A DNA stretch of 64,000 nucleotides. Origin: Bacteroidota bacterium. Its GTDB lineage: Bacteria; Bacteroidota; Bacteroidia; Chitinophagales; Chitinophagaceae. The translations under genes were made by a program, and so were the position numbers. The stretch is taken from the NCBI GenBank assembly GCA_016868895.1, contig VGFK01000004.1, positions 1-64,000 of the forward strand, given 5' to 3'. How positions within the stretch are numbered: position 1 is the stretch's first letter; every line of letters begins with the position of its first letter. The notes under the pieces are model-generated. The model was not told where the DNA came from. It searched no databases and worked only from the letters and a program-made list of their open reading frames with translations. Shown here in pieces: positions 1-64,000 of this stretch.

Positions 1-11
1 TCCATTCCGGT

Positions 12-19
12 TATTTTTG
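12..19 (+). promoter_or_regulatory. -7 box upstream of DUF2279 gene
   Basis: TATTTTTG matches the Bacteroidetes -7 consensus TAnnTTTG exactly. It ends 8 nt before the ATG at 28, so the 5' leader would be only a few bases. The -33 region lies off the window. Confidence 0.5.
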
Positions 20-27
20 CAAACATA

Positions 28-942
28 ATGAAAAGAGGAATCTTGATTCTGTTGCTGACCATGATCATCTTTGCCATTCATGGTCAAGACAGTACGCATC
101 GATCAACTGCTTACAAGCGTTGGGTGTTGGGAGGTGTGCAGGCTTCGCTTTGGGGCGGTACACTCTACTCGCTCAACAACGCCTGGTATGCCAATTACCC
201 AAAAGCGCCTTTCCATTTTTATAACGACTGGAAAGAGTGGCAACAAATGGACAAGGCAGGACATGTCTGGTCTACTTACCAGATCAGTCGGCATACCAGC
301 AACATCTGGCGCTGGGCTGGCATGAATGAACAATCCTCGATTTGGTTGGGTGCTTTGAGTGGAATGAGCTATTTAGGCATTGTTGAAGTCTTGGATGGAT
401 ATTCGGACAAATGGGGATTCAGTTTGCCGGATATGGCTGCAAATGCAACCGGAGCGATGGTGTTTGTCGGCCAGGAACTTCTGTGGAAAGACCAGCGGAT
501 CACGTTAAAACTTTCGTATTCCCCTTATCAGTATGGTCCTCTCAAACCAAGGGCCGATGAGCTGTTTGGGTCGGGAGATGTGGAACGGTTGCTCAAAGAT
601 TACAATGGCCAGATCATTTGGGCCAGCATCAATCCCAAATCTTTTTTTCCTCAATCCGCATTCCCAGCATGGCTGAATGTTGCAGTGGGGTACAACGCCC
701 GTACCATGCTGGGAGGGTATGAAAACAGGTGGAAGGATGCAAATGGAAATGGGGTGGACAGAACCGATATCAAGCGATTCAAACGGGTGCTAGTATCGGT
801 TGATGTGGACCTGACCCGTATCCCCACCAAAAACAAAACCTTGAAGACCGTTTTCTCAATTTTTAATGTATTGAAAGTTCCCGCCCCTGCACTTGAATGG
901 AACACTCAAGGGAAATGGAGACTGCATGCCGTTGCATATTGA
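28..942 (+). CDS. DUF2279-family envelope protein
   Basis: This 304-residue protein begins with a hydrophobic signal sequence (residues 1-19, ending near IHGQ). It carries the DUF2279 (YfiM-like) core, with hydrophobic helices around the segments QMDKAGHVWSTYQ, WLGALSGMSYLGIVEVLDG and GFSLPDMAANATGA. A soluble, probably periplasmic, C-terminal half follows, including VAVGYNARTMLGGYENRW. The family is widespread in Bacteroidota and has no assigned reaction. I infer export to the envelope. The gene stands alone: the next gene converges on it with a 2-base gap. A -7 box 8 nt upstream supports this start. Confidence 0.75.
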   Translation: MKRGILILLLTMIIFAIHGQDSTHRSTAYKRWVLGGVQASLWGGTLYSLNNAWYANYPKAPFHFYNDWKEWQQMDKAGHVWSTYQISRHTSNIWRWAGMNEQSSIWLGALSGMSYLGIVEVLDGYSDKWGFSLPDMAANATGAMVFVGQELLWKDQRITLKLSYSPYQYGPLKPRADELFGSGDVERLLKDYNGQIIWASINPKSFFPQSAFPAWLNVAVGYNARTMLGGYENRWKDANGNGVDRTDIKRFKRVLVSVDVDLTRIPTKNKTLKTVFSIFNVLKVPAPALEWNTQGKWRLHAVAY

Positions 943-944
943 CC

Positions 945-1439
945 TCAATGCAAATACGCTACCGGAAATGATCCGGATTGAAGCTCAACGGTGATGTGGT
1001 CCTGCAACGTAGTAGAAAGCGATAACCCAACGAAGTCTACATGAACGGGAAATGTTTTATAACTCCGTTCGACCAGCGTCAGGGTTTGAATTTTTTTTGG
1101 AGCAGCATTCAGTAAAGGGAGCAATGCATAAAGCATGGTTTTACCGCTGTTGACTACATCATCGACCAAGACGACTGCCTTGTTGTTGAGCTCCACCCCA
1201 TCAGGAAGCGTACAATTCAATGGTGAACGCTTGTCAATAGTCATGGGATGAACCTGAACGTTCAATGCCGTAAGTTCGGTTAATAACGATCCCAATAATT
1301 GGGCAATGTGGTAGCCACTTTCCCGGATACCGATGAGGTATACCTCAGCCTCCCCTCTGTTATGCTCCTCCAGCTGAAATGCCATCCTGCGCAACTTCAT
1401 TTTCGACTGTTCTTCCGTAAGTATAATTTTTCGTTGCAT
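945..1439 (-). CDS. Phosphoribosyltransferase-domain protein
   Basis: This 164-residue protein has a type I phosphoribosyltransferase fold. The PRPP-binding signature VLVDDVVNSGKT lies at residues 90-101, and the strand EVYLIGIRESG at 32-42 precedes it. Size and layout resemble PyrR and hypoxanthine/uracil PRTases, but the base-specificity loop is not diagnostic. In Bacteroidota such proteins are usually annotated only as phosphoribosyltransferase. It is transcribed away from the Fe-S operon at 1493, so the 50-bp intergenic region would hold both promoters. A pyrimidine-salvage or regulatory role is possible but unproven. Confidence 0.8.
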   Translation of the reverse strand: MQRKIILTEEQSKMKLRRMAFQLEEHNRGEAEVYLIGIRESGYHIAQLLGSLLTELTALNVQVHPMTIDKRSPLNCTLPDGVELNNKAVVLVDDVVNSGKTMLYALLPLLNAAPKKIQTLTLVERSYKTFPVHVDFVGLSLSTTLQDHITVELQSGSFPVAYLH

Positions 1440-1492
1440 TCTTACCTGATTGAATGTTTACAAACTGTAATTTAGCACAAGAAACGAAGTCG

Positions 1493-2809
1493 ATGACTCA
1501 CCTGCCCCAAATTCTTTTTAGTATTCTTTTACTGGTAGCAGGGTTCGTTTTTTACAAGCGGTTCTCTGCTATTGTACAGGTAATTCAATTGGGAAGGGAA
1601 GAACAATTAAATGATCAACCGAGAGAGCGATGGAAGAATGTGTTGCTACTGGCGTTGGGACAAAAAAAGATGTTCAAGAATCCTTTGGTTGCCATTCTGC
1701 ATCTAATCATTTACGTCGGATTCATCATCATCAATATCGAATTACTTGAAATTGTACTGGATGGCGTTTCAGGTAACCACCGCCTTTTTTTGCCGGTGCT
1801 GGGCTCCTTTTATCGACTATTCATCAACTCATTCGAATGCCTGGCACTTGGCGTCATCGTTGTATGTATCATTTTTTTGATCCGCAGGTATGCGCTCCCT
1901 ATTTGGAGGTTTCGTCACAGCGATCTCAAGGGCTGGCCTTCGCTGGATGCAACCATTATTTTATGCGCAGAAATTGTACTGATGTCTCTTTTTCTTCTGA
2001 TGAATGCGAGCGATACTCTTTTACAGAACCTGGACATCGAACCGTATGCCTACCATAAAACGGGAGCATTTCTTGTTTCTTCTCTTATCGTTCCAATCCT
2101 CAGCGCATTTTCTGTCGAAACACTTACTGCCATTGAACGTTTTTCCTGGTGGGCGCACATAACCGGCATATTGCTTTTCTTGAATTACCTGAGCCGATCC
2201 AAACACCTGCATATTTTGCTTGCGTTTCCAAATGCGTATTTTTCGCGACTCACCCCCGTTGGAAAAATGAAAAATATGCCGGATGTTCAACGAGAGGTCA
2301 TCTATGCTTTTCAGCCTGAGCTGGCAACAGAGCAATCGTCTGCTCCCCCACCAAAATTTGGCGCAGCGGATATTGGAGATCTGAGTTGGAAAAATCTATT
2401 GGACGCCTATAGTTGCACAGAATGTGGGAGGTGCAGCGCTGCATGTCCCGCTACCCAAACCGGAAAGCAACTCTCTCCCCGAAGAATCATGATGGCTACC
2501 CGCGACCGGTGCGAATCCATTGGAGAGCGCATCTCAAAAGGGTTGACCACTGATGACGGGAAATACTTGCTTCATGATTACATTTCTGAAGAAGAATTAA
2601 GAGCGTGTACAACATGCAACGCATGCGTGGAAGAATGCCCGGTGAGCATCAGTCCACTTGACATCATTGTTCAAATGCGTCGTTATCTGATTATGGAAAA
2701 AAGCTCGGCACCGCAGGAATGGACCATGATGTTTGGAAATGTAGAAAATAATTTTGCTCCGTGGAAGTTTTCTCCGGAGCAACGGGCAGATTGGATGAAC
2801 CACTCATGA
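1493..2809 (+). CDS. Membrane-bound (Fe-S) oxidoreductase subunit
   Basis: The chosen start is the ATG at 1493. An upstream in-frame ATG at 1454 would add 13 unlikely residues. The 438-residue protein starts with about six membrane segments that resemble the NarI/HdrE-type quinone-interacting b-type domain. It ends in a soluble domain with two [4Fe-4S] motifs: C-T-E-C-G-R-C...CPA near residue 308 and C-T-T-C-N-A-C...CPV near 372. This is a GlpC/HdrC-like architecture fused to a membrane anchor. The next gene encodes a CCG-domain Fe-S protein, so the two probably form a membrane oxidoreductase that passes electrons between quinone and an unknown donor or acceptor. Confidence 0.85.
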   Translation: MTHLPQILFSILLLVAGFVFYKRFSAIVQVIQLGREEQLNDQPRERWKNVLLLALGQKKMFKNPLVAILHLIIYVGFIIINIELLEIVLDGVSGNHRLFLPVLGSFYRLFINSFECLALGVIVVCIIFLIRRYALPIWRFRHSDLKGWPSLDATIILCAEIVLMSLFLLMNASDTLLQNLDIEPYAYHKTGAFLVSSLIVPILSAFSVETLTAIERFSWWAHITGILLFLNYLSRSKHLHILLAFPNAYFSRLTPVGKMKNMPDVQREVIYAFQPELATEQSSAPPPKFGAADIGDLSWKNLLDAYSCTECGRCSAACPATQTGKQLSPRRIMMATRDRCESIGERISKGLTTDDGKYLLHDYISEEELRACTTCNACVEECPVSISPLDIIVQMRRYLIMEKSSAPQEWTMMFGNVENNFAPWKFSPEQRADWMNHS

Positions 2810-2819
2810 ATATCACTAT

Positions 2820-3596
2820 ATGCAAGTACCCCTACTTTCAGAAGAGATAGCAAAAGGAAATCATCCAGAATTTTTATTTTGGGTGGGCTGTGCCGGGAGT
2901 TTTGATCAGCGGGCACAATCCATTACAAAAGCCTTTGCGCTGATCCTCAATAAAATTGGATGTTCTTACGCCATTCTTGGTTCAGAAGAAATGTGCACCG
3001 GAGATCCTGTACGAAGGGCAGGAAACGAGTTCATGTTTCAGATGATGGCCTATCAAAATATACAATTGCTCAATGCGTATCAGGTAAAAAAAATCATTAC
3101 CACCTGTCCACATTGTTTCAATACATTGAAAAATGAATACCCTGAGTTGGGAGGAAGCTATGAGGTGATTCATCACGCAACATTATTGCAACAGTTGCTG
3201 GATGAGGGAAAAATTGTCATAAAAGAAGGGGGGCAATACAAGGGAAAAAAAATTACGTATCATGATTCGTGTTATCTGGGTCGCAGCAATGGAATTTATG
3301 AGGCACCCAGAAAAGTTATTGAGTCGCTTGACGCCTCTTTGGTGGAAATGAAACGCTGTCGCAGCAATGGCCTTTGCTGCGGTGCTGGAGGTGCACAAAT
3401 GTTCAAAGAAGAAGAAAAAGGGAACCGTCGCATCAATTGGGAACGCACCGAAGAGGCGCTGCATACCGGGGCCGAGATCATTGCAGGCGCTTGTCCTTTT
3501 TGCAATACCATGCTCACCGATGGTATAAAAGGAAAGGAAAAAGAGAACCAGGTGCTGGTGAAAGATATTGCCGAACTCATAGCGGAATCTTTATGA
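2820..3596 (+). CDS. CCG-domain (Fe-S)-binding protein, HdrB/GlcF-like
   Basis: This 258-residue soluble protein carries two cysteine-rich CCG domains. The first includes FWVGCAGSFD and later TTCPHCFNTLKNEY. The second includes YHDSCYLGR, GLCCGAGGAQMF and GACPFCNTM. Such domains bind unusual [4Fe-4S] clusters in heterodisulfide reductase subunit B and in the glycolate oxidase subunit GlcF. The gene starts 10 bp after the membrane Fe-S subunit, and its TGA overlaps the next ATG (ATGA). All three are therefore probably co-translated as one complex. The substrate cannot be told from sequence. Confidence 0.85.
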   Translation: MQVPLLSEEIAKGNHPEFLFWVGCAGSFDQRAQSITKAFALILNKIGCSYAILGSEEMCTGDPVRRAGNEFMFQMMAYQNIQLLNAYQVKKIITTCPHCFNTLKNEYPELGGSYEVIHHATLLQQLLDEGKIVIKEGGQYKGKKITYHDSCYLGRSNGIYEAPRKVIESLDASLVEMKRCRSNGLCCGAGGAQMFKEEEKGNRRINWERTEEALHTGAEIIAGACPFCNTMLTDGIKGKEKENQVLVKDIAELIAESL

Positions 3597-4111
3597 TCAA
3601 TCCACAATTCCACCATTTGTTGCCCGTTGATTTTGATGATCAATCCCGTGTATGGATTTATCAGTCCAATCGGCTGTTGACCCTATCAGAAGTCGTCCAA
3701 GCCGAGGAACGCATGACGGCATTTGTAACCGAGTGGACTTCACATGGTGCAGCGGTAAAGGGATTTGGAACCATCTTTTATGGACAGTTTATTGTGCTGA
3801 TTGCAGATGAATCGGGGCATGGAGTCAGTGGTTGCAGCACCGACAGCTCTGTTCGTTTTATGAAAGAATTGGAGCGCAACCTGGGTATCCTCCTCTTCGA
3901 TCGCACCTCTCTTGCCTTTGTTGTAAAAGATGCCGTTCAATTGCTCCCTCTTTCCCAATTCAACTATGCTTGGCAACATGCATTCATTTCGCCCGATACC
4001 CTTTACTTTGACAATACCGTTCAAACGCTTTCTGAGCTGCGCTCGCGTTGGCTCATCCCAGTTCACTCCTCCTGGTTGATGCGAAAACTTGAACTGGATA
4101 GGAATGGGTGA
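3593..4111 (+). CDS. Uncharacterised protein partnered with Fe-S operon
   Basis: This 172-residue protein starts at the ATG overlapping the previous stop codon (ATGA at 3593-3596). A longer in-frame reading from 3374 would overlap the Fe-S gene and is rejected. It matches from memory a Bacteroidota family often mislabelled 'ABC transporter ATPase', with motifs SRVWIYQSNR, FVTEWTSHGA, GCSTDSSVRFMKELE and VHSSWLMRKL. It has no Walker A motif, no membrane segment and no signal peptide, so an ATPase label is unsupported. Its invariant position behind the two Fe-S proteins suggests a role in their assembly or function. Confidence 0.75.
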   Translation: MINPQFHHLLPVDFDDQSRVWIYQSNRLLTLSEVVQAEERMTAFVTEWTSHGAAVKGFGTIFYGQFIVLIADESGHGVSGCSTDSSVRFMKELERNLGILLFDRTSLAFVVKDAVQLLPLSQFNYAWQHAFISPDTLYFDNTVQTLSELRSRWLIPVHSSWLMRKLELDRNG

Positions 4112-4114
4112 CAA

Positions 4115-4146
4115 TTTGTCACAATCCTTCTATTTTTGTAATTTTG
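4115..4146 (+). promoter_or_regulatory. Bacteroidetes-type promoter of miaB
   Basis: TTTG at 4115-4118, a 20-nt spacer and TAATTTTG at 4139-4146 match the -33/-7 consensus exactly. The miaB ATG begins only 5 nt after the final G, where transcription is expected to start, so the mRNA is predicted to be leaderless. A second box, TATTTTTG at 4131-4138, has no matching -33 element. Confidence 0.6.
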
Positions 4147-4150
4147 CAAC

Positions 4151-5518
4151 ATGATTCAAGTGGAACCAGTCAAGAAAAAGGCCACAAAGCGGTTTTATAT
4201 TGAAAGCTATGGCTGTCAAATGAATTTCAGCGACAGTGAAATCATTGCTTCGATCTTATCCTCGGAAGGTTTTGATGCCACCCGTGATGCTGAACAGGCG
4301 GATCTCGTGCTTTTGAATACCTGTTCCATTCGAGAGAAAGCAGAGCAAACCATTCGAAAAAGACTTACAGAATTCAGGCGCATCAAGGTGGAGCGACCCG
4401 GAATGCTGGTGGGTGTGCTGGGCTGCATGGCCGAGCGGTTGAAGGGGAAACTATTGGAAGAGGAGCAGTTGGTGGATATTGTGGTGGGACCGGATGCCTA
4501 TCGGACATTGCCGGATTTGATAGCCGAAGCCACATCGGGTACCAAGGCAGTAAATGTTTTATTGAGTCGCGAAGAAACCTATGCAGATATTTCTCCTGTC
4601 CGATTGAACAGCAATGGTGTAACGGCTTTTGTAAGCATCATGAGAGGCTGTAACAACATGTGTGCGTTTTGCGTAGTACCGTTTACCCGAGGCCGAGAAC
4701 GAAGCAGAGACGATCAATCCATTGTGAACGAGTGCAAGGACTTGTTTGAACAAGGCTTCAAAGAAGTGACGTTACTGGGTCAAAATGTTGACAGCTATTA
4801 CTGGGTGAATCCAGCGAATGGGCATACGATTGACTTCGCACAACTTCTTGAAAAAGTTGCAATGATCAGTCCCCATTTACGCATTCGCTTCAGCACTTCA
4901 CATCCCAAAGACATCACCGATGCCGTGCTGCATACCATGTCGCGCTTTGACAATATTTGTAAGTATATCCACTTGCCAGTTCAAAGTGGCTCCAATCGCA
5001 TACTGCAGTTGATGAATCGAACCTATACGCGTGAGTGGTACTTGGCAAAAGTGAATCGCATTCGGGAGATTCTTCCCGGTTGTGCCATCAGTGCCGATGT
5101 CATCGCAGGGTTTTGTACCGAGGATGAACAGGACCATCTGGATACATTGGACGTCATGCGCACATCTGAATATGCCTATAGCTATATGTTCATGTATTCC
5201 GAACGTCCAGGAACGCTTGCTGCTCGTCGCTACCAGGATGATGTAGAGCCTGAAGTGAAAAAACGACGGTTGGAAGAAATTGTCAGCCTTCAAAATCAAT
5301 TATCACTTGCTTCCAATGAGCGTGACCTCGGTTCAGTGTTTGAAGTACTCATAGAAGGCGACTCCAAACGCAGCGATCAGCAATGGATGGGCAGAAACAG
5401 CCAGAACAAAGTAATGGTTTTTGATAAATCTGTTGACGGATTAAAACCGGGCGACTATGCCAGGGTGAAAGCAGAAACCTGCACCCAAGGCACCCTGATT
5501 GGAACCATTGTAGCTTAA
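4151..5518 (+). CDS. miaB: tRNA-2-methylthio-N6-dimethylallyladenosine synthase MiaB
   Basis: This radical-SAM methylthiotransferase adds the 2-methylthio group to i6A37 of tRNAs reading UNN codons. The 455 residues give the standard layout. The N-terminal UPF0004 domain has cluster cysteines C22, C58 and C92. The radical-SAM CxxxCxxC motif is at C167, C171 and C174 ([10 protein letters not shown]). A C-terminal TRAM domain covers roughly 385-455. It heads a run miaB, sigma-54 activator, lptE, TPR protein, secG, with 4 bp to the next gene. This synteny is familiar in Bacteroidota. The start codon sits directly after a -7 box. Confidence 0.96.
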
Positions 5519-5522
5519 AAAG

Positions 5523-6785
5523 ATGAACATGGACATTCAGAGCATAAAAAACAGATTCGGGATCATCGGAAACTCTCCTGCACTGAATTATGCACTTCAG
5601 GTTGCCAGTCAAGTGGCAGGTACTGACCTCACCGTGTTGATTGTGGGTGAAAGTGGTGTGGGCAAGGAAATTTTTTCACAAATCATTCATGCGTTATCTC
5701 CACGAAAACACAACCCGTTCATTGCTGTGAACTGTGGGGCCATTCCAGAAGGCACCATCGATTCAGAATTGTTTGGTCACGAAAAGGGATCGTTTACGGG
5801 TGCGCTGGATGCACGCAAAGGGTATTTTGAGACCGTCAATGGGGGAACCATTTTCATGGATGAGATTGGAGAGATGCCACTGGGAACACAAGCGCGGTTG
5901 CTGCGGGTTTTGGAAAATGCAGAATTCATTCGAGTAGGTTCTTCAAAAGTTCAAAAAACCGATGTGCGGGTAATCGCGGCTACCAATAAAGATTTGCTGG
6001 GGGCTACCCAAAACAATAAGTTCCGGGAGGACCTCTATTACCGGTTGAATACGGTTCCCATTCGGGTTCCTGCGCTCAGAGAGCGAAAAGAAGACATCAT
6101 TTTGCTGTTCAGAAAATTTGCCGTTGATTTTGCGGAACGGTACAAGACGTCTCCTGTTCAACTGAGTGATGAAGCCAAACAAATGTTAATCGATTACCCC
6201 TGGCCCGGAAATGTTCGGGAATTAAAAAACAGTGCGGAACAGATCTCGGTTTTATCCGAAGAAAAAATAATCTCAGCCGAGACGTTGTCACGATTTCTGC
6301 CCAAACAAACCGCCCCACAACTCTCCATGGTTGTTGCGGGAGGAAACGCAGTGAGTCAGCATGAATTCATGACGGAACGGGACATCTTGTATAAGCTCTT
6401 TTTTGACCTCAAAAAAGATGTCACCGAGATGAAGAAAATGTTTTTGGAGATTGTTCAAAATCCAGCCAATTTGAATTCGATGAACAAACTGGTTCAGGAC
6501 GAGTACATTCACAATGTGCCGCTTGTTCAAAGCACCAGCGACACGATCCACGCCGGATCTATGCTTGCTGCCTCACCAACACAGCCTGTTCTCCTTTCTC
6601 ATGGAAACGATCTAGACCCTTCGATAGTAGTGGATGAGTCGCTCAATATCATGGATAAAGAACGGGAGTTGATTGAGAAAGCTCTTCGTAAACACAAAGG
6701 AAAACGAAAAGACGCCGCATCGGATTTGGGAATCAGTGAAAGAACGCTATATAGAAAACTAAAGGAGTATGACATTGAAGACTAA
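5523..6785 (+). CDS. Sigma-54-dependent transcriptional activator
   Basis: This 420-residue AAA+ enhancer-binding protein lacks an N-terminal sensory or receiver domain: the AAA+ module begins almost at once. Walker A is GESGVGKE (42-49), the sigma-54 loop is GSFTGA (89-94) in place of the usual GAFTGA, and Walker B includes MDEIGEM (D113, E114). A linker of about 130 residues follows. A Fis-type helix-turn-helix near the end (RKDAASDLGISERTLYRKL) binds DNA. Without a sensor domain it is probably controlled by expression level or by a partner. An alternative ATG lies 6 bp downstream (MDIQ). It overlaps lptE by 17 bp. Confidence 0.92.
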   Translation: MNMDIQSIKNRFGIIGNSPALNYALQVASQVAGTDLTVLIVGESGVGKEIFSQIIHALSPRKHNPFIAVNCGAIPEGTIDSELFGHEKGSFTGALDARKGYFETVNGGTIFMDEIGEMPLGTQARLLRVLENAEFIRVGSSKVQKTDVRVIAATNKDLLGATQNNKFREDLYYRLNTVPIRVPALRERKEDIILLFRKFAVDFAERYKTSPVQLSDEAKQMLIDYPWPGNVRELKNSAEQISVLSEEKIISAETLSRFLPKQTAPQLSMVVAGGNAVSQHEFMTERDILYKLFFDLKKDVTEMKKMFLEIVQNPANLNSMNKLVQDEYIHNVPLVQSTSDTIHAGSMLAASPTQPVLLSHGNDLDPSIVVDESLNIMDKERELIEKALRKHKGKRKDAASDLGISERTLYRKLKEYDIED

Positions 6786-7296
6786 TGCATTGAAATACAA
6801 TCTTCGAAAATTGCTGTTATTCCTAGCCGTTGTGTTCAGCATACAAGGAACCTGCAGGTATTCGTTAAAGGATGTCTCGATTCCTTCTGATGTTCAAACA
6901 GTGCGTGTTTTTTTTATTGAGAACAAAGCACGGTACATCAATCCCCAGCTCAGCCCAAAACTCACGGATAAACTTCGGCAGAAAATTGTAAACCAAACCC
7001 GCTTGTCGCAGACCAACAACGATGCGGATTATGAAGTAAGCGGATACATCAGTGATTACTCGGTCAATACTTCTGGCATTTCCAACCAGCAGTCTTCACA
7101 AAACAACCTGAATGTGACCGTGCACATAGTTTTTCGTAATCGAAAAGATGAAAAGAAAAATTTTGAAGCCGATATCACCCGCAATTTTCCCTTTTCAGCT
7201 CAAATCAGTCTTACACAGGCCGAAGCGCAGCTCAACGAGACGATGGTGAACAACCTGACAGATGAAATATTCAACCGGATTTTTTCAAATTGGTAA
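6769..7296 (+). CDS. lptE: LptE-family LPS assembly protein
   Basis: This 175-residue protein matches Bacteroidota LptE, the outer-membrane partner of LptD in lipopolysaccharide insertion. The family-typical stretch after the signal is YSLKDVSIPSDVQTVRVFFIEN. Weakly conserved repeats and the C-terminal LTDEIFNRIFSNW follow. A hydrophobic N-terminus ends at C29 as QGTC: threonine at -1 is unusual for a lipobox, which normally has G, A or S. Lipidation is therefore likely by family but not secure by sequence. The start overlaps the activator gene by 17 bp. Its partner lptD is at 38999-41656. Confidence 0.82.
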   Translation: MTLKTNALKYNLRKLLLFLAVVFSIQGTCRYSLKDVSIPSDVQTVRVFFIENKARYINPQLSPKLTDKLRQKIVNQTRLSQTNNDADYEVSGYISDYSVNTSGISNQQSSQNNLNVTVHIVFRNRKDEKKNFEADITRNFPFSAQISLTQAEAQLNETMVNNLTDEIFNRIFSNW

Positions 7297-7315
7297 AGGA
7301 AACTAAATTAGCACG

Positions 7316-8011
7316 ATGACCCGTGAAGCCGATTATCTTGTTCAGTCCCTATTTGGCAAAGAAAGCCTGGAGGAAATGACGATCGACGAATTACGGGGGA
7401 TCGCAAACGAACACCCCTATTCGTCCATCATCCAATTCTTATATACCGGCAAGCTCAAATCGGTGTATCACCTGGATTATCCCGAGTCACTCACACAGAC
7501 TGCTTTATTTTTCCCCTCTCCCCATTGGCTGAATTATCAGCTCAGCGAGGAAAGCGAACGGGGTTCCTTCCGGCTGAGTCAATACGAAACAGTCATTCAA
7601 GAGGAGGAAGAGGTATTGCCAGAACCCATCCCTGTGGGTCCGGAAATACCCATTGAACCCTACCATACCATTGATTATTTTGCTTCCCAGGGAATACGCC
7701 CGGCCTCCACTGAACATCCAAAAAGTGAACTGGACGCCAAAGTAAAAAGTTTTACAGCCTGGTTGAAGACCATGAAACGCCTGCATGCCCAACCGGAGCA
7801 AGACAGTGAATTGTTTCAACCATCAGACGTCTCTGAACTGCAAACCGAATCAAACGAACTCATTGTAACTGAATCGATGGCAGAAATATACCTGAAGCAA
7901 GGATTGACAAATAAGGCCATAGAAATCTACACCAAATTAAGTTTGCAAAATCCTGCCAATAGCGGTAGTTTTGCAGCCAAAATCGAACAGATTAAAGCAA
8001 ACCGTATATGA
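7316..8011 (+). CDS. TPR-containing protein upstream of secG
   Basis: This 231-residue acidic protein has no signal peptide and no membrane segment. A helical N-terminal region (residues ~1-70) is followed by a proline- and glutamate-rich linker (VLPEPIPVGPEIPIEP). The C-terminus holds a tetratricopeptide-like motif, MAEIYLKQGLTNKAIEIYTKLSLQNPAN. It sits between lptE and secG, overlapping secG by 4 bp (ATGA). I recognise the position as conserved in Bacteroidota but know no assigned function. A cytoplasmic scaffolding role is a guess from the TPR. Confidence 0.7.
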   Translation: MTREADYLVQSLFGKESLEEMTIDELRGIANEHPYSSIIQFLYTGKLKSVYHLDYPESLTQTALFFPSPHWLNYQLSEESERGSFRLSQYETVIQEEEEVLPEPIPVGPEIPIEPYHTIDYFASQGIRPASTEHPKSELDAKVKSFTAWLKTMKRLHAQPEQDSELFQPSDVSELQTESNELIVTESMAEIYLKQGLTNKAIEIYTKLSLQNPANSGSFAAKIEQIKANRI

Positions 8012-8346
8012 TAACATTATTCCTGATCTTGGTGATCCTGGCATCTGGACTTCTGGGAGCCATTGTTTTAATTCAAAATCCAAAAGGCGGTGGACTTTCC
8101 GGCACAATCGCTGGTTTCAGCAACCAATTCATGGGAGTGAAGCAAACTACAGATGTGTTGGAAAAAGGCACTTGGGTCCTCTCTAGTATATTGGCCTTGC
8201 TTTGCCTGGTTTCCGTCTTGTTCATTCAGTCGGCCAAGGATCAAAGCAATGATTCAATCAAAAATATTCCAACGACTACCAGTCCCGCTCCCGTGCAGAA
8301 TGCTCCTCTCTCCCCTGCACCTGTAGCTCCAGCTCCTACCAAATAA
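8008..8346 (+). CDS. secG: Preprotein translocase subunit SecG
   Basis: SecG stabilises and stimulates the SecYEG channel. The 112-residue protein shows the family plan: a first membrane helix (residues 1-22, LFLILVILASGLLGAIVLIQ), the loop NPKGGGLSGTIAG, and a second helix at ~53-72. The C-terminal tail is rich in alanine and proline, as is common in Bacteroidota. It overlaps the TPR gene by 4 bp and is followed by a strong terminator, so it closes this operon. Confidence 0.95.
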   Translation: MITLFLILVILASGLLGAIVLIQNPKGGGLSGTIAGFSNQFMGVKQTTDVLEKGTWVLSSILALLCLVSVLFIQSAKDQSNDSIKNIPTTTSPAPVQNAPLSPAPVAPAPTK

Positions 8347-8367
8347 TTTACTATTTTCACCTACGGG

Positions 8368-8395
8368 CCCTGCTTAATTAAAGCAGGGTTTTTTT
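8368..8395 (+). terminator. Rho-independent terminator after secG
   Basis: The 8-bp stem CCCTGCTT/AAGCAGGG (8368-8375 and 8381-8388) with a 5-nt loop is followed at once by seven T residues. It separates the miaB-secG operon from mltG. Confidence 0.92.
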
Positions 8396-8402
8396 ATGGA
8401 TC

Positions 8403-9467
8403 ATGGCCACAAAAAAGACCAAGAAAAAAACTAAAAAAAGGACCGGATTAATTGGTGTTTTCGCCACGGTTCTAATCAGTCTGGTTCTATCGGGTCTGTC
8501 CTATTTTGTTTTCATTGGATCTTCCACCCAATTTATCGAAAAAGAAAAAGTATGGTACATTGCCTCAACCGATGACCGGGTTGCACTCCTCGATCAATTG
8601 CTGAAAGCGGATTTTAGTCCCTTTCACCAATCGATTTTTGGTTTATTAGCTCGGTCAACCGGCTACTACAATAACGTTCATGCAGGCAGGTACATTATTC
8701 ACCGTGGAAATTCAGTATTCACAATTTTCCGCAAACTACATGGCGGGAAACAGGATCCGGTTCGATTAACCATAAAAAAAATCCGAACCAGAACTCAACT
8801 GGCTGATTGGATTGGCATGCAGCTGGATTGTTCAAGCAAAGAACTATTGGATCTCCTCAATAACGATGATTCCCTTCAGCCATTTGGAGTCAATGCGGAA
8901 AGCGCTATGTCGCTTATCCATCCCAATACGTACGATATTTACTGGACTACATCAGCAAAAGGCTTTTTGGAAAGAATGAAAAAAGAGTCAGACCGCTTTT
9001 GGAACAGTCAACGCCGGGCAGCACTCGAGCGCATAGGACTCTCCACCGTTGAAGCTGTAACACTGGCATCCATCATTGAAGAAGAGACCAATGAGCATTT
9101 TGAAAAGCCGCTAATGGCCAGTGTATATATGAATCGGATTCGATTGGGTATGCCACTGGGAGCAGATCCCACGATCAAATTTGCATTGCATGACTTTAGC
9201 ATCCGGAGGGTGACCTTAGGTCATATTGCAGCAAGTGCTGCTTCGCCCTACAATACCTATAAACGAAAAGGACTGCCTCCGGGTCCAATCTGTACACCAT
9301 CCGCTGTTTCCATTGATGCAGTGCTGGAGGGGAAAACCTCCAACTATTTGTATTTTTGTGCAAAGCCTGATTTTTCGGGAGCGCATAATTTTGCCGCAAC
9401 CGCAAAACAGCATTTTGAAAATGCCCGCAACTACCGAAAGGCGTTGGACAGCCTCGGTATTCAATGA
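8403..9467 (+). CDS. mltG: Endolytic murein transglycosylase MltG
   Basis: MltG cleaves nascent glycan strands and is thought to terminate peptidoglycan chains. The 354 residues contain a lysine-rich cytoplasmic start (KKTKKKTKKR), one membrane anchor (~18-40), and the YceG catalytic domain. The catalytic glutamate lies in ASIIEEETN, followed by MASVYMNRIRLGMPLGADPTIKFAL and SPYNTYKRKGLPPGPI, all diagnostic. The gene follows the secG terminator. The BrkB-family gene starts 7 bp after its stop. Confidence 0.94.
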   Translation: MATKKTKKKTKKRTGLIGVFATVLISLVLSGLSYFVFIGSSTQFIEKEKVWYIASTDDRVALLDQLLKADFSPFHQSIFGLLARSTGYYNNVHAGRYIIHRGNSVFTIFRKLHGGKQDPVRLTIKKIRTRTQLADWIGMQLDCSSKELLDLLNNDDSLQPFGVNAESAMSLIHPNTYDIYWTTSAKGFLERMKKESDRFWNSQRRAALERIGLSTVEAVTLASIIEEETNEHFEKPLMASVYMNRIRLGMPLGADPTIKFALHDFSIRRVTLGHIAASAASPYNTYKRKGLPPGPICTPSAVSIDAVLEGKTSNYLYFCAKPDFSGAHNFAATAKQHFENARNYRKALDSLGIQ

Positions 9468-9474
9468 TTCAATC

Positions 9475-10425
9475 ATGATTAAACTCCAGCGAATCATCCT
9501 CGAAACCAAACCGGTTCAAGCGATCATTCACTGGTCCAAACAATTGCGGCTGCCAGGATTCGAAGGAATACCCCTGTACGATGTTGTTCTTTTTTTTCTC
9601 AAGCAAACCCAGCAGATTGGACTCAATGAGCGGGCGGCATCAATTGCATTCAACTTTCTGATGGCTGTACCCCCACTGCTGATCTTTTTGTTCACATTCC
9701 TTTCTTATATCCCTGGTTCAAAAAGCCTGTATGCGGAAATTTTGGTTTTACTGTTCACGATCATACCGGATGATCGTACCTATTCCATGATTAAACAGGT
9801 GCTGGATGATTTCTTCAATGCTGGAACAGGGACACTTTCATTTGGTCTCCTTTTGGCCATTTATTTCTCCTCTAACGCTACATTGACAATCATGCGAACG
9901 TTTCGAAAGTCCATGCTGCACATTGAAGTGGAAAACAGAAACTTTTTAGAAATTCGTTGGAGTGCCATCCAGCTCACCATGCTCATCATCTTCTTGGTCA
10001 TAGCTACCATATTGATCATGTTGACACAGACCATATTTTTTAAGTGGCTGACGGCATCACTGGATATCAAAGCAGGTGCAGCTGCCTTTCTTTTTAATCT
10101 CGCTCAAATTTCCATTACATTTTTATTGATTTATTTATCAATTGGATTGATATACCGCTACGCCCCGCATGTGCAAAAAAAATGGAGCATTGCCAGTCCC
10201 GGAACTCTTTTAGCCACTCTGCTCATCATCGCCTTTACGTATCTGTTTTCGTACTGGGTAAACAATATCTCTTCCTATAATAAAATCTATGGTTCACTGG
10301 GCAGTATACTGATCCTGATGTTTTTGGTTTTTTTCAATTCCCTGGTCTTGCTCATTGGATTTGAATTAAATGTGAGCATCAATTCGCTCAAAGCCATTTC
10401 ACAAAAACGAACATCATCACCATGA
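9475..10425 (+). CDS. YihY/virulence factor BrkB family membrane protein
   Basis: I place the start at the ATG at 9475. Longer in-frame readings from 9226 overlap mltG and encode no family sequence. The 316 residues include family hallmarks: NERAASIAFNFLMAVPPLLIFLFTFL, then TGTLSFGLLLAIYFSSNATLTIMRTF, and late helices ending FFNSLVLLIGFELN. About six membrane segments are visible. The family is often annotated as RNase BN, which is wrong. Its true role, possibly transport, is unknown. The last codons overlap the creatininase gene by 4 bp (ATGA). Confidence 0.87.
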   Translation: MIKLQRIILETKPVQAIIHWSKQLRLPGFEGIPLYDVVLFFLKQTQQIGLNERAASIAFNFLMAVPPLLIFLFTFLSYIPGSKSLYAEILVLLFTIIPDDRTYSMIKQVLDDFFNAGTGTLSFGLLLAIYFSSNATLTIMRTFRKSMLHIEVENRNFLEIRWSAIQLTMLIIFLVIATILIMLTQTIFFKWLTASLDIKAGAAAFLFNLAQISITFLLIYLSIGLIYRYAPHVQKKWSIASPGTLLATLLIIAFTYLFSYWVNNISSYNKIYGSLGSILILMFLVFFNSLVLLIGFELNVSINSLKAISQKRTSSP

Positions 10426-11195
10426 ATAATCAACCTCGTCCTTTTGTATTGGCAGAAACCAATTACAAAGAAATTGTTCAACACAAATTTGACATAGCCG
10501 TTCTTCCCTGGGGTGCCACAGAGGCCCATAATTATCATCTTCCCTATGGAACGGACAATTATCAGGTCGATCATATCGCGTATACATCTGCTGAAAAAGC
10601 ATGGAAAAAGGGAACAAAGGTATTGGTCATGCCCACCATACCCTTTGGGGTAAACACAGGTCAGTTGGACGTCCCTTTTTGCATCAATATGAACCCTTCT
10701 ACCCAACTGAGCATTCTCTTGGATGTATGCGATGTGTTGGTTAGGCACAACATAACAAAGCTGGTGATCCTCAATGGTCACGGAGCCAATAATTTTGTTG
10801 CCATGATTCGGGAGTTAGCGGGTAAGTTCCCGAACCTTTTTGTCTGTGTAGTCAACTGGTTTACTTCCCATCAGCGCACCGGAATTTTTGTCAACAAGGG
10901 AGATCATGCTGACGAAATGGAGACCAGTGTCATGATGCACCTTCATCCAGAAATTCTGCTTCCCTTGTCCACCGCCGGTGATGGTGCAACCCGTTCCTTT
11001 TCACCTCAAGCGTTTAAAGAAGGATGGGCATGGGCCCAACGTCCCTGGTCGCTGATCTCCAACGACACCGGATCAGGAGATCCAGCCTTGGCCACTCCAG
11101 AAAAAGGAAAAGAATTCACGGATAAATGCTCCAGTGCAATTGCTGATCTGTTTTGTGATCTAGACAAAAAAAGAATTGAGGAAATCCTATCATGA
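10422..11195 (+). CDS. Creatininase-family amidohydrolase
   Basis: This 257-residue enzyme belongs to the creatinine amidohydrolase family. These are metal-dependent hydrolases that include creatininase and the FAPy deformylase ArfB. Metal ligands are visible in GATEAHNYHLPYGTD (E34, H36, D45), LNGHGANN and ADEMETS. The true substrate is uncertain, since family members differ widely. It overlaps both the upstream BrkB-family gene and the downstream TonB receptor by 4 bp. It is therefore co-translated with an outer-membrane importer, which suggests action on an imported small molecule or its amide. Confidence 0.87.
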   Translation: MNNQPRPFVLAETNYKEIVQHKFDIAVLPWGATEAHNYHLPYGTDNYQVDHIAYTSAEKAWKKGTKVLVMPTIPFGVNTGQLDVPFCINMNPSTQLSILLDVCDVLVRHNITKLVILNGHGANNFVAMIRELAGKFPNLFVCVVNWFTSHQRTGIFVNKGDHADEMETSVMMHLHPEILLPLSTAGDGATRSFSPQAFKEGWAWAQRPWSLISNDTGSGDPALATPEKGKEFTDKCSSAIADLFCDLDKKRIEEILS

Positions 11196-13558
11196 AAACA
11201 TTAGAACTGACCAGTTTTATCACGCTTCTTCTCATCAGTTTTACCGTTAGCTCGTTCGCACAGGAAAAAAATAGGCTTAGAATTATAGTGAAAGCGGAAA
11301 ATGGAGCCCCCATTGCTCAACCCGAATCTAGCGTCATCAATGAAGTATTTGTAGCCGACAAAACGAAGACGGATACCCTGGTGTATACAAACATTCCCAA
11401 AGGTCGTTACGAAATTCTCATCAGCGCAAAAGGATACAGCACACACCTGATGGGCATAACGATTGCACATTCGATGGACACGGTGATTAACCTCTCACCC
11501 GCATATCAGCAATTGAGTGCTATTGTTGTGCGTGCTGAAAAAGTAAACAGCCCCTGGATTAAATCCCCTCAATCCATAACGGTGCTGAATGCAAAAACCA
11601 TTGAGTCGGCGCGCATTTGGTCAACAGATGACATCAACCGTCTCTCTCCTAATTTGTCGATGGCACAATCTGGCGATAATCGTACGGTTACCGGAATGAG
11701 GGGCATTGTAACAACTTCCTATGAACAGGCTGTTGCGACCTACATTGATGGCGTGGCGCAATTCAATCTGGATACCTATATTCCAATGGTCAATGAAATT
11801 GAGAGCATTGAACTCATTCGTGGAAATCAAGGAACCTTGTATGGTAGAAATGCCCTTGGAGGCATCGTCAATATCACTACGCGACAACCAACCAACAAAA
11901 CATCTGCATTTGCCGATGTACAGGTTGGAAATTATGGACTGACACGCTTGAGCCTAGGGACTTCATTGCCGGTTATCAACAACAAATTGTTTACACGGAT
12001 TTCATTGATACGTGAATCCAGAAATGGATTTTACACCAATGAATTCACAGGGAAATCGTTCGATGACCAAACCCAATACAGCATTGACGCGCAGCTGAAA
12101 TTCCTGATCACTCAACAGTCGTCTTTGCAACTGCTGTATAAGCGGTATCAATCAACCAATGCAGGTGCATTCCCGCTGGTCGGTGACCCGAAAGCTGTCT
12201 TTGAACAGCCCTACCGGCTTTCGCAAAATAATATTGCAGACATGAATGATCAAATTGAAAATACGAGTGTTGTGTACCAGTATAAGGGGCAACAATCGGA
12301 TTTCACACTGCAATTATCCTATCAACAGAATTACAGGTATTACTCCAATTCGCTTGACGCCGACTTTTCACCCGCTGCAATCGTTTCGGTGTTCAACAAT
12401 TATGGTAAATCCTTCAATACCAATCGCGTTTTTACTCACGAAGCACGATGGAATTCAAAGCCATCCCAAAATCCCATGAGCATAAGCTGGCTAACCGGCG
12501 TGTATCAATTTTCTCAATACAGTCCCACTAAACAAGCCATTACCTTTGGTGCCGATGCCGGACTGATTGGTTTACAGGATACCGACTTTTCTTTGATCTC
12601 AAAGAATCTGAGCAGGAACAATGGATTTGCTGCATTTGGTCACCTTACAGCGCCCATTACAGCACAGCTGCACATCAAAGCCGGTCTCCGATGGGATCGT
12701 GAAAACCGCATGCTCACCATTGGCTCCCAATATGAAAAACAGCCAGGAGATCCCTTCACCATTGTTGCCGACTCCACTGGTCGAACACGCTACAGCGCAC
12801 TTTCTCCTAAACTGGTACTCGAATATGCACCCCAAGATCAACAACTGCTGTATATCAGTTATACGCGCGGATTCAGGAGCGGTGGACTCACTCCAATTGG
12901 TTCCGATCCTTCCCAAATACCCCTGGTACCCTATTCCCCAGAATTTTCCTACACGGCTGAGCTGGGCTGGAAAGCAACGTCCAAAAGCAAGCGATTGGCC
13001 TACGCTGCAAGTGTCTTCTTGAACCAGCTCACTAATATTCAAACCTCTGTTTTACTGATACCCGATGGGGTGACCTTGGTTAGAAATGCTGGGCGACTCC
13101 AATCAATTGGTGCGGAATGGGAATTGACCACAAAACTTTCCAGAAAAGTTGAACTCATCTACAACGGTGGCACCACGCATGCAACCTTTCGGTCGTTGAA
13201 ATCGGTGAGCAATGGACAAGAAATTGATTTAACCGGTAAACGACAAATCTATACTCCTCAAATCACCCAATTACTGGCCATCCAATGGGAACCTGCTTTA
13301 AAGAAGGGGAACCTGTTGTGGCGCATTGAACTGCAACATACCGGGAAGCAATACTTTGATTTAGCCAATACAATTGCTCAGTCCGGTTATGCACTGGTCA
13401 ATACCCGATTGAGTTATTCGTTTGGAAAATGGCAAATGAGCATTTGGGGAAGAAACCTTCTGGGAGCAAAGTACATCGCGTACGCCTATGATTTTGGAGC
13501 TGCCCATTTGGGGCGACCACGAACAATTGGAGCTGGGTTACGCTTCAGCCTCCAATAA
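11192..13558 (+). CDS. TonB-dependent outer-membrane receptor
   Basis: This 788-residue receptor has a signal peptide (1-24, ending SSFAQ). A CarboxypepD_reg-like beta domain (~27-105) comes next. The plug domain includes TGMRGIVTT and the signature IELIRGNQGTLYGRNALGG, and a 22-strand barrel ends in GAGLRFSLQ. It looks more like single-component siderophore or small-ligand receptors than SusC, since no SusD gene is adjacent. Ligand unknown. Its start overlaps the creatininase-family gene (ATGA). Its 3' end overlaps the convergent epimerase gene by 21 bp. Confidence 0.92.
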   Translation: MKTLELTSFITLLLISFTVSSFAQEKNRLRIIVKAENGAPIAQPESSVINEVFVADKTKTDTLVYTNIPKGRYEILISAKGYSTHLMGITIAHSMDTVINLSPAYQQLSAIVVRAEKVNSPWIKSPQSITVLNAKTIESARIWSTDDINRLSPNLSMAQSGDNRTVTGMRGIVTTSYEQAVATYIDGVAQFNLDTYIPMVNEIESIELIRGNQGTLYGRNALGGIVNITTRQPTNKTSAFADVQVGNYGLTRLSLGTSLPVINNKLFTRISLIRESRNGFYTNEFTGKSFDDQTQYSIDAQLKFLITQQSSLQLLYKRYQSTNAGAFPLVGDPKAVFEQPYRLSQNNIADMNDQIENTSVVYQYKGQQSDFTLQLSYQQNYRYYSNSLDADFSPAAIVSVFNNYGKSFNTNRVFTHEARWNSKPSQNPMSISWLTGVYQFSQYSPTKQAITFGADAGLIGLQDTDFSLISKNLSRNNGFAAFGHLTAPITAQLHIKAGLRWDRENRMLTIGSQYEKQPGDPFTIVADSTGRTRYSALSPKLVLEYAPQDQQLLYISYTRGFRSGGLTPIGSDPSQIPLVPYSPEFSYTAELGWKATSKSKRLAYAASVFLNQLTNIQTSVLLIPDGVTLVRNAGRLQSIGAEWELTTKLSRKVELIYNGGTTHATFRSLKSVSNGQEIDLTGKRQIYTPQITQLLAIQWEPALKKGNLLWRIELQHTGKQYFDLANTIAQSGYALVNTRLSYSFGKWQMSIWGRNLLGAKYIAYAYDFGAAHLGRPRTIGAGLRFSLQ

Positions 13559-14575
13559 TTCCTGAAACGGAACAATTCCGAGTCCGGGTTGATTTGAAGG
13601 GCAGGGAGCATGGTCCTCCCATTGAAGTCCACTGGCCAGATCCGAGGACAGCAATAAGGGGCCATCCGCATCCAGATAATCTGCCAAAGGAGCGATCTGC
13701 GCCATTGCAGCGGTTCCAATGCTGCTTTCATTCATGCACCCCAGCATCACGCTCATGTTCCGCTTTTTTGCATCTTTCATCATGGCAACTGCCGGTGTAA
13801 TTCCCCCACATTTTGTGAGTTTAACATTGATCCCCGAGAAGTTATCTTGGCACTTTTCAGTATCGGTTGGATGAACACAGGACTCATCGGCTATAATAGG
13901 TATTGCAGTGAGTTCCTTTAGTCTTCGTGAGGAAGCAAGATCTTCCTTTGCAAAAGGCTGTTCGATCAACTGGATGTTCAATGACTGTAGGACGGGTAGA
14001 ATGGTGAGGGCCTGTTCATATGTCCACCCGGCATTGGCATCTATGCGCAACAGTGCATCGGTCTCATTTCTCAAAGCGATGAGAACATCCAAATCATCAG
14101 GAGTACCTACTTTGATTTTGTAGGCCGGGGCGGCATGCGACCTCAGCTTTTGGATCATGTTTTCTTTTGTATCGATGCCAATGGTATAATCGCTTTGCGG
14201 GGTAGAAGATACATGGAGCGATAGCAGATCATATATCGGTTTTCTGTTCATTTTCCCATAGAGGTCCCACCCTGCCATATCCAGTGCACATACCAAGAAT
14301 GAATTTTTGGGAAACAAGTGATGAAGAAAATGCCAAAAGCGAGGCGGATCCATGAATGCAAATGACTCAATAAAGTTGATTTTGGAGAATAGGTCTCTCT
14401 TCATATCTGCAGTGGATATGCCATAGTAGGAAATTGCTGGAGCTTCGCCATAGCCTTTTATGCCTCTCCATTCCAATTCAACGATAAACGTATCTTGATG
14501 TGTTTTTGTCCCTTTGGAAATCGTGAATGGTTGATGAAAAGGAAGTTGACGTTCCCAGCAGCGGACTTTCATCAT
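13538..14575 (-). CDS. Dipeptide epimerase, enolase superfamily
   Basis: This 345-residue protein is of the muconate-lactonising subgroup. The K-x-K catalytic pair is K153/K155 (YKIKVG). Metal ligands are D179 (RIDANAGW), E205 (IEQPF) and D230 (ADES), and the second base lysine lies in INVKLTKCGG. These fit L-Ala-D/L-Glu (or related dipeptide) epimerases used to recycle cell-wall peptides. Sequence alone cannot fix the dipeptide. It overlaps the upstream glucanotransferase by 4 bp (ATGA) and converges on the TonB receptor. L-fuconate dehydratase has a related fold, but this protein lacks that family's look. Confidence 0.87.
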   Translation of the reverse strand: MMKVRCWERQLPFHQPFTISKGTKTHQDTFIVELEWRGIKGYGEAPAISYYGISTADMKRDLFSKINFIESFAFMDPPRFWHFLHHLFPKNSFLVCALDMAGWDLYGKMNRKPIYDLLSLHVSSTPQSDYTIGIDTKENMIQKLRSHAAPAYKIKVGTPDDLDVLIALRNETDALLRIDANAGWTYEQALTILPVLQSLNIQLIEQPFAKEDLASSRRLKELTAIPIIADESCVHPTDTEKCQDNFSGINVKLTKCGGITPAVAMMKDAKKRNMSVMLGCMNESSIGTAAMAQIAPLADYLDADGPLLLSSDLASGLQWEDHAPCPSNQPGLGIVPFQELLEAEA

Positions 14576-17262
14576 GAGCGGGAGCTTGATTGTATCAACT
14601 CACGCACATGGGAATTGAATGTTGGATGATTCATTAGATCTTCGATGGATAGATGCATGCGATATCCCCAAAAATGCTTTGCATCTCCCGGAACATTGAT
14701 GCGCTCTTTGACCGGATCGCACACGCGCAGGGATTCATCGATTCCCAACAGATCCTGCAACTGGAATACCGACCACATCGCGGTAGAATCAAGATGCTGA
14801 CGAATGATTGCTTCCACGATCTCTCCCGAGGCTTGTGCTGGTGAATTTCCCGTCGCGTGCAATGCGTGATGATAAAACGATTCAGTTTGAATAGGATTTT
14901 CGGTCCACCATTCCCGTACCGTACTCATATCATGGGTAGAAGGAGTTACCACACTCAAATAAGGTGCGTGAGAAGGATCAAAAAATTGAATGCCGGATGT
15001 TTTGGGCATCCGCTGAACTTCCATGCTCAACATGCCCATTCGGGTCATGACTTCCGGCACTGCACGGGGAACCATACCCAGGTCCTCTCCGCAAATCAAC
15101 ACTTTTGTACACTTTTTGAGTGCAGGAAGTTTTTCCATTCCTTCCTTTTTCCACAATTCCTCTTGCCGGCGATAAAAATAGTCATTGTACAAATGAATAA
15201 GCCGATGTTGTGTTTGTTCATCCAAATACTTGAATGAGGATGTTTTATGTACATTGAAACGGAAATGATATCCATTGTTCTGGACATCATCTTTCCATAA
15301 AATGACATTGCTTGTCAAATCAAAAAGGGCTTGCTTCAGGCAACGATTTTCCATCGTATCATCCAATGAGGAGAAAACGCGTTCAATCTTCTGTTGCGAT
15401 GAAAAGGCATGAGCAAGTTGATACCCCCCCTTGCCAGTAGGTTCCAAAAAGTGCTTGATTTTTGCCTGGGCAGGTGCGCACATTTCACTGATGATGGCAT
15501 CAGTGATAAACGGTTTGCACAAGCGCTCTTCACCCACCCAACATTCATTGTAAATCAACTCCTGCTCTTGGATGGGGTGCGCAGGATAGAACCCGCCCAT
15601 TATCCCTTCTACAGCATCGTCAGGAATGGACCAGATTCTGAAAAATCCAAGGATATGATCTATGCGAAATGCATCAAAATAACTGGCCATTTGTGTAAAC
15701 CGTTGCTTCCACCAAGCATATCCGTCGGCTTTCATGCGTGACCAGTTGTAGGTAGGGAATCCCCAGTTTTGTCCAGATAGTGCAAAATCATCGGGGGGCG
15801 CTCCTGCTTGCTTGTTGAGGTGATAAAGTTCAGGTTGTGTCCAGGTGTCGGCACCGTGACGATGCACGCCGATTGCGATATCTCCCTTTAAGATTATGCC
15901 TAATCGATTGGCATAATCATGAGCTTCTTTAAGCTGGATGTGCAAGAAATACTGTACAAAAAAATGGATCGAGATTTGGTCACGTGTCTCCTCATCTTTT
16001 TCCATCAAATCGTTCATCAATTTTCTGGAAAACGCAAATGACTTTCCCCATTTTTCCCACTCATGCGTTCCGTTGGCATCCCGCAGATAGGCATACACAG
16101 CATAGGGAACCACCCAACTCCTGTTTTGCTCGAAGAAAGAAAGGTAGTCGTCATGACTGAATACTTCATCTTTCATAGTAGCATACAACACACTTAGGGC
16201 ATCCCACTTGATGCGCATGACTTCTTCATAATCCACCTGCTCTTTTTCATTCAATTGTTTCCCTTCTCGTGAGTGTGATGCGATGAGGGAGGCGTATTTC
16301 TTTCCCGCCACAGCATCGATGGAGAGATAGAGTGGATGCAACGCAAAAGCGGATATAGCAGCATAGGGATAAGAATCCAATCGCGTATGGGTAGAGGTGG
16401 TATCATTTACGGGAAGAATCTGAATCATGCGCAAGGAAGCTGCAGATGCCCAATCAGCCAACAACTGGATGTCGGTGAATTCACCTACTCCCCACCCAGA
16501 AGCACTGCGAAGACTGAATACCGGGATGGCCAGGCCTGCTCCCTTCCATTGAGGAGTGAGTTGGACAAACCCGTCTCGAACAAAATACTCCGATGCTTGC
16601 ATTGGACGAATAGGCACAAATGATCTATTCTTCCCCTCTTCGTATCGGATACCTTTTGTGATTTCCGATTGAATGCAATACTTGTATTCACATCCTGAAG
16701 ACATTGCTTCATAAGGCACATCAGCGAACCATTTTTTTCCATCATATTTCATTGGAAAGGGCGCCGACTGCAACCAATTACCCAGCAAGGGGTGATTACC
16801 GGTTATGACAACCGACTCATGCTTTTCCAATAAAGGAGCATTCACTTCAAAACGAACTGCATGTTGCGCAAGAGATGGCCGAAGGTCAATGGGACGTACA
16901 ACAGAAAAAATAGTGACAAAAGGAGTAGTATAAAAGGTAGTCTGGATAGCACCCGTATCGTTCCAGGAATCGATGATGCAACAATGGGTGCTAAATTCCG
17001 AAAGAGAACATCCCCGGATTCTACCCCAGTCTTCCAATACCGAACCGTCCTCCTCTATCAATACATAATGATAGCGGAACTCTTTTATCTGCTCAAGCAG
17101 GTCCTGCTGCAGCTGCATAGAACACGTCCAAAACTCTTCATTGAAGTAGTGCATAGAAAGCGCAGCAGATGGGATGGAATTGCCGATCGCAGGAATGTTT
17201 CCAACTATTCGTAGTCGCTGACCCGGACGGGTACTAAACCGGAGAAATATTTCAAGTTTCAT
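14572..17262 (-). CDS. malQ: 4-alpha-glucanotransferase with CBM20 domains
   Basis: The start is set at the second of two adjacent ATGs (17265, 17262), because the conserved sequence KLEIFLRFSTRPGQ begins there. The ~896-residue protein carries two N-terminal starch-binding CBM20-like domains (the second around ESVVITGNHPLLGNW). A GH77 catalytic domain follows, as in DPE2-type disproportionating enzymes. Catalytic residues show in FDAFRIDHILGFFRIW (nucleophile D), CGEDLG (acid/base E) and STHDMSTVREWW. It transfers maltosyl or glucan units in glycogen/maltose metabolism and has no signal peptide, so it is cytoplasmic. Confidence 0.93.
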   Translation of the reverse strand: MKLEIFLRFSTRPGQRLRIVGNIPAIGNSIPSAALSMHYFNEEFWTCSMQLQQDLLEQIKEFRYHYVLIEEDGSVLEDWGRIRGCSLSEFSTHCCIIDSWNDTGAIQTTFYTTPFVTIFSVVRPIDLRPSLAQHAVRFEVNAPLLEKHESVVITGNHPLLGNWLQSAPFPMKYDGKKWFADVPYEAMSSGCEYKYCIQSEITKGIRYEEGKNRSFVPIRPMQASEYFVRDGFVQLTPQWKGAGLAIPVFSLRSASGWGVGEFTDIQLLADWASAASLRMIQILPVNDTTSTHTRLDSYPYAAISAFALHPLYLSIDAVAGKKYASLIASHSREGKQLNEKEQVDYEEVMRIKWDALSVLYATMKDEVFSHDDYLSFFEQNRSWVVPYAVYAYLRDANGTHEWEKWGKSFAFSRKLMNDLMEKDEETRDQISIHFFVQYFLHIQLKEAHDYANRLGIILKGDIAIGVHRHGADTWTQPELYHLNKQAGAPPDDFALSGQNWGFPTYNWSRMKADGYAWWKQRFTQMASYFDAFRIDHILGFFRIWSIPDDAVEGIMGGFYPAHPIQEQELIYNECWVGEERLCKPFITDAIISEMCAPAQAKIKHFLEPTGKGGYQLAHAFSSQQKIERVFSSLDDTMENRCLKQALFDLTSNVILWKDDVQNNGYHFRFNVHKTSSFKYLDEQTQHRLIHLYNDYFYRRQEELWKKEGMEKLPALKKCTKVLICGEDLGMVPRAVPEVMTRMGMLSMEVQRMPKTSGIQFFDPSHAPYLSVVTPSTHDMSTVREWWTENPIQTESFYHHALHATGNSPAQASGEIVEAIIRQHLDSTAMWSVFQLQDLLGIDESLRVCDPVKERINVPGDAKHFWGYRMHLSIEDLMNHPTFNSHVRELIQSSSRS

Positions 17263-17352
17263 CATCCTCAACAGGATGAGCAATATACGCAAAAAAGAAT
17301 AATGTGTATAGTGCACACGTTAAAATATTTTATTGACATTGAAGGGATTAGA

Positions 17353-17384
17353 TTTCATTGAAATTTGATCGGGGTGTATATTTG
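17353..17384 (+). promoter_or_regulatory. Promoter of small membrane protein gene
   Basis: TATATTTG at 17377-17384 is a perfect -7 box. TTTC at 17353-17356, 20 nt upstream, approximates the -33 element TTTG. The ATG at 17401 lies 16 nt downstream. Confidence 0.55.
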
Positions 17385-17400
17385 CACAAATTTTATTGCT

Positions 17401-17550
17401 ATGACAAAGAGCCAAAAAAATACCTACTGGTTGTTGTTTTTTGCATCTCTGGCCCTTTCCGTTGCGGTTTACTTTTATCTGCCTGCACTCGTTTCGCTGA
17501 TGGTGGTTCCTGTTGTTACAACCTTTACCAAAGCATTGGACCTCATTTAA
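17401..17550 (+). CDS. Small hydrophobic membrane protein (49 aa)
   Basis: A good promoter 16 nt upstream leads directly into this ATG. A longer in-frame reading from 17365 would start inside the promoter and is rejected. The 49 residues are a short polar start (MTKSQKNT) followed by one or two hydrophobic segments (WLLFFASLALSVAVYFYLPA and VSLMVVPVVTTF). I do not recognise a family. The promoter and the clean membrane-protein pattern make it plausible that this is a real small protein of the inner membrane. Confidence 0.5.
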   Translation: MTKSQKNTYWLLFFASLALSVAVYFYLPALVSLMVVPVVTTFTKALDLI

Positions 17551-17581
17551 TTATCGTTTTCCTCGATTGATCTTTTGGGTT

Positions 17582-17692
17582 TATCTATCAAAATGATAGA
17601 TTACCGATTATTTGTTTGATTCAAAGTAACTTATTTAGATAATATCTATCAATATTGATTAATATCTATATTTACTGATATTATATCTATTA
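17582..17692 (+). repeat. TATCTAT repeat array with perfect inverted repeat
   Basis: This AT-rich stretch has four copies of TATCTAT (17582, 17643, 17663, 17684). The first forms a perfect inverted repeat, ATCTATCA-AAA-TGATAGAT (17583-17601). The second is followed by TCAATATTGA, itself a palindrome. Spacings of ~61, 20 and 21 bp place the last three on the same helix face. It lies upstream of the small secreted protein gene at 17826 and could be a regulator-binding array. No function is demonstrated. Confidence 0.5.
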
Positions 17693-17761
17693 AAATTGAT
17701 TTATTTTAGATTTTTTCAAATAAAATTAACATTTACAGGCTCTTTTTCAGGCAATCGTTCG

Positions 17762-17769
17762 TAAATTTG
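17762..17769 (+). promoter_or_regulatory. -7 box upstream of small secreted protein gene
   Basis: TAAATTTG is a perfect TAnnTTTG box. No TTTG is found at the expected -33 spacing, which would fit a promoter that needs an activator at the repeat array just upstream. The leader to the ATG at 17826 would be about 50 nt. Confidence 0.45.
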
Positions 17770-17825
17770 CGGCGTCGAACGGTGACACACAAACCTCACC
17801 AAAAGCACTACCTAAAATTTATTCT

Positions 17826-18074
17826 ATGAAACGAGGTTGCGTATCCTTCTTCCTTATTCTTTCCCTCCTTTCGGTCGATGTTTTTTCAGTACAGGCCGGT
17901 GAAGAAATCAAAGGAGTCAAGATCAGCTCACCAGACAAGAAAAGCTTTTTAAAAGCCGATACCGAGATGATTCAGAACATCTCCAGCGATATCCGGGTAT
18001 GGACTGCACCCACAATTGGCATCGTTAAAGATGTGGATGCAGATGCATCCATTCATCGCGCATTTGGTCTATAA
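17826..18074 (+). CDS. Small secreted protein of unknown function (82 aa)
   Basis: This 82-residue protein begins with a clear signal peptide (MKRGCVSFFLILSLLSVDVFSVQAG, likely cut after QA). The mature part of about 57 residues is polar, with lysine- and aspartate-rich segments (VKISSPDKKSFLKADTEMI). I do not recognise a domain. It has its own -7 box and an upstream repeat array. A perfect hairpin (18081-18109) follows it before rnpB on the other strand. Codon choice looks like that of its neighbours. Confidence 0.6.
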   Translation: MKRGCVSFFLILSLLSVDVFSVQAGEEIKGVKISSPDKKSFLKADTEMIQNISSDIRVWTAPTIGIVKDVDADASIHRAFGL

Positions 18075-18080
18075 ATGGCC

Positions 18081-18109
18081 ATTGGCCCCGGCAAATGCCT
18101 GAGGCCAAT
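18081..18109. terminator. Hairpin between small protein gene and rnpB
   Basis: A perfect 7-bp stem ATTGGCC/GGCCAAT (18081-18087, 18103-18109) encloses a second GGC/GCC stem. It lies between the convergent small-protein gene and rnpB. There is no strong T-run on either side, so its use as a bidirectional terminator is inferred from position. Confidence 0.5.
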
Positions 18110-18116
18110 GAAATTT

Positions 18117-18467
18117 CCGCTGCCATAAGCCGGATTCTGTATTTGCTATCATTTATCTGTCCAGTCGGTTACCCGAAGGGATCAAGCTGCCTACCCATTG
18201 CAAGCCCTGAAGGGGGAAAACGAGTCATTTTCCAACAATGTTCCTGCAACCTATGTGGCATTTCAGCACGCAAGGTTTACCCCCCAGTAGCATTACTGTT
18301 ACCGGTCGGGAGCTCTTACCTCCCGTTTTCACCCTTATCCGCCTGGGCGGACGGTTATTTTCTGTGGCACTCTCTGTTTCCGTTTGACCGGAACCCGGCT
18401 ATTCACCGGTGCGATGCTCTGTGCTGTCCGGACTTTCCTCGTATGAATACGCGATAGCAGTCAGCGG
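18117..18467 (-). ncRNA. rnpB: RNase P RNA (bacterial class A)
   Basis: This is the catalytic RNA that removes tRNA 5' leaders. Read on the minus strand, the 5' part has the universal P4 strand GAGGAAAGTCCGGAC (18440-18426). The 3' part has ACAGAATCCGGCTTA (18140-18126), its conserved partner region. The ends CCGCTG (18467-18462) and CAGCGG (18122-18117) pair as helix P1, which sets the borders at about 351 nt. The TAACTTTA box at 18479-18472 predicts transcription start at 18467, matching this end. An ORF on the opposite strand across this region is spurious. Confidence 0.95.
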
Positions 18468-18471
18468 ATTG

Positions 18472-18479
18472 TAAAGTTA
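18472..18479 (-). promoter_or_regulatory. -7-like box of rnpB
   Basis: TAACTTTA on the minus strand differs from TAnnTTTG at the last base. A start 5 nt downstream falls on 18467, the predicted first base of the P1 helix. Confidence 0.4.
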
Positions 18480-18493
18480 ACCAAAAAAGAAAA

Positions 18494-19261
18494 TCATGCC
18501 CCCTTCTTCTTTTGAGATTGCTTGATTCGAAATCCGGTTTGGTGCAGTACTCCTAGCTGATCAGACGAAGCCGCAATTCCTAAATCATTGGAGGTTTCTG
18601 CTGAGGCTGGCTGATTGGGAATTTCAGGAAGACGCTCAGTGAGTTTGACATCAAAACTGGCATGTTTTTTTTCCACTGTGTCCATGGCAAGCTTGAACAG
18701 CTGTTTTGCCTTTGGACGATAGTCCAAATGATGCCAGCTGCCGTCCGAATGCTTGGCATCACCTTTTTTTAGTTTCAAATGAAACTTTGGGTGATCGTTG
18801 ATGCGCTCAAAAGGAATATCCACTGCATACATAGATGAAAATGATTTTAATTCGATGGGCACTTCAATAAATACGTGACCGGAAAACATGAGTTCAAAAC
18901 TTCCACAAATAGTGTCTTCTGATTGATTGATCAGGTATAATTTAAAACGAGCAATGAGGTCTTCATCAAAAACACTGGTATCCAATACCGGCAAAAAGGA
19001 GAGTTTAATCCCATCCGGTTCAGGTGTTCTAGCCGACTTCCTTTCCACCGGAAAATCCTGTAATGAAGGCGCTTTCTTTACAGAAATTTCCTTCGGCTTG
19101 GTAAAGTCAGCATAATAAGGAAAATCAACCTGATCGGCATATACCGGAAAGCAAACACCTTCCACTTCAATCTCTAGCATTTTTTTACTGATCCAGGCCA
19201 CTACCCTTCCCCGTTCTCCGGTGGAATTGACCACAATCTTATCCCCTTCCTGAAATTTCAT
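18494..19261 (-). CDS. DUF2027-like protein lacking an Smr domain
   Basis: This 255-residue soluble protein starts with a small beta domain, FQEGDKIVVNSTGERGRVVAWISKKMLEIEVEGVCFPVYADQVDF. It resembles the N-terminus of Bacteroidota DUF2027/Smr proteins. A second beta-rich domain (~90-190) includes FKLYLINQSEDTICGSFELMF. Typical relatives end in a MutS2-type Smr nuclease domain. Here the C-terminus is only a polar tail ending in QKKKGA, so the enzymatic part is absent. It overlaps the upstream permease gene by 23 bp and is the last gene of the 27-18.5 kb operon. The family call is moderate. Confidence 0.6.
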   Translation of the reverse strand: MKFQEGDKIVVNSTGERGRVVAWISKKMLEIEVEGVCFPVYADQVDFPYYADFTKPKEISVKKAPSLQDFPVERKSARTPEPDGIKLSFLPVLDTSVFDEDLIARFKLYLINQSEDTICGSFELMFSGHVFIEVPIELKSFSSMYAVDIPFERINDHPKFHLKLKKGDAKHSDGSWHHLDYRPKAKQLFKLAMDTVEKKHASFDVKLTERLPEIPNQPASAETSNDLGIAASSDQLGVLHQTGFRIKQSQKKKGA

Positions 19262-20921
19262 GTGTGGAATTCAGTTTGCTGTGCTTTCGGCCATATGCAA
19301 GGTAAATGCTCAAGCCCAATCCCATCCACCCAAAAAATACCAGCCAACTGGCTGCCGGTATCTCAATCATGAGGTAAAGACAGCACATCGCCCCTAAAAC
19401 AGGAATAAGTGAATACTGGCGTATGATCGAATAGATAGTGATTATTATGGAGAGAAAAATAAAAATGAGAAAAAGAATATCCTGATAGGAGTCAGAGGTC
19501 ATGTGCGTAAGAACCGATTCAATACGAGGAGCAAAAGCATACAATTCAATACCAAAAACGACCGGCATTGCATACCGCGCATTGATGAAGGGGATAGTGA
19601 ACTGCTGGGAAGAACGTTCAATACGAGGAAGGAACAGCACACCACCACTGACCAAAACAAATGCAAACAGCGTTCCTATACTGGTAAGATCGGTCACCAG
19701 GTGATCATCAATAAACAGTACCAGTGTGGCGACAAGCAACCCCGCTACTATAGTAGAAAATCCTGGAGTTTTGAACCGACGATTGACTTTTCCAAATACA
19801 CCCGGCAACAGCCCATCCCTGCTCATGCTCATCCAAATTCTGGGTTGTCCAAGCTGAAATACCAGCAAAACACTTGTGGCAGCAATGACCGCACTGAGCG
19901 AAATAAACAGTCCAACTTTTTGCATTTGAATGCGATCAAAAACATAGGCAAGCGGGTCCGTAACATTTTTAAATTCACGGTAATGCACCAAACCTGTAAT
20001 CACCAGTGCTGTAACAATATAAATCACCGTACAAATCAACAAGGAATACATCATGCCCTTGGGCAGATCACGCTTGGGATCCTTGCATTCTTCTGCAGTT
20101 GTGGAGATGGCGTCAAATCCGATATAGGCAAAGAAAACAGCAGATACTCCTTTTAAGACACCGGACATGCCATTGGGTAAAAAGGGAGTCCAGTTCTCCG
20201 TAGTACCCTCTGAAAAAATGAACCACAATCCAATCAAAGCCACAATGACCAGTACAATGATTTTGATGATCACCATCACGTTTGCGGTACGTTTACTTTC
20301 CTGTATACCGATATAAGCCAGTATGCTGACCAATACTACAATGATGAATGCAGGGAGATTGATGACAAATGGAATTCCAAATAGTTTTGGTGCCTGCGTA
20401 AATGCCAGTTGAGCAATATCGTCTCCTCGCGACAATGCTTCTTGATAATCAATCAGTGCAGAATGGTATCCAATCGTCAGCCATTCGGGCAGATGAATAC
20501 CCATAGAATGCAGGATATTATTGAAATACGCACTCCAAGAGATGGCAACAACGATGTTTCCAATTGCGTACTCCAGGATCAAAGCCCATCCAATGATCCA
20601 AGCAATGACTTCCCCAAAACTGATGTAGGAATATGTATATGCACTGCCTGCAATGGGAAACCTGGATGCAAATTCAGCATAGCAAAGTGCAGTGAATCCG
20701 CAGGTAATGGCCGTGATGATGAACAATAAAACCACTCCGGGTCCCCCAGCATACGCAGCAGATCCAATGGTAGAAAATATACCTCCTCCTATCACAGCTG
20801 CTACCCCCATCAAGGTGAGGTCCTTGACTGTCAGCACTTTTTTTAATCCATCGGCGGAAGAGTGAACACTGTCTGCACCGCTTAAATTACTGATCTGTTT
20901 TTTTCGAAAAAATCCGTTCAC
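19239..20921 (-). CDS. APC-family amino acid permease
   Basis: This 560-residue membrane protein has about 14 hydrophobic segments. The first carries the APC helix-1 signature GVAAVIGGGIFSTIGSAAYAGGPG, and FPIAGSAYTYSYISFGE and FFAYIGFDAISTTAEECKDPKRDLP follow. The latter is typical of the cationic amino acid transporter (CAT) group. It would import amino acids across the inner membrane by proton-coupled or exchange transport. Specificity is not deducible. It lies 9 bp after the polyprenyl synthase gene and overlaps the DUF2027-like gene. Confidence 0.92.
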   Translation of the reverse strand: MNGFFRKKQISNLSGADSVHSSADGLKKVLTVKDLTLMGVAAVIGGGIFSTIGSAAYAGGPGVVLLFIITAITCGFTALCYAEFASRFPIAGSAYTYSYISFGEVIAWIIGWALILEYAIGNIVVAISWSAYFNNILHSMGIHLPEWLTIGYHSALIDYQEALSRGDDIAQLAFTQAPKLFGIPFVINLPAFIIVVLVSILAYIGIQESKRTANVMVIIKIIVLVIVALIGLWFIFSEGTTENWTPFLPNGMSGVLKGVSAVFFAYIGFDAISTTAEECKDPKRDLPKGMMYSLLICTVIYIVTALVITGLVHYREFKNVTDPLAYVFDRIQMQKVGLFISLSAVIAATSVLLVFQLGQPRIWMSMSRDGLLPGVFGKVNRRFKTPGFSTIVAGLLVATLVLFIDDHLVTDLTSIGTLFAFVLVSGGVLFLPRIERSSQQFTIPFINARYAMPVVFGIELYAFAPRIESVLTHMTSDSYQDILFLIFIFLSIIITIYSIIRQYSLIPVLGAMCCLYLMIEIPAASWLVFFGWMGLGLSIYLAYGRKHSKLNSTHEISGRG

Positions 20922-20930
20922 GGTTCCCTC

Positions 20931-21896
20931 CTACTTTTCACGTTTGATTAAATAATGTGAGAGTGCTACCAACGATTGCTTTCGGGATGCAGAGACGGCT
21001 ATCTCCTCCAATGAGTGAAGTGCTCGATTGAGATAATCCTGCTTTAATTTTTCTGCCCACACATCTACTCCACAACGTTTATAAATCCCCAGCACCCGCT
21101 CTACCTTATCCTCTGTATTTTCGAGAAGAGCTGCATGCAACTGCTCGCGATCAGAACCTGTTGCCGCTTCAAGAGCATGTATCAACAAAAAGGTTTTTTT
21201 ATTGCTGCGAATGTCTCCTCCTACCTGCTTCCCAAAAGACAACGGATCTCCAAAAGCGTCCAGGTAATCATCCTGAATCTGGAATGCAATGCCCAAATTT
21301 TTTCCAAATGAATAGATGAGCTGTTGATTTCCCTCACTGGCACCTCCCACAATAGCACCCATTTGCAAACTGGCTGCCAGTAATACAGAAGTCTTGAGTG
21401 TGATCATCGTAAGGTAATCACTCAGCGTCACATTTGAGAGGGATTCGAAATCCATATCCAGCTGTTGGCCTTCGCAGACCTCACGGGCTGTTCGGTTGAA
21501 CAGCGATAATACTTTTTTAAGATACGCTGCATCAATCCGATTGATGTATTCATATGCAGCGACCAACATGACATCTCCTCCCAGTAAAGCAGTGGGTTCT
21601 CCATGAACCTGATGCACGGTTGGCTTACCCCTTCTCAGGGGCGCCTTATCCATGATGTCATCATGAACCAAGGTAAAATTATGGAACAACTCAATCGCAG
21701 CAGAAATGTGATAGGCATCTGGGTGAACATTGCCAAACAGTTCATTTCCCAACAAACACATGACGGGACGGATGCGCTTTCCTCCATTGGCCAAGAACTC
21801 TTCTAATGGGTCATAGAGTGTCTTGGGCACTGACGGAAAATGCCGATGCGCAAAATAGGTTTCAAATGATAGTTGAAGATTTTCTAACCCCTGCAT
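20931..21896 (-). CDS. Polyprenyl diphosphate synthase
   Basis: This trans-isoprenyl diphosphate synthase of 321 residues condenses isopentenyl diphosphate onto allylic substrates. The first aspartate-rich motif is DDIMD (79-83, in LVHDDIMDKAPLRRGKPTVH) and the second DDYLD (209-213). Product length is not certain, but this group in Bacteroidota often serves menaquinone side-chain or geranylgeranyl synthesis. It lies between rnr and the amino acid permease in the same operon. Confidence 0.93.
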   Translation of the reverse strand: MQGLENLQLSFETYFAHRHFPSVPKTLYDPLEEFLANGGKRIRPVMCLLGNELFGNVHPDAYHISAAIELFHNFTLVHDDIMDKAPLRRGKPTVHQVHGEPTALLGGDVMLVAAYEYINRIDAAYLKKVLSLFNRTAREVCEGQQLDMDFESLSNVTLSDYLTMITLKTSVLLAASLQMGAIVGGASEGNQQLIYSFGKNLGIAFQIQDDYLDAFGDPLSFGKQVGGDIRSNKKTFLLIHALEAATGSDREQLHAALLENTEDKVERVLGIYKRCGVDVWAEKLKQDYLNRALHSLEEIAVSASRKQSLVALSHYLIKREK

Positions 21897-21942
21897 GAAG
21901 TAAAAATCACAGTCCCTAAGATAGCAAATCCAATGCTGCTTC

Positions 21943-23934
21943 TTATTTTTTTGTACGTTTTAATTTTGTGGGTATGCCGTCTGGATCTAGTATCCATTCA
22001 TAATCCAGCTGCCGTTTATCCAGGTTTGCAGCAATGACCTTGATTCGAATGGCGTCTCCTATTCTAAATGCCCAGGCACTTCTCTTCCCGATGAGGGCAT
22101 ATTCATGTTCATGAAAAATAAAATCATCATAATCCAGCAAGGACGTTGCGCTGATGAATCCTTCGCATTTATGATCAATGGTTTCCGCCCAACACCCAAA
22201 ACTTGCAACACCACATACCACGGCATTGAATTCTTCTCCCACAAATTGGGACATGTATTGTACCTGCTTGTATTTATTTCCAGCCCGTTCTGCCTCCATG
22301 GCAGAACGCTCGCGTTCACTGCAATGCTGGCATTTGGATTCCAGTTTCTTATCCACCTCAAACGCTCCAGAGAGAACCGTTGAAAGTATACGATGAACCA
22401 ACACATCAGGATACCTTCTAATGGGAGAAGTAAAGTGACAATAGGACTCAAAACCCAAACCATAGTGCCCAATATTTTTAGTCGTATAGGTTGCTTTTGC
22501 CATGGTACGAATTCCCATTTGCTCCAAGACCCGCTGTTCTGGGAGTCCCTGTACTTTCTGCAACATGGTATTGAAAGAACTAGCTATTTGTTCGGGAGTT
22601 TGCGTATTAAACGTATACCCGTACTTGCGTGCAAACTCTACAAAAGGAATCAATCGATCTTCATCGGGTTGATCGTGAACGCGGTATGGCAAAGGCATGG
22701 GTTTATTCCCAACCTTATGTTTACCGATAAACTCCGCAACAGTTCGATTGGCCAGCAGCATGAATTCTTCGATGAGCTGATGGGATGCATTGCCCTCTCG
22801 AATGACTACACCAATCGGTCTTCCCTGGTCATCCAATTTGAAACGCACTTCCTGGGATGAAAAATTGATGGCTCCCATGCGCATACGTTTTTTCCGCATG
22901 TGCTGTGCCATTGTATTCAACGTGATCAGCTCTTTATCGTACAGTCCCACTTCAGTATCCAGGATCTGCTGCACCTCCTCATAGGTAAACCGGTGATTGG
23001 ATTTTATTACTGTTTTTCCAATCCACACATCGGATACATTTCCCTGTCGGTCCATGCTGAAAACACAGGAATAACAAAGCTTCTCTTCGTGGGGCCGTAG
23101 CGAACAGAGGCCGTTGGACAATTCCTCCGGCAGCATGGGTACAACCCGATCTGGCAAATACACCGATGTAGCGCGCTCATAGGCATGTTGATCCAGCACA
23201 CTATTTTCTTCGAGATAGTGGCTGACATCGGCAATGTGCACTCCAATCTCAAAATGATTGGGGTCCAATCGGTGAAAGCTGATGGCATCGTCAAAGTCCT
23301 TTGCATCTTCTGGGTCGATTGTGATGGTCAGCGTGGAGCGCATGTCTTTTCGAGCGGCAATCTCTGATTTGGTGATGGCCTGAGGGATACGTTGGGCCGA
23401 TTCGAGAACGTCTTCTGGGAAATGTATCAGAAAACCATTTTGAATTAAAATATCCTTCATGGATAAATCAGCATGGTTTCGCTCATTCACGCATTCGATG
23501 ACCTCTCCTTTGGGGCGCTTATCACCCTCTTCCCAATCCACAATTTGCGCAATCACACGATCCCCGTCTTTGGCCCCATTTAACGCGTAGAGGGGTATAA
23601 AAAAGTCGGGAATCGGTTTATCGGAGTCAGGGATAAAAAAAGCAAAGTCCTTATTGACTTCAACGATCCCGACAAATTGTTTTTGCTTACGGTTGACAAT
23701 GCGTGAGACTTTTCCTTGTAGTCGACCTGCCCGCACATCACCCCTCAGAATTTCAATCCTTACTGTATCTCCATGAAAGGCTCTATTGAAATGTTGAGGT
23801 TTCACAATAACGTCCTGGTCCAATCCGTTCACCACCACAAACCCCATCCCCGATCGCGTGATCTCAATTGCACCGACATATTCCTGGATGGATTTGGGAG
23901 CCTGCTTCTTTTTTTTATTGTTCTTTCTACCCAT
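21943..23934 (-). CDS. rnr: Ribonuclease R
   Basis: This 3'-5' exoribonuclease degrades structured RNA. The 663-residue protein is shorter than E. coli RNase R (813), mainly at the N-terminus. Cold-shock domains cover roughly 15-150. The RNB catalytic motif DPEDAKDFDDA is at 207-217, followed by HIADVSHYL. An S1 domain (from about VGEEFNAVVCGVASFGCWAE) closes the protein, and both ends are lysine-rich. The gene overlaps lpxK by 8 bp. Confidence 0.95.
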   Translation of the reverse strand: MGRKNNKKKKQAPKSIQEYVGAIEITRSGMGFVVVNGLDQDVIVKPQHFNRAFHGDTVRIEILRGDVRAGRLQGKVSRIVNRKQKQFVGIVEVNKDFAFFIPDSDKPIPDFFIPLYALNGAKDGDRVIAQIVDWEEGDKRPKGEVIECVNERNHADLSMKDILIQNGFLIHFPEDVLESAQRIPQAITKSEIAARKDMRSTLTITIDPEDAKDFDDAISFHRLDPNHFEIGVHIADVSHYLEENSVLDQHAYERATSVYLPDRVVPMLPEELSNGLCSLRPHEEKLCYSCVFSMDRQGNVSDVWIGKTVIKSNHRFTYEEVQQILDTEVGLYDKELITLNTMAQHMRKKRMRMGAINFSSQEVRFKLDDQGRPIGVVIREGNASHQLIEEFMLLANRTVAEFIGKHKVGNKPMPLPYRVHDQPDEDRLIPFVEFARKYGYTFNTQTPEQIASSFNTMLQKVQGLPEQRVLEQMGIRTMAKATYTTKNIGHYGLGFESYCHFTSPIRRYPDVLVHRILSTVLSGAFEVDKKLESKCQHCSERERSAMEAERAGNKYKQVQYMSQFVGEEFNAVVCGVASFGCWAETIDHKCEGFISATSLLDYDDFIFHEHEYALIGKRSAWAFRIGDAIRIKVIAANLDKRQLDYEWILDPDGIPTKLKRTKK

Positions 23935-25009
23935 GATTCATTGTATAAAAGGCTTCAGGATACGCACGAATGCTATCCTGAAAGAGGGAAGCCTCATTGA
24001 ATAAAAAATGCATGCGGATGGGGAGTACATAGATGGGGATTGCCCGCATGCGTTCTGCGAATTTCATCAGCCGCACACCATCTTTTTCAGTCGTGATGAT
24101 CATTTTATTCGGATCACTGATGCGGTCAAATCGTTCTTGTATGGTCGCTAAATCATCAATTGAATAGATATGGTGATCACTAAAAAAAAGCGCATCGTAG
24201 GTTTTTGTTGCATCATGGAGGTAATGGGTGAGCGGTTCCGGATTGGCAATTCCAGAAACCAGGAGTACTTCAGATTGCTTGGACAGCTTTCGCTGTTCCC
24301 TCGAAAACAAATGCCGCGGCGTTTCATATGCTATGGAAGTAAAGAAAACCTGCTGATGAGGGGCAGGATTCAATTCGCGCATCAAGGCATACCGCTGGTG
24401 CTGACTCAGGTCAACCGGACATTTGGTAACCACAATGATATCGGAGCGGATGGCACTTTTTCGCTCATCCCTCAAATCACCCGTGGGTAAATAAAAATCA
24501 CGCGTATACAGGTTAGAAAAATCAGTCAGCAGGATATTGAGTCCGGGTTGAATCTCCCGGTGCTGAAAGGCATCATCCAATACAATCAATTTTGTTTCTG
24601 GTCGGTCAAACAACAACTGCGGAATGGCTTCAATGCGTTTTTCTCCAACGGAAACTGCAACATCCGGATGGGAAAGATGGAACTGCATAGGTTCGTCTCC
24701 AATCTCGATTGCTGTGGTGGTTTGACCGGCAAGCACGTACCCAGAAGTTCTTCGTTTATACCCCCTGCTCAATGTAGCCACTGGATAGGATTGTTTTAAA
24801 AACCCAATGAGATAATCCACCATGGGGGATTTTCCGGTGCCGCCTACAGAAAGGTTGCCGACACAAATGATCGGAATATTAAAAGAGACCGATTCCAACC
24901 ACCCTTTTTGATAACAAAAATTCCGGATACTGACCAGTGCCCCGTATGCTACTGCCAACGGAAAAAGAAAAAGTCGAAAAGAGCGGAGGTAAAGATTCTT
25001 AAAATGCAT
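23927..25009 (-). CDS. lpxK: Tetraacyldisaccharide 4'-kinase LpxK
   Basis: LpxK phosphorylates the 4' position of the lipid A disaccharide to give lipid IVA. This 360-residue protein has the N-terminal membrane-associated helix, the P-loop GNLSVGGTGKSP (51-62) and the downstream LIVLDDAFQHREIQPGLNILLTD, all hallmarks. It acts at the cytoplasmic face of the inner membrane. It overlaps fthC by 11 bp and rnr by 8 bp. Together with lptD/lptE it shows the organism makes lipopolysaccharide. Confidence 0.95.
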   Translation of the reverse strand: MHFKNLYLRSFRLFLFPLAVAYGALVSIRNFCYQKGWLESVSFNIPIICVGNLSVGGTGKSPMVDYLIGFLKQSYPVATLSRGYKRRTSGYVLAGQTTTAIEIGDEPMQFHLSHPDVAVSVGEKRIEAIPQLLFDRPETKLIVLDDAFQHREIQPGLNILLTDFSNLYTRDFYLPTGDLRDERKSAIRSDIIVVTKCPVDLSQHQRYALMRELNPAPHQQVFFTSIAYETPRHLFSREQRKLSKQSEVLLVSGIANPEPLTHYLHDATKTYDALFFSDHHIYSIDDLATIQERFDRISDPNKMIITTEKDGVRLMKFAERMRAIPIYVLPIRMHFLFNEASLFQDSIRAYPEAFYTMNHG

Positions 25010-25574
25010 AAACCCGTTCAGGTGTTATGCAAAAATCGAGCTTTTTATCGAAGAAATCGATATCTGTTATAGCTTCAATGGGAGAAAAGAACGATAAGCC
25101 TATTTTTATCATGTCTGGACGGGCAATGGACAAAAAACGATCATAAAACCCTTTTCCATACCCTACACGGTGACCGTGTTGATCCACTGCCAACAAGGGG
25201 ATAAACGCTAGATCAATGTGCGTTGGATCCACAAGTATCCCTTCTATTGGCTCACGAATGCCCCATCGATTTGTTGAAAAAACAGTAGTTGCATCTACCT
25301 GCATATGATTCATTCTACCAGAATCAGGGATGGTCACCGGTGCGCACCAACGCAGGTCGACAAAGCGATGCAGTAACGCATGAACCATGGGGAATGGATC
25401 CGGCTCATGGTTAAGCTCTAGCGGCATGTATGCATGTACCATGGAAAGAGAAGAGATCCTCAACTGACCGAACTGTTCTTCCAGTTGTCGTTGGTATACA
25501 TATACCTGATCTGGATCCAACAATCTCCTTTTTTGCTTGAAGAGATCCCTGATTTCTGTTTTTTTCATGCACAA
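24999..25574 (-). CDS. fthC: 5-formyltetrahydrofolate cyclo-ligase
   Basis: This enzyme converts 5-formyl-THF to 5,10-methenyl-THF with ATP. The 191 residues include the N-terminal KQKRRLLDP region, the mid-protein NRWGIREP and the signature IPLLAVDQHGHRVGYGKGFYDRFL that binds ATP and folate. The start could equally be the third codon (ATG at 25568), as the family typically begins M-x-K. It sits between rsmD (5-bp gap) and lpxK (11-bp overlap). Confidence 0.93.
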   Translation of the reverse strand: MCMKKTEIRDLFKQKRRLLDPDQVYVYQRQLEEQFGQLRISSLSMVHAYMPLELNHEPDPFPMVHALLHRFVDLRWCAPVTIPDSGRMNHMQVDATTVFSTNRWGIREPIEGILVDPTHIDLAFIPLLAVDQHGHRVGYGKGFYDRFLSIARPDMIKIGLSFFSPIEAITDIDFFDKKLDFCITPERVYAF

Positions 25575-25579
25575 GGAAT

Positions 25580-26119
25580 TTATTCAACGATAAAAATGGA
25601 AAAAATAGTTGTGCCGTATTTACGTTCTGATCGAAAGTGAGGAAAATCACGGTAACTGTTTCGTGGAGTATGCTCCAAGACGAACCATCCTCCTTTTCGT
25701 AACAATTCATGCTTCACGATCAATCGGGGAAGATCGTCAATGTTCCCGAGAGCATAAGGCGGACCGGCAAAAATCAGATCGTACTGTTCACGCGTATCGG
25801 CCAGAAAACGAAAAACATCGGATTGCACCAACCGAATGTGTTCAATGGATAGCAGGGTGAGCGTCTTTTTAATGAATCCCACCATTTGAGCATCTTTCTC
25901 GACGATGGTAAGGGAGCGAGTTCCTCGTGAATACAGTTCGTAACTGATGCAACCGGTTCCACCAAATAGGTCCAGCGAAGAGAGGGCTGAAAGATCCAGG
26001 TTATTTTCAAGTATATTGAATAATGCTTCTTTTGCCACATCGGTAGTCGGCCGTGTATGCGGCATACTGGTAGGCGGCTGAATGCGCCTGCCCCCGAGTT
26101 CACCACCGATTATACGCAT
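25580..26119 (-). CDS. rsmD: RsmD-like 16S rRNA G966 N2-methyltransferase
   Basis: The 179-residue protein matches RsmD: MRIIGGELGGRRI and TRPTTDVAKEALFN at the N-terminus, and the SAM-binding LDLFGGTGCISYEL (49-62). The family normally has (D/N)PPY/F as the catalytic motif IV. Here it reads AGPPYAL with G119 in place of Asp (codon GGT at 25765-25763), one base from GAT. The rest looks intact, so this may be an impaired enzyme, a recent mutation or a sequencing error. The start overlaps the DUF3822 gene by 10 bp. Confidence 0.9.
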   Translation of the reverse strand: MRIIGGELGGRRIQPPTSMPHTRPTTDVAKEALFNILENNLDLSALSSLDLFGGTGCISYELYSRGTRSLTIVEKDAQMVGFIKKTLTLLSIEHIRLVQSDVFRFLADTREQYDLIFAGPPYALGNIDDLPRLIVKHELLRKGGWFVLEHTPRNSYRDFPHFRSERKYGTTIFSIFIVE

Positions 26120-26952
26120 GAAGGGGCTATCAGAAAAGGAGTAAAATAATGTACCGGAGAGCCGGATTGTTCACAGATTGCCGTATCCAAAAGGATGTTG
26201 CTTTCCAGCTCAATGTCCACTATATATTTTTGAATTTCTCTCCATGCCTCGGATTGAGCATCAATCATTCCGCTTACTTCCGCGTGCAGTGTTGTGCAGT
26301 CGAGCTGGAACCGTTCACATACATGCAAAAGGTGATAGACTACATCGTTTGGAGTATCAAAGGGAAAGCATTGCAAAATCTGCAAGGCCCCTTCTTTCAC
26401 AACAGCAACTGAGATCTGGCCTGGATAAAAAAACACCTTGATCCATTGAGAAGGCTTATCGGTTACGTTTCTGAAAATATGCCGCAAGCATGCCGTATCA
26501 AAATGGACCTGACGAAGATGGGGAAACCGGTTGTAAATCGTATCGAGTAAGATGCGGTTGCACCCATAAATAACATACAGTTCCCATTGATGAATTTCAT
26601 CCTCCTGGGTAACCAGATCACCCAAGTCGCCATGCACTGCCTCGATAAGTTGGGAACGAGCGTCGCTGCTGTGATAGACAGAGGGTATCAATACCTTTTC
26701 TTTTGTATTGCAGACCAGGATCACTTCATCAAATGCAGTTGCCAAATCTGGCAACGAGAGAAACTCAGTGAGAAACGAGTCGTTGACTGCTGATGCAGCG
26801 GGGAGAAATGCAGCCAACTGAATGGAGGAACCTGAAGGGTTGCTGATGCAGTAACTCAAGTAGGTATCCCCAAGTTCAATGGTGAGTTTACGCGATTCCA
26901 ATGGAGGTGAATCGACAGCAGCATAATGAAAAAGTGATTGTTCAGCAACCAT
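26110..26952 (-). CDS. DUF3822-family protein
   Basis: This 280-residue protein matches the Bacteroidota-specific DUF3822 family, usually found next to rsmD as here. Visible features are the strand-rich start RKLTIELGDTYLSYCISNP, FHYAAVDSPPLESRK, and the later IYGCNRILLDTIYNRFPHLRQVHFDTACL. The last suggests the actin-like or PilM-like ATPase fold sometimes noted for this family, though I see no clear nucleotide motif. There is no signal peptide. It is the first gene of the long minus-strand operon. Confidence 0.8.
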   Translation of the reverse strand: MVAEQSLFHYAAVDSPPLESRKLTIELGDTYLSYCISNPSGSSIQLAAFLPAASAVNDSFLTEFLSLPDLATAFDEVILVCNTKEKVLIPSVYHSSDARSQLIEAVHGDLGDLVTQEDEIHQWELYVIYGCNRILLDTIYNRFPHLRQVHFDTACLRHIFRNVTDKPSQWIKVFFYPGQISVAVVKEGALQILQCFPFDTPNDVVYHLLHVCERFQLDCTTLHAEVSGMIDAQSEAWREIQKYIVDIELESNILLDTAICEQSGSPVHYFTPFLIAPSCV

Positions 26953-26963
26953 AACGTTCCGTA

Positions 26964-26971
26964 CAAAATTA
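26964..26971 (-). promoter_or_regulatory. -7 box of the DUF3822-rsmD operon
   Basis: TAATTTTG on the minus strand is a perfect -7 box and ends 11 nt before the ATG at 26952. The predicted leader is about 7 nt. It lies in the divergent intergenic region shared with the MATE gene. Confidence 0.55.
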
Positions 26972-27005
26972 ATGGATTTCGCGGTCCCTTCCCGACAAAA
27001 CAGCG

Positions 27006-27013
27006 TAGGTTTG
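27006..27013 (+). promoter_or_regulatory. -7 box of MATE transporter gene
   Basis: TAGGTTTG is a perfect TAnnTTTG box 27 nt before the ATG at 27041. No good -33 element is seen at standard spacing. Confidence 0.45.
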
Positions 27014-27040
27014 CAGACTTAGGAAAGAAATGTGAAGCAC

Positions 27041-28390
27041 ATGGAGAGGGACCTCAAACTTGATATCAGCTACCGCCAAATCCTGACCATGGCCCTCCCC
27101 ATCAGTTTTGCCATCCTTGTTCCCCAATTCAATTTCCTGATCAACAGCATATTTTTATCTCAACTGGGTGAGGGATATGTAGGTGCGTCTGGAGTGACCG
27201 GTGTGTATTACCTTATTTTCTCTGTCATAGGTTTTGGACTGAATAACGGAATACAGGCATTGATTTCCAGGAGGGCCGGACAAGATCGGCTCTTGGAAAT
27301 CGGCCAATTGTTCACACAAAGCGTCTACCTCATCCTTTCTATAGCCTTGGCGGGTATTTTCACTACCTATTTTATAGCACCACTCATATTTGAGCAATTC
27401 ACTGACCCCGCTTTGTACAAGCAGTCCATGGAGTTTTTGCATATTCGGATATGGGGACTCCCCTTTCTTTATCTCTACCAAATGAGAAACGCACTCTTGG
27501 TAGGCACCAACCAAAGTCAGCTGTTGATTTGGGGCACGCTTTCAGAAACCCTTACCAATGTGGTGCTGGATTATGGACTGATTTTCGGACATCTGGGTTT
27601 ACCCGCCCTGGGGTTCAATGGCGCAGCCTATGCCAGCGTAATTGCTGAATTCATCGGCATGGCAGTCGTTTTTCTGATCATTCAACAAAAAGGGATGAAA
27701 AAACGGTTTGGACTGTTCAGTCAATTGGCCATCGATACCAAAACCATATCGACGATATTGGTTCAATCCTCTCCCCTGATCCTGCAATATGCGATCAGCA
27801 TCATCAGTTGGGAATATTTTTTTATTCTGATTTCACACGACGGCAGAATGGAATTGGATATCAGTCAATTGATGCGATTGGTATTTGGATTTTGCGGAAT
27901 TTTTATCTGGGCCTTCGCCGGCACCACCAATACCATGGTTTCCAATATCATTGGACAAGGAAATCAAGACAAAGTACTCTCTCTGATCAGAAAGATCATC
28001 CACCTGAGTCTGGGTTCATCGCTGTTCATCGTTATTCCATTGCTCACGCTGCCTGAACTCATCTTATCGTTTTATGACACAGATCCAGCATTCATCACGA
28101 TGGGCGTACCGGTTGTACGAGTGGTGGGTGTTGCGATTTTACTCATGTCGGTAGCAACCGTTTGCCTGAATGCGGTTACCGGGACAGGAAACACCCGAAT
28201 CAACTTATTGATTGAATTCATCACCATTGTCATGTACTGTATTTTCATCTACGTAGTGATGCACAAACTTAACCTTTCCCTTGCTTGGGGCTGGGGCTCA
28301 GAATGGCTCTATTGGTCATCCATTCTGATAATGTCTTCCATTTACATGTTGAGTGGAAAATGGAACAATGAAAAAAGTCGTTCTGTGTAA
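27041..28390 (+). CDS. MATE-family efflux transporter
   Basis: About 449 residues with twelve membrane segments in two MatE repeats. ALPISFAILVPQFNFLINSIFLSQLGE begins the first repeat, and LILQYAISIISWEYFFIL and FAGTTNTMVSNIIGQG begin the second. Such proteins export drugs or metabolites by Na+ or H+ antiport. A GTG at 27032 with AGGAAAG 4 nt upstream is an alternative start. I prefer the ATG. The stop codon abuts the convergent infC stop with no base between them. Confidence 0.92.
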   Translation: MERDLKLDISYRQILTMALPISFAILVPQFNFLINSIFLSQLGEGYVGASGVTGVYYLIFSVIGFGLNNGIQALISRRAGQDRLLEIGQLFTQSVYLILSIALAGIFTTYFIAPLIFEQFTDPALYKQSMEFLHIRIWGLPFLYLYQMRNALLVGTNQSQLLIWGTLSETLTNVVLDYGLIFGHLGLPALGFNGAAYASVIAEFIGMAVVFLIIQQKGMKKRFGLFSQLAIDTKTISTILVQSSPLILQYAISIISWEYFFILISHDGRMELDISQLMRLVFGFCGIFIWAFAGTTNTMVSNIIGQGNQDKVLSLIRKIIHLSLGSSLFIVIPLLTLPELILSFYDTDPAFITMGVPVVRVVGVAILLMSVATVCLNAVTGTGNTRINLLIEFITIVMYCIFIYVVMHKLNLSLAWGWGSEWLYWSSILIMSSIYMLSGKWNNEKSRSV

Positions 28391-29008
28391 TTATTCGGAA
28401 GACGGTGTGGAAGTGGCCGCAGATGGTTTCTTTTTGCCGGTTTTAGGTGCAATCACCATGAGCATTCGTTTCCCTTCCAACTTAGGCAGACCCTCTACCT
28501 GTCCGATTTCAGCCAAACGTTCAGCAAATTTGAGCAATACCAGCTCTCCTCTTTCTTTGAACATGATGGCACGCCCCTTGAATTGAACATAGGCTTTGAC
28601 TTTGTTACCTTCCCTTAGGAAGTTCTCAGCATGGCGGGCTTTGAAATCAAAGTCATGATCATCGGTACCCGGCGTAAAGCGAATCTCTTTTAATTCAGCA
28701 GATTTGCTTTTGGCCTTCATTTCCTTTTCCTTCCTTTTCTTATCGTAGAGAAACTTGTTGTAATCAACGATTTTACACACCGGTGGGTCTGCTTGAGGAG
28801 AAATTTCCACAAGATCCAATTCCAACTGCTGTGCCATTTTCAAGGCCTCTTGAGTGGGATAAACACCCATTGTGACATTGTCGCCTACCAATCGTACCTG
28901 AGGTACGCGAATGAATTGATTGATTCTGTGTTCTGGTTCTTTCTTGTTGATGAAACGGGGCCTGAAGCCTCCTCCTGGACGATTGAACGGTCGATTAGGT
29001 AATGCCAT
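28391..29008 (-). CDS. infC: Translation initiation factor IF-3
   Basis: IF-3 (205 residues) prevents premature 50S joining and proofreads initiator tRNA. The N-domain carries INQFIRVPQVRLVGDNVTMGVYP and the C-domain KEIRFTPGTDDHDFDFKARHAENFL and VKAYVQFKGRAIMF, with a polar tail (KKPSAATSTPSSE). A glycine- and arginine-rich N-terminal extension is typical of Bacteroidota. It follows thrS by 56 bp. The expected rpmI-rplT genes do not follow: a MATE gene converges directly on it. Confidence 0.97.
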   Translation of the reverse strand: MALPNRPFNRPGGGFRPRFINKKEPEHRINQFIRVPQVRLVGDNVTMGVYPTQEALKMAQQLELDLVEISPQADPPVCKIVDYNKFLYDKKRKEKEMKAKSKSAELKEIRFTPGTDDHDFDFKARHAENFLREGNKVKAYVQFKGRAIMFKERGELVLLKFAERLAEIGQVEGLPKLEGKRMLMVIAPKTGKKKPSAATSTPSSE

Positions 29009-29064
29009 AATGGTCTGCGGTTCTCTTGTTCGGCATCAGAGGGTATCCGCTCTTGATTTTTGAT

Positions 29065-30999
29065 TTAATTATTGTGCCGATTGTTGATTTCCGATGTCAA
29101 GGTAGTCAATATTTCCGAAATGCTGTACTGTCCCACATCTCCCTTGCCCTGACGGCGGACAGCCACGGTGTTCTCGCCCACTTCTTTCTCGCCGATGATG
29201 AACATGTAGGGGACTTTCATCAATTCCGTATCCCGGATTTTTTTCCCGATTTTTTCAGATCGATCGTCGACTTCCGCCCTTAATCCGGCCTTTTTCAATA
29301 CTGCACAGGTTGCATGTGCATATTCGTTGAAGCGATCGCTGATGGGCAATAGTTTTACCTGCAAAGGGGCTAACCAAAGAGGAAATTTTCCGGCGTAATG
29401 CTCGAGTAAAAATCCAATGAACCGCTCGTGGGTTCCCAGTGGTGCACGGTGGATGATGAGAGGTGTTTCCGGATGATTTTCTTTATTGGTATACTGCAGG
29501 CCAAATCTCCTTCCCTGTGCAAAGTCGACTTGATTGGTAGCCAGTGTAAACTCGCGGCCAATTGCACTCCAGATCTGCACATCAATTTTGGGTCCGTAAA
29601 AAGCGGCCTCATCCGGCACTTCAACGAAGGGAATGTTCGATTCGATCAAAACTTTTCGAACCATTTGTTCGGTCTCTATCCAGAGCTCGGGCTCGTCGAT
29701 GTATTTTTGTCCCAGTTTGGCTGGATCATGCAAGCTCAAGCGCATGACATATTTTTCAATTCCAAAAATTCCAAAGTACTTGATGTACATGTCGTTGACT
29801 GCCCTAAATTCCTCAGCAAAGTCTTCTTTGGAACAATAAATATGCGCATCATTCATGTGCAAGCAACGCACCCGCATGAGACCAAATAGCTCACCGCTTT
29901 GCTCATATCGGTAACACGTGCCGTATTCTGCCAATCGCAGAGGAAGATCTTTATAGCTTCTGGGTTCAGCAGCAAAAATTTTGTGGTGATGCGGACAATT
30001 CATTGCTTTCAGGTAATACTTGATCCCCTCCAGCTCCATGGGCGGGTACATGCTGTCTTGGTAATACGGCAAGTGACCACTGGTCAAATACATGCTTTCC
30101 TTCGCAATGTGCGGAGTAACCACTCGCTTGTATCCTGCATCCAGTTCCGTTTCTTTCGCAAGTTTTTCCAATTCTTCGATCACCACCGTTCCATTGGGCA
30201 TCCAAAGGGGCAATCCTGGCCCAACATCGTCATCAAAGGTGAATATGCCCAATTCCTTTCCCAGCTTTCGATGATCGCGTTTCTTCGCCTCTTCCAGCAT
30301 CAAGAGGTACTCATCCAATTCTTTTTGGTTGGGAAAACTGACTCCGTAGATACGGGTGAGTTGCTTATTCTTTTCATCTCCCTTCCAATACGCTCCCGCA
30401 ATTGAAGTGAGCTTGATGGCTTTGATCAATCCGGTATGAGGAATATGTGGACCTCGACACAGATCGGTGAACTCACCTTGGGTGTAGAAGGTGATGGTTC
30501 CGTCCTCAAGACCCGCCAGCAGATCCAATTTGTATTCATCTCCTTTCTCATCGAAATACTGAACTGCATCTGACTTGGAGATTTCCTTTCGGACATAGGG
30601 ACTATTTTTCTTGGCAAGCTCATTCATTTTCTTTTCCAATGCCACCAAATCCTCTTCCGTCAAATGCCGATCGCCCAGATCCATGTCATAATAAAAGCCT
30701 TTTTCAACAGCTGGACCCACCCAGAATTTGACACCCGGAATGGTCTGCTCAACTGCCTCGGCCATCAAGTGGGCGGATGAATGCCAAAATGTGGATCGAC
30801 CATCGGCATCATCCCAGGTCAACAAGCGCATGGTGCAATCCGCATGAATGGGTGTAGCGGCGTCGCATACTGTTCCATTCAAAGAAGCAGCAAGTACTTT
30901 TTTCGCCAACCCTTCCGATATACTTTTGGCAATATCCATCGGAGTTGAGCCAGGAGCATAGTTCCTGACCGCACCATCCGGAAATTGAACATTGATCAT
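29065..30999 (-). CDS. thrS: Threonyl-tRNA synthetase
   Basis: The enzyme charges tRNA-Thr and edits mischarged serine. Starting at the ATG at 30999 (MINVQFPDGAVRNY) gives 644 residues: TGS domain 1-62, editing domain with HSSAHLMAEAVE, and class II core with MNCPHHHKIFA, HMNDAHIYC and RRFGLQY. The anticodon-binding domain ends it. The longer reading from 31032 begins upstream of the predicted transcription start and is rejected. It is the first gene of thrS-infC. Confidence 0.97.
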   Translation of the reverse strand: MINVQFPDGAVRNYAPGSTPMDIAKSISEGLAKKVLAASLNGTVCDAATPIHADCTMRLLTWDDADGRSTFWHSSAHLMAEAVEQTIPGVKFWVGPAVEKGFYYDMDLGDRHLTEEDLVALEKKMNELAKKNSPYVRKEISKSDAVQYFDEKGDEYKLDLLAGLEDGTITFYTQGEFTDLCRGPHIPHTGLIKAIKLTSIAGAYWKGDEKNKQLTRIYGVSFPNQKELDEYLLMLEEAKKRDHRKLGKELGIFTFDDDVGPGLPLWMPNGTVVIEELEKLAKETELDAGYKRVVTPHIAKESMYLTSGHLPYYQDSMYPPMELEGIKYYLKAMNCPHHHKIFAAEPRSYKDLPLRLAEYGTCYRYEQSGELFGLMRVRCLHMNDAHIYCSKEDFAEEFRAVNDMYIKYFGIFGIEKYVMRLSLHDPAKLGQKYIDEPELWIETEQMVRKVLIESNIPFVEVPDEAAFYGPKIDVQIWSAIGREFTLATNQVDFAQGRRFGLQYTNKENHPETPLIIHRAPLGTHERFIGFLLEHYAGKFPLWLAPLQVKLLPISDRFNEYAHATCAVLKKAGLRAEVDDRSEKIGKKIRDTELMKVPYMFIIGEKEVGENTVAVRRQGKGDVGQYSISEILTTLTSEINNRHNN

Positions 31000-31029
31000 A
31001 CTTGCTGAAGTTTTATGTCGATTCGGATG

Positions 31030-31037
31030 CAAATTTA
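31030..31037 (-). promoter_or_regulatory. -7 box of thrS-infC
   Basis: TAAATTTG (minus strand) is a perfect -7 box. It predicts a start near 31025 and a leader of about 26 nt, which supports the thrS ATG at 30999 over 31032. Confidence 0.5.
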
Positions 31038-31102
31038 ACGAACTATTGTGTATAGAGGCGACTGATTCACAATAATTTGGTGCAGCAAAACAAGCAGTCT
31101 AT

Positions 31103-32158
31103 TTGAAAAGAACACTACCCTTTTTGCTCTTATTGATCGGTTCAATTTCTACCTCCTATTCACAACAGTTGAGCGGGCAGTGGATCGGTAGTTTTGTGTC
31201 CAATGAAAACCGGGAGTCCCGGGGAACCGACTATGTGCTGGAAATCGAGGTAAGCGGTAATCAGGTCTCCGGCTACTCCTACACGTATTTTTCACTTTCA
31301 GGAAAGCGGTATTATGTCATTTGCCGACTCAAAGGCACGTTTGATAAAGGAAGTAAATCCCTGGTGGTCAATGAAGTTGAAAAAGTGAAAACCAATACGC
31401 CTCCAGATTTTGAGAACTGTCTGCAGACCCACCAACTGACCTATCTCAAACAAAAAGATAAAGAAGCATTGGAAGGGAAATGGAAGCCTTTTTCAAAAGA
31501 GAGCAATTGCGGCACAGGCATCACTCAACTTGAAAGAAAGGCATTGGTTAAAAATACAGCTCCATCAGCACCCAAGGCTAGTTCTCCGTCCACCACAAAA
31601 ACTGCCTCACCCACCAAAAAAGCTCCTGTCCCACAAAAAGAACAAGTCATCCCCACACCTGTTCCACCTGCAGCAAAAACAGAAAGTCCTACCACTGCAT
31701 CCCGACAGGCATTGAATCATGAACAGGCAGAGAAGAAATCCACAACAAAATCAGCACTCTCTTCTGAATCTGGAACCAAACGTGAACTTCCGGAGAGCAC
31801 CAAGGAAAAACTCACAAAAAGAAACTACCAGGTTATTCGAACCATTGAGGTAGCCAACCCCATCATAAAAATTGATGTATACGATAACAGTCAGATCGAT
31901 GGCGATGTAGTATCCATTTTTCTAAACCAGCAGCAACTGGTCGCTTCAAAAATGCTAACTGCCCAACCCATTTCTCTTCAAATAAAAGTAGAAGACGAAG
32001 AAGCGGAGTATGATCTGATCATGTATGCAGAAAGCCTGGGCTCTATTCCTCCCAACACTGCATTGATGATTGTGTATTCCGGTAAAGAGCGTTACGAGAT
32101 CAACATTTCTTCCAATGAGCAAACCAGCGGTGCCATTCGCTTCAAACTGAAGAAATAA
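31103..32158 (+). CDS. Secreted protein with Pro/Ser/Thr-rich linker
   Basis: This 351-residue protein starts at a TTG codon. No in-frame ATG precedes the signal peptide (MKRTLPFLLLLIGSISTSYSQ). An N-terminal beta domain of about 120 residues (LSGQWIGSFVSNENRE, YVICRLKGTFDKGSKSLVV) is followed by a linker of about 90 residues rich in P, S, T, K and A. The C-terminal domain NYQVIRTIEVANPIIKIDVYDNSQIDGD looks beta-sandwich-like. I recognise this layout from Chitinophagaceae but know no function. It would be periplasmic or surface-exposed, and converges on the TonB receptor gene. Confidence 0.7.
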   Translation: MKRTLPFLLLLIGSISTSYSQQLSGQWIGSFVSNENRESRGTDYVLEIEVSGNQVSGYSYTYFSLSGKRYYVICRLKGTFDKGSKSLVVNEVEKVKTNTPPDFENCLQTHQLTYLKQKDKEALEGKWKPFSKESNCGTGITQLERKALVKNTAPSAPKASSPSTTKTASPTKKAPVPQKEQVIPTPVPPAAKTESPTTASRQALNHEQAEKKSTTKSALSSESGTKRELPESTKEKLTKRNYQVIRTIEVANPIIKIDVYDNSQIDGDVVSIFLNQQQLVASKMLTAQPISLQIKVEDEEAEYDLIMYAESLGSIPPNTALMIVYSGKERYEINISSNEQTSGAIRFKLKK

Positions 32159-32161
32159 ATC

Positions 32162-34516
32162 CTAGAATTTAAAATTATACGTAACCGAGGGCAATACCGG
32201 AAAAAGGGACACTTGCTTGGCTTGTACCTGTAAGCTTTCATCAAATGCACTTCCGGTCTGATCAAAATAAAAGAAATACGGATTGCGCCGGCTATACGCA
32301 TTGTAAAGACTGAACACCCAATTTGAACTGACCTTCTTGGGACGTTTAGGAACAGGGGTATAAACCACAGATATATCCAAACGATGATAGGAAGGCAAGC
32401 GGTACTTGTTGATGCTGCTGTATTGCTGGGTGAGCACTCCTTCAATTAGATAGAACCGCTCGGGAAGAGAAGCTGCATTACCCGTGGCATAGACGAAAAC
32501 AGTGGAGAGCTTCCATTTCGGACTGAATTCATAGGTCCCCACAATAGAAAGATCGTGTCGACGATCAAACTTTGCCGGGTATTTTTTCCCTTGGTTCAAA
32601 TCTGCAAATTTTCTCCACGACCAGGCCAGTGTATAGCCAATCCATCCTGTAAACTTTCCCTTGGTTTTATTGATGAACAATTCAGCACCGTAACTCCACC
32701 CCTTTCCAAATACAAATTCCTCTTCCGGATCGGTGATCGAAGGGGTATACCCCTCTCGGTATTCAATTTGATTCTGCATGGACTTATAATACACTTCAAT
32801 TGACGTCTCCCAGGTATTGTTATTCAAGTTTTTAAAGTACCCCAATGAGTATTGCCAGGATAGCTGTGGCTGCACCCGAAAGGTACTAGGCACCCAAACA
32901 TCTGTAGGGAGTGTTGTTCCTGCATTGCTGACCAAATGAATGTATTGTCGGTTTCTGCTAATTGCCCCCTTTAGCGATGATTCGTCGTTGAGAGAATACC
33001 GAATAGTAAAACGAGGTTCAAGACCTGCATAAAATTTTATGGGCTCTCCTTTTTTAAAACGGGTACTGTCCAAACGGTTTCCAAATGGATCGGTCCCATA
33101 GCGGGTATACGGCCCTACCTGCTGAAATCCACTCCATCTCAACCCGTAGTTGATTTTTATTCTCTCTCCAACTTCCCAATCGTCCTGAATGTATGCAGCT
33201 ACTTCCCGGGCATATTTAAGTTGAGCGTTGTTGGGCTGGAATACTACGGAGTCTTGTCGACCACTCACGACTGAAGGCGAAAAACGATGAAAGGTATACT
33301 GAACCCCATATTTCAATCGGTGTTCGGGGGAAAGAAAATGATCCAAATCCGATTTGATGTTGACATCCCGAATGCCACTGTTGAGCGTGAAGTTGAAGCT
33401 ATTCTGAAGGGCACCCAATGAGAATTCGTAATCGTTGTAAACTACGGTAGTATTGATAAATAATTTTTTGCTGAACACATGGTTCCAACGAGTCGTCAAG
33501 GTGGAATTCCCCCATGGAATGTTGACATCAAACTCTCTTTTGTTGTTTACAAAATCAAATACATCGCGACCAAAATACCCGCTGATGTAGAGCCGGTCTT
33601 TATCGGAAAAACGGTAATTGAATTTCGCGTTGAGATCATAAAAGTAATAGCCCGAACCGTCAAATTGAGAACCTTTTTTAATGAAGGGCTTTACCAATGC
33701 GTCGATATAGGTCCTTCGACCTGAAATCATGAACGATGCCTTATCAGATATGATCGGTCCCTGAATGGCGAGTCGCGATGAAATGGTACCAATTCCCCCA
33801 TCCACTTGAAATTTTTTCATGTTGCCGTCTTTCATGGCAACATCCAAAACGGAAGAAAGTCGGCCTCCGTACTGTGCAGGCATCCCCCCTTTGATCAGCG
33901 ACACATTTTTGATAGCGTCTCCATTGAAAATGGAAAAGAATCCAAAAAGGTGCCCGGTATTGTACACAACAGCATCGTCGAGTAAAATCAGGTTCTGATC
34001 AGGACCACCCCCCCTCACATACAGTCCGCTGTTGCCTTCACCCGCATTTGAAACTCCTGGAAACAACTGAAGTGTTTTCAACGGATCCAGTTCACCAAAT
34101 ATCACGGGCAAGGAACGCATGCGGTTTACGCTGAGGTCGATTTGTCCCATCTGTGCGTTCTTGACGTTCGCATCCCGCTTTCGGGATGAAATGATGATCT
34201 CCTGAGAGAGGCTGGATTTTGAGAGCAATGAAAAATCAAAGGACGTATCACGATCGACTACATACTTCTTCTCTTGTGGAAGATAGCCCACAAAAGAAAC
34301 AAGCAGGTCATGTTCACCGGCTGGAAGGGTAATGGAGAAAAAGCCATACTGGTTGGAGCTCACCCCTTTTCCAGTCCCCTTCGATTGAATCGTTGCTCCA
34401 ATGAGGGTTTCACGGCTCAGCGAGTCCCGCACATAGCCGCTGATGGTAAACCGATCTTGAGACTGAGCAAATTGAAGCAGAACAGAAAAAATTAGCCACA
34501 AACTGAGGGAACGCAT
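32162..34516 (-). CDS. TonB-dependent receptor with CarboxypepD_reg domain
   Basis: This 784-residue outer-membrane receptor has a signal peptide (1-19), a CarboxypepD_reg-like domain (ISGYVRDSLSRETLIGATI...GYLPQEKKYVV) and a plug with LPVIFGELDPLKTLQLFPGV, GLYVRGGGPDQNLILLDD and MPAQYGGRLSSVLDV. A long barrel ends in PSVTYNFKF. This subgroup often pairs with a DUF4249 lipoprotein. Here none is adjacent, but one lies 13 kb away (47461-48327). Ligand unknown. It is transcribed divergently from the ABC-F gene with 78 bp between the start codons. Confidence 0.92.
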   Translation of the reverse strand: MRSLSLWLIFSVLLQFAQSQDRFTISGYVRDSLSRETLIGATIQSKGTGKGVSSNQYGFFSITLPAGEHDLLVSFVGYLPQEKKYVVDRDTSFDFSLLSKSSLSQEIIISSRKRDANVKNAQMGQIDLSVNRMRSLPVIFGELDPLKTLQLFPGVSNAGEGNSGLYVRGGGPDQNLILLDDAVVYNTGHLFGFFSIFNGDAIKNVSLIKGGMPAQYGGRLSSVLDVAMKDGNMKKFQVDGGIGTISSRLAIQGPIISDKASFMISGRRTYIDALVKPFIKKGSQFDGSGYYFYDLNAKFNYRFSDKDRLYISGYFGRDVFDFVNNKREFDVNIPWGNSTLTTRWNHVFSKKLFINTTVVYNDYEFSLGALQNSFNFTLNSGIRDVNIKSDLDHFLSPEHRLKYGVQYTFHRFSPSVVSGRQDSVVFQPNNAQLKYAREVAAYIQDDWEVGERIKINYGLRWSGFQQVGPYTRYGTDPFGNRLDSTRFKKGEPIKFYAGLEPRFTIRYSLNDESSLKGAISRNRQYIHLVSNAGTTLPTDVWVPSTFRVQPQLSWQYSLGYFKNLNNNTWETSIEVYYKSMQNQIEYREGYTPSITDPEEEFVFGKGWSYGAELFINKTKGKFTGWIGYTLAWSWRKFADLNQGKKYPAKFDRRHDLSIVGTYEFSPKWKLSTVFVYATGNAASLPERFYLIEGVLTQQYSSINKYRLPSYHRLDISVVYTPVPKRPKKVSSNWVFSLYNAYSRRNPYFFYFDQTGSAFDESLQVQAKQVSLFPVLPSVTYNFKF

Positions 34517-34568
34517 GCTAGAATAACGCCTTTGAAGACCTTTGGTTCATCAACTATTTGGTTTATAG

Positions 34569-34576
34569 TACATTTG
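34569..34576 (+). promoter_or_regulatory. -7 box of ABC-F gene
   Basis: TACATTTG is a perfect -7 box 18 nt before the ATG at 34595. It places transcription start after the upstream in-frame ATG at 34532, which supports the shorter protein. Confidence 0.5.
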
Positions 34577-34594
34577 CAACCAATTTTCAGGAGC

Positions 34595-36511
34595 ATGCTG
34601 GCAGGATTTCAGGATTTGGTTTTTGAATTTGGCGCTCGCGTCATTGTGGAAGATGCCACCTGGCACATTCATCCGGGAGAGCGCATTGGCCTGATTGGCT
34701 TCAACGGAACAGGAAAGTCGACCTTGCTTAAGCTATTGGCTGGGGAGTACCAGCCCAGCAACGGGACGGTCGAACGGAGCCGATCGACCAGCATCGGTTA
34801 CCTGCACCAGGACCTCTTGAGTTTTGAAACAGGTTCGACTATTTTGGAAGTCGCCAAAACCGCCTTTGAGCGGGTGCTGGAAGTACAGTCGCGACTGGAA
34901 GTACTGGGACTGGAATTGGAACAATCAGAGGACGAAAAAAAATTAATGGAGTATACCGACCTCCTGCATGAAATGGATGTATTCGACGGCTATTCCATTG
35001 ATCACAAAACAGAGGATGTCTTGCATGGATTGGGTTTCAGCCAACACGACCTCTCCCGCCCTTACAAAGAATTCAGCGGTGGCTGGAGGATGCGGGTCCT
35101 GCTTGCAAAAATGATTTTGATGCAGCCAGATCTGTTGATGCTGGATGAACCGACCAACCACCTGGATCTCCCATCCATAGAATGGCTGGAAAAGTATTTG
35201 TCACACTACCAAGGTGCTGTGGTCATCGTGAGCCACGACAAATTTTTCCTGAATCGGATGGTCAATAAAGTAGTGGAGCTCTATCAACGGCGGCTGCATA
35301 TTTATTCGGGCAACTACTCATACTATGAATCCGAAAAAGCGCTGCGGCTGGATTTGCAACAACGGGCTTTTCAAAATCAACAGGATTTCATACGGCAACA
35401 AGAACGCTTCATTGAACGGTTTAAAGCAAAAGCATCAAAAGCCACTCAGGCACAAAGTGTACAAAAGCGTTTGGACAAGTTGGATCGCGTGGAGGAGGCT
35501 GTTATTGAACGACCCAATATCCGAATCAATTTCAGCGTGGATAAAGTCCCGGGCAAAGTCATTTGCACGCTTAACAACATCAACAAACAATTCGGGGATA
35601 TTCGAATCTTGACCGCAGGAACAGGTGAAATTGAACGTGGAGATAAAATTGCATTGATTGGAGCAAATGGTAAAGGGAAATCAACCCTGCTCAGGATCAT
35701 TGCCGATCGGGAGACCTTTGAAGGTGAACGCAAATGGGGCCATAATGTAGATGAAAGTTTTTACGCCCAGCATCAACTGGAGCATTTACGCTTAGACAAT
35801 ACGGTATTGGAAGAAATGCAAACAGCAGGAAGCAATAAAACCGATTTGGAGTTACGAACGGTACTGGGATGCTTTCTGTTTTCAGGGGAAGATGTGGATA
35901 AACGAATTCGGGTATTGAGCGGAGGGGAAAAAGCACGCGTGGCTCTTGCAAAAACCATTATCAGCAAGGCAAATTTTTTGATGCTCGATGAGCCGACCAA
36001 CCACCTGGATATGCATTCTGTCGATTTACTTGCAGAAGCCCTCGACAAATACGAAGGCAGCTTGATTCTGGTGAGCCACGATCGGTATTTCATTTCCAGA
36101 ACTGCGAATAAAATCTGGGAGATTGTCGACGAAAAAATTGTCGAATTCAAAGGAACCTATGCCGAGTGGGTAGAATGGAAAGAACGGATGCGCAGCCAAA
36201 TTCAGGAAAAAAAGGAAAACAAACCAGAGAAGAAAGAACCCATCGTCAAACCTGTTCCCACCTCCGTGGATAAAGAAAAACAAAAAGAAAGAAAAAAATT
36301 ACAAAAGCAATTTGATGATGTAGAAGCACGGGTCAATCAACTCAAGAAAGAAAAATCTGAAATTGAATATCAATTGGGAAATCCCGAGATGTATACTCAA
36401 AAAGACCAATTTACCGTACTGGAAAAAAAATACCAAACGACCATCACTGAGCTTCAATCGGCCGAAAAAGAATACGAGCGACTCTTTGAGCTATTGATGG
36501 ATACAGAATAA
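34595..36511 (+). CDS. ABC-F family ATPase (Uup-like)
   Basis: The start at 34595 gives 638 residues. The 34532 reading adds 21 residues upstream of the promoter. Two ABC cassettes lie in one chain: Walker A GFNGTGKST and GANGKGKST, signatures SGGWRMRV and LSGGEKARV, both with LMLDEPTNHLD. The ABC-F linker helix lies between them. A charged coiled coil (KKENKPEKKEP..., ~545-635) closes the protein, as in Uup. Such proteins act on ribosomes or recombination intermediates and do not transport. A bidirectional terminator follows. Confidence 0.93.
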   Translation: MLAGFQDLVFEFGARVIVEDATWHIHPGERIGLIGFNGTGKSTLLKLLAGEYQPSNGTVERSRSTSIGYLHQDLLSFETGSTILEVAKTAFERVLEVQSRLEVLGLELEQSEDEKKLMEYTDLLHEMDVFDGYSIDHKTEDVLHGLGFSQHDLSRPYKEFSGGWRMRVLLAKMILMQPDLLMLDEPTNHLDLPSIEWLEKYLSHYQGAVVIVSHDKFFLNRMVNKVVELYQRRLHIYSGNYSYYESEKALRLDLQQRAFQNQQDFIRQQERFIERFKAKASKATQAQSVQKRLDKLDRVEEAVIERPNIRINFSVDKVPGKVICTLNNINKQFGDIRILTAGTGEIERGDKIALIGANGKGKSTLLRIIADRETFEGERKWGHNVDESFYAQHQLEHLRLDNTVLEEMQTAGSNKTDLELRTVLGCFLFSGEDVDKRIRVLSGGEKARVALAKTIISKANFLMLDEPTNHLDMHSVDLLAEALDKYEGSLILVSHDRYFISRTANKIWEIVDEKIVEFKGTYAEWVEWKERMRSQIQEKKENKPEKKEPIVKPVPTSVDKEKQKERKKLQKQFDDVEARVNQLKKEKSEIEYQLGNPEMYTQKDQFTVLEKKYQTTITELQSAEKEYERLFELLMDTE

Positions 36512-36547
36512 AAAAAGAGGCTGCCCAAATGGACAGCCTCTTTTTTT
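36511..36547. terminator. Bidirectional terminator after ABC-F gene
   Basis: The stem GAGGCTG/CAGCCTC (36517-36523, 36534-36540) is flanked by an A-run on the left and seven T on the right. It can therefore stop transcription from both the ABC-F gene and the susD remnant. Confidence 0.9.
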
Positions 36548-36563
36548 AAAACAGTGAACCGAA

Positions 36564-36824
36564 TTAGTATCCAGCATTCTGTGTCAATACTGATTTGCCA
36601 TCTTTCTGTGAGTTCAGGATTTCATCCTGTGGGATGGGGAACAAATTGTGTTTTGACAAGAACACTTTTCCAGCAAGGTAGTTGCGCTTGCTGAATGTTC
36701 TGCCATTTGAATCATTACCCGCAATACCTTCTTTCGCAACATACGCATTGAGCACCTTTTCGGCAATGCCCCAGCGCACCAGGTCAAAGAAACGGTGACC
36801 TTCCATTGCAAATTCAAGGCGTTG
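36564..36824 (-). pseudogene. RagB/SusD C-terminal fragment
   Basis: About 86 codons encode the unmistakable end of a RagB/SusD outer-membrane glycan-binding lipoprotein: QRLEFAMEGHRFFDLVRWG, then HNLFPIPQDEILNS and LTQNAGY before the stop. A full SusD is ~450-550 residues. The N-terminal four fifths are missing, and an in-frame TAG (36827-36825) sits right at the upstream edge, where sequence homology switches to an integrase gene. No susC partner is nearby. This is a dead remnant left by a deletion or rearrangement. Confidence 0.9.
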
Positions 36825-36826
36825 CT

Positions 36827-37150
36827 AAAAGCGAGCAGCATTGATTGCAAATCCTTGTCCACTTTATGCTGACGATTTACATGTCTATCCAATAGGTTGC
36901 CCTTTTTAGTCTTTTCCTCATAATATTTCCAGATAAGTGATTCCATCTTCTTTATTTCTGAGTTGAAGAAATAGAATTTTGGATTCTTTGACTTAACAAT
37001 GGATTTTTTCTTATCCCAATCAGTAGACATGATGTAAATCCCAGTAGACAGATTTATTGGTTCACCAACTCCTTTGATTCTCATGTAAACTGGACCCTCA
37101 TTTTTGTTTTTACCCTTTGATAATATCTGGTAGAATGAAACTTTAATCAT
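36827..37150 (-). pseudogene. Truncated tyrosine-recombinase (integrase) 5' fragment
   Basis: The first ~108 codons read as the arm-type DNA-binding N-terminus of a Bacteroidota tyrosine recombinase: MIKVSFYQILSKGKNKNEGP, then YMRIKGVGEPINLSTGIYI and STDWDKKKSIVKSKNP. After codon ~108 the sequence changes to the susD fragment in another frame. The open frame continues only as a shadow of susD to 36614. The core-binding and catalytic domains (R-H-R-Y) are absent, so it is inactive. An integration-site-like repeat lies 71 bp upstream of the start. Confidence 0.82.
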
Positions 37151-37220
37151 AACTGATTTATAATAAATATTAGCATTTCACTGAAAATCAATTTTTTAAG
37201 CACTTTATTCTAAAAAATAA

Positions 37221-37242
37221 CATTGGTTCGAATCCAATCGGG
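37221..37242 (+). repeat. att-like copy of tRNA-Arg 3' end
   Basis: These 22 bases are identical to the T-arm and half the acceptor strand of the tRNA-Arg at 37458-37531, but on the opposite strand. Identity stops after CGGG. A tRNA-derived core beside an integrase start is what an attachment site looks like. The inverted orientation is unusual. Confidence 0.75.
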
Positions 37243-37335
37243 TGAACAGAGTTTTTATCTTTTAATGCCCCTGAGTTGGATTGAATTAATATGATGTTTT
37301 GTATGGATGGTGGCAGAAAATATAAAAAATGATGA

Positions 37336-37361
37336 GTAACCAAATGGGTTACCATTTTTTT
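37336..37361 (+). terminator. Terminator-like hairpin in remnant region
   Basis: GTAACC/GGTTAC (37336-37341, 37347-37352) with a 5-nt loop is followed by CATTTTTTT. No gene now lies directly upstream on this strand, so it may be left from a lost element. Confidence 0.6.
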
Positions 37362-37457
37362 AATAGAACTTAACAGAATTAAAATGTGAGATAAATGAAA
37401 AAATGCTCAAAAGTGATTGATTTTTAAGGCATTAGCAGAGATTAGTAGAACTCTTAG

Positions 37458-37531
37458 TGATCCCGATTGGATTCGAACCAATGACCTACAGCTTAGAAGG
37501 CTGCCGCTCTATCCAACTGAGCTACGGGACC
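37458..37531 (-). tRNA. tRNA-Arg (anticodon UCU)
   Basis: The 74-nt minus-strand sequence folds as a cloverleaf. The acceptor pairs GGTCCCG with CGGGATC, the D-loop has AGCTCAGTTGGATAGAGC, the anticodon loop is TTCTAAG (anticodon TCT, reading AGA), and the T-arm is TTGGTTCGAATCCAA. CCA is not encoded. Its 3' end is duplicated at 37221-37242. Confidence 0.97.
37462..37483 (-). repeat. tRNA-internal arm of the 22-bp inverted repeat
   Basis: This is the part of tRNA-Arg (T-arm plus first acceptor bases) that is exactly repeated in opposite orientation at 37221-37242. The two are separated by 219 bp. Confidence 0.75.
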
Positions 37532-37543
37532 TGCGATAGGCAG

Positions 37544-37551
37544 CAAAGATA
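37544..37551 (-). promoter_or_regulatory. -7 box of tRNA-Arg
   Basis: TATCTTTG (minus strand) is a perfect -7 box. It predicts a transcript start about 8 nt before the mature tRNA 5' end. Confidence 0.55.
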
Positions 37552-37587
37552 ATTTTTTTTAGCTTGCAACCTGAGTCCAACCACCCC

Positions 37588-38265
37588 ATGAACGTAAACA
37601 TCGCCCCTTCTTGGAAATCTGCTCTTCAAAAGGAATTCAAACAGGATTATTTCCTCCATTTGGTTGATGTATTAAAGGCAGAAAAAGCAAGTGGACAACC
37701 CATTTTCCCTCCTGGCCCCCTCCTGTTCAATGCATTCAACCTGACTCCCCTTGAACAGGTAAAAGTGGTGATCATCGGTCAGGATCCCTATCATGGACCC
37801 GGTCAAGCCCATGGCCTGAGCTTTTCGGTTCAAAACAGTACTGCCCTTCCCCCTTCTTTGCTCAATATTTTCAAAGAAATTGAACAGGACCTTGGTGTTC
37901 GCATGTCGAGATGCAATGGCGACCTCACCCAATGGGCGAAACAGGGAGTGCTGCTGTTGAATGCGACCCTCACTGTTAGAGCGAACCAACCCAATAGTCA
38001 TTCAGGTTTGGGTTGGCAACAATTTACGGATGCGGTCATACAGCTGATCAATGAGCAAAAGAACCATGTTGTCTTTATGCTCTGGGGGAATTTCGCAAGA
38101 GAAAAAGGAAAGCACATCGACGAAAAAAAACACCTGGTGCTTCGATCTCCCCACCCTTCTCCTTTTTCGGCCGACAAAGGATTTTTTGGTTCCCAGCATT
38201 TTTCAAAAACAAATGAATACCTCATCTTACATGGAATTGAGCCGATTGATTGGCTTATCAGTTAA
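37588..38265 (+). CDS. ung: Uracil-DNA glycosylase
   Basis: Family 1 UNG removes uracil from DNA to start base excision repair. The ATG at 37588 gives 225 residues. The TTG at 37564 would add 8 non-family residues. The catalytic water-activating loop GQDPYHG is at 64-70 (D66), followed by AHGLSFSV. The leucine/histidine loop shows as RSPHPSPFS near 190. The plsC start codon follows its stop immediately. Confidence 0.97.
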   Translation: MNVNIAPSWKSALQKEFKQDYFLHLVDVLKAEKASGQPIFPPGPLLFNAFNLTPLEQVKVVIIGQDPYHGPGQAHGLSFSVQNSTALPPSLLNIFKEIEQDLGVRMSRCNGDLTQWAKQGVLLLNATLTVRANQPNSHSGLGWQQFTDAVIQLINEQKNHVVFMLWGNFAREKGKHIDEKKHLVLRSPHPSPFSADKGFFGSQHFSKTNEYLILHGIEPIDWLIS

Positions 38266-38997
38266 ATGAAACAACTCAACCATTTCTTTTATGGAGCAGT
38301 GTGCATCTGGGGGATGTTGGTATTTGCCACCACCATGTTGGTGTTTGTCCCGCTGATCTGGTCACTTGGCATCCTCCCAGAGCCTCAACGGACCGAATGG
38401 ACGATTCGGCTTTGCAAATGGTGGATGGCCATTTTCTTTCCGCTGGCAGGTATTCGGGTAAGGATCATGGGAAAAGAACAGTTTAAGAAAGGGGAAAACT
38501 ACATTGTTGTGTGCAACCATAATTCTATGATGGATGTACCCTTGACCAGTCCGGGTATTCCTGGCGCCAATAAAACCATTGCCAAAATTGAAATGTCGCG
38601 TATTCCATTGTTTGGAATCATTTACAAGCGTGGCTCTGTGCTGATCGACAGAAAAAATGACAGCAGTCGAAAAGAAAGTTATGAGTCGATGAAGACCGTC
38701 CTCTCGCTCGGCATGCACATGTGTATTTATCCGGAAGGAACCCGCAACAAGACCGATCAGCCCTTGAAAGAATTTCACGATGGGGCATTTCGGCTCTCAA
38801 AAGAAACCGGGAAGAAAATCATCCCGTGTATCATTAGAGGAACACGGGAGATGTTGCCGAGCGACAAAGGTTTATACTTTAAACCAGGAAAGGTATCCAT
38901 GGAGTTCTTACCTCCCATCGATCCTCAAGCATTTGAAAACACGCAATCGCTGAAATCACATGTGTTCCAGTTGATGTGGGAAAAGATAAAGGGTTAA
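38266..38997 (+). CDS. plsC: 1-acyl-sn-glycerol-3-phosphate acyltransferase
   Basis: This enzyme makes phosphatidic acid from lysophosphatidate at the inner membrane. The 243 residues contain one or two N-terminal membrane segments (9-38), the HX4D motif NHNSMMD (H85, D90), a substrate motif near GSVLIDRKN, and YPEGTR (155-160). The gene begins on the base after the ung stop, so the two are probably co-transcribed. It converges on lptD. Confidence 0.93.
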   Translation: MKQLNHFFYGAVCIWGMLVFATTMLVFVPLIWSLGILPEPQRTEWTIRLCKWWMAIFFPLAGIRVRIMGKEQFKKGENYIVVCNHNSMMDVPLTSPGIPGANKTIAKIEMSRIPLFGIIYKRGSVLIDRKNDSSRKESYESMKTVLSLGMHMCIYPEGTRNKTDQPLKEFHDGAFRLSKETGKKIIPCIIRGTREMLPSDKGLYFKPGKVSMEFLPPIDPQAFENTQSLKSHVFQLMWEKIKG

Positions 38998-38998
38998 T

Positions 38999-41656
38999 CT
39001 ACTGGGTATAAAAATAACGGGTACGATTGACTTTGAGGTCGCGCAGGATACCGGATTTCGGACTGATTGAAATATTGAAAAAACGATAAAGTCCTATTGG
39101 CGTTACGTTGATGGACATCTGCCAGCAATGCAAATCCCTTGAAATGAATGCGCTCAACGATTGAAGTTTCATGGTATTGAGGTCATAAAAACCGTTGGCG
39201 CCAACTTTCCATTTTGGAGAGAGACTGAAATCTCCATTGAAATTGAAACTGGAAACCAATTGTTTTTTGAATGTATAATCCGGCTGCAACAAACGGGTAT
39301 ACGAAAGAGAGTAAGAAAAACTGGCGGTCCATGGAATACTGAAATCAGTGAATTCAGCAGGATTTCTTCTCATGTATTCCATTTGAGCCATGATCTGATC
39401 ATTGGTCAAATTTTGTGTGACGTCATCATCCAGATCTTGCTTTTTCTTCTTATCGTTTGCTTTTTTACTTTGGAAACTGGCCGTTACGTTTACGTTTCCG
39501 TTTACAACGGATCCCAGATTGAATTTCTTTCCCTGCCAAGCATATTTATCGATGCGGTATCCGGTTGCAGGATCGGTTTGATATGGATCCAGGGATGCGT
39601 TTGCCGTAATATTTATTTTTTCAAACAGATTGCTGCGGGCGTAAAGATTAAACGTGGATAGTTTGAACGAATCGACCATGAAGTTGTATCCACCGGATAT
39701 GCCGAATCCATCCAGCAGTTTTACTTTTTTCATTTCGGCTTCGCCCGAATCAGATTTGGATCTGACCTTCATTTCCAGGTTATTGTCGAGTGTAAAACTC
39801 ATCCCTCCAAACTTTTCTGCAGCAAATGGCCCAAAAATACTGCCATCAAAAGCAGACATCAGTACCTTGTTACCATAGCGATCGACTTGTTCACGGTATA
39901 CGAATTGCGACATAAGATCCGGTTTGTAATTCACTCCCACCTGGGGTCGCATCACGTGGCGAATCGCCTGAACTTTTGCATCCTTATTTTTCGATTGATA
40001 GATTCCAAATACGGCTGTACTGATTGAAAGTCCAGTTGTTACTTCACGGGCAGCATAAAAGCCCTTTTGAATGGAAGTATCCAATTTCTCGGTCACCGGG
40101 TTCCAGCGGCGCATAAATTTCTGGGCATACCAGCGTTCTCTGAAGGAAACGCTTGGTGCAATTTGAAAGGGGCCTAATGCAGGAAGCGAGAGCGTGATGG
40201 GGATATCATGACTGGCCCCCCACTGAAAAGTGTCGATCAATTGCTTGAATTGAAATGCAGTATCATAAAAAGATATTTGTCCCTTGTAGTTTCCATTATA
40301 CGCTATACCCAATTTTTCATACCACTTTGCCGGTCCTACCGATTCTTTCGGCTGAAACGGATAAATGGTGTTCATGACAAGAGCAATATCGGGGAGATTC
40401 AAGTTCACCACTTTTGTTGCTGTATTTTGGTTGTGGTTCAGGTTTACGGCCAGATTGAATGGAGTTCCCTGAAATGTTTTTTGGAAGGATATAGAAGAAC
40501 TCAACTGGTTGGTAAAATTGATGGGCTGCATGTAATTGCCTCCTCCCGTTGTATTTCCACCAAACCCCGGATTGACCAGAGCACTATTGGGAACGAGCGA
40601 CAAGTACTTGCTGCTGCCTGCATTGACATTTGCGCTGAAGGTCACACCCGGACGTGCTTTGCTGTCCATGCTGTGCGACCAGGTAACGAAAAAACTTTTG
40701 TTCTGTCTGAAATCAGGATCGCCTTTGAAGGCAAACTTTGTATTTTGAAGGCTGATATTGAAATTACCGCTGTACCGATACCGTACCCGATAGGCAGGAG
40801 AGAAATTGGCTCGCCAAGAGCCATATGAATACAAATCAAACCAGAGTTTGGCATCTAGAAAATCATTGAAAGCTTTATAGTATCCCAAGCCTTCGAGTCC
40901 CACACCAAAATCTTCAGTAACGGTAAATTGCGGGGGCAAAATTCCGGATTGGCGACCTTTTTTCATTGGGAAAATTCCAAAAGGCAAGTAAACAGGAACC
41001 GGTACGTCCTCAAACTCTGGGTGAACTGGTCCGGTTACTACCAGTTTTTTATTCATGAATTTTGCCTTGCTGAACCGAAAAGCAAAATGCGGGGTATCCA
41101 GGTTACAGGTGGTAAAACGACCCCGGGAGGCAAAAAAAGTTTCGCTGTCGATTTTTTTTACTTTCTCTGCAAAATTGAAGAGCTCATCCTGCTGGAAAAA
41201 GGAACTGTAGGTCAGTCCCTTTTGTGATTTGAAGTTAAAACTCAGGCTGTCGCTGACCGTGACCGTCTCCCCTTGCTTCAGTTTGGCCATACCCATCACG
41301 AGTCCTGCTGTATCTCGTGCCATTTTGGCCATTACATATTGCGTCTGTTGATTGAATTCGATGCGAGGGGCAGACAACACTACATCCTCGTACTTGACTT
41401 CAGTCTTACCAAAAAGAAATATTTTTTTGGCATCGACATCCAATACCATTGAATCTTCTGCTTTATAATCAACAGGCGCTGTAAGTGAATCTTTGGAAAT
41501 TTTAAGGGGAAGTGTATCCACTTTAGCTACCTGAACCACAGTGTCTTTTTTCTGGGAACGGGCTGTTAGTGGAATTGTTAAAAGCAGAATCAGCCCTGAA
41601 CACAAAATCAAGAAAGAAAGGGATTTTGGGCTAAATTTGCTTTCGGCCTGCAGCAT
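38999..41656 (-). CDS. lptD: LPS-assembly protein LptD-like
   Basis: This 885-residue outer-membrane protein inserts lipopolysaccharide into the outer leaflet. A signal segment (~15-34) is followed by an OstA/LptA-like beta-jellyroll region (VLDVDAKKIFLFGKTEVKYED, ~60-150). The family stretch PVYLPFGIFPMKKGRQSGILPPQF and a long barrel ending LKVNRTRYFYTQ complete it. Bacteroidota LptD is diverged but recognisable. Its partner LptE is encoded at 6769-7296. The gene is transcribed divergently from the amidase gene. Confidence 0.87.
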   Translation of the reverse strand: MLQAESKFSPKSLSFLILCSGLILLLTIPLTARSQKKDTVVQVAKVDTLPLKISKDSLTAPVDYKAEDSMVLDVDAKKIFLFGKTEVKYEDVVLSAPRIEFNQQTQYVMAKMARDTAGLVMGMAKLKQGETVTVSDSLSFNFKSQKGLTYSSFFQQDELFNFAEKVKKIDSETFFASRGRFTTCNLDTPHFAFRFSKAKFMNKKLVVTGPVHPEFEDVPVPVYLPFGIFPMKKGRQSGILPPQFTVTEDFGVGLEGLGYYKAFNDFLDAKLWFDLYSYGSWRANFSPAYRVRYRYSGNFNISLQNTKFAFKGDPDFRQNKSFFVTWSHSMDSKARPGVTFSANVNAGSSKYLSLVPNSALVNPGFGGNTTGGGNYMQPINFTNQLSSSISFQKTFQGTPFNLAVNLNHNQNTATKVVNLNLPDIALVMNTIYPFQPKESVGPAKWYEKLGIAYNGNYKGQISFYDTAFQFKQLIDTFQWGASHDIPITLSLPALGPFQIAPSVSFRERWYAQKFMRRWNPVTEKLDTSIQKGFYAAREVTTGLSISTAVFGIYQSKNKDAKVQAIRHVMRPQVGVNYKPDLMSQFVYREQVDRYGNKVLMSAFDGSIFGPFAAEKFGGMSFTLDNNLEMKVRSKSDSGEAEMKKVKLLDGFGISGGYNFMVDSFKLSTFNLYARSNLFEKINITANASLDPYQTDPATGYRIDKYAWQGKKFNLGSVVNGNVNVTASFQSKKANDKKKKQDLDDDVTQNLTNDQIMAQMEYMRRNPAEFTDFSIPWTASFSYSLSYTRLLQPDYTFKKQLVSSFNFNGDFSLSPKWKVGANGFYDLNTMKLQSLSAFISRDLHCWQMSINVTPIGLYRFFNISISPKSGILRDLKVNRTRYFYTQ

Positions 41657-41669
41657 AAGTGTTGGCGTT

Positions 41670-41677
41670 CAAAATTA
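41670..41677 (-). promoter_or_regulatory. -7 box of lptD
   Basis: TAATTTTG on the minus strand matches the -7 consensus and ends 13 nt before the ATG at 41656, giving a leader of about 9 nt. Confidence 0.5.
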
Positions 41678-41740
41678 ATCAAATAAGTTGTAAGAACTTG
41701 TGAAGATTCCAAGGATTCCAAGCTCTTAAAGCATGTAACC

Positions 41741-42625
41741 ATGAAAGGAACGATCAAAGCATTGATTTTATTGGTGGCAACTCACGTATTTGTCTTCGAA
41801 ATGCGCGCTCAGTCCTCAACAAAGCCCCCAAAAATCAGGACCATCATCATCGACGCGGGACATGGCGGAACGGATCAGGGGGCCAAAGGAACATACTCGA
41901 CAGAAGCAGAAATCACATTGAAATTAGCATTACGACTGGATACGCTTCTCCGGGCAGAACTTCCCTCTACCCGGATTGTGATGACCCGCACAACGGACAT
42001 TTTTCACCATGTACGCGAAAAAGCAGACATCGCCAACCGCGAAAAAGGGGATTTGTTTGTTTGTATTCACGTGAATGCTGCGCCGCCAAAAAAAACCATT
42101 ACAGGGTATAAGTCCGTAGCCTATTACAAGGGCAAGGGCAGTAAACGAAAAAAGTACTACAAAAAAGTACCGATATATAAAACTTCTCCCAATCCCATGT
42201 ACGGAACATCCACGTATGTATGGGCAGCAGATCGATCAGATGAAAAAGCGCAGGGAATCATTGCAGATGAACGGTACGAGTCTTCTGCAGAAGTTTTGGA
42301 CGTACCCGATGTGAACAGTCCTGAAGCCATGATCAAGGCCCGCTTATGGTCGCAAAAGTTTTTTAAAAATTCCGTTCAGTTGGGCTCGATGATTGAGAAT
42401 GAATTCACTGCTCTTGGGAGAAAAAGCATGGGGGTGCTCCAGCGCAACCACATGGGAATTTGGGTATTGCAGGCCACGAACATGCCGGCTGTGCTGATTG
42501 AAACGGGGTTTATCACCAACCAGGAAGAAGAGGATTATTTGAACAGTGAATCGGGACAAGTAGAAATGACTCGGGCGATCGCTAATGCCGTATTAAAATA
42601 TAAAATCGCCGTCGACGGCAAATGA
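41741..42625 (+). CDS. N-acetylmuramoyl-L-alanine amidase
   Basis: This Amidase_3 zinc enzyme cleaves the bond between muramic acid and L-alanine in peptidoglycan. The 294 residues have a signal peptide (1-23, ending EMRAQ). Zinc ligands lie in IIIDAGHGGTDQGAKG, the GDLFVCIHVNAAPP segment, and the catalytic glutamate in IETGFITNQEEE. A basic insertion (KGKGSKRKKYYKK, ~129-141) is typical of Bacteroidota homologues. It heads a run with MlaD and OstA-like genes. Confidence 0.93.
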   Translation: MKGTIKALILLVATHVFVFEMRAQSSTKPPKIRTIIIDAGHGGTDQGAKGTYSTEAEITLKLALRLDTLLRAELPSTRIVMTRTTDIFHHVREKADIANREKGDLFVCIHVNAAPPKKTITGYKSVAYYKGKGSKRKKYYKKVPIYKTSPNPMYGTSTYVWAADRSDEKAQGIIADERYESSAEVLDVPDVNSPEAMIKARLWSQKFFKNSVQLGSMIENEFTALGRKSMGVLQRNHMGIWVLQATNMPAVLIETGFITNQEEEDYLNSESGQVEMTRAIANAVLKYKIAVDGK

Positions 42626-42644
42626 CCACCAACACAATTTGAAC

Positions 42645-43628
42645 ATGAAAGTCTCCAATGAAACAAAAATCGGTGCCCTTGCCGCAGTCTCCATTGCCCT
42701 GCTGATCCTTGGTTTCAATTTTCTTAAAGGGAAGAACCTCTTTGAGAAAAAAGCAACCATGTACATCACGTTTACTAAGGTGGAAGGACTCAATGTGGCA
42801 GACGGTATTAAAATCAATGGGCTCCGCGTCGGTTCTGTTGAGTCGCTCGACGAACAAGATGCAGATGTGACCGGCGTTGTGGTGGCATTTCAACTGACCC
42901 GTGGCATCAACATTCCCAAAGACTCCTATGGAACCATCAGTGCTGTTCCGTTGGGATCTACATACATCAACATCACGTTGGGAAGTTCCGCATCGTTTTT
43001 AGCAGATGGCGACACCCTCAAAGGAGTGGATTCCAAGAGCATGATCGATGATTTGCAGGCACGCATTGAACCCACCATGGAAAACGTCAATAAAGCACTC
43101 GTTTCCCTGGACAGTACCATTCGGAAAGTAAATGCAACACTGGACGAGCAAGCTCAGCAACACATTGCTACTGCACTTCGAGAAATTGCTCAAACCACCC
43201 AGCGCATCAATGGTCTGCTCGAACCCGGAAAAGGCGCACTTGCCAAAAGCCTGGATCACGTGGAAAGTGTTGCTGGAAATATCCGAGACAATAACGATTC
43301 CATTGACAAGATCATTGGAAACCTGAATAAAGTATCCAGGCAGTTGGCATCCAGCGATCTCTCCGGAGTCGTCGAATCACTGGATGAATCAATTAATCAG
43401 CTAAATGTGCTGTTGAAAAACATCAATGAAGGAAAGGGCTCGCTGGGTAAACTTGCAAACGATGAGACGCTGTATAAACAATTGAACAGTACTACCAACA
43501 GCCTGAACATATTACTGCAAGACCTTCGGCTCCATCCCAAACGATACATCAATGTATCGGTGTTTGGGAAAAAAGATAAAAGCGGTCCTTTGATGAACGC
43601 GCTTCCTGACTCAGCCACAAACCGTTAA
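42645..43628 (+). CDS. MlaD/MCE-family lipid transport protein
   Basis: The ATG at 42645 (MKVSNETKIG) is preferred over 42639. The 327-residue protein has an N-terminal membrane anchor (~10-28) followed by the MCE domain (TMYITFTKVEGLNVADGIKINGLRVGSVESL). A long helical C-terminal region rich in alternating polar and hydrophobic residues (~125-300) can form a coiled tube. MCE proteins shuttle phospholipids between membranes. The MlaE/MlaF permease genes are not adjacent. It starts 19 bp after the amidase stop and ends 1 bp before the OstA-like gene. Confidence 0.9.
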   Translation: MKVSNETKIGALAAVSIALLILGFNFLKGKNLFEKKATMYITFTKVEGLNVADGIKINGLRVGSVESLDEQDADVTGVVVAFQLTRGINIPKDSYGTISAVPLGSTYINITLGSSASFLADGDTLKGVDSKSMIDDLQARIEPTMENVNKALVSLDSTIRKVNATLDEQAQQHIATALREIAQTTQRINGLLEPGKGALAKSLDHVESVAGNIRDNNDSIDKIIGNLNKVSRQLASSDLSGVVESLDESINQLNVLLKNINEGKGSLGKLANDETLYKQLNSTTNSLNILLQDLRLHPKRYINVSVFGKKDKSGPLMNALPDSATNR

Positions 43629-43629
43629 T

Positions 43630-45186
43630 ATGCTGCGATCACCCTGGCTGCTAATTTTATGGACAGCACTTGTATCGTGGGCACAGCCTGGATATTCACA
43701 AGTACCTGCAGACCCTGCACAGGTTCAATTTGTTCAGGTTATACGCGCCAATAAATTCATTCGGGTAAAGCAAGACCTGAGCACTGAATTGAATATGCTG
43801 GTCGGCAACGTTTTGATGAAACAAGGCAATACCTTGATTCAGTGCGATAGCGCCATTCAAAATATTGCGCTGAATCAGATTGAGGCTTTCGACAACATAC
43901 ACATCAACGACAATGACAGCATTCATACGTATTCCAATTACATGAAATACGACGGCAATACAAAGATTGCCCAATTGAAAGGCAAGGTGAGACTAACAGA
44001 TGGAAAAGGAACACTTACCACTGATGCGCTGGACTACAATGTTGGAACTAAAATAGGAACCTATTCAACTGGAGGAAAAGTGGTAAATGAAAAATCAGTG
44101 CTGACCAGTAGAGTGGGCATCTATTACGCCGATATCAGAGAAGTATATTTTCAAAAAAATGTGAGCCTGGTTGACCCGGAATATAAAATGTCAACTGACA
44201 CACTATTGTATAATGTCAATACAGAAACTGCGACATTCATAGCTCGCACTACTATCAATGACGGGAAAAGCAAAATTCTTACTCGAAGCGGCTTTTATAA
44301 CCTAAAAAAAGGGAATGCTCAATTCGACAAAAGACCAATGATCATCGATAGCACACAAACTGTTCTAGCGGATTCCATTGTTTACAATAAGAAATCCGGA
44401 GAGGGTTCAGCCTACCGCGACGTCATTTACAAGGATACGATTCAAGGAATTTCCATGTTTGCAGGAGCAGCCCGTTTCAATAATCAGACAAAAGCAATAG
44501 TGGCATTTGAACGGCCCCTGATGGCCATCAAACAAAATTCAGATTCTCTGTTCATTTCAGCGGACACTCTTTTTTCAGCTTTTCTCAAAAAAGATTCTGC
44601 AAAAAAAATCCTGTCTGATACATTGCGCTATTACAAAGCGTTTTTCAATGTTCGGATTTATTCAGATTCTCTTCAGGGAAAATGCGATTCTCTTTTCTAT
44701 TCTTCTGTCGACTCTACCTTCAGCTTTTATCACAACCCGGTTATTTGGGCACAAGCAAGTCAAATTACCGGAGACACTATATTTGTCGTGACCCGAAATA
44801 AAAAGGCCGATAAGGTATTTGTTATTCAGAATGCTTTTTCCGTAAACCGCACTTCAGAAGCAAAATACAACCAGCTCAAAGGAAACACACTCAATGGAGA
44901 GTTCAAAGATGGTGAAATTGATTTTTTGAGAGCAAAAGGAAACGGGGAAAGCCTTTATTACTTACAAGACGATGACAGCGCCTATATCGGCATGAGTTAT
45001 GCCATGGCGGATGCCATTACAATGAAGTTTTTAAATAAAGAACTCAAACGTGTTTCTTGGGTGAATGGTGTGACCGGTTCTACCTACCCGATCAACCAGA
45101 TACCAGACGATAAAAAAGAGCTCCGAAATTTCAAATGGCTGGATGCGGAACGTCCCAAAAGCATTGCCGACCTCAAACTGCGTTAG
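43630..45186 (+). CDS. OstA-like (LptA-related) envelope protein
   Basis: This 518-residue exported protein has a signal peptide (1-24). Tandem OstA/LptA beta-jellyroll repeats start at NMLVGNVLMKQGNTLIQCDSA and KYDGNTKIAQLKGKVRLTDGKGTL. LptA bridges the periplasm by carrying LPS on such a beta-groove. This longer Bacteroidota version probably plays the bridge role, alone or with LptC. Only 1 bp separates it from the MlaD-like gene, so lipid and LPS transport functions are co-expressed here. Confidence 0.83.
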   Translation: MLRSPWLLILWTALVSWAQPGYSQVPADPAQVQFVQVIRANKFIRVKQDLSTELNMLVGNVLMKQGNTLIQCDSAIQNIALNQIEAFDNIHINDNDSIHTYSNYMKYDGNTKIAQLKGKVRLTDGKGTLTTDALDYNVGTKIGTYSTGGKVVNEKSVLTSRVGIYYADIREVYFQKNVSLVDPEYKMSTDTLLYNVNTETATFIARTTINDGKSKILTRSGFYNLKKGNAQFDKRPMIIDSTQTVLADSIVYNKKSGEGSAYRDVIYKDTIQGISMFAGAARFNNQTKAIVAFERPLMAIKQNSDSLFISADTLFSAFLKKDSAKKILSDTLRYYKAFFNVRIYSDSLQGKCDSLFYSSVDSTFSFYHNPVIWAQASQITGDTIFVVTRNKKADKVFVIQNAFSVNRTSEAKYNQLKGNTLNGEFKDGEIDFLRAKGNGESLYYLQDDDSAYIGMSYAMADAITMKFLNKELKRVSWVNGVTGSTYPINQIPDDKKELRNFKWLDAERPKSIADLKLR

Positions 45187-45231
45187 GGATTGAAATTATT
45201 GCCTATTTTCATCCCGGAATAATCGTTGAAC

Positions 45232-46497
45232 ATGCTAATTCTTGTCTTTGTGTTGGGCTATTTGGCCATTGCGTTTGAGCATCAGATCCGACTCAATAAG
45301 GCTTCCAGCGCCTTGCTCACCGGCGTGATGTGCTGGGTGCTTTATGCATGGGGCAATCATGATCCCGAACAGGTTCAGCATGAATTACTGGAACACGTCG
45401 GAGAACTTTCAGGCATTATTTTCTTCCTGATGGGTGCAATGACCATTGTTGAACTGATTGATGCCCACGATGGATTTGATGTCATCTCCTCTCAGATCAC
45501 TTCTCGGTCGACTACCCGAATGCTGCTGATCATCACCCTTCTCTCCTTCATCTTATCCGCCGTACTGGATAATCTAACCACCACCATTGTCATGGTATCC
45601 CTTGCTTCGAAATTGATGAAGGATGAAAAAGAGCGGTTGGCAGTAGCCGCTCTGATTGTCATCTCAGCCAATGCAGGTGGGGTATGGTCGCCTATCGGGG
45701 ATGTGACCACCACCATGCTTTGGATGGGTGGACAATTGACAACTCCAGTAATGATCACCCATTTACTGATCCCCAGCATCGTTGCTGTATTGATTCCTTT
45801 TCTTGCCATTCGCACCATGATCCGTCAATCCCCTGCTCCCACGTTTTCTTCTGCTCCTGAATCGGGTAATTCCCATCCAACCGAACGCAACCTGGTCTTC
45901 TTTAGCGGATTGCTCGCATTGCTATTTGTACCGGTATTTAAAACCCTGACCGGACTTCCTCCATTCATGGGCATGCTGTTTTCGCTCGGTGCCATGTGGC
46001 TGGTCACAGAAATCATTCACAGCGGAAAGGACCTATCGGATAAACACAAACTTTCCGTCAACTACGTCATTCGAAAAATTGATACTCCCAGTATTTTATT
46101 TTTTCTAGGCATCCTCTTGAGTGTTGCAGCGCTGCAATCAGCCGGCACCCTTACTGAACTTGCCAATGGATTGAGTGACCAAATCGGTGATAACCGAATG
46201 GTAGTGGCGGTGCTGGGTGTGCTTTCTTCCATCGTCGATAATGTACCGCTCGTGGCAGCCGCTCAAGGCATGTATTCTTTGACAGATTTCCCCCAGGATC
46301 ATCCTTTCTGGCAATTCATGGCGTATTGCACCGGAACGGGCGGGAGCATTCTGATCATTGGATCTGCTGCGGGTGTGGCGGCCATGGGACTGACTAAAAT
46401 CGAATTTTTCTGGTACGTTAAAAAGATCAGCGGTTGGGCGTTGTTGGGATATCTCGCCGGGGCCATTACCTATTTGCTGCTCTACTGGAATCAATGA
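45232..46497 (+). CDS. nhaD: Na+/H+ antiporter NhaD
   Basis: The ATG at 45232 is chosen over the in-frame TTG at 45226. The 421-residue protein has about 11-12 membrane segments. It shows NhaD hallmarks FILSAVLDNLTTTIVMVSL, ANAGGVWSPIGDVTTTMLW and IVDNVPLVAAAQGMY. It exchanges sodium or lithium for protons at the inner membrane. Its final codons overlap the convergent trxB by 7 bp. Confidence 0.93.
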   Translation: MLILVFVLGYLAIAFEHQIRLNKASSALLTGVMCWVLYAWGNHDPEQVQHELLEHVGELSGIIFFLMGAMTIVELIDAHDGFDVISSQITSRSTTRMLLIITLLSFILSAVLDNLTTTIVMVSLASKLMKDEKERLAVAALIVISANAGGVWSPIGDVTTTMLWMGGQLTTPVMITHLLIPSIVAVLIPFLAIRTMIRQSPAPTFSSAPESGNSHPTERNLVFFSGLLALLFVPVFKTLTGLPPFMGMLFSLGAMWLVTEIIHSGKDLSDKHKLSVNYVIRKIDTPSILFFLGILLSVAALQSAGTLTELANGLSDQIGDNRMVVAVLGVLSSIVDNVPLVAAAQGMYSLTDFPQDHPFWQFMAYCTGTGGSILIIGSAAGVAAMGLTKIEFFWYVKKISGWALLGYLAGAITYLLLYWNQ

Positions 46498-47432
46498 CCC
46501 TGAGCAGCCAGGTAACGTTCTGAATCAATGGCAGCCATGCATCCACTGCCAGCAGCTGTGACGGCCTGACGGTAGTTTTTATCCTGAACATCTCCGCACG
46601 CAAACACCCCATCTACAGCGGTACGAGAAGTGCCAGGAACTGTCTTGATATATCCCGTTTCATCCATGTCGATCTGTCCCTTGAAGATATCTGAATTCGG
46701 TTGGTGACCGATGGCGACAAAAAAACCTGAAATAGGAATGTCGGTCGTTTCATTTGAAACCGTGTTCCGAATGCGCACCGCCTCCACCTTCTTTTCACCA
46801 AGTATTTCATCGGTTTCTGTATTCCAATAGATCTTGATATTGGGAGTGTTCATTACTCGATCTTGCATGATTTTAGAGGCCCGCATTTTATCTTTACGAA
46901 TGAACATGTGTACTGTTGTGCACAGCTTACTCAAATAATGCGCTTCCTCAGCAGCGGTGTCGCCTGCTCCTACAATGGCCACTTCTTTTCCCCTGAAAAA
47001 AAATCCGTCGCATACAGCACACGCACTAACTCCAAATCCGTTCAGGCGTTGCTCACTTTCCAGTCCCAACCATTTTGCTGATGCTCCTGTTGCGATGATG
47101 ACTGCATCGGCATGCATTTCTTTTTCTTCATCGATCCAAACCTTAAACGGTCGGGTTGTAAAGTCCACCTGAGTCGCCAACCCAAAGCGAATATCAGCGC
47201 CCATGCGTTTGGCCTGTTTTTCAAAATCAACCATCATTTCCGGTCCCTGAATGCCTTCCGGATAACCGGGGTAATTCTCTACCTCTGTTGTGATGGTGAG
47301 CTGTCCACCAGGCTGTATACCCTGGTACAACACCGGGTGCAGGTTGGCGCGGGAGGCATAAATTGCAGCAGTATATCCGGCAGGACCTGATCCGATGATC
47401 AGGCAACTCACTTTTTCAATATCGTTACTCAT
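46491..47432 (-). CDS. trxB: Thioredoxin-disulfide reductase
   Basis: This FAD- and NADPH-dependent enzyme reduces thioredoxin. The 313-residue protein has the FAD motif GSGPAGYTAAIYAS (15-28). The redox-active C138-A-V-C141 lies before DGFFFRGKEVAIVGAGDTAAEEA, which binds NADPH, and the C-terminus carries GVFACGDVQDKNYRQ. Length and layout are standard. It has its own -7 box 18 nt upstream of the ATG. Confidence 0.97.
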   Translation of the reverse strand: MSNDIEKVSCLIIGSGPAGYTAAIYASRANLHPVLYQGIQPGGQLTITTEVENYPGYPEGIQGPEMMVDFEKQAKRMGADIRFGLATQVDFTTRPFKVWIDEEKEMHADAVIIATGASAKWLGLESEQRLNGFGVSACAVCDGFFFRGKEVAIVGAGDTAAEEAHYLSKLCTTVHMFIRKDKMRASKIMQDRVMNTPNIKIYWNTETDEILGEKKVEAVRIRNTVSNETTDIPISGFFVAIGHQPNSDIFKGQIDMDETGYIKTVPGTSRTAVDGVFACGDVQDKNYRQAVTAAGSGCMAAIDSERYLAAQGH

Positions 47433-47450
47433 GCTGAAAAATTAGTCGGG

Positions 47451-47458
47451 CAAAAGTA
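47451..47458 (-). promoter_or_regulatory. -7 box of trxB
   Basis: TACTTTTG (minus strand) is a perfect -7 box, giving a predicted leader of about 14 nt to the ATG at 47432. The -33 element would lie in the end of the neighbouring lipoprotein gene and is not obvious. Confidence 0.5.
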
Positions 47459-47460
47459 CA

Positions 47461-48327
47461 TCATTTGGGGATTATGACCGATCGGTGCTGGGCTGCATAA
47501 CCTCCAAAATATCCAAGCGCACCGTTACTGATATTGCCTAAGATGTTGGTGGGACTGGAAAAAGGATTTCCAATGCTTTGGAATGAAAACTCATAGGTTC
47601 TCCAAAAATCATAGGTCACTTTATCAATGTTGCACACTTTAACGGTAACAGTATCCCCTTTTCTGAAATAGGCCGTTGAATCGCTGAACTCTGTATTGCG
47701 GTCAAATCCTTTGTCGACTGTCACCGTATAACTCGTTCCATCGATGATCTGGTCATCGAACACACTGTTAAACCCAGGAAGAAAAGGTCCTTTTCCTACA
47801 CGGGTGTAATAACGAATATAATCACCCAGTCCTGGTCGATCTCTTCCCTTGAGCATGATCCGAACATCATTGGTGTCTTTTGCCAGGGGAATTTTCTCCC
47901 ACCAAACTGAATCCAGTTGTCGCGTAATGGCTGGAACCGTTGTTGTTGCTGTGTAGGTTACACCGCCCGTCTCAATGGAAAGATTATATTTTGTATTGAG
48001 TTTACCTCTGAAAAAGAGTGAAGTCGCAGCGGTGGTATAAAAAACGACTGTCCCTCCGGGATTGACAATGGAATCTTGGGTCAGCACCACAGAACTGCTT
48101 CCATCGCTGATGGTTACGCGGGCGTTGCGAACAAATGCATTGGAGAGAACCTTTGGATCAATTTTCCCGAAATAATCAAGACTCTTGGATAAGAACACCA
48201 CTGGAGGCGCGTCGTTTTCAATGGTGGCATCCACCACCAATGTTGCAGCAGTTGGATCCAGGGCAATGGTGATGTCTTTCTCGCAACCCGTCATCACACC
48301 CAGCAAAAGTATCCATAACCATCTCAT
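47461..48327 (-). CDS. DUF4249-family lipoprotein
   Basis: This 288-residue protein begins with a short lipoprotein signal (MRWLWILLLGVMTGC, lipobox Cys at 15). The DUF4249 beta domain follows: TLVVDATIENDAPPVVFLSKSLDYF and NAFVRNARVTISDG. Near the end, FWRTYEFSFQSIGNPFSSP and NGALGYFGGY are family-typical. Such lipoproteins usually sit next to a TonB-dependent receptor of unknown ligand. Here the nearest candidate receptor is 13 kb away. The gene lies between rpoD's terminator and trxB. Confidence 0.85.
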   Translation of the reverse strand: MRWLWILLLGVMTGCEKDITIALDPTAATLVVDATIENDAPPVVFLSKSLDYFGKIDPKVLSNAFVRNARVTISDGSSSVVLTQDSIVNPGGTVVFYTTAATSLFFRGKLNTKYNLSIETGGVTYTATTTVPAITRQLDSVWWEKIPLAKDTNDVRIMLKGRDRPGLGDYIRYYTRVGKGPFLPGFNSVFDDQIIDGTSYTVTVDKGFDRNTEFSDSTAYFRKGDTVTVKVCNIDKVTYDFWRTYEFSFQSIGNPFSSPTNILGNISNGALGYFGGYAAQHRSVIIPK

Positions 48328-48360
48328 GTTACTGATAACAACCGGGGAACAAAAGGGTTT

Positions 48361-48384
48361 AAAAAAACCCCGCTGAAAAGCGGG
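48361..48384 (-). terminator. Rho-independent terminator of rpoD
   Basis: On the minus strand the stem AGCGGGG/CCCCGCT with a 4-nt loop (48384-48367) is followed by six T. It lies 15 bp after the rpoD stop codon. Confidence 0.92.
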
Positions 48385-48398
48385 GCTTTGGGTACCTC

Positions 48399-49256
48399 TT
48401 AACCTAAATATGCTTTTAGGGCACTGCTGTAGCGCGCCTTTTGCAGACGCTTGATTGCCCGTTCTTTGATTTGACGAATGCGTTCTTTGGTGAGATCATA
48501 TTTCTGACCGATCTGTTCAATGGTGACACCATTTTCTCCATCCAGTCCGAAATAGGCATTTACAATTTCTGCTTCCCGAGGACTCAATGATTTAAGGACC
48601 CTTCTGATTTCAGCGCGAAGCGAATCTTTCATCACATCGTCATCCGTATCATCGCTTCCTTCCAGTAAATCACCCATGGCCACATCTTCTGCTTCATGTA
48701 CTGGAGCGTCCAATGAAGTATGGCGGGTATTGCTTTGGAAAATATTGTTGATTTCTGTTTCACTCATTTCCAAAATCTCGGCCAACTCTTCTGTAGAAGG
48801 CTCACGCTCATGTTCCTGTTCGAAAGCCATATATGCCTTATTGGCTTTATTGTAGGTACCTATTTTGTTTTGAGGAAGGCGAACCAGTCGACCTTGCTCT
48901 GCCAACGCCTGCAGGATGGATTGACGAATCCACCACACTGCGTAGGAAATGAATTTGAAGCCCTTGGTTTCATCGAAACGTTGGGCAGCTTTAATCAAAC
49001 CTAAATTCCCCTCGTTGATCAAATCACTGAGGGAAAGTCCCTGGTGCTGGTACTGTTTTGCCACTGAAACCACAAAGCGCAAATTGGCCTGAACCAATTT
49101 ATCGAGTGAACGCTGATCGTTCATTTTAATCCGCTGGGCAAGGATGGTTTCCTCCTCAGGGGTGATCATTGAAATTTTAGAAATCTCTTGAAGGTACTTC
49201 TCTACCGCTTGTGAATCACGATTGGTGATCTGGGTAGCTATTTTTAATTGCCTCAT
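48399..49256 (-). CDS. rpoD: Primary sigma-70 factor RpoD (short Bacteroidota form)
   Basis: This 285-residue housekeeping sigma factor lacks the long region 1.1 and spacer of E. coli sigma-70, as is normal in Bacteroidota. Region 1.2 is DSQAVEKYLQEISKI. Region 2 includes LRFVVSVAKQYQHQGLSLSDLINEGNLGLIKAA and FKFISYAVWWIRQSI. Region 4 is EQIGQKYDLTKERIRQIKERAIKRL. It would recognise the TTTG/TAnnTTTG promoters seen across this window. A perfect such promoter precedes it and a strong terminator follows. Confidence 0.97.
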   Translation of the reverse strand: MRQLKIATQITNRDSQAVEKYLQEISKISMITPEEETILAQRIKMNDQRSLDKLVQANLRFVVSVAKQYQHQGLSLSDLINEGNLGLIKAAQRFDETKGFKFISYAVWWIRQSILQALAEQGRLVRLPQNKIGTYNKANKAYMAFEQEHEREPSTEELAEILEMSETEINNIFQSNTRHTSLDAPVHEAEDVAMGDLLEGSDDTDDDVMKDSLRAEIRRVLKSLSPREAEIVNAYFGLDGENGVTIEQIGQKYDLTKERIRQIKERAIKRLQKARYSSALKAYLG

Positions 49257-49350
49257 AGTTAAGTTGAGATGTGTCCTTTTTGATGGGACGATTAGGGTTG
49301 GTGAATAGTTACAGACAAACTGTTATTCCATCGGGATACGGAGGCAATTG

Positions 49351-49381
49351 CAAAGATAATTTTCCGGGAGCAGGAATCAAA
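49351..49381 (-). promoter_or_regulatory. Bacteroidetes consensus promoter of rpoD
   Basis: On the minus strand TTTG (49381-49378), 19 nt and TATCTTTG (49358-49351) match both promoter elements perfectly. The predicted leader to the ATG at 49256 is about 90 nt, the longest of the promoters seen here. Confidence 0.75.
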
Positions 49382-49476
49382 GTTCTGTTCAGGGAAAATC
49401 ATCCACACGGGTGAGAAAAAAACAAAAAAGCTGACTAAAAGTTTGAATTCTTGGGGATTAAGATTTTTCAAATAGG

Positions 49477-49484
49477 TAAATTCG
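49477..49484 (+). promoter_or_regulatory. -7-like box of threonine aldolase gene
   Basis: TAAATTCG differs from TAnnTTTG at one base. It ends 4 nt before the ATG at 49489, so the transcript would be leaderless. Confidence 0.4.
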
Positions 49485-49488
49485 CAGC

Positions 49489-50505
49489 ATGCAGGTTGAT
49501 TTACGCTCCGATACCGTCACCCAGCCTTCCCCCGCCATGCGCGCGGCCATGCATGCCGCTCCCGTGGGGGATGATGTTTTTGGAGAAGACCCCACCGTTA
49601 ACCAGCTGGAAGTCCTTGCGGCTCAGAAATTTGGAATGGAATCCGCGGTTTTTTGTCCCAGCGGCACCATGACCAATCAAATCGCCATCAAATGCCATAC
49701 CCAACCCGGCGACGAAGTCATTTGTGAGGAAAGCGCTCATGTTTATCAGTATGAAGGGGGCGGAATTGCGTTTAATGCCGGATGTTCGGTGAAATTATTG
49801 GCAGGCGACAGAGGACGAATCAATGCTGATCTCGTGCAGAGTGCCATTCAACCCGACGATCCCCACCGGCCAGTGTCACGACTGGTAGTGGTTGAAAATA
49901 CCGCCAACCGAGGTGGAGGCAGTTGTTATGCATTTGAAGACTTGCAAGGAATTGGAACAACCTGCCGGCAACACAATTTAGCCTATCATATCGATGGCGC
50001 TCGTCTGTTCAACGCCCTGGTCGCAAAAAACGAGACCCCTGCACAATACGGGGAATTGTTCGACTCCATTTCAATTTGCCTGAGCAAAGGACTGGGAGCG
50101 CCCGTCGGCAGTTTACTGCTCGGAAAAAAAGAATTCATCAAAAAGGCCAGACGCATCCGAAAAGTATTTGGCGGAGGCATGCGACAGGCCGGCTCATTGG
50201 CCGCTGCAGGCCTCTACGCAATTGAGCACCATGTGACCCGACTAAACATCGACCATGAACGGGCAAAAGCCATTGAAAAAGCCTTGCTTGAAAAATCATT
50301 TGTTCAATCGGTTTTGTCCGTGGAAACCAATATTGTCATCGCTCAATGTACTTCTGATGCTGAAGCAATATCGTTCGTTGCTCGGATGAAAGAAAAAGGT
50401 ATCCTGTTCTTTGGTATTGGGCCTGGTAAATTTCGGATGGTGACGCATCTGGACCTCAGCGATGATCACATGAATTACCTCTTAGAGACCTTGAAAAAAG
50501 CTTGA
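49489..50505 (+). CDS. ltaE: Low-specificity L-threonine aldolase
   Basis: This PLP enzyme splits threonine or allo-threonine to glycine and acetaldehyde. The 338-residue protein starts with [15 protein letters not shown], shows [15 protein letters not shown], and carries the Schiff-base lysine K200 in [24 protein letters not shown] positions the cofactor. The upstream reading from 49451 is in another frame. It is followed after 1 bp by pgi, so the two genes form an operon. Confidence 0.94.
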
Positions 50506-50506
50506 T

Positions 50507-52108
50507 ATGCCGCTCCCTTCCATCAATCCAACCTCCACCCCTGCCTGGTCGCAATTGAAAGATCATGCTTCAGAATTGAGCAGTACTAAACTATCCGATC
50601 TCTTCAAGCAAGATCCCCTACGCTTCCAAACGTTTGCGCAACGGGAAGGCGATATGCTGGTGGACTATTCCAAAAACCTGATCACCGACCGCACCCTGAA
50701 ACTGCTCCTGGAATTTGCCAGGTCCTGTAAGTTGGATCAGGCCATTGAGGCCATGTTTACCGGAGAAAAGATCAATCAAACGGAAAACCGCTCTGTTCTC
50801 CATACTGCCCTTCGGGACCGTTCCAGTCAACACATCTTTGTGAATGGACAAGATATACTTCCGGGTATTCAGCGGGTACTCCACCAAATGAAAAGCATCT
50901 GTGCGCGTGTACACTCGGGAGAATGGAAAGGATTTACAGGAAAACCCATACGCCACATCGTCAACATCGGCATTGGTGGAAGCGATTTGGGACCCGTGAT
51001 GGTGACGGAGGCCTTAAAGCCCTATTGGAAAAAAGACATTTCAGTTCATTTTGTTTCCAACGTGGATGGCACACATATCGCTGAATGTCTGAAAGTTATC
51101 GAGCCTGATTCAACTTTGTTTTTAGTTGCTTCCAAGACATTTACCACACAAGAAACCATGACCAATGCACATACCGCCAGGAACTGGTTTCTACACCATG
51201 CTGTCGATCCAGCACATATAGCCCGCCATTTTGTTGCGCTTTCCACCAACGAAAAGGCCGTTACTGAATTCGGCATCGACAAGGAGAATATGTTTGAATT
51301 CTGGGATTGGGTTGGCGGCCGGTACAGCCTGTGGAGCGCTATAGGATTGTCCATTGCGTTGACCATCGGATACGACCGATTTGAGGAATTGCTTTCTGGT
51401 GCGCATCACATGGACCTGCATTTCAGGAACAGGCCATTTGAGGAAAATTTGCCTGTAAAATTGGCCCTGATTGGGATGTGGTACGTGAATTTTTTTGGAG
51501 CACAGTCCGAAGCCATTCTCCCCTACGATCAATACTTGCACCGGTTTGCGGCCTACTTTCAGCAAGGCAATATGGAAAGCAATGGTAAGAGCATCGATAG
51601 GAATGGAAAGAAAGTCGATTACGCTACGGGTCCCATTATCTGGGGAGAGCCGGGAACAAATGGTCAACATGCTTTTTACCAGTTGATTCACCAGGGAACT
51701 CCGCTGATCCCTTGTGATTTCATAGCCCCTGCCAACAGCCACAATCCCATTGGGGATCACCACCCCAAGTTATTGTCCAATTTCTTTGCTCAGACTGAAG
51801 CGCTCATGAATGGCAAAGCGGCAAATGTTCCATACAGGGTGTTTGAGGGCAATAGACCCACCAACTCAATCTTAGTCAAACAGATTACCCCTTTTACACT
51901 TGGACAACTCATTGCGCTCTACGAGCACAAGATTTTTGTCCAGGGCATACTCTGGAACATCTATTCGTTTGATCAATGGGGAGTGGAATTGGGAAAAGAG
52001 CTGGCCAACGTGATCTTACCGGAATTGAACGCTTCCGAACCCATCAGTAGCCATGATTCATCCACCAATGGACTGATCAATCAATTCAAAGAATGGCGCG
52101 AGAAATAA
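50507..52108 (+). CDS. pgi: Glucose-6-phosphate isomerase
   Basis: This glycolytic enzyme interconverts glucose-6-phosphate and fructose-6-phosphate. The 533-residue protein has the signatures [46 protein letters not shown] and [13 protein letters not shown] (catalytic lysine). It has the long E. coli-like form rather than the short archaeal cupin form. Its start is 2 bp after ltaE. It converges on the PUR-domain gene with 15 bp between. Confidence 0.97.
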
Positions 52109-52123
52109 ACGTGCTGAAGAAAA

Positions 52124-52549
52124 TTACCATTTATCAACCGACTCATTTGCTCCATTGTCGCCGGGAGCATCTTCCGCGGGTGGTGCAGCTGGAGGTTCGG
52201 GAGTCGCCTCATGAGCAGCAGGGGCTTCATGATGCGTGGGTTCTCCTCCCCCTTCTTCATCGTATTCATGGTTAAACGCATCGAAGTCAAAATCAGGCAT
52301 GAGTTCTGTTTTTACGTGATCAACTGCCTCGTTCAATGCTTTTAAGAACTTATTGAAATCTTCTTTGTACAGAAAAATTTTGTGACGATCGTAGCCATCA
52401 TCGTTGAACCGCTTGCGGCTCTCTGTAATGGTCAAATAATAATCATTTCCCTTGGTAGTCCTTACATCAAAAAAATAAGTCCTGCGTTTACCGGCACGGA
52501 TGCGTTTACTGTAAACGCTGTCCATTTTTTTGTCGTTCTCGTACGCCAC
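52124..52549 (-). CDS. DUF3276/PUR-domain nucleic-acid-binding protein
   Basis: This 141-residue protein has a PUR-alpha-like beta-beta-beta-beta-alpha domain at about residues 8-105. Family stretches are VYSKRIRAGKRRTYFFDVRTTKGNDYYLTITESRKRF and HKIFLYKEDFNKFLKALNEAVDHVK. The C-terminal ~45 residues are an acidic, proline- and alanine-rich tail. Bacteroidota PUR proteins bind single-stranded nucleic acid. The precise role is unknown. A TATCTTTA sequence at 52588-52581 (minus) may be its -7 box. Confidence 0.88.
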   Translation of the reverse strand: MAYENDKKMDSVYSKRIRAGKRRTYFFDVRTTKGNDYYLTITESRKRFNDDGYDRHKIFLYKEDFNKFLKALNEAVDHVKTELMPDFDFDAFNHEYDEEGGGEPTHHEAPAAHEATPEPPAAPPAEDAPGDNGANESVDKW

Positions 52550-52613
52550 AATGGTAGATTTAGTTGGTTTTGGTCTTGGCTAAAGATAACATTGTTTTGG
52601 AATAGACGAAAAA

Positions 52614-54362
52614 TTAGTTTGACTTTTTGATGCTCAAGCTTAAACCGCCTTCCAACTCCAAAACCCAGTCAAAATGAATGCTGGGAATGGGGCGATGGGT
52701 GATGACGATGGTGGTCTTGTATTTCAAAATGCGGTTGAGATTGGCTGCAATAGCCGATTCGGTTCGGGCGTCTACTGCACTCAGACAATCGTCCAGTATC
52801 AACAGATCATACTCCTTGGAAAGTGCCCTGGCGATGGAGATACGCTGTTTTTGGCCACCGGAAAGGGTGACCCCTCTTTCCCCTATCGTGGTGTTCATGC
52901 CCAGCGGAAGGGAATTGATTTCATCCAGAATAAACGCATCCCGGGCCATTTCGGTAGCCGTTTCGTGATTGGACTGAGCATCTCCAAAAGCAATATTGTT
53001 TTCAATGCTGTCACTGAATAAAAAAACATCCTGCGGCACTATGCTGATTCTGGAACGAAGGTCGCGGAGGTTAATGTGTGTTGCAGGAATTCCATTGATA
53101 TGGATGGTTCCTGAATCGGGGTCCATGAGCCGGATCAAAAGTTGCGCAATTGTTGTTTTCCCAGAACCGGTTTTACCGATAATGGCCATTTTTTGTCCCC
53201 TTTCCAACCTAAAAGACAGCTCATGCAATGCTCGAATTCCGGTATGCGGATAGCGGTAGCTGACAGCGTCAAATTGAATGGAATCAATATGCGGGATCGG
53301 AAGTGCATTGGCAGGTGATTGAATATCCGGTTGAGTATCCAAGAAAGCATTGATTCGTTTTTGAGAGGCTGCTGCACGTTGAATATTCGAAGCCACCCAG
53401 CCGATTGCAGAAACCGGAAAGGTCAGCATGTTGATGTACACAACAAACTCTGCGATAGTACCCGCTGACACCGTATGATTCAGCTGAAAACGGCTGCCAA
53501 TGTATATGGTAAGCAACGTACTGAGCCCAATGAGCAGAGCAATGGAGGGAAAATAGATGGCTTCCAGTGCCGACAAAACAAGTCCGCTTTTGCGGTATGC
53601 TTCTGACTGTTCATCAAAAAAACGAAGCGAAGCATGTTCTTGGGCAAATGATTTGATGACCCGAATACCGGAGTAGGATTCTTGTGCGTGGGTGGTCAAA
53701 TCGCTGAGCTGCTCCTGAATGCGCTCGCTTTTGCGATTGATATAGGTATTCACAAAATACATGGCAATGGCCAGGAAAGGGAGCGGCGATAACACATAAA
53801 TAGAAAGCAGTGCATTCTTGGCAAGCATGTAATAGAGACTTATACTGATGAGTACAATTAAATTGATGAGGTACATCAGTGCAGGGCCTGTATACATGCG
53901 GACACGCGATACGTCCTCAGAAATTCGACTCATCAGATCACCCGTACTGTTGACTTTGTAAAACATCAGGTCCAGTTGCTGATAATGAGAATAGACTTCA
54001 TTTTTTTGATCGTACTCGATGAGGCGGCTCATCACGATAATGGTCTGCCGCATCAAAAACATGAAAAATCCCCTGAGCAGGGCCAATGCCAACAAGAGCC
54101 CACCGCAGAAAAAGACAAAAGCATATACATCCGAAACTACAAACTCAAAGGAGGAAAACAACCACTTAAGCATCGGATCAGTAGCGGTTGCTTTAGCTGA
54201 GGCAGAACCCGACAACAACACACTCACTTGGTCCACCACAAAGCCCGTCACCTGAGGAGCCAGTATGCCAAAATAGTTCGAGATGATGATGAAGGCCGTC
54301 CCCAGGGATAATCTCCATTTGTATTTCCAGAAAAACCGATTCAGCTTTTTTAGGTCCCGCAT
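52614..54362 (-). CDS. ABC exporter half-transporter
   Basis: This 582-residue fusion has six membrane segments (~18-320) and an ABC cassette (~350-575). Walker A is GKTGSGKTT, the Q-loop is SIVPQDVFLFSD and the signature is LSGGQKQRISIAR. Walker B is LLILDDCLSAVD: the catalytic glutamate is replaced by aspartate, as in MdlA/heterodimeric exporters. It probably exports a lipid or drug and may need a partner subunit, which is not adjacent. The start codon lies 5 nt after a perfect -7 box. Confidence 0.92.
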   Translation of the reverse strand: MRDLKKLNRFFWKYKWRLSLGTAFIIISNYFGILAPQVTGFVVDQVSVLLSGSASAKATATDPMLKWLFSSFEFVVSDVYAFVFFCGGLLLALALLRGFFMFLMRQTIIVMSRLIEYDQKNEVYSHYQQLDLMFYKVNSTGDLMSRISEDVSRVRMYTGPALMYLINLIVLISISLYYMLAKNALLSIYVLSPLPFLAIAMYFVNTYINRKSERIQEQLSDLTTHAQESYSGIRVIKSFAQEHASLRFFDEQSEAYRKSGLVLSALEAIYFPSIALLIGLSTLLTIYIGSRFQLNHTVSAGTIAEFVVYINMLTFPVSAIGWVASNIQRAAASQKRINAFLDTQPDIQSPANALPIPHIDSIQFDAVSYRYPHTGIRALHELSFRLERGQKMAIIGKTGSGKTTIAQLLIRLMDPDSGTIHINGIPATHINLRDLRSRISIVPQDVFLFSDSIENNIAFGDAQSNHETATEMARDAFILDEINSLPLGMNTTIGERGVTLSGGQKQRISIARALSKEYDLLILDDCLSAVDARTESAIAANLNRILKYKTTIVITHRPIPSIHFDWVLELEGGLSLSIKKSN

Positions 54363-54367
54363 CTTGG

Positions 54368-54375
54368 CAAAGTTA
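54368..54375 (-). promoter_or_regulatory. -7 box directly before ABC exporter gene
   Basis: TAACTTTG (minus strand) is a perfect -7 box with only 5 nt between it and the ATG at 54362. A leaderless transcript, or one with a single extra base, is predicted. Confidence 0.5.
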
Positions 54376-54405
54376 CGCCGGTCAAACAGGGATTGTTGCG
54401 AAATA

Positions 54406-54437
54406 TTTCATGAATCAACATCGTTTTTTTACTTTTG
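54406..54437 (+). promoter_or_regulatory. Promoter of tRNA-Ser
   Basis: TTTC (54406-54409), 20 nt and TACTTTTG (54430-54437) form a near-consensus promoter. Five bases after the final G is 54442, the mature 5' end of the tRNA. Confidence 0.6.
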
Positions 54438-54441
54438 CGCC

Positions 54442-54526
54442 GGAGAGATGGCAGAGCGGTCGAATGCGGCGGTCTTGAAAACCGTTGACTGTCACAGGTC
54501 CGGGGGTTCGAATCCCCCTCTCTCCG
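54442..54526 (+). tRNA. tRNA-Ser (anticodon UGA)
   Basis: This 85-nt class II tRNA pairs GGAGAGA with TCTCTCC in the acceptor stem. The anticodon loop is TTGAAAA (anticodon TGA, reading UCA). A variable arm (TTGACTGTCACAGG region) and the T-arm GGGGGTTCGAATCCCCC follow, with G as discriminator. CCA is not encoded. A terminator follows 7 bp downstream. An open frame through it is spurious. Confidence 0.97.
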
Positions 54527-54533
54527 CACCTTT

Positions 54534-54556
54534 AATGCCCCATCCGGGGCATTTTT
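54534..54556 (+). terminator. Terminator after tRNA-Ser
   Basis: An 8-bp stem AATGCCCC/GGGGCATT (54534-54541, 54546-54553) with a 4-nt loop is followed by three further T (five counting the stem end). Confidence 0.9.
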
Positions 54557-54601
54557 AGTATCGATACTGTATAAAAAGCATATTTTTAAACAGCTTAAAA
54601 A

Positions 54602-55060
54602 ATGAGTATGCGGAAATACTTCTTTTTTGCGTGTTTGATTTTTTTCATCGCCTCCTCATTAAGTGCTCAAGTGCAACCCATCAAAGTCACACACAATCAC
54701 AATGCTATTTATGTGACTGATCTAAAGGCTTCAGGAAAATTCTATTCTACCATCATTGGACTAGACTCTATTCCAGAGCCATTTCGATTGGGAAGGCACA
54801 TTTGGTATAAAATTTCAGAGCAGGGGCAGTTGCATGTCATCCTGGGAGCAAAAGAGAAAAAAGAGTATTATAAAAACCAGCATACCTGTTTCAGCGTATC
54901 GGACTTCAATGCCTTTTTAAAGCGGCTTCAATCCAATGGGGTTCCCTATGAAGATGTTAGCGGAAAAAAACAGTCGGTTACCACCCGCATCGATAGCGTT
55001 CACCAAATTTGGATCCAGGACCCCGATGGGTACTGGATTGAAATCAATGATGCCCATTAA
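54602..55060 (+). CDS. Exported VOC (glyoxalase-like) protein
   Basis: This 152-residue protein has a signal peptide (MSMRKYFFFACLIFFIASSLSAQ) and one vicinal-oxygen-chelate domain. HNHNAIYVTDLKASGKFYSTIIGLDSIPEPF begins the fold, and IWIQDPDGYWIEIN ends it with the metal-ligand glutamate. VOC proteins include lactoylglutathione lyases and dioxygenases. Export to the periplasm is unusual for glyoxalase I but common for Bacteroidota VOC proteins of unknown role. A second ATG (54608) is a possible start. It overlaps the convergent bestrophin gene by 4 bp. Confidence 0.85.
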   Translation: MSMRKYFFFACLIFFIASSLSAQVQPIKVTHNHNAIYVTDLKASGKFYSTIIGLDSIPEPFRLGRHIWYKISEQGQLHVILGAKEKKEYYKNQHTCFSVSDFNAFLKRLQSNGVPYEDVSGKKQSVTTRIDSVHQIWIQDPDGYWIEINDAH

Positions 55061-55983
55061 AAATGCAAGGCATGGTCTCCTAATAGGATTTGCCGCACGT
55101 TCATCGCAATGTTTTTGGACATCTTAAACGTGGGAAGATCATTGGGAGAATCATTGAATGGATCTTCGATCTCTTCCGCAATGAGCTCAATACTGGCCAA
55201 CACATAAAGGATAAATGCTGTAACGGGGATAATGAAATAGCTCATGTGCACTGCGTACAATAACGGGAAGAGCATGACATAGAAAAATATAAATTTTTTC
55301 AGGAAGGCCGAATACGAATATGGAATGGGCGTCGATTTGATGCGTTCGCAGGCGCCACATACATCAATGAGTTTATTGAGTTCGTTCCGAAACAATAAAA
55401 ATTGATCTGCAGTAATTGCGCCTTGTGCATTGAGCTCATGAAAGTATGCCACAAGAGCCCGATTGATGGCAATGGGTTGGTGCGGAGCAGATAGAAATTG
55501 TTCAACATAAAATTCCAGAGAAGGGTGATCAAATGCATTGGCCAGCATATCGCGATCCATTTTTTCGCCTTTCAAGTGATAGCGCAATGCATAGGCATAT
55601 GCCCCAATCAGCGATGCCAAGGTTCTTCGCTCTGCTTCACGTTCCTTTCCTAAAATGGCATAGGCATGGGTGGCGAAAGAACGAGAAGAATTGGTCAGTT
55701 CTCCCCACAATTTTCTTCCTTCCCACCAGCGTTCATATGCAGAGTTGGTTCTAAAGACCAGCATCAGTGAAAGGGTAAACCCCAGTATGGAATAGATGGT
55801 GGAAATCGACCTTGTCAATTCAATCAACTTAACACTGTTTACATACGATGTTGTTTCAATCACTCCAATGATCCCACTGTATGCCATGATACCGATCATG
55901 AGCGGAATCAACTGACGAAAAGTTTCGTACTTATGAATCTTAAGTATAAACGTGAACCAGTCGCCCGGCTTATACGAAATCAT
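55057..55983 (-). CDS. Bestrophin-family (UPF0187) ion channel
   Basis: This 308-residue membrane protein has the family core LMLVFRTNSAYERWWEGRKLWGELTNSSR after two membrane segments. Two more lie around FIFFYVMLFPLLYAVHMSYFIIPVTAFIL, and EEIEDPFNDSPNDLP near the end is the bestrophin calcium-clasp-like region. Bacterial bestrophins form pentameric channels, cation-selective in the studied Klebsiella protein. It overlaps the upstream LLM oxidoreductase gene by 4 bp. Confidence 0.93.
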   Translation of the reverse strand: MISYKPGDWFTFILKIHKYETFRQLIPLMIGIMAYSGIIGVIETTSYVNSVKLIELTRSISTIYSILGFTLSLMLVFRTNSAYERWWEGRKLWGELTNSSRSFATHAYAILGKEREAERRTLASLIGAYAYALRYHLKGEKMDRDMLANAFDHPSLEFYVEQFLSAPHQPIAINRALVAYFHELNAQGAITADQFLLFRNELNKLIDVCGACERIKSTPIPYSYSAFLKKFIFFYVMLFPLLYAVHMSYFIIPVTAFILYVLASIELIAEEIEDPFNDSPNDLPTFKMSKNIAMNVRQILLGDHALHF

Positions 55984-57017
55984 ACCAAACTTATTTTTGT
56001 GTTAACCAATGGTTTCAACTCACTGCCTATTAAGTTAATGGTTTCCAGCAATTGTTCGTGAGAAAGTTCAGCAGTATCCAATTGAAAGGTGAGTCGGGAA
56101 ATTCCTCCCAATGCGTGGGAGTGGCGGATGATTTTTTCGGCAACCTCTTGAACTCCCCCAACAAGCAGCGCACCGGTGGGACCCACCTGTGATTCAAAGT
56201 GCGCACGTGTGGTCGGCGGCCATCCCCGCTCCTTTCCAATTCGGGTCATGCTGGCTGCATATCCGGGGAAAAAAAGATCATGCGCCGCTTGAGTGGTGGA
56301 GGCGACAAAACCCAGTGAATGGAGGCCAACCTTCAATTGATCAAGGCTGTGTCCGGCTTTTAAACCAGATTCACGGTACAGGTCGACTAACGGACGAAAC
56401 CGATGGGTCTCTCCACCAATGATGGCTACCATCAATGGCAATCCCAAGGCCCCTGCTCGGGCAAAAGAACGAGGCGTTCCTCCCACTCCAATCCAAATTG
56501 GAAAAGGCTGCTGTTGAGGACGGGGATAAATGGATTGTTCATGCAGTGGGGGTCGAAAGCGGCCCGACCAGCTCAGCGTTTCATTTTCCCGGATCTTCAA
56601 TAAAAGATCCAAATTTTCAATAAACAGTTCATCGTAATCATCCAAATTGAGACCAAATAAAGGATAGGCATCAATAAACGATCCTCTGCCGGCCACCATC
56701 TCTGCCCTTCCCCCTGATATCAAATCCAAGGTAGCGTGCTGCTGAAAGACCCGCACAGGATCTACGGCACTGAGCACGGTGACAGCCGTTCCTAACCGAA
56801 TGTTTTGGGTACGCGCAGCTGCAGCGGCCAGGATCAATGTTGGAGCTGCATCCAGAAAGCCTTTACGATGGTGCTCGCCAATGCCAAAATAATCCAAGCC
56901 AACTTGATCAGCATACTCCATGCGCTCTAACAACTCAGCCATTGCAACCGTATCGCTCGCCGCTTGTTCATTGTTTCCGCTCATCCGGGCAGCAAAACTA
57001 TCAATGCCAATTTCCAT
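55980..57017 (-). CDS. LLM-class flavin-dependent oxidoreductase
   Basis: This 345-residue bacterial luciferase-like TIM-barrel protein starts MEIGIDSFAAR. It shows YADQVGLDYFGIGEHHRKGF, AARTQNIRLGTAVTVLSAVDPVRVFQQHATLDLISGGRAEMVAGRGSF split over two strands, and later IWIGVGGTPRSFARAGALGLPLMVAIIGG. It resembles the Atu2307/SP_0267 group, FMN- or F420-dependent enzymes whose substrates are mostly unknown. It is co-translated with the bestrophin gene (ATGA overlap) and diverges from the class IV aminotransferase gene. Confidence 0.9.
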   Translation of the reverse strand: MEIGIDSFAARMSGNNEQAASDTVAMAELLERMEYADQVGLDYFGIGEHHRKGFLDAAPTLILAAAAARTQNIRLGTAVTVLSAVDPVRVFQQHATLDLISGGRAEMVAGRGSFIDAYPLFGLNLDDYDELFIENLDLLLKIRENETLSWSGRFRPPLHEQSIYPRPQQQPFPIWIGVGGTPRSFARAGALGLPLMVAIIGGETHRFRPLVDLYRESGLKAGHSLDQLKVGLHSLGFVASTTQAAHDLFFPGYAASMTRIGKERGWPPTTRAHFESQVGPTGALLVGGVQEVAEKIIRHSHALGGISRLTFQLDTAELSHEQLLETINLIGSELKPLVNTKISLV

Positions 57018-57069
57018 GCCTGTGTTTTAACGCGTTTCGCTTAAACTGCAAAATTCAGACTTTAACACA

Positions 57070-57077
57070 TAAGTTTG
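57070..57077 (+). promoter_or_regulatory. -7 box directly before aminotransferase gene
   Basis: TAAGTTTG is a perfect -7 box with exactly 4 nt between it and the ATG at 57082. The predicted transcript is leaderless. Confidence 0.5.
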
Positions 57078-57081
57078 CGCC

Positions 57082-57909
57082 ATGCAGGGAAAAGAAATTT
57101 GCTATGCAGATGGGGTATTTCTTCCCCTTGAATCAGCGGGACTTCCCCTCAAAGACCTTTCTGTTCAGAGAGGATACGGTGTTTTTGATTTTTTTCGCAT
57201 TCAGCATTCAGTTCCACTCTTTCTGGAAGCGCATTTAGACCGATTGGAATCTTCCTGTCGATTCATGCGGTTGAAGCCTGCTGAAAACCGGCAATCACTG
57301 GTCACTAACGTCATGGAACTGATCCAACGAAATGCCATTACGCACTCCGGTATGCGCATCATTGTTACAGGTGGTGACAGCAAAGATGCCTACTCACTGG
57401 AATCTGCCAGAACGCTGATCATGCCGCAAGCCTTCAAGCCACTGGAAGATGCATTTCCTGAAACCGGCATTCGCTTGTCGACCTACCCCTACCAGCGGCA
57501 ACTCCCTGAAGTAAAGACTACTGATTACATCATGGCCATTTGGCTACAGGACTGGATCAAACAGAACGGATCTGACGATGTCCTGTATCACCACAACGAA
57601 ATGATCAGCGAATGTCCACGATCCAATATTTTCATGGTCGACCAAAACAATACCCTCCTGACTCCGGCGACTGGAATGCTGAAGGGGATTACCCGGTCCA
57701 ATGTTATCCAAGTGGCAAATGACTTGGGCATTGCCACCGTCTGTACCGATATCACTATTGAATCGCTGATGCAGGCAAAAGAAATCTTCGTCACCAGCTC
57801 TACAAAAAGAATTCTACCGGTTCATGCAATAGACCGACAACCGATGACCGGCTCCTTCAGTATTGCGAAAAAGATTTGGAGTGGACTGCTGAACCTTGAA
57901 AAAGGTTAG
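57082..57909 (+). CDS. Class IV PLP aminotransferase
   Basis: This 275-residue protein belongs to the fold-type IV group (branched-chain aminotransferase, D-amino acid aminotransferase, aminodeoxychorismate lyase). The start YADGVFLPLESAGLPLKDLSVQRGYGVFDFFR is typical. MISECPRSNIFMVDQNNTLLTPATGMLKGITRSNVI holds the PLP-phosphate site. The lysine-bearing strand lies in TTDYIMAIWLQDWIKQ. The exact substrate is not clear, and it is shorter than IlvE (~300). It converges on the first fucosidase gene with 4 bp between. Confidence 0.9.
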   Translation: MQGKEICYADGVFLPLESAGLPLKDLSVQRGYGVFDFFRIQHSVPLFLEAHLDRLESSCRFMRLKPAENRQSLVTNVMELIQRNAITHSGMRIIVTGGDSKDAYSLESARTLIMPQAFKPLEDAFPETGIRLSTYPYQRQLPEVKTTDYIMAIWLQDWIKQNGSDDVLYHHNEMISECPRSNIFMVDQNNTLLTPATGMLKGITRSNVIQVANDLGIATVCTDITIESLMQAKEIFVTSSTKRILPVHAIDRQPMTGSFSIAKKIWSGLLNLEKG

Positions 57910-57913
57910 TCGC

Positions 57914-59260
57914 TTATGCCTTTACTTTCCCGTCCACGCGAACCGTCCACGCATACTTGCATGGCAACGTTTCAGGCCATTGAATTTTAAGTACCCCATT
58001 TTCATCCACCCGATAGGGCAAGGGTTTCTTCAATCCCAGTAATTTTATTTTGGCACCCTTTTTTACCTCAATGTTGTTCAATACCAATTCGCCCGTTACA
58101 GGCTTGGTCACAATTGCATAGAGGATTTTATCATCTTTGCTCCGTGTAAAACTGACATTCCCTTCTTTGTATTTTCGAATACTGTGGGTAGCATAAATGG
58201 CTTCTCCGTTTATGCTTAGCCACTCACCCATATCTTTCAATCGGTCTACTGATGCACCAGGAATCAACCCTTCAGCTGTTGGGCCCACATTGAGCAGATA
58301 GTTCCCCCCCTTTGCTGCAATATCAATGAGGTTGTGGATCAGGATTTCAGAGGACTTCCAATTGTTATCACTCTTCTTGAAACCCCATGTATCGTTCATG
58401 GTCATGCAACTCTCCCAATCACTGTCGGATGTGCCTTCCAGAATTTCCTGTTCGGGTGTTCCAAAATCACCGGCTGCATCCTTGTATTTGTTCATGCCCT
58501 GCATGCCGGCTCTTCCCTTCCCAACACGGTTATTGATGATGAGGTCAGGTTTGATATTCCGCAGATAAGTATACAAGTCTCTACCCTGCGGCTCAGTCCA
58601 CTCCGGGATCCATTCTCCATCGAACCACAATACAGCAGGATCATATTTCTGAATGAGTTCTTTGAGCTGAGGCTTTAGATAGTTTTCTCGGTAGTTGGAA
58701 AAATCCGGTTGAGGAGTATGTTGGTGTGCATAATCTTTTTTGCTTTCTGCATCCGGTTCGTGCCAATCCATGATGGAGTGATAAAAACACAATTTGATGC
58801 CCGCCGCTTTACACGCATCGGAAAGCTCTTTTAAAATATCCCGTTTGAATGGTGAGGCATCCATGATGTCATAGTTGGTCACTTTGCTGTCCCAAATACA
58901 AAACCCATCATGGTGCTTGGAAGTAATGACGATGTACTTCATCCCGGCATTTTTTGCAATGCTCACCCATTCTTTTGCATTGAATTGAACAGGATTAAAC
59001 TGCTGAACAAATTTTTCATACTCAGGAATGGGTATTTTGGCGGAGTTCATGATCCATTCCCCTATGCCTTTGACTTCTTTTCCCTGGTAGACTCCTGCAG
59101 GCACTGCATAGGCTCCCCAGTGGATGAACATGCCAAACGTAGCATCCCGCCACCACTGCATCCGCGCATCGCGCTCGGAAGTGGATTCCGATAAAAAATC
59201 TTTTTGTGCTGAAGCAGTGAGTGAAAGCGTCAAAAGAAAAACATACAGTAGATTACGCAT
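57914..59260 (-). CDS. Alpha-L-fucosidase, GH29
   Basis: This 448-residue exported glycosidase has a signal peptide (1-18, ending ASA). Its GH29 TIM barrel includes MQWWRDATFGMFIHWGAYAVPAG, KYIVITSKHHDGFCIWDSK, YHSIMDWHEP and the nucleophile D214 in LWFDGEW. It releases terminal L-fucose from glycans, acting in the periplasm or outside. A C-terminal beta domain follows at ~350-448. It lies 17 bp after the second fucosidase gene and belongs to the same minus-strand operon. Confidence 0.94.
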   Translation of the reverse strand: MRNLLYVFLLTLSLTASAQKDFLSESTSERDARMQWWRDATFGMFIHWGAYAVPAGVYQGKEVKGIGEWIMNSAKIPIPEYEKFVQQFNPVQFNAKEWVSIAKNAGMKYIVITSKHHDGFCIWDSKVTNYDIMDASPFKRDILKELSDACKAAGIKLCFYHSIMDWHEPDAESKKDYAHQHTPQPDFSNYRENYLKPQLKELIQKYDPAVLWFDGEWIPEWTEPQGRDLYTYLRNIKPDLIINNRVGKGRAGMQGMNKYKDAAGDFGTPEQEILEGTSDSDWESCMTMNDTWGFKKSDNNWKSSEILIHNLIDIAAKGGNYLLNVGPTAEGLIPGASVDRLKDMGEWLSINGEAIYATHSIRKYKEGNVSFTRSKDDKILYAIVTKPVTGELVLNNIEVKKGAKIKLLGLKKPLPYRVDENGVLKIQWPETLPCKYAWTVRVDGKVKA

Positions 59261-59277
59261 GGTGCATTGTTTTTTTA

Positions 59278-60741
59278 TTACAGCTTAATCTTGGAATAGC
59301 ATCCTAATTCTGATAGGGTCAAACAAACCGGAGCATGAATACTGATTCTGATCTTTTTTGAAATTACTGTTTTTCCCAATGCAATGATTCGACAAGCGCC
59401 TACGGTGGAGGCCGTTGCAACGGGCTTCCATTGTCCATCAACCCATTCTTCAACCTTCACCCGTTCGATGCGTTGTCCCAAAGGAATGTATTCACGCAGG
59501 CGAATAAAATCAATGGATTGTTCGCTGACCCATTCGAATTCAAAACTGGCATCTTTTACGGCATCTTCACTGGCCCAGTAGGTGTACACATCATCATCCG
59601 ATATCTTGCTTGCAGCATATTCCTTACCCCGGGAATTGGAAGCTCGGACAGCAGCCTTGTTCAATAAATTGAATTCAAAGGTTTGGTTGACAATCGCACC
59701 AAATGTTTTTAGGCTTTCCACATCTTCTGGCGATAATCTTCCCTGTGTATTGGGAGCCAGTCCCAGATCCAGCGCCGCTCCTCGTCCTACACTCTTGAGG
59801 TACAATTGAAACAATTGTTGAGGTGTTTTGACTTGATTGGATTGTTCAGGATGCCAAAACCATCCTTTTCTTAACGGCACATCGCATTCAGCAGGTACCC
59901 AATTCGCTCCCCCTTTTGTCCCCATGGGATTGTACTCGTGCTGCAGGTTACCGGGAAACGCCTTGCTTTCTCCACTGGCGGGGGTTGGGGTGAAGGTGGC
60001 CCAGGAATGTTCATCGGCAAAGCCGCTTTCATTGCCTACCCATCGAACGTCCCATCCAATGTCGCTGAACAAATTGGCCATGGGCTGAAGCGACCGAGTA
60101 ATCTGCCAGGTTGTATCCCATGCGTAATACGTGTTGCGATCAATTGTTCGAGTGGTACGGGTTCCTCCATAATAACCATCTCCCCCATTGGCACCATCGT
60201 GCCAGGACATGAACAACTCTCCATAGCGGGTATACAATTCACGCAACTGTTCCCGATACGCCTTGACATATTCATAAGTGCCGTAGCCCGGATGATTCCT
60301 GTCCCACGGCGAACAATACACGCCAAATTTCAATCCTGCTTTTCTACAGGCTTGCTCGAATTCTTTGACCATATCTCCTTTCCCGTTGCGGAACGGAGAT
60401 TGGGAAATGTTGTACGGCGTGGTAGCCGTGGGCCACAGCGCAAAACCATCGTGGTGCTTTGCCACCAGCACTAAACCGTTTAGCCCGCCGGCTTTCATCG
60501 CATGCACAATCGAATCTGCATTGAAGTCAGTGGGGTTGAAGATGCCAGGGTTCGCATCCCCGTATCCCCATTCCTTGTTTTCAAACGTAGTTGGGGTAAA
60601 ATGGATCAATCCATATACTTCGGTCTCGTGCCACTTGAGTTGTCGGGCCGATGGCAAAGCCCCAAAAGGAGCCGGTGCAACTTGTGCAACTGTTGGTAAC
60701 GACACCATCAAAATCAGAAAGGCAGTACAGATATTTTTCAT
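59278..60741 (-). CDS. Alpha-L-fucosidase, GH29 with discoidin-like C-domain
   Basis: The start at 60741 places a signal peptide (MKNICTAFLILMVSLPTVAQ) at the N-terminus. The reading from 60897 would run into the FAH gene and is rejected. The 487 residues contain LKWHETEVYGLIHFTPTTFENKEWG, AKHHDGFALWPT, and the likely nucleophile D182 in MSWHDGANGGDGYYGG. They resemble GH29 enzymes of the 1,3/1,4-specific type. An F5/8-type C (discoidin) domain covers ~360-487. It overlaps the FAH gene by 4 bp. Confidence 0.92.
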   Translation of the reverse strand: MKNICTAFLILMVSLPTVAQVAPAPFGALPSARQLKWHETEVYGLIHFTPTTFENKEWGYGDANPGIFNPTDFNADSIVHAMKAGGLNGLVLVAKHHDGFALWPTATTPYNISQSPFRNGKGDMVKEFEQACRKAGLKFGVYCSPWDRNHPGYGTYEYVKAYREQLRELYTRYGELFMSWHDGANGGDGYYGGTRTTRTIDRNTYYAWDTTWQITRSLQPMANLFSDIGWDVRWVGNESGFADEHSWATFTPTPASGESKAFPGNLQHEYNPMGTKGGANWVPAECDVPLRKGWFWHPEQSNQVKTPQQLFQLYLKSVGRGAALDLGLAPNTQGRLSPEDVESLKTFGAIVNQTFEFNLLNKAAVRASNSRGKEYAASKISDDDVYTYWASEDAVKDASFEFEWVSEQSIDFIRLREYIPLGQRIERVKVEEWVDGQWKPVATASTVGACRIIALGKTVISKKIRISIHAPVCLTLSELGCYSKIKL

Positions 60742-61574
60742 GATCGGTAGGCTACAGTGTTGATCAATTCCCCAACGTGATCCAAGTGCATGTGAATGCG
60801 ATCGGCGGGGCGTAAGGTAAATGCATCTGGGGGAACGATCCCGGTTCCGGTCATCAGCATCACTCCGTTTGGAAAACTCATTTCGCGAAATAACCATTCT
60901 GCCAATTCACTCCATGTGCGTTTAATAGCGGTCAGTGCAGTGCTTCCGGTGAATACCGATTCATTGTTGCGGTAGATCGTGAGGGATAATTGGCTATCCA
61001 TTGGAATGCCATCCTGGAAAACAGCCAAACAAGGCCCCAGCGCAGCACCTCTCTCATATACCTTGGCTTGAGCAAGATAGAGAGGGTTTTCTCCTTCAAT
61101 GCTCCGGGAACTCATGTCGTTTCCGATCGTAAATCCTTCAACTGTTCCATGCGATGAAATAAACAAGGTCACTTCCGGCTCGGGAACATCCCAGGTGGAG
61201 TCCTTTCGAATGTGCACCCGATCGTTGTGACCTGCTACCCTGTGTGGCATCGACTTGAAAAAAAGTTCGGGTCGCTCGGCCACGTAAACCCGGTCATAAA
61301 ATGATCCGCCACCAGCAACCGCCGATTCTTTTTCACGGGCCTCTTTACTTCGGTAATAGGTCACTCCAGCCGCCCATACTTCTTGAGCGTGAAGGGGGGG
61401 CAAAATAAAGTGATCGAATGCTATGGGTTCATGTTCAGGCAGCGAAGCAATCATTTGCGTGAGAAAATCATAAAGATCCATACGATTGACCAACTCATCC
61501 CAGTTAGTTGAAATACGATACCATTTTTCGGCATGTTCCAACACACAATGAGCACCCAAATTGTACAATTTCAT
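60738..61574 (-). CDS. FAH-family 2-keto-3-deoxy-sugar-acid enzyme
   Basis: This 278-residue fumarylacetoacetate-hydrolase-fold enzyme has metal ligands E132 and E134 (VPEPEVTL) and D153 (GNDMSSRSIEGENPLYLAQAK). The stretch AGVTYYRSKEAREKES is like 2-keto-3-deoxy-pentonate dehydratases (KdaD type). This form differs from the second FAH protein at 62471, so two different keto-acid steps are implied. It heads the fucosidase operon (ATGA overlap). Its place suggests action on a sugar acid from liberated fucose, arabinose or a related sugar. Confidence 0.87.
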   Translation of the reverse strand: MKLYNLGAHCVLEHAEKWYRISTNWDELVNRMDLYDFLTQMIASLPEHEPIAFDHFILPPLHAQEVWAAGVTYYRSKEAREKESAVAGGGSFYDRVYVAERPELFFKSMPHRVAGHNDRVHIRKDSTWDVPEPEVTLFISSHGTVEGFTIGNDMSSRSIEGENPLYLAQAKVYERGAALGPCLAVFQDGIPMDSQLSLTIYRNNESVFTGSTALTAIKRTWSELAEWLFREMSFPNGVMLMTGTGIVPPDAFTLRPADRIHMHLDHVGELINTVAYRS

Positions 61575-61683
61575 CTTTTAAATATATTCAATTGATGGAA
61601 GTCGGCGAAATATGATAAAAATACACATTGAAAAAAGATTTTACTCTTGGAATTGCTAAATTGAGTGCATACAACGAACGCAC

Positions 61684-62466
61684 ATGCCGCACAACCCATT
61701 TCAACTGAGCAGTCCTTTTACCATCATTACTGGCGGTTGCAGCGGTATCGGTCTTTCCATCACCAAATTATTTCACGATCAGGGTGCGATTGTAGACGTT
61801 TTTGATCTGCAAAAACCAACTCCAGAGCAAATTGCCGAATGGGGACTGAACGACAGCACCATCGCTTTTCATGAAATCGATATCACAGATCAGAAAAGGG
61901 TAAAAGAACTCGTATCTCTTTTATCCATCGAACGGGGAATCGGTCTTCTCATCAACAATGCAGGGATCGCTCACGTTGGCAATGCCGTCACAACCAGCAG
62001 TGCTGATTTGGATCGCATTTATCAGGTGAATGTTAAAGGGGCATACAATTGCATGCATGCTGTACTGCCGTTTATGCAAGAGCAAGAGCAAGGTGTCATT
62101 CTCAATATGGCATCGATTGCTGCAACAGTTGGGATTTCCGAACGGTTTGCCTACAGCATGAGCAAAGGTGCGATTCTTTCCATGACCCTTAGTGTTGCCA
62201 GAGATTTTATAAAAAAGGGGATTCGATGCAATTGCATCTCCCCAGCTCGAGTACACACTCCGTTTGTGGATGGGTTTTTAAAAAAACATTACGGGGGACA
62301 GGAAAAAGAGATGTTTGAAAAACTATCGTTGAGTCAGCCGATCGGCAGAATGGGCACTCCCGAAGAGATCGCCCACCTGGCCTTTTACCTGTGCAGCAAA
62401 CAAGCAGCATTCATAACAGGATGCGATTATGCCATCGATGGCGGTTTTACACGAATAAATAATTGA
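61684..62466 (+). CDS. SDR dehydrogenase, sugar-acid type
   Basis: This 260-residue classical short-chain dehydrogenase has the cofactor motif TGGCSGIG (16-23), NNAG at 91-94, and catalytic S144, Y157 and K161. An aspartate after beta-2 (VDVFDLQ) favours NAD+. The C-terminal FVDGFLKKHYGG is seen in 2-keto-3-deoxy-L-fuconate or rhamnonate dehydrogenases. With the hydrolase and lactonase following, I infer oxidation of 2-keto-3-deoxy-L-fuconate. L-fucose dehydrogenase is the alternative. The next gene starts 4 bp after its stop. Confidence 0.88.
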   Translation: MPHNPFQLSSPFTIITGGCSGIGLSITKLFHDQGAIVDVFDLQKPTPEQIAEWGLNDSTIAFHEIDITDQKRVKELVSLLSIERGIGLLINNAGIAHVGNAVTTSSADLDRIYQVNVKGAYNCMHAVLPFMQEQEQGVILNMASIAATVGISERFAYSMSKGAILSMTLSVARDFIKKGIRCNCISPARVHTPFVDGFLKKHYGGQEKEMFEKLSLSQPIGRMGTPEEIAHLAFYLCSKQAAFITGCDYAIDGGFTRINN

Positions 62467-62470
62467 ATGC

Positions 62471-63331
62471 ATGAAATTATTTCGATTTGAACGGGAGGGA
62501 TCAGCGGGACTCGGGATGCTGGACAAGAACGGTCGGCACATTGACATCACCCACAGCGGCATGAAATTGGACGAAATATTTTTCTCCAACAATGGACTTG
62601 AACAGCTTCATGAGTGGGTGATCGCTCATGCCGACTCCTGCGATGAGCTCACTATTCCTGTTCCGTTTCTCGCATGCGTTGAGCGTCCCTCTAAAATAGT
62701 ATGCATCGGACTGAATTATGCACGCCATGCCAAGGAAAGCAACATGGAAGTACCGAAAGAACCTGTCGTATTCTTTAAAAGTACAACTGCACTATGCGGT
62801 CCCAATGACCCCGTCATCATCCCCAAATTTTCTGAAAAAACCGATTGGGAAGTGGAGCTGGCGCTGATCATTGGAAAAAAAGCCCGCTATGTTGATGAAG
62901 AGCATGCCATGGAGTGCCTGGCCGGGTATTGCCTGCACAACGATTACAGCGAGCGTGCATTTCAATTGGAGAGAGGTGGACAATGGGTGAAGGGAAAAAG
63001 CTCGGATCATTTTGCACCGCTAGGGCCCTATTTTGTAGAAAAAAAAGAAGTCGAAGACCCTCACCGCCTCCACCTTTGGCTGGAGGTGAATGGTAAGCGC
63101 ATGCAGGATTCATCCACCGAAGATTTGATTTTCAAGATCCCCCATCTCATCAGCTATGTGTCTCAATTCATGACCCTCCTACCCGGCGATGTCATCAGCA
63201 CCGGTACACCTGAAGGAGTAGGAATGGGACAAAAACCAAACCCTGTTTATCTGAAACCGGGAGATACCGTCCGATTGGGCATTGAAGGACTGGGAGAGCA
63301 ACAACAAACGGCAATGGCCTATGCGCATTGA
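62471..63331 (+). CDS. FAH-family 2,4-diketo-3-deoxy-L-fuconate hydrolase-like
   Basis: This 286-residue protein belongs to the FAH/ureidoglycolate-lyase-like group. PSKIVCIGLNYARHAKESNMEVPKEPVVFFK starts the core. Metal ligands are E127 and E129 (TDWEVELALI) and D158 (HNDYSERAFQ). TGTPEGVGMG is the catalytic lid region. In known L-fucose clusters this subgroup cleaves 2,4-diketo-3-deoxy-L-fuconate to pyruvate and lactate. The neighbouring SDR and lactonase genes support that assignment. It overlaps the next gene by 11 bp. Confidence 0.88.
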   Translation: MKLFRFEREGSAGLGMLDKNGRHIDITHSGMKLDEIFFSNNGLEQLHEWVIAHADSCDELTIPVPFLACVERPSKIVCIGLNYARHAKESNMEVPKEPVVFFKSTTALCGPNDPVIIPKFSEKTDWEVELALIIGKKARYVDEEHAMECLAGYCLHNDYSERAFQLERGGQWVKGKSSDHFAPLGPYFVEKKEVEDPHRLHLWLEVNGKRMQDSSTEDLIFKIPHLISYVSQFMTLLPGDVISTGTPEGVGMGQKPNPVYLKPGDTVRLGIEGLGEQQQTAMAYAH

Positions 63332-64000
63332 TGCCCATCAGCATTTTTGGAATTACAACCCTGCTGTTCATGCATGGATACACGAACACATGACCGCAAT
63401 CCGCAGGAGTTTTTTACCCAGTGACCTTGAACCATTGCTCGTATCAAACAACATAGAGGCTACCGTTGCCGTACAGGCCGATGAATCCATTGCAGAAACG
63501 AATTTCTTACTGCAGCTTGCCCAACACCATTCGTTCATCGCAGGAGTGGTGGGATGGACCGATCTCAAACAGACAAACATCGAATCCGAGTTGGAACAAT
63601 GGAAAGAAGCAACCAAACTGGTTGGCTTTCGGAGCATCATGCAAGGACAACCCGATGATCAATACCTGAGCAATCCGGTGTTCACTGCAAACGTAAATAA
63701 GCTTGCAGAATTCGGATATACATTTGATCTGCTGGTCTACCACGACCAATTACCGGCACTCACTCGCTTTGTTGAACACTTGCCAGACAACCGACTCATC
63801 CTGGATCATCTGGGAAAACCCGCCATTGCAAAAAAAGAATTCAACCAGTGGAAAGATGATGTGAAAACGCTTGCCAAACATCCCAATCTGTATTGCAAAA
63901 TCAGTGGATTGATTACCGAAGCGCATCACCAGAACTGGTCGACCAACGATTTGCTTCCCTATATGGAAACAGCGGCTGAATGGTTCGGAATCGACCGAAT
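63321..64000 (+). CDS. L-fuconolactonase-like amidohydrolase (partial)
   Basis: The gene starts at ATG 63321 inside the FAH gene and stays open to the window edge (about 226 codons, 3' end missing). MRIDAHQHFWNY is the amidohydrolase-2 metal motif HxH. GVVGWTDL, KLVGFRSIMQGQPDDQYL, LILDHLGKP and LYCKISGLITEA follow the order seen in L-fucono-1,5-lactonases and L-rhamnono-lactonases. It hydrolyses a sugar lactone to the acid. It supports a lactone/keto-acid route for L-fucose in the 58-64 kb cluster. Confidence 0.88.
   Translation, partial: MRIDAHQHFWNYNPAVHAWIHEHMTAIRRSFLPSDLEPLLVSNNIEATVAVQADESIAETNFLLQLAQHHSFIAGVVGWTDLKQTNIESELEQWKEATKLVGFRSIMQGQPDDQYLSNPVFTANVNKLAEFGYTFDLLVYHDQLPALTRFVEHLPDNRLILDHLGKPAIAKKEFNQWKDDVKTLAKHPNLYCKISGLITEAHHQNWSTNDLLPYMETAAEWFGIDR

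What the first reader, a model, noticed from the sequence alone, without database searches (positions are those of the whole stretch)
36564..37150. Integrase-susD deletion scar
A tyrosine-recombinase gene is intact for its first ~108 codons, then switches within a few bases (near 36825) to the last ~87 codons of a susD gene in a different frame, with a TAG at the seam. Both genes are dead. Such a clean junction suggests a deletion that removed most of a mobile element, the integrase's catalytic half and the start of a glycan-uptake locus in one event. Relatives without the deletion should show what cargo was lost.
Basis: partly seen in the sequence, partly recalled or inferred. Interest (0 to 1): 0.6.

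Follow-up and report, generated by a model that had tools for sequence, protein, structure and literature searches.

The report
Deletion scar with mobile-element tip
A Bacteroidota genome carries the scar of a deletion beside a tRNA gene, where the start of a mobile element's integrase, the last 28 bases of a jumping gene and the end of a nutrient-uptake gene were fused; it is ordinary genome decay, read here almost to the base.

Summary
The scar is real, but its anatomy differs from the first description. It has three pieces. (1) The first 89 codons of a tyrosine integrase (37150-36882, minus; Arm domain only). (2) The 28-bp left terminal repeat of an IS3-family element (36881-36854); a copy with both transposase genes and another left end lie elsewhere in this genome. 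(3) The last 98 codons of susD (36860-36564). IS tip and susD overlap by 7 bp (CTTGTCC), a microhomology seam. The TAG at 36825-36827 is not at the seam: it is a nonsense codon inside the susD relic, at a residue invariant in six relatives. Relatives keep tRNA-Arg(TCT)-susC-susD-ABC-F, so susCD was a resident locus and not cargo. Best reading: an integrase-bearing element entered next to tRNA-Arg, an IS3 copy broke its integrase, and a microhomology deletion removed the IS body, the rest of the element, susC and five-sixths of susD (about 5 kb of resident DNA plus unknown cargo). No close relative of this integrase was found, so the cargo cannot be named. An exact inverted 22-bp copy of the tRNA-Arg 3' arm beside the integrase is unexplained. 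Ordinary decay; modest interest.

The parts
34532..36511 (+). ABC-F ATPase gene, left anchor of the locus
   Evidence: ORF list; an ABC-F homolog stands beside susD in G001, G008, G013, G021, G025
36518..36546 (.). Inverted repeat with a T run after ABC-F (terminator-like)
   Evidence: sequence; self-match as an inverted repeat in BLAST
36564..36860 (-). susD 3' relic: last 98 codons plus stop
   Evidence: SusD_RagB positions 218-297/297, E 3.7e-14; 79% protein identity to G008 SusD residues 490-590
36825..36827 (-). In-frame TAG inside the susD relic, replacing a Glu invariant in six relatives
36854..36881 (-). 28-bp left terminal repeat of an IS3-family element, reading TGTAAATCGTCAGCATAAAGTGGACAAG from the integrase side
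   Evidence: exact 28-bp match to the IS end at G000:C5:93668 and to another end at G000:C9
36854..36860 (.). 7-bp overlap (CTTGTCC) shared by the IS end and susD: the seam
36882..37150 (-). First 89 codons of a tyrosine integrase (Arm DNA-binding domain only)
   Evidence: Arm-DNA-bind_5; a 32%-identical relative in G239 has Arm plus SAM-like domains
37221..37242 (+). Exact inverted 22-bp copy of the tRNA-Arg T-arm and part of the acceptor, att-like, unexplained orientation
   Evidence: the repeat finder I1; two copies of its 21-bp core in this genome with up to 1 mismatch
37457..37531 (-). tRNA-Arg(TCT), intact
   Evidence: ARAGORN
37588..38265 (+). ung, right anchor of the locus (start codon chosen by eye; ORF list starts at 37564)
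   Evidence: ORF list; homolog beside tRNA-Arg in relatives

Best explanation
A decayed island remnant. Step 1 (inferred): a mobile element with a tyrosine integrase inserted beside tRNA-Arg(TCT), between the tRNA and a resident susC-susD pair. Step 2 (inferred; its trace is seen directly): an IS3-family element inserted into the integrase after codon 89, with its body on the susD side. Step 3 (inferred; its product is seen directly): a deletion between a site 28 bp inside the IS end and a site 98 codons from the end of susD, joined at a shared CTTGTCC, removed the IS body, the integrase's core-binding and catalytic domains, any cargo, susC and most of susD. Step 4 (seen): the susD relic has begun to decay (TAG; Pro to Ala in the C-terminal NPGY). 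I see no function in the remnant.
For: IS tip: 36854-36881 is identical to the left end of an element with HTH_Tnp_1 and rve ORFs at G000:C5 and to a second end at G000:C9; OrfB passes the NCBIfam IS3 cut-off (175.9 against 160); beyond these 28 bp the C5 and C9 copies continue into the IS and the window continues into susD. Ancestral order ung, tRNA-Arg, susC, susD, ABC-F complete in G008, G013 and G021, and to the contig end after susD in G024; susD beside ABC-F also in G001 and G025. The 7-bp overlap has frequency 0.00057 among 400,000 random breakpoint pairs between the IS and G001 susD. The missing parts were not found in G000: only two Phage_integrase hits, in frames of 318 and 304 aa, no other SusD piece above 39% identity, no SusC piece above 47%, against 72-79% between the susC copies of relatives. 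The relic diverged from G001 mostly under selection (dN 0.044, dS 0.913, 97 codons) with hits at two residues invariant in six relatives, so inactivation is recent relative to that split.
Against: No relative was found with the integrase element at this tRNA, so step 1 rests on the integrase stub, its position about 300 bp from the tRNA and the att-like copy, and that copy is inverted, not direct as simple integration predicts. The IS body and its second end are gone, so no target duplication can be checked. The microhomology partner is G001's susD, not this lineage's own ancestor. Deletion in one step or several cannot be told apart. No reads were available.
Confidence: 0.85

Rival explanations
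1. Assembly chimera: an IS repeat misjoined two unrelated contigs.
For: The seam contains an IS end that is repeated in the genome, and contigs C9 and C7 break inside copies of this or a related IS.
Against: The shared repeat at the seam is only 28 bp on one side and 7 bp on the other. The susD copy bears a nonsense codon and a change at an invariant residue, which a misjoined live gene would not. The complementary halves (susD start, susC, integrase catalytic domain) were not found on other contigs of this 95.8% complete assembly. Both flanks (ABC-F, then tRNA-Arg and ung) sit in the ancestral order.
Confidence: 0.06
2. IS3-transposase-made adjacent deletion or transposition product, not microhomology repair.
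For: IS3-family elements are recalled to make adjacent deletions (no call); an IS end lies at the seam.
Against: A transposase-made adjacent deletion would be expected to start at the outer tip of an intact IS. Here the outer tip still abuts the integrase and the break lies 28 bp inside the element, at a 7-bp overlap.
Confidence: 0.07
3. The fused 178-aa frame is a new functional gene.
For: The frame is open from the integrase ATG through the IS tip and about 80 codons of susD read out of frame; in five of seven relatives the corresponding susD frame has earlier stops.
Confidence: 0.02

Closest known systems
IS-associated deletion and IS truncation in decaying bacterial genomes (e.g. Amoebophilus asiaticus, PMC3196728; passages seen)
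   Same: Truncated IS copies at varied positions; IS elements linked to gene loss
   Different: Here the retained IS piece is only 28 bp and joins two other broken genes; a 7-bp overlap can be read at the seam
tRNA-borne integrative elements with a tyrosine integrase (Arm-DNA-bind_5 type)
   Same: Integrase stub about 300 bp from a tRNA 3' end, reading away from it, with a copy of the tRNA 3' arm nearby
   Different: Only the Arm domain is left; the att-like copy is inverted; no element remains
Resident SusC/SusD pair (TIGR04056 / PF07980)
   Same: Last 98 codons of a SusD; the 80 relative loci kept by the scan are 63-79% identical to the G021 protein over their best segment
   Different: Dead relic with TAG; susC lost

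Membership tests
SusD/RagB family (relic) | SusD_RagB domain above the Pfam cut-off | tested here: met
   53.5 bits against 23.1, profile 218-297 of 297, C-terminal part only
SusD/RagB family (relic) | Paired susC upstream and an intact frame | tested here: not met
   No susC at the locus; TAG at 36825-36827
Tyrosine integrase | Arm DNA-binding domain | tested here: met
   PF17293 36.9 bits against 22.6 on 89 aa
Tyrosine integrase | Catalytic domain with R-H-R-Y | tested here: not met
   Sequence after codon 89 is IS tip and susD; G000 has only two Phage_integrase hits, in frames of 318 and 304 aa on contig C2
IS3 family insertion sequence (source of the 28-bp tip) | OrfA with HTH plus OrfB with DDE (rve) above the family cut-off | tested here: met
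   Copy at G000:C5: HTH_Tnp_1 and rve; OrfB 175.9 bits against the IS3 cut-off of 160; IS481 192 bits, below its cut-off of 224; OrfA alone under all cut-offs
IS3 family insertion sequence (source of the 28-bp tip) | Inverted terminal repeats TGT...ACA and short target duplication | tested here: inconclusive
   TGT...ACA ends seen by eye, with a related right end at G000:C7; no clear duplication at the C5 copy; not testable in the window because the other end is gone
tRNA-borne integrative element | Direct repeat of the tRNA 3' end bounding the element | tested here: not met
   Only an inverted copy, 37221-37242

The most novel reading that the evidence does not exclude
The scar is one of a recurring kind. 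In this lineage an IS3 element breaks the recombinases of tRNA-borne elements, and deletions that start a few dozen bases inside the IS end then clear the rest, leaving short IS tips as fossil markers of lost islands. Two analogous tips in relative G021 (57 and 35 bp) are fused near tRNA-Leu genes to a recombinase-like 3' end, and a 33-bp tip in G007 lies near tRNA-Asp.
Probability: 0.2. Interest if true: 0.45.

Novelty: new member of a known kind. Interest (0 to 1): 0.27.

Why it matters
It shows how a resident nutrient-uptake pair can be lost as a by-product of clearing a mobile element, and that short IS ends can order such losses. If the tip pattern holds more widely, IS tips would let lost islands be mapped in genomes where nothing else of them remains.

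Tried and rejected
Integrase relatives were sought to identify the lost cargo: 41 genus genomes (3 with a match including own; the two others at 27% identity), 396 order genomes (2 with a match at E 1e-6 or better including own; the other at 32%), GTDB contigs (40 pattern matches, none confirmed), viral contigs (19 pattern matches, none confirmed), plasmids and phages (no match at E 1e-3). The cargo therefore stays unknown. The 32% relative (L043, 333 aa scanned) showed Arm and SAM-like domains in Pfam but no Phage_integrase hit at E 0.01; NCBIfam gave XerC/XerD far below their cut-offs.

A new fused gene was considered and rejected. A cargo origin of susCD was rejected because of conserved synteny, although the space between tRNA-Arg and ABC-F varies in the genus. 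In the 8 genomes where both were on one fetched stretch (of 18 whose tRNA-Arg stretch was fetched, plus the window's own), it holds susC-susD in 3 (G008, G013, G021), only 66 bp in G026, other genes in G004, G022 and G031, and the scar in G000. G027 has susC-susD, but no ABC-F was found on its 3,956-bp contig.

Enrichment of orf-less IS tips at tRNAs was tested and is only suggestive. Of 36 tip loci examined (from; scored), 24 hold at least 300 bp inside the tip. A tRNA lies in the held locus in 5 of the 13 tips without IS ORFs and 1 of the 11 with them, and in 2 of the 12 tips cut by a contig end. Two further G121 tips had no locus and were not examined. Some orf-less tips (L189, L202) keep more than 75 bp that look like the IS leader, and L177 may be a different element with a similar end.

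The inverted tRNA-arm copy: integration in reverse through the palindromic TTCGAA was considered and set aside, because it would break the tRNA, which is intact. The susD relic is closer to G001 than ung is (susD end dS 0.913; ung 2.35; ABC-F saturated). Exchange of susD by recombination was not pursued.

Literature: four searches (1, 14, 0 and 0 papers). No listed title concerns this locus. Passages of PMC3196728 and PMC7392541 were seen, not the whole texts.

Full report
What is there. On the minus strand, from 37150 down, the window reads 89 codons of a tyrosine integrase (its Arm DNA-binding domain; PF17293), then 28 bp (36881-36854), then the last 98 codons and stop of a susD gene (to 36564; PF07980). 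The left neighbour is an ABC-F gene (34532-36511), the right neighbours tRNA-Arg(TCT) (37457-37531) and ung.

Where the seam is. Alignment with the closest relative found, G001, carries susD identity through 36860 (309 of 382 positions, a stretch that also takes in the end of ABC-F). The 28 bp at 36854-36881 match exactly the left end of an element on contig C5 of the same genome, and a second end on C9. The C5 element carries two ORFs, HTH_Tnp_1 and rve; OrfB passes the NCBIfam cut-off for IS3 family transposases and is under the cut-off for IS481, although it scores more bits there; OrfA alone is under every cut-off. So the scar has three parts, and the IS tip and susD share CTTGTCC (36854-36860). 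In 400,000 random breakpoint pairs between this IS and G001's susD, an overlap of 7 or more occurred with frequency 0.00057. The partner used there is G001's gene, because the lineage's own ancestor is not known.

The TAG. It lies at 36825-36827, inside the susD relic, where six syntenic or orthologous relatives have an invariant Glu (position 513 of alignment A1). An invariant Pro (597) is also changed, to Ala. Over 97 codons the relic differs from G001 by dN 0.044 and dS 0.913, the mark of a gene that was under selection for most of that time. Inactivation is thus recent relative to the split from G001.

What was lost. ung, tRNA-Arg, susC (about 1090 aa), susD (about 595 aa) and ABC-F stand in that order in G008, G013 and G021; G024 has all but ABC-F, its contig ending about 380 bp past susD; G001 and G025 have susD beside ABC-F. 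Compared with G021 (L013), about 5 kb of resident DNA between the tRNA and the seam is missing in the window. In G000 there is no other SusD piece above 39% identity, no SusC piece above 47%, and only two Phage_integrase-domain hits, in frames of 318 and 304 aa. The SusCD pair is widespread: of 460 pattern matches, 296 encode SusD relatives, and the 80 kept are 63-79% identical over their best segment.

The mobile element. Its integrase has no close relative in anything searched. The 32% relative in G239 has Arm and SAM-like domains in the 333 aa scanned; no Phage_integrase hit was returned for that stretch, and XerC/XerD models match it weakly. The window keeps the Arm domain only. The cargo cannot be named. 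A 22-bp exact inverted copy of the tRNA-Arg 3' arm lies about 70 bp upstream of the integrase ATG, and its 21-bp core occurs only twice in this genome with up to 1 mismatch. A direct repeat is what simple integration would leave; I have no good account of the inversion. In G001 the contig with tRNA-Arg ends one base past the same core, which may mean that an element or strain variation sits there too.

How it arose. The simplest order is: element next to the tRNA, IS3 into its integrase, then a deletion from 28 bp inside the IS to susD at a 7-bp overlap. The IS insertion must precede the deletion, because the outer tip of the IS still abuts the integrase while its body is gone. Whether the deletion was one event or several is not known.

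Wider pattern. IS tips without an IS body also lie in G021 (57 bp, near tRNA-Leu(CAA); 35 bp, near tRNA-Leu(GAG)) and G007 (33 bp, near tRNA-Asp). The G021 tips run into a sequence that by eye resembles the stretch beyond the IS right end at G000:C7. For that 74-aa stretch, relatives were found in 23 of 119 genomes including own, and one of 538 aa (L217) has Resolvase and Recombinase domains; the 74-aa stub and the 40-aa G021 stub alone match no NCBIfam model and no Pfam model above its cut-off, and the search returned no match in G021 itself. The overlaps at the two G021 seams (about 6-8 bp) were read by eye against paralogs, without a control. Over the 36 tips examined, tRNAs are near 5 of 13 tips without IS ORFs, 1 of 11 with them and 2 of 12 cut by contig ends: suggestive, not established, and chosen after the fact.

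Verdict. A real deletion scar, ordinary in kind, with its seam readable to a few bases. It is not a clean two-gene join, and it does not reveal the lost cargo.

Noticed in passing
window 37221-37242 and 37462-37483: Exact inverted 22-bp copy of the tRNA-Arg(TCT) 3' arm between integrase stub and tRNA; orientation opposite to what simple integration leaves.
   Followed up: partly
L174 (G021:C1), L178 (G021:C7), L173 (G007:C6): Short IS3 left tips (57, 35, 33 bp) without IS body, near tRNA-Leu(CAA), tRNA-Leu(GAG) and tRNA-Asp; two run into a recombinase-like C-terminus (resemblance by eye).
   Followed up: partly
L092 1-437 (G000:C7), L216, L217, L218, L219: Recombinase-like 3' ends lie near, or (L217) overlap, different tRNA genes (Met, Glu, Glu, Ser, Ser); of the five loci four have a tRNA, L215 none. 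Only L217 was tested and has Resolvase and Recombinase domains. Serine recombinases at many tRNA genes would be unusual (recalled, not searched).
   Followed up: partly
window 36564-36860 against L017 and L018: The susD relic is closer to G001 (dS 0.913) than is ung (dS 2.35) or ABC-F (saturated); possible exchange of susD between lineages.
   Followed up: no
L026 1872-3902 (G011:C10) and L080 1800-5403 (G063:C15): Two tRNA-Arg(TCT) copies in direct orientation, 2.0 and 3.5 kb apart, with other genes between them.
   Followed up: no
L018 end (G001:C150:13624): In the closest relative found the contig stops one base past the tRNA-Arg att-like core, as if strains differ there.
   Followed up: no
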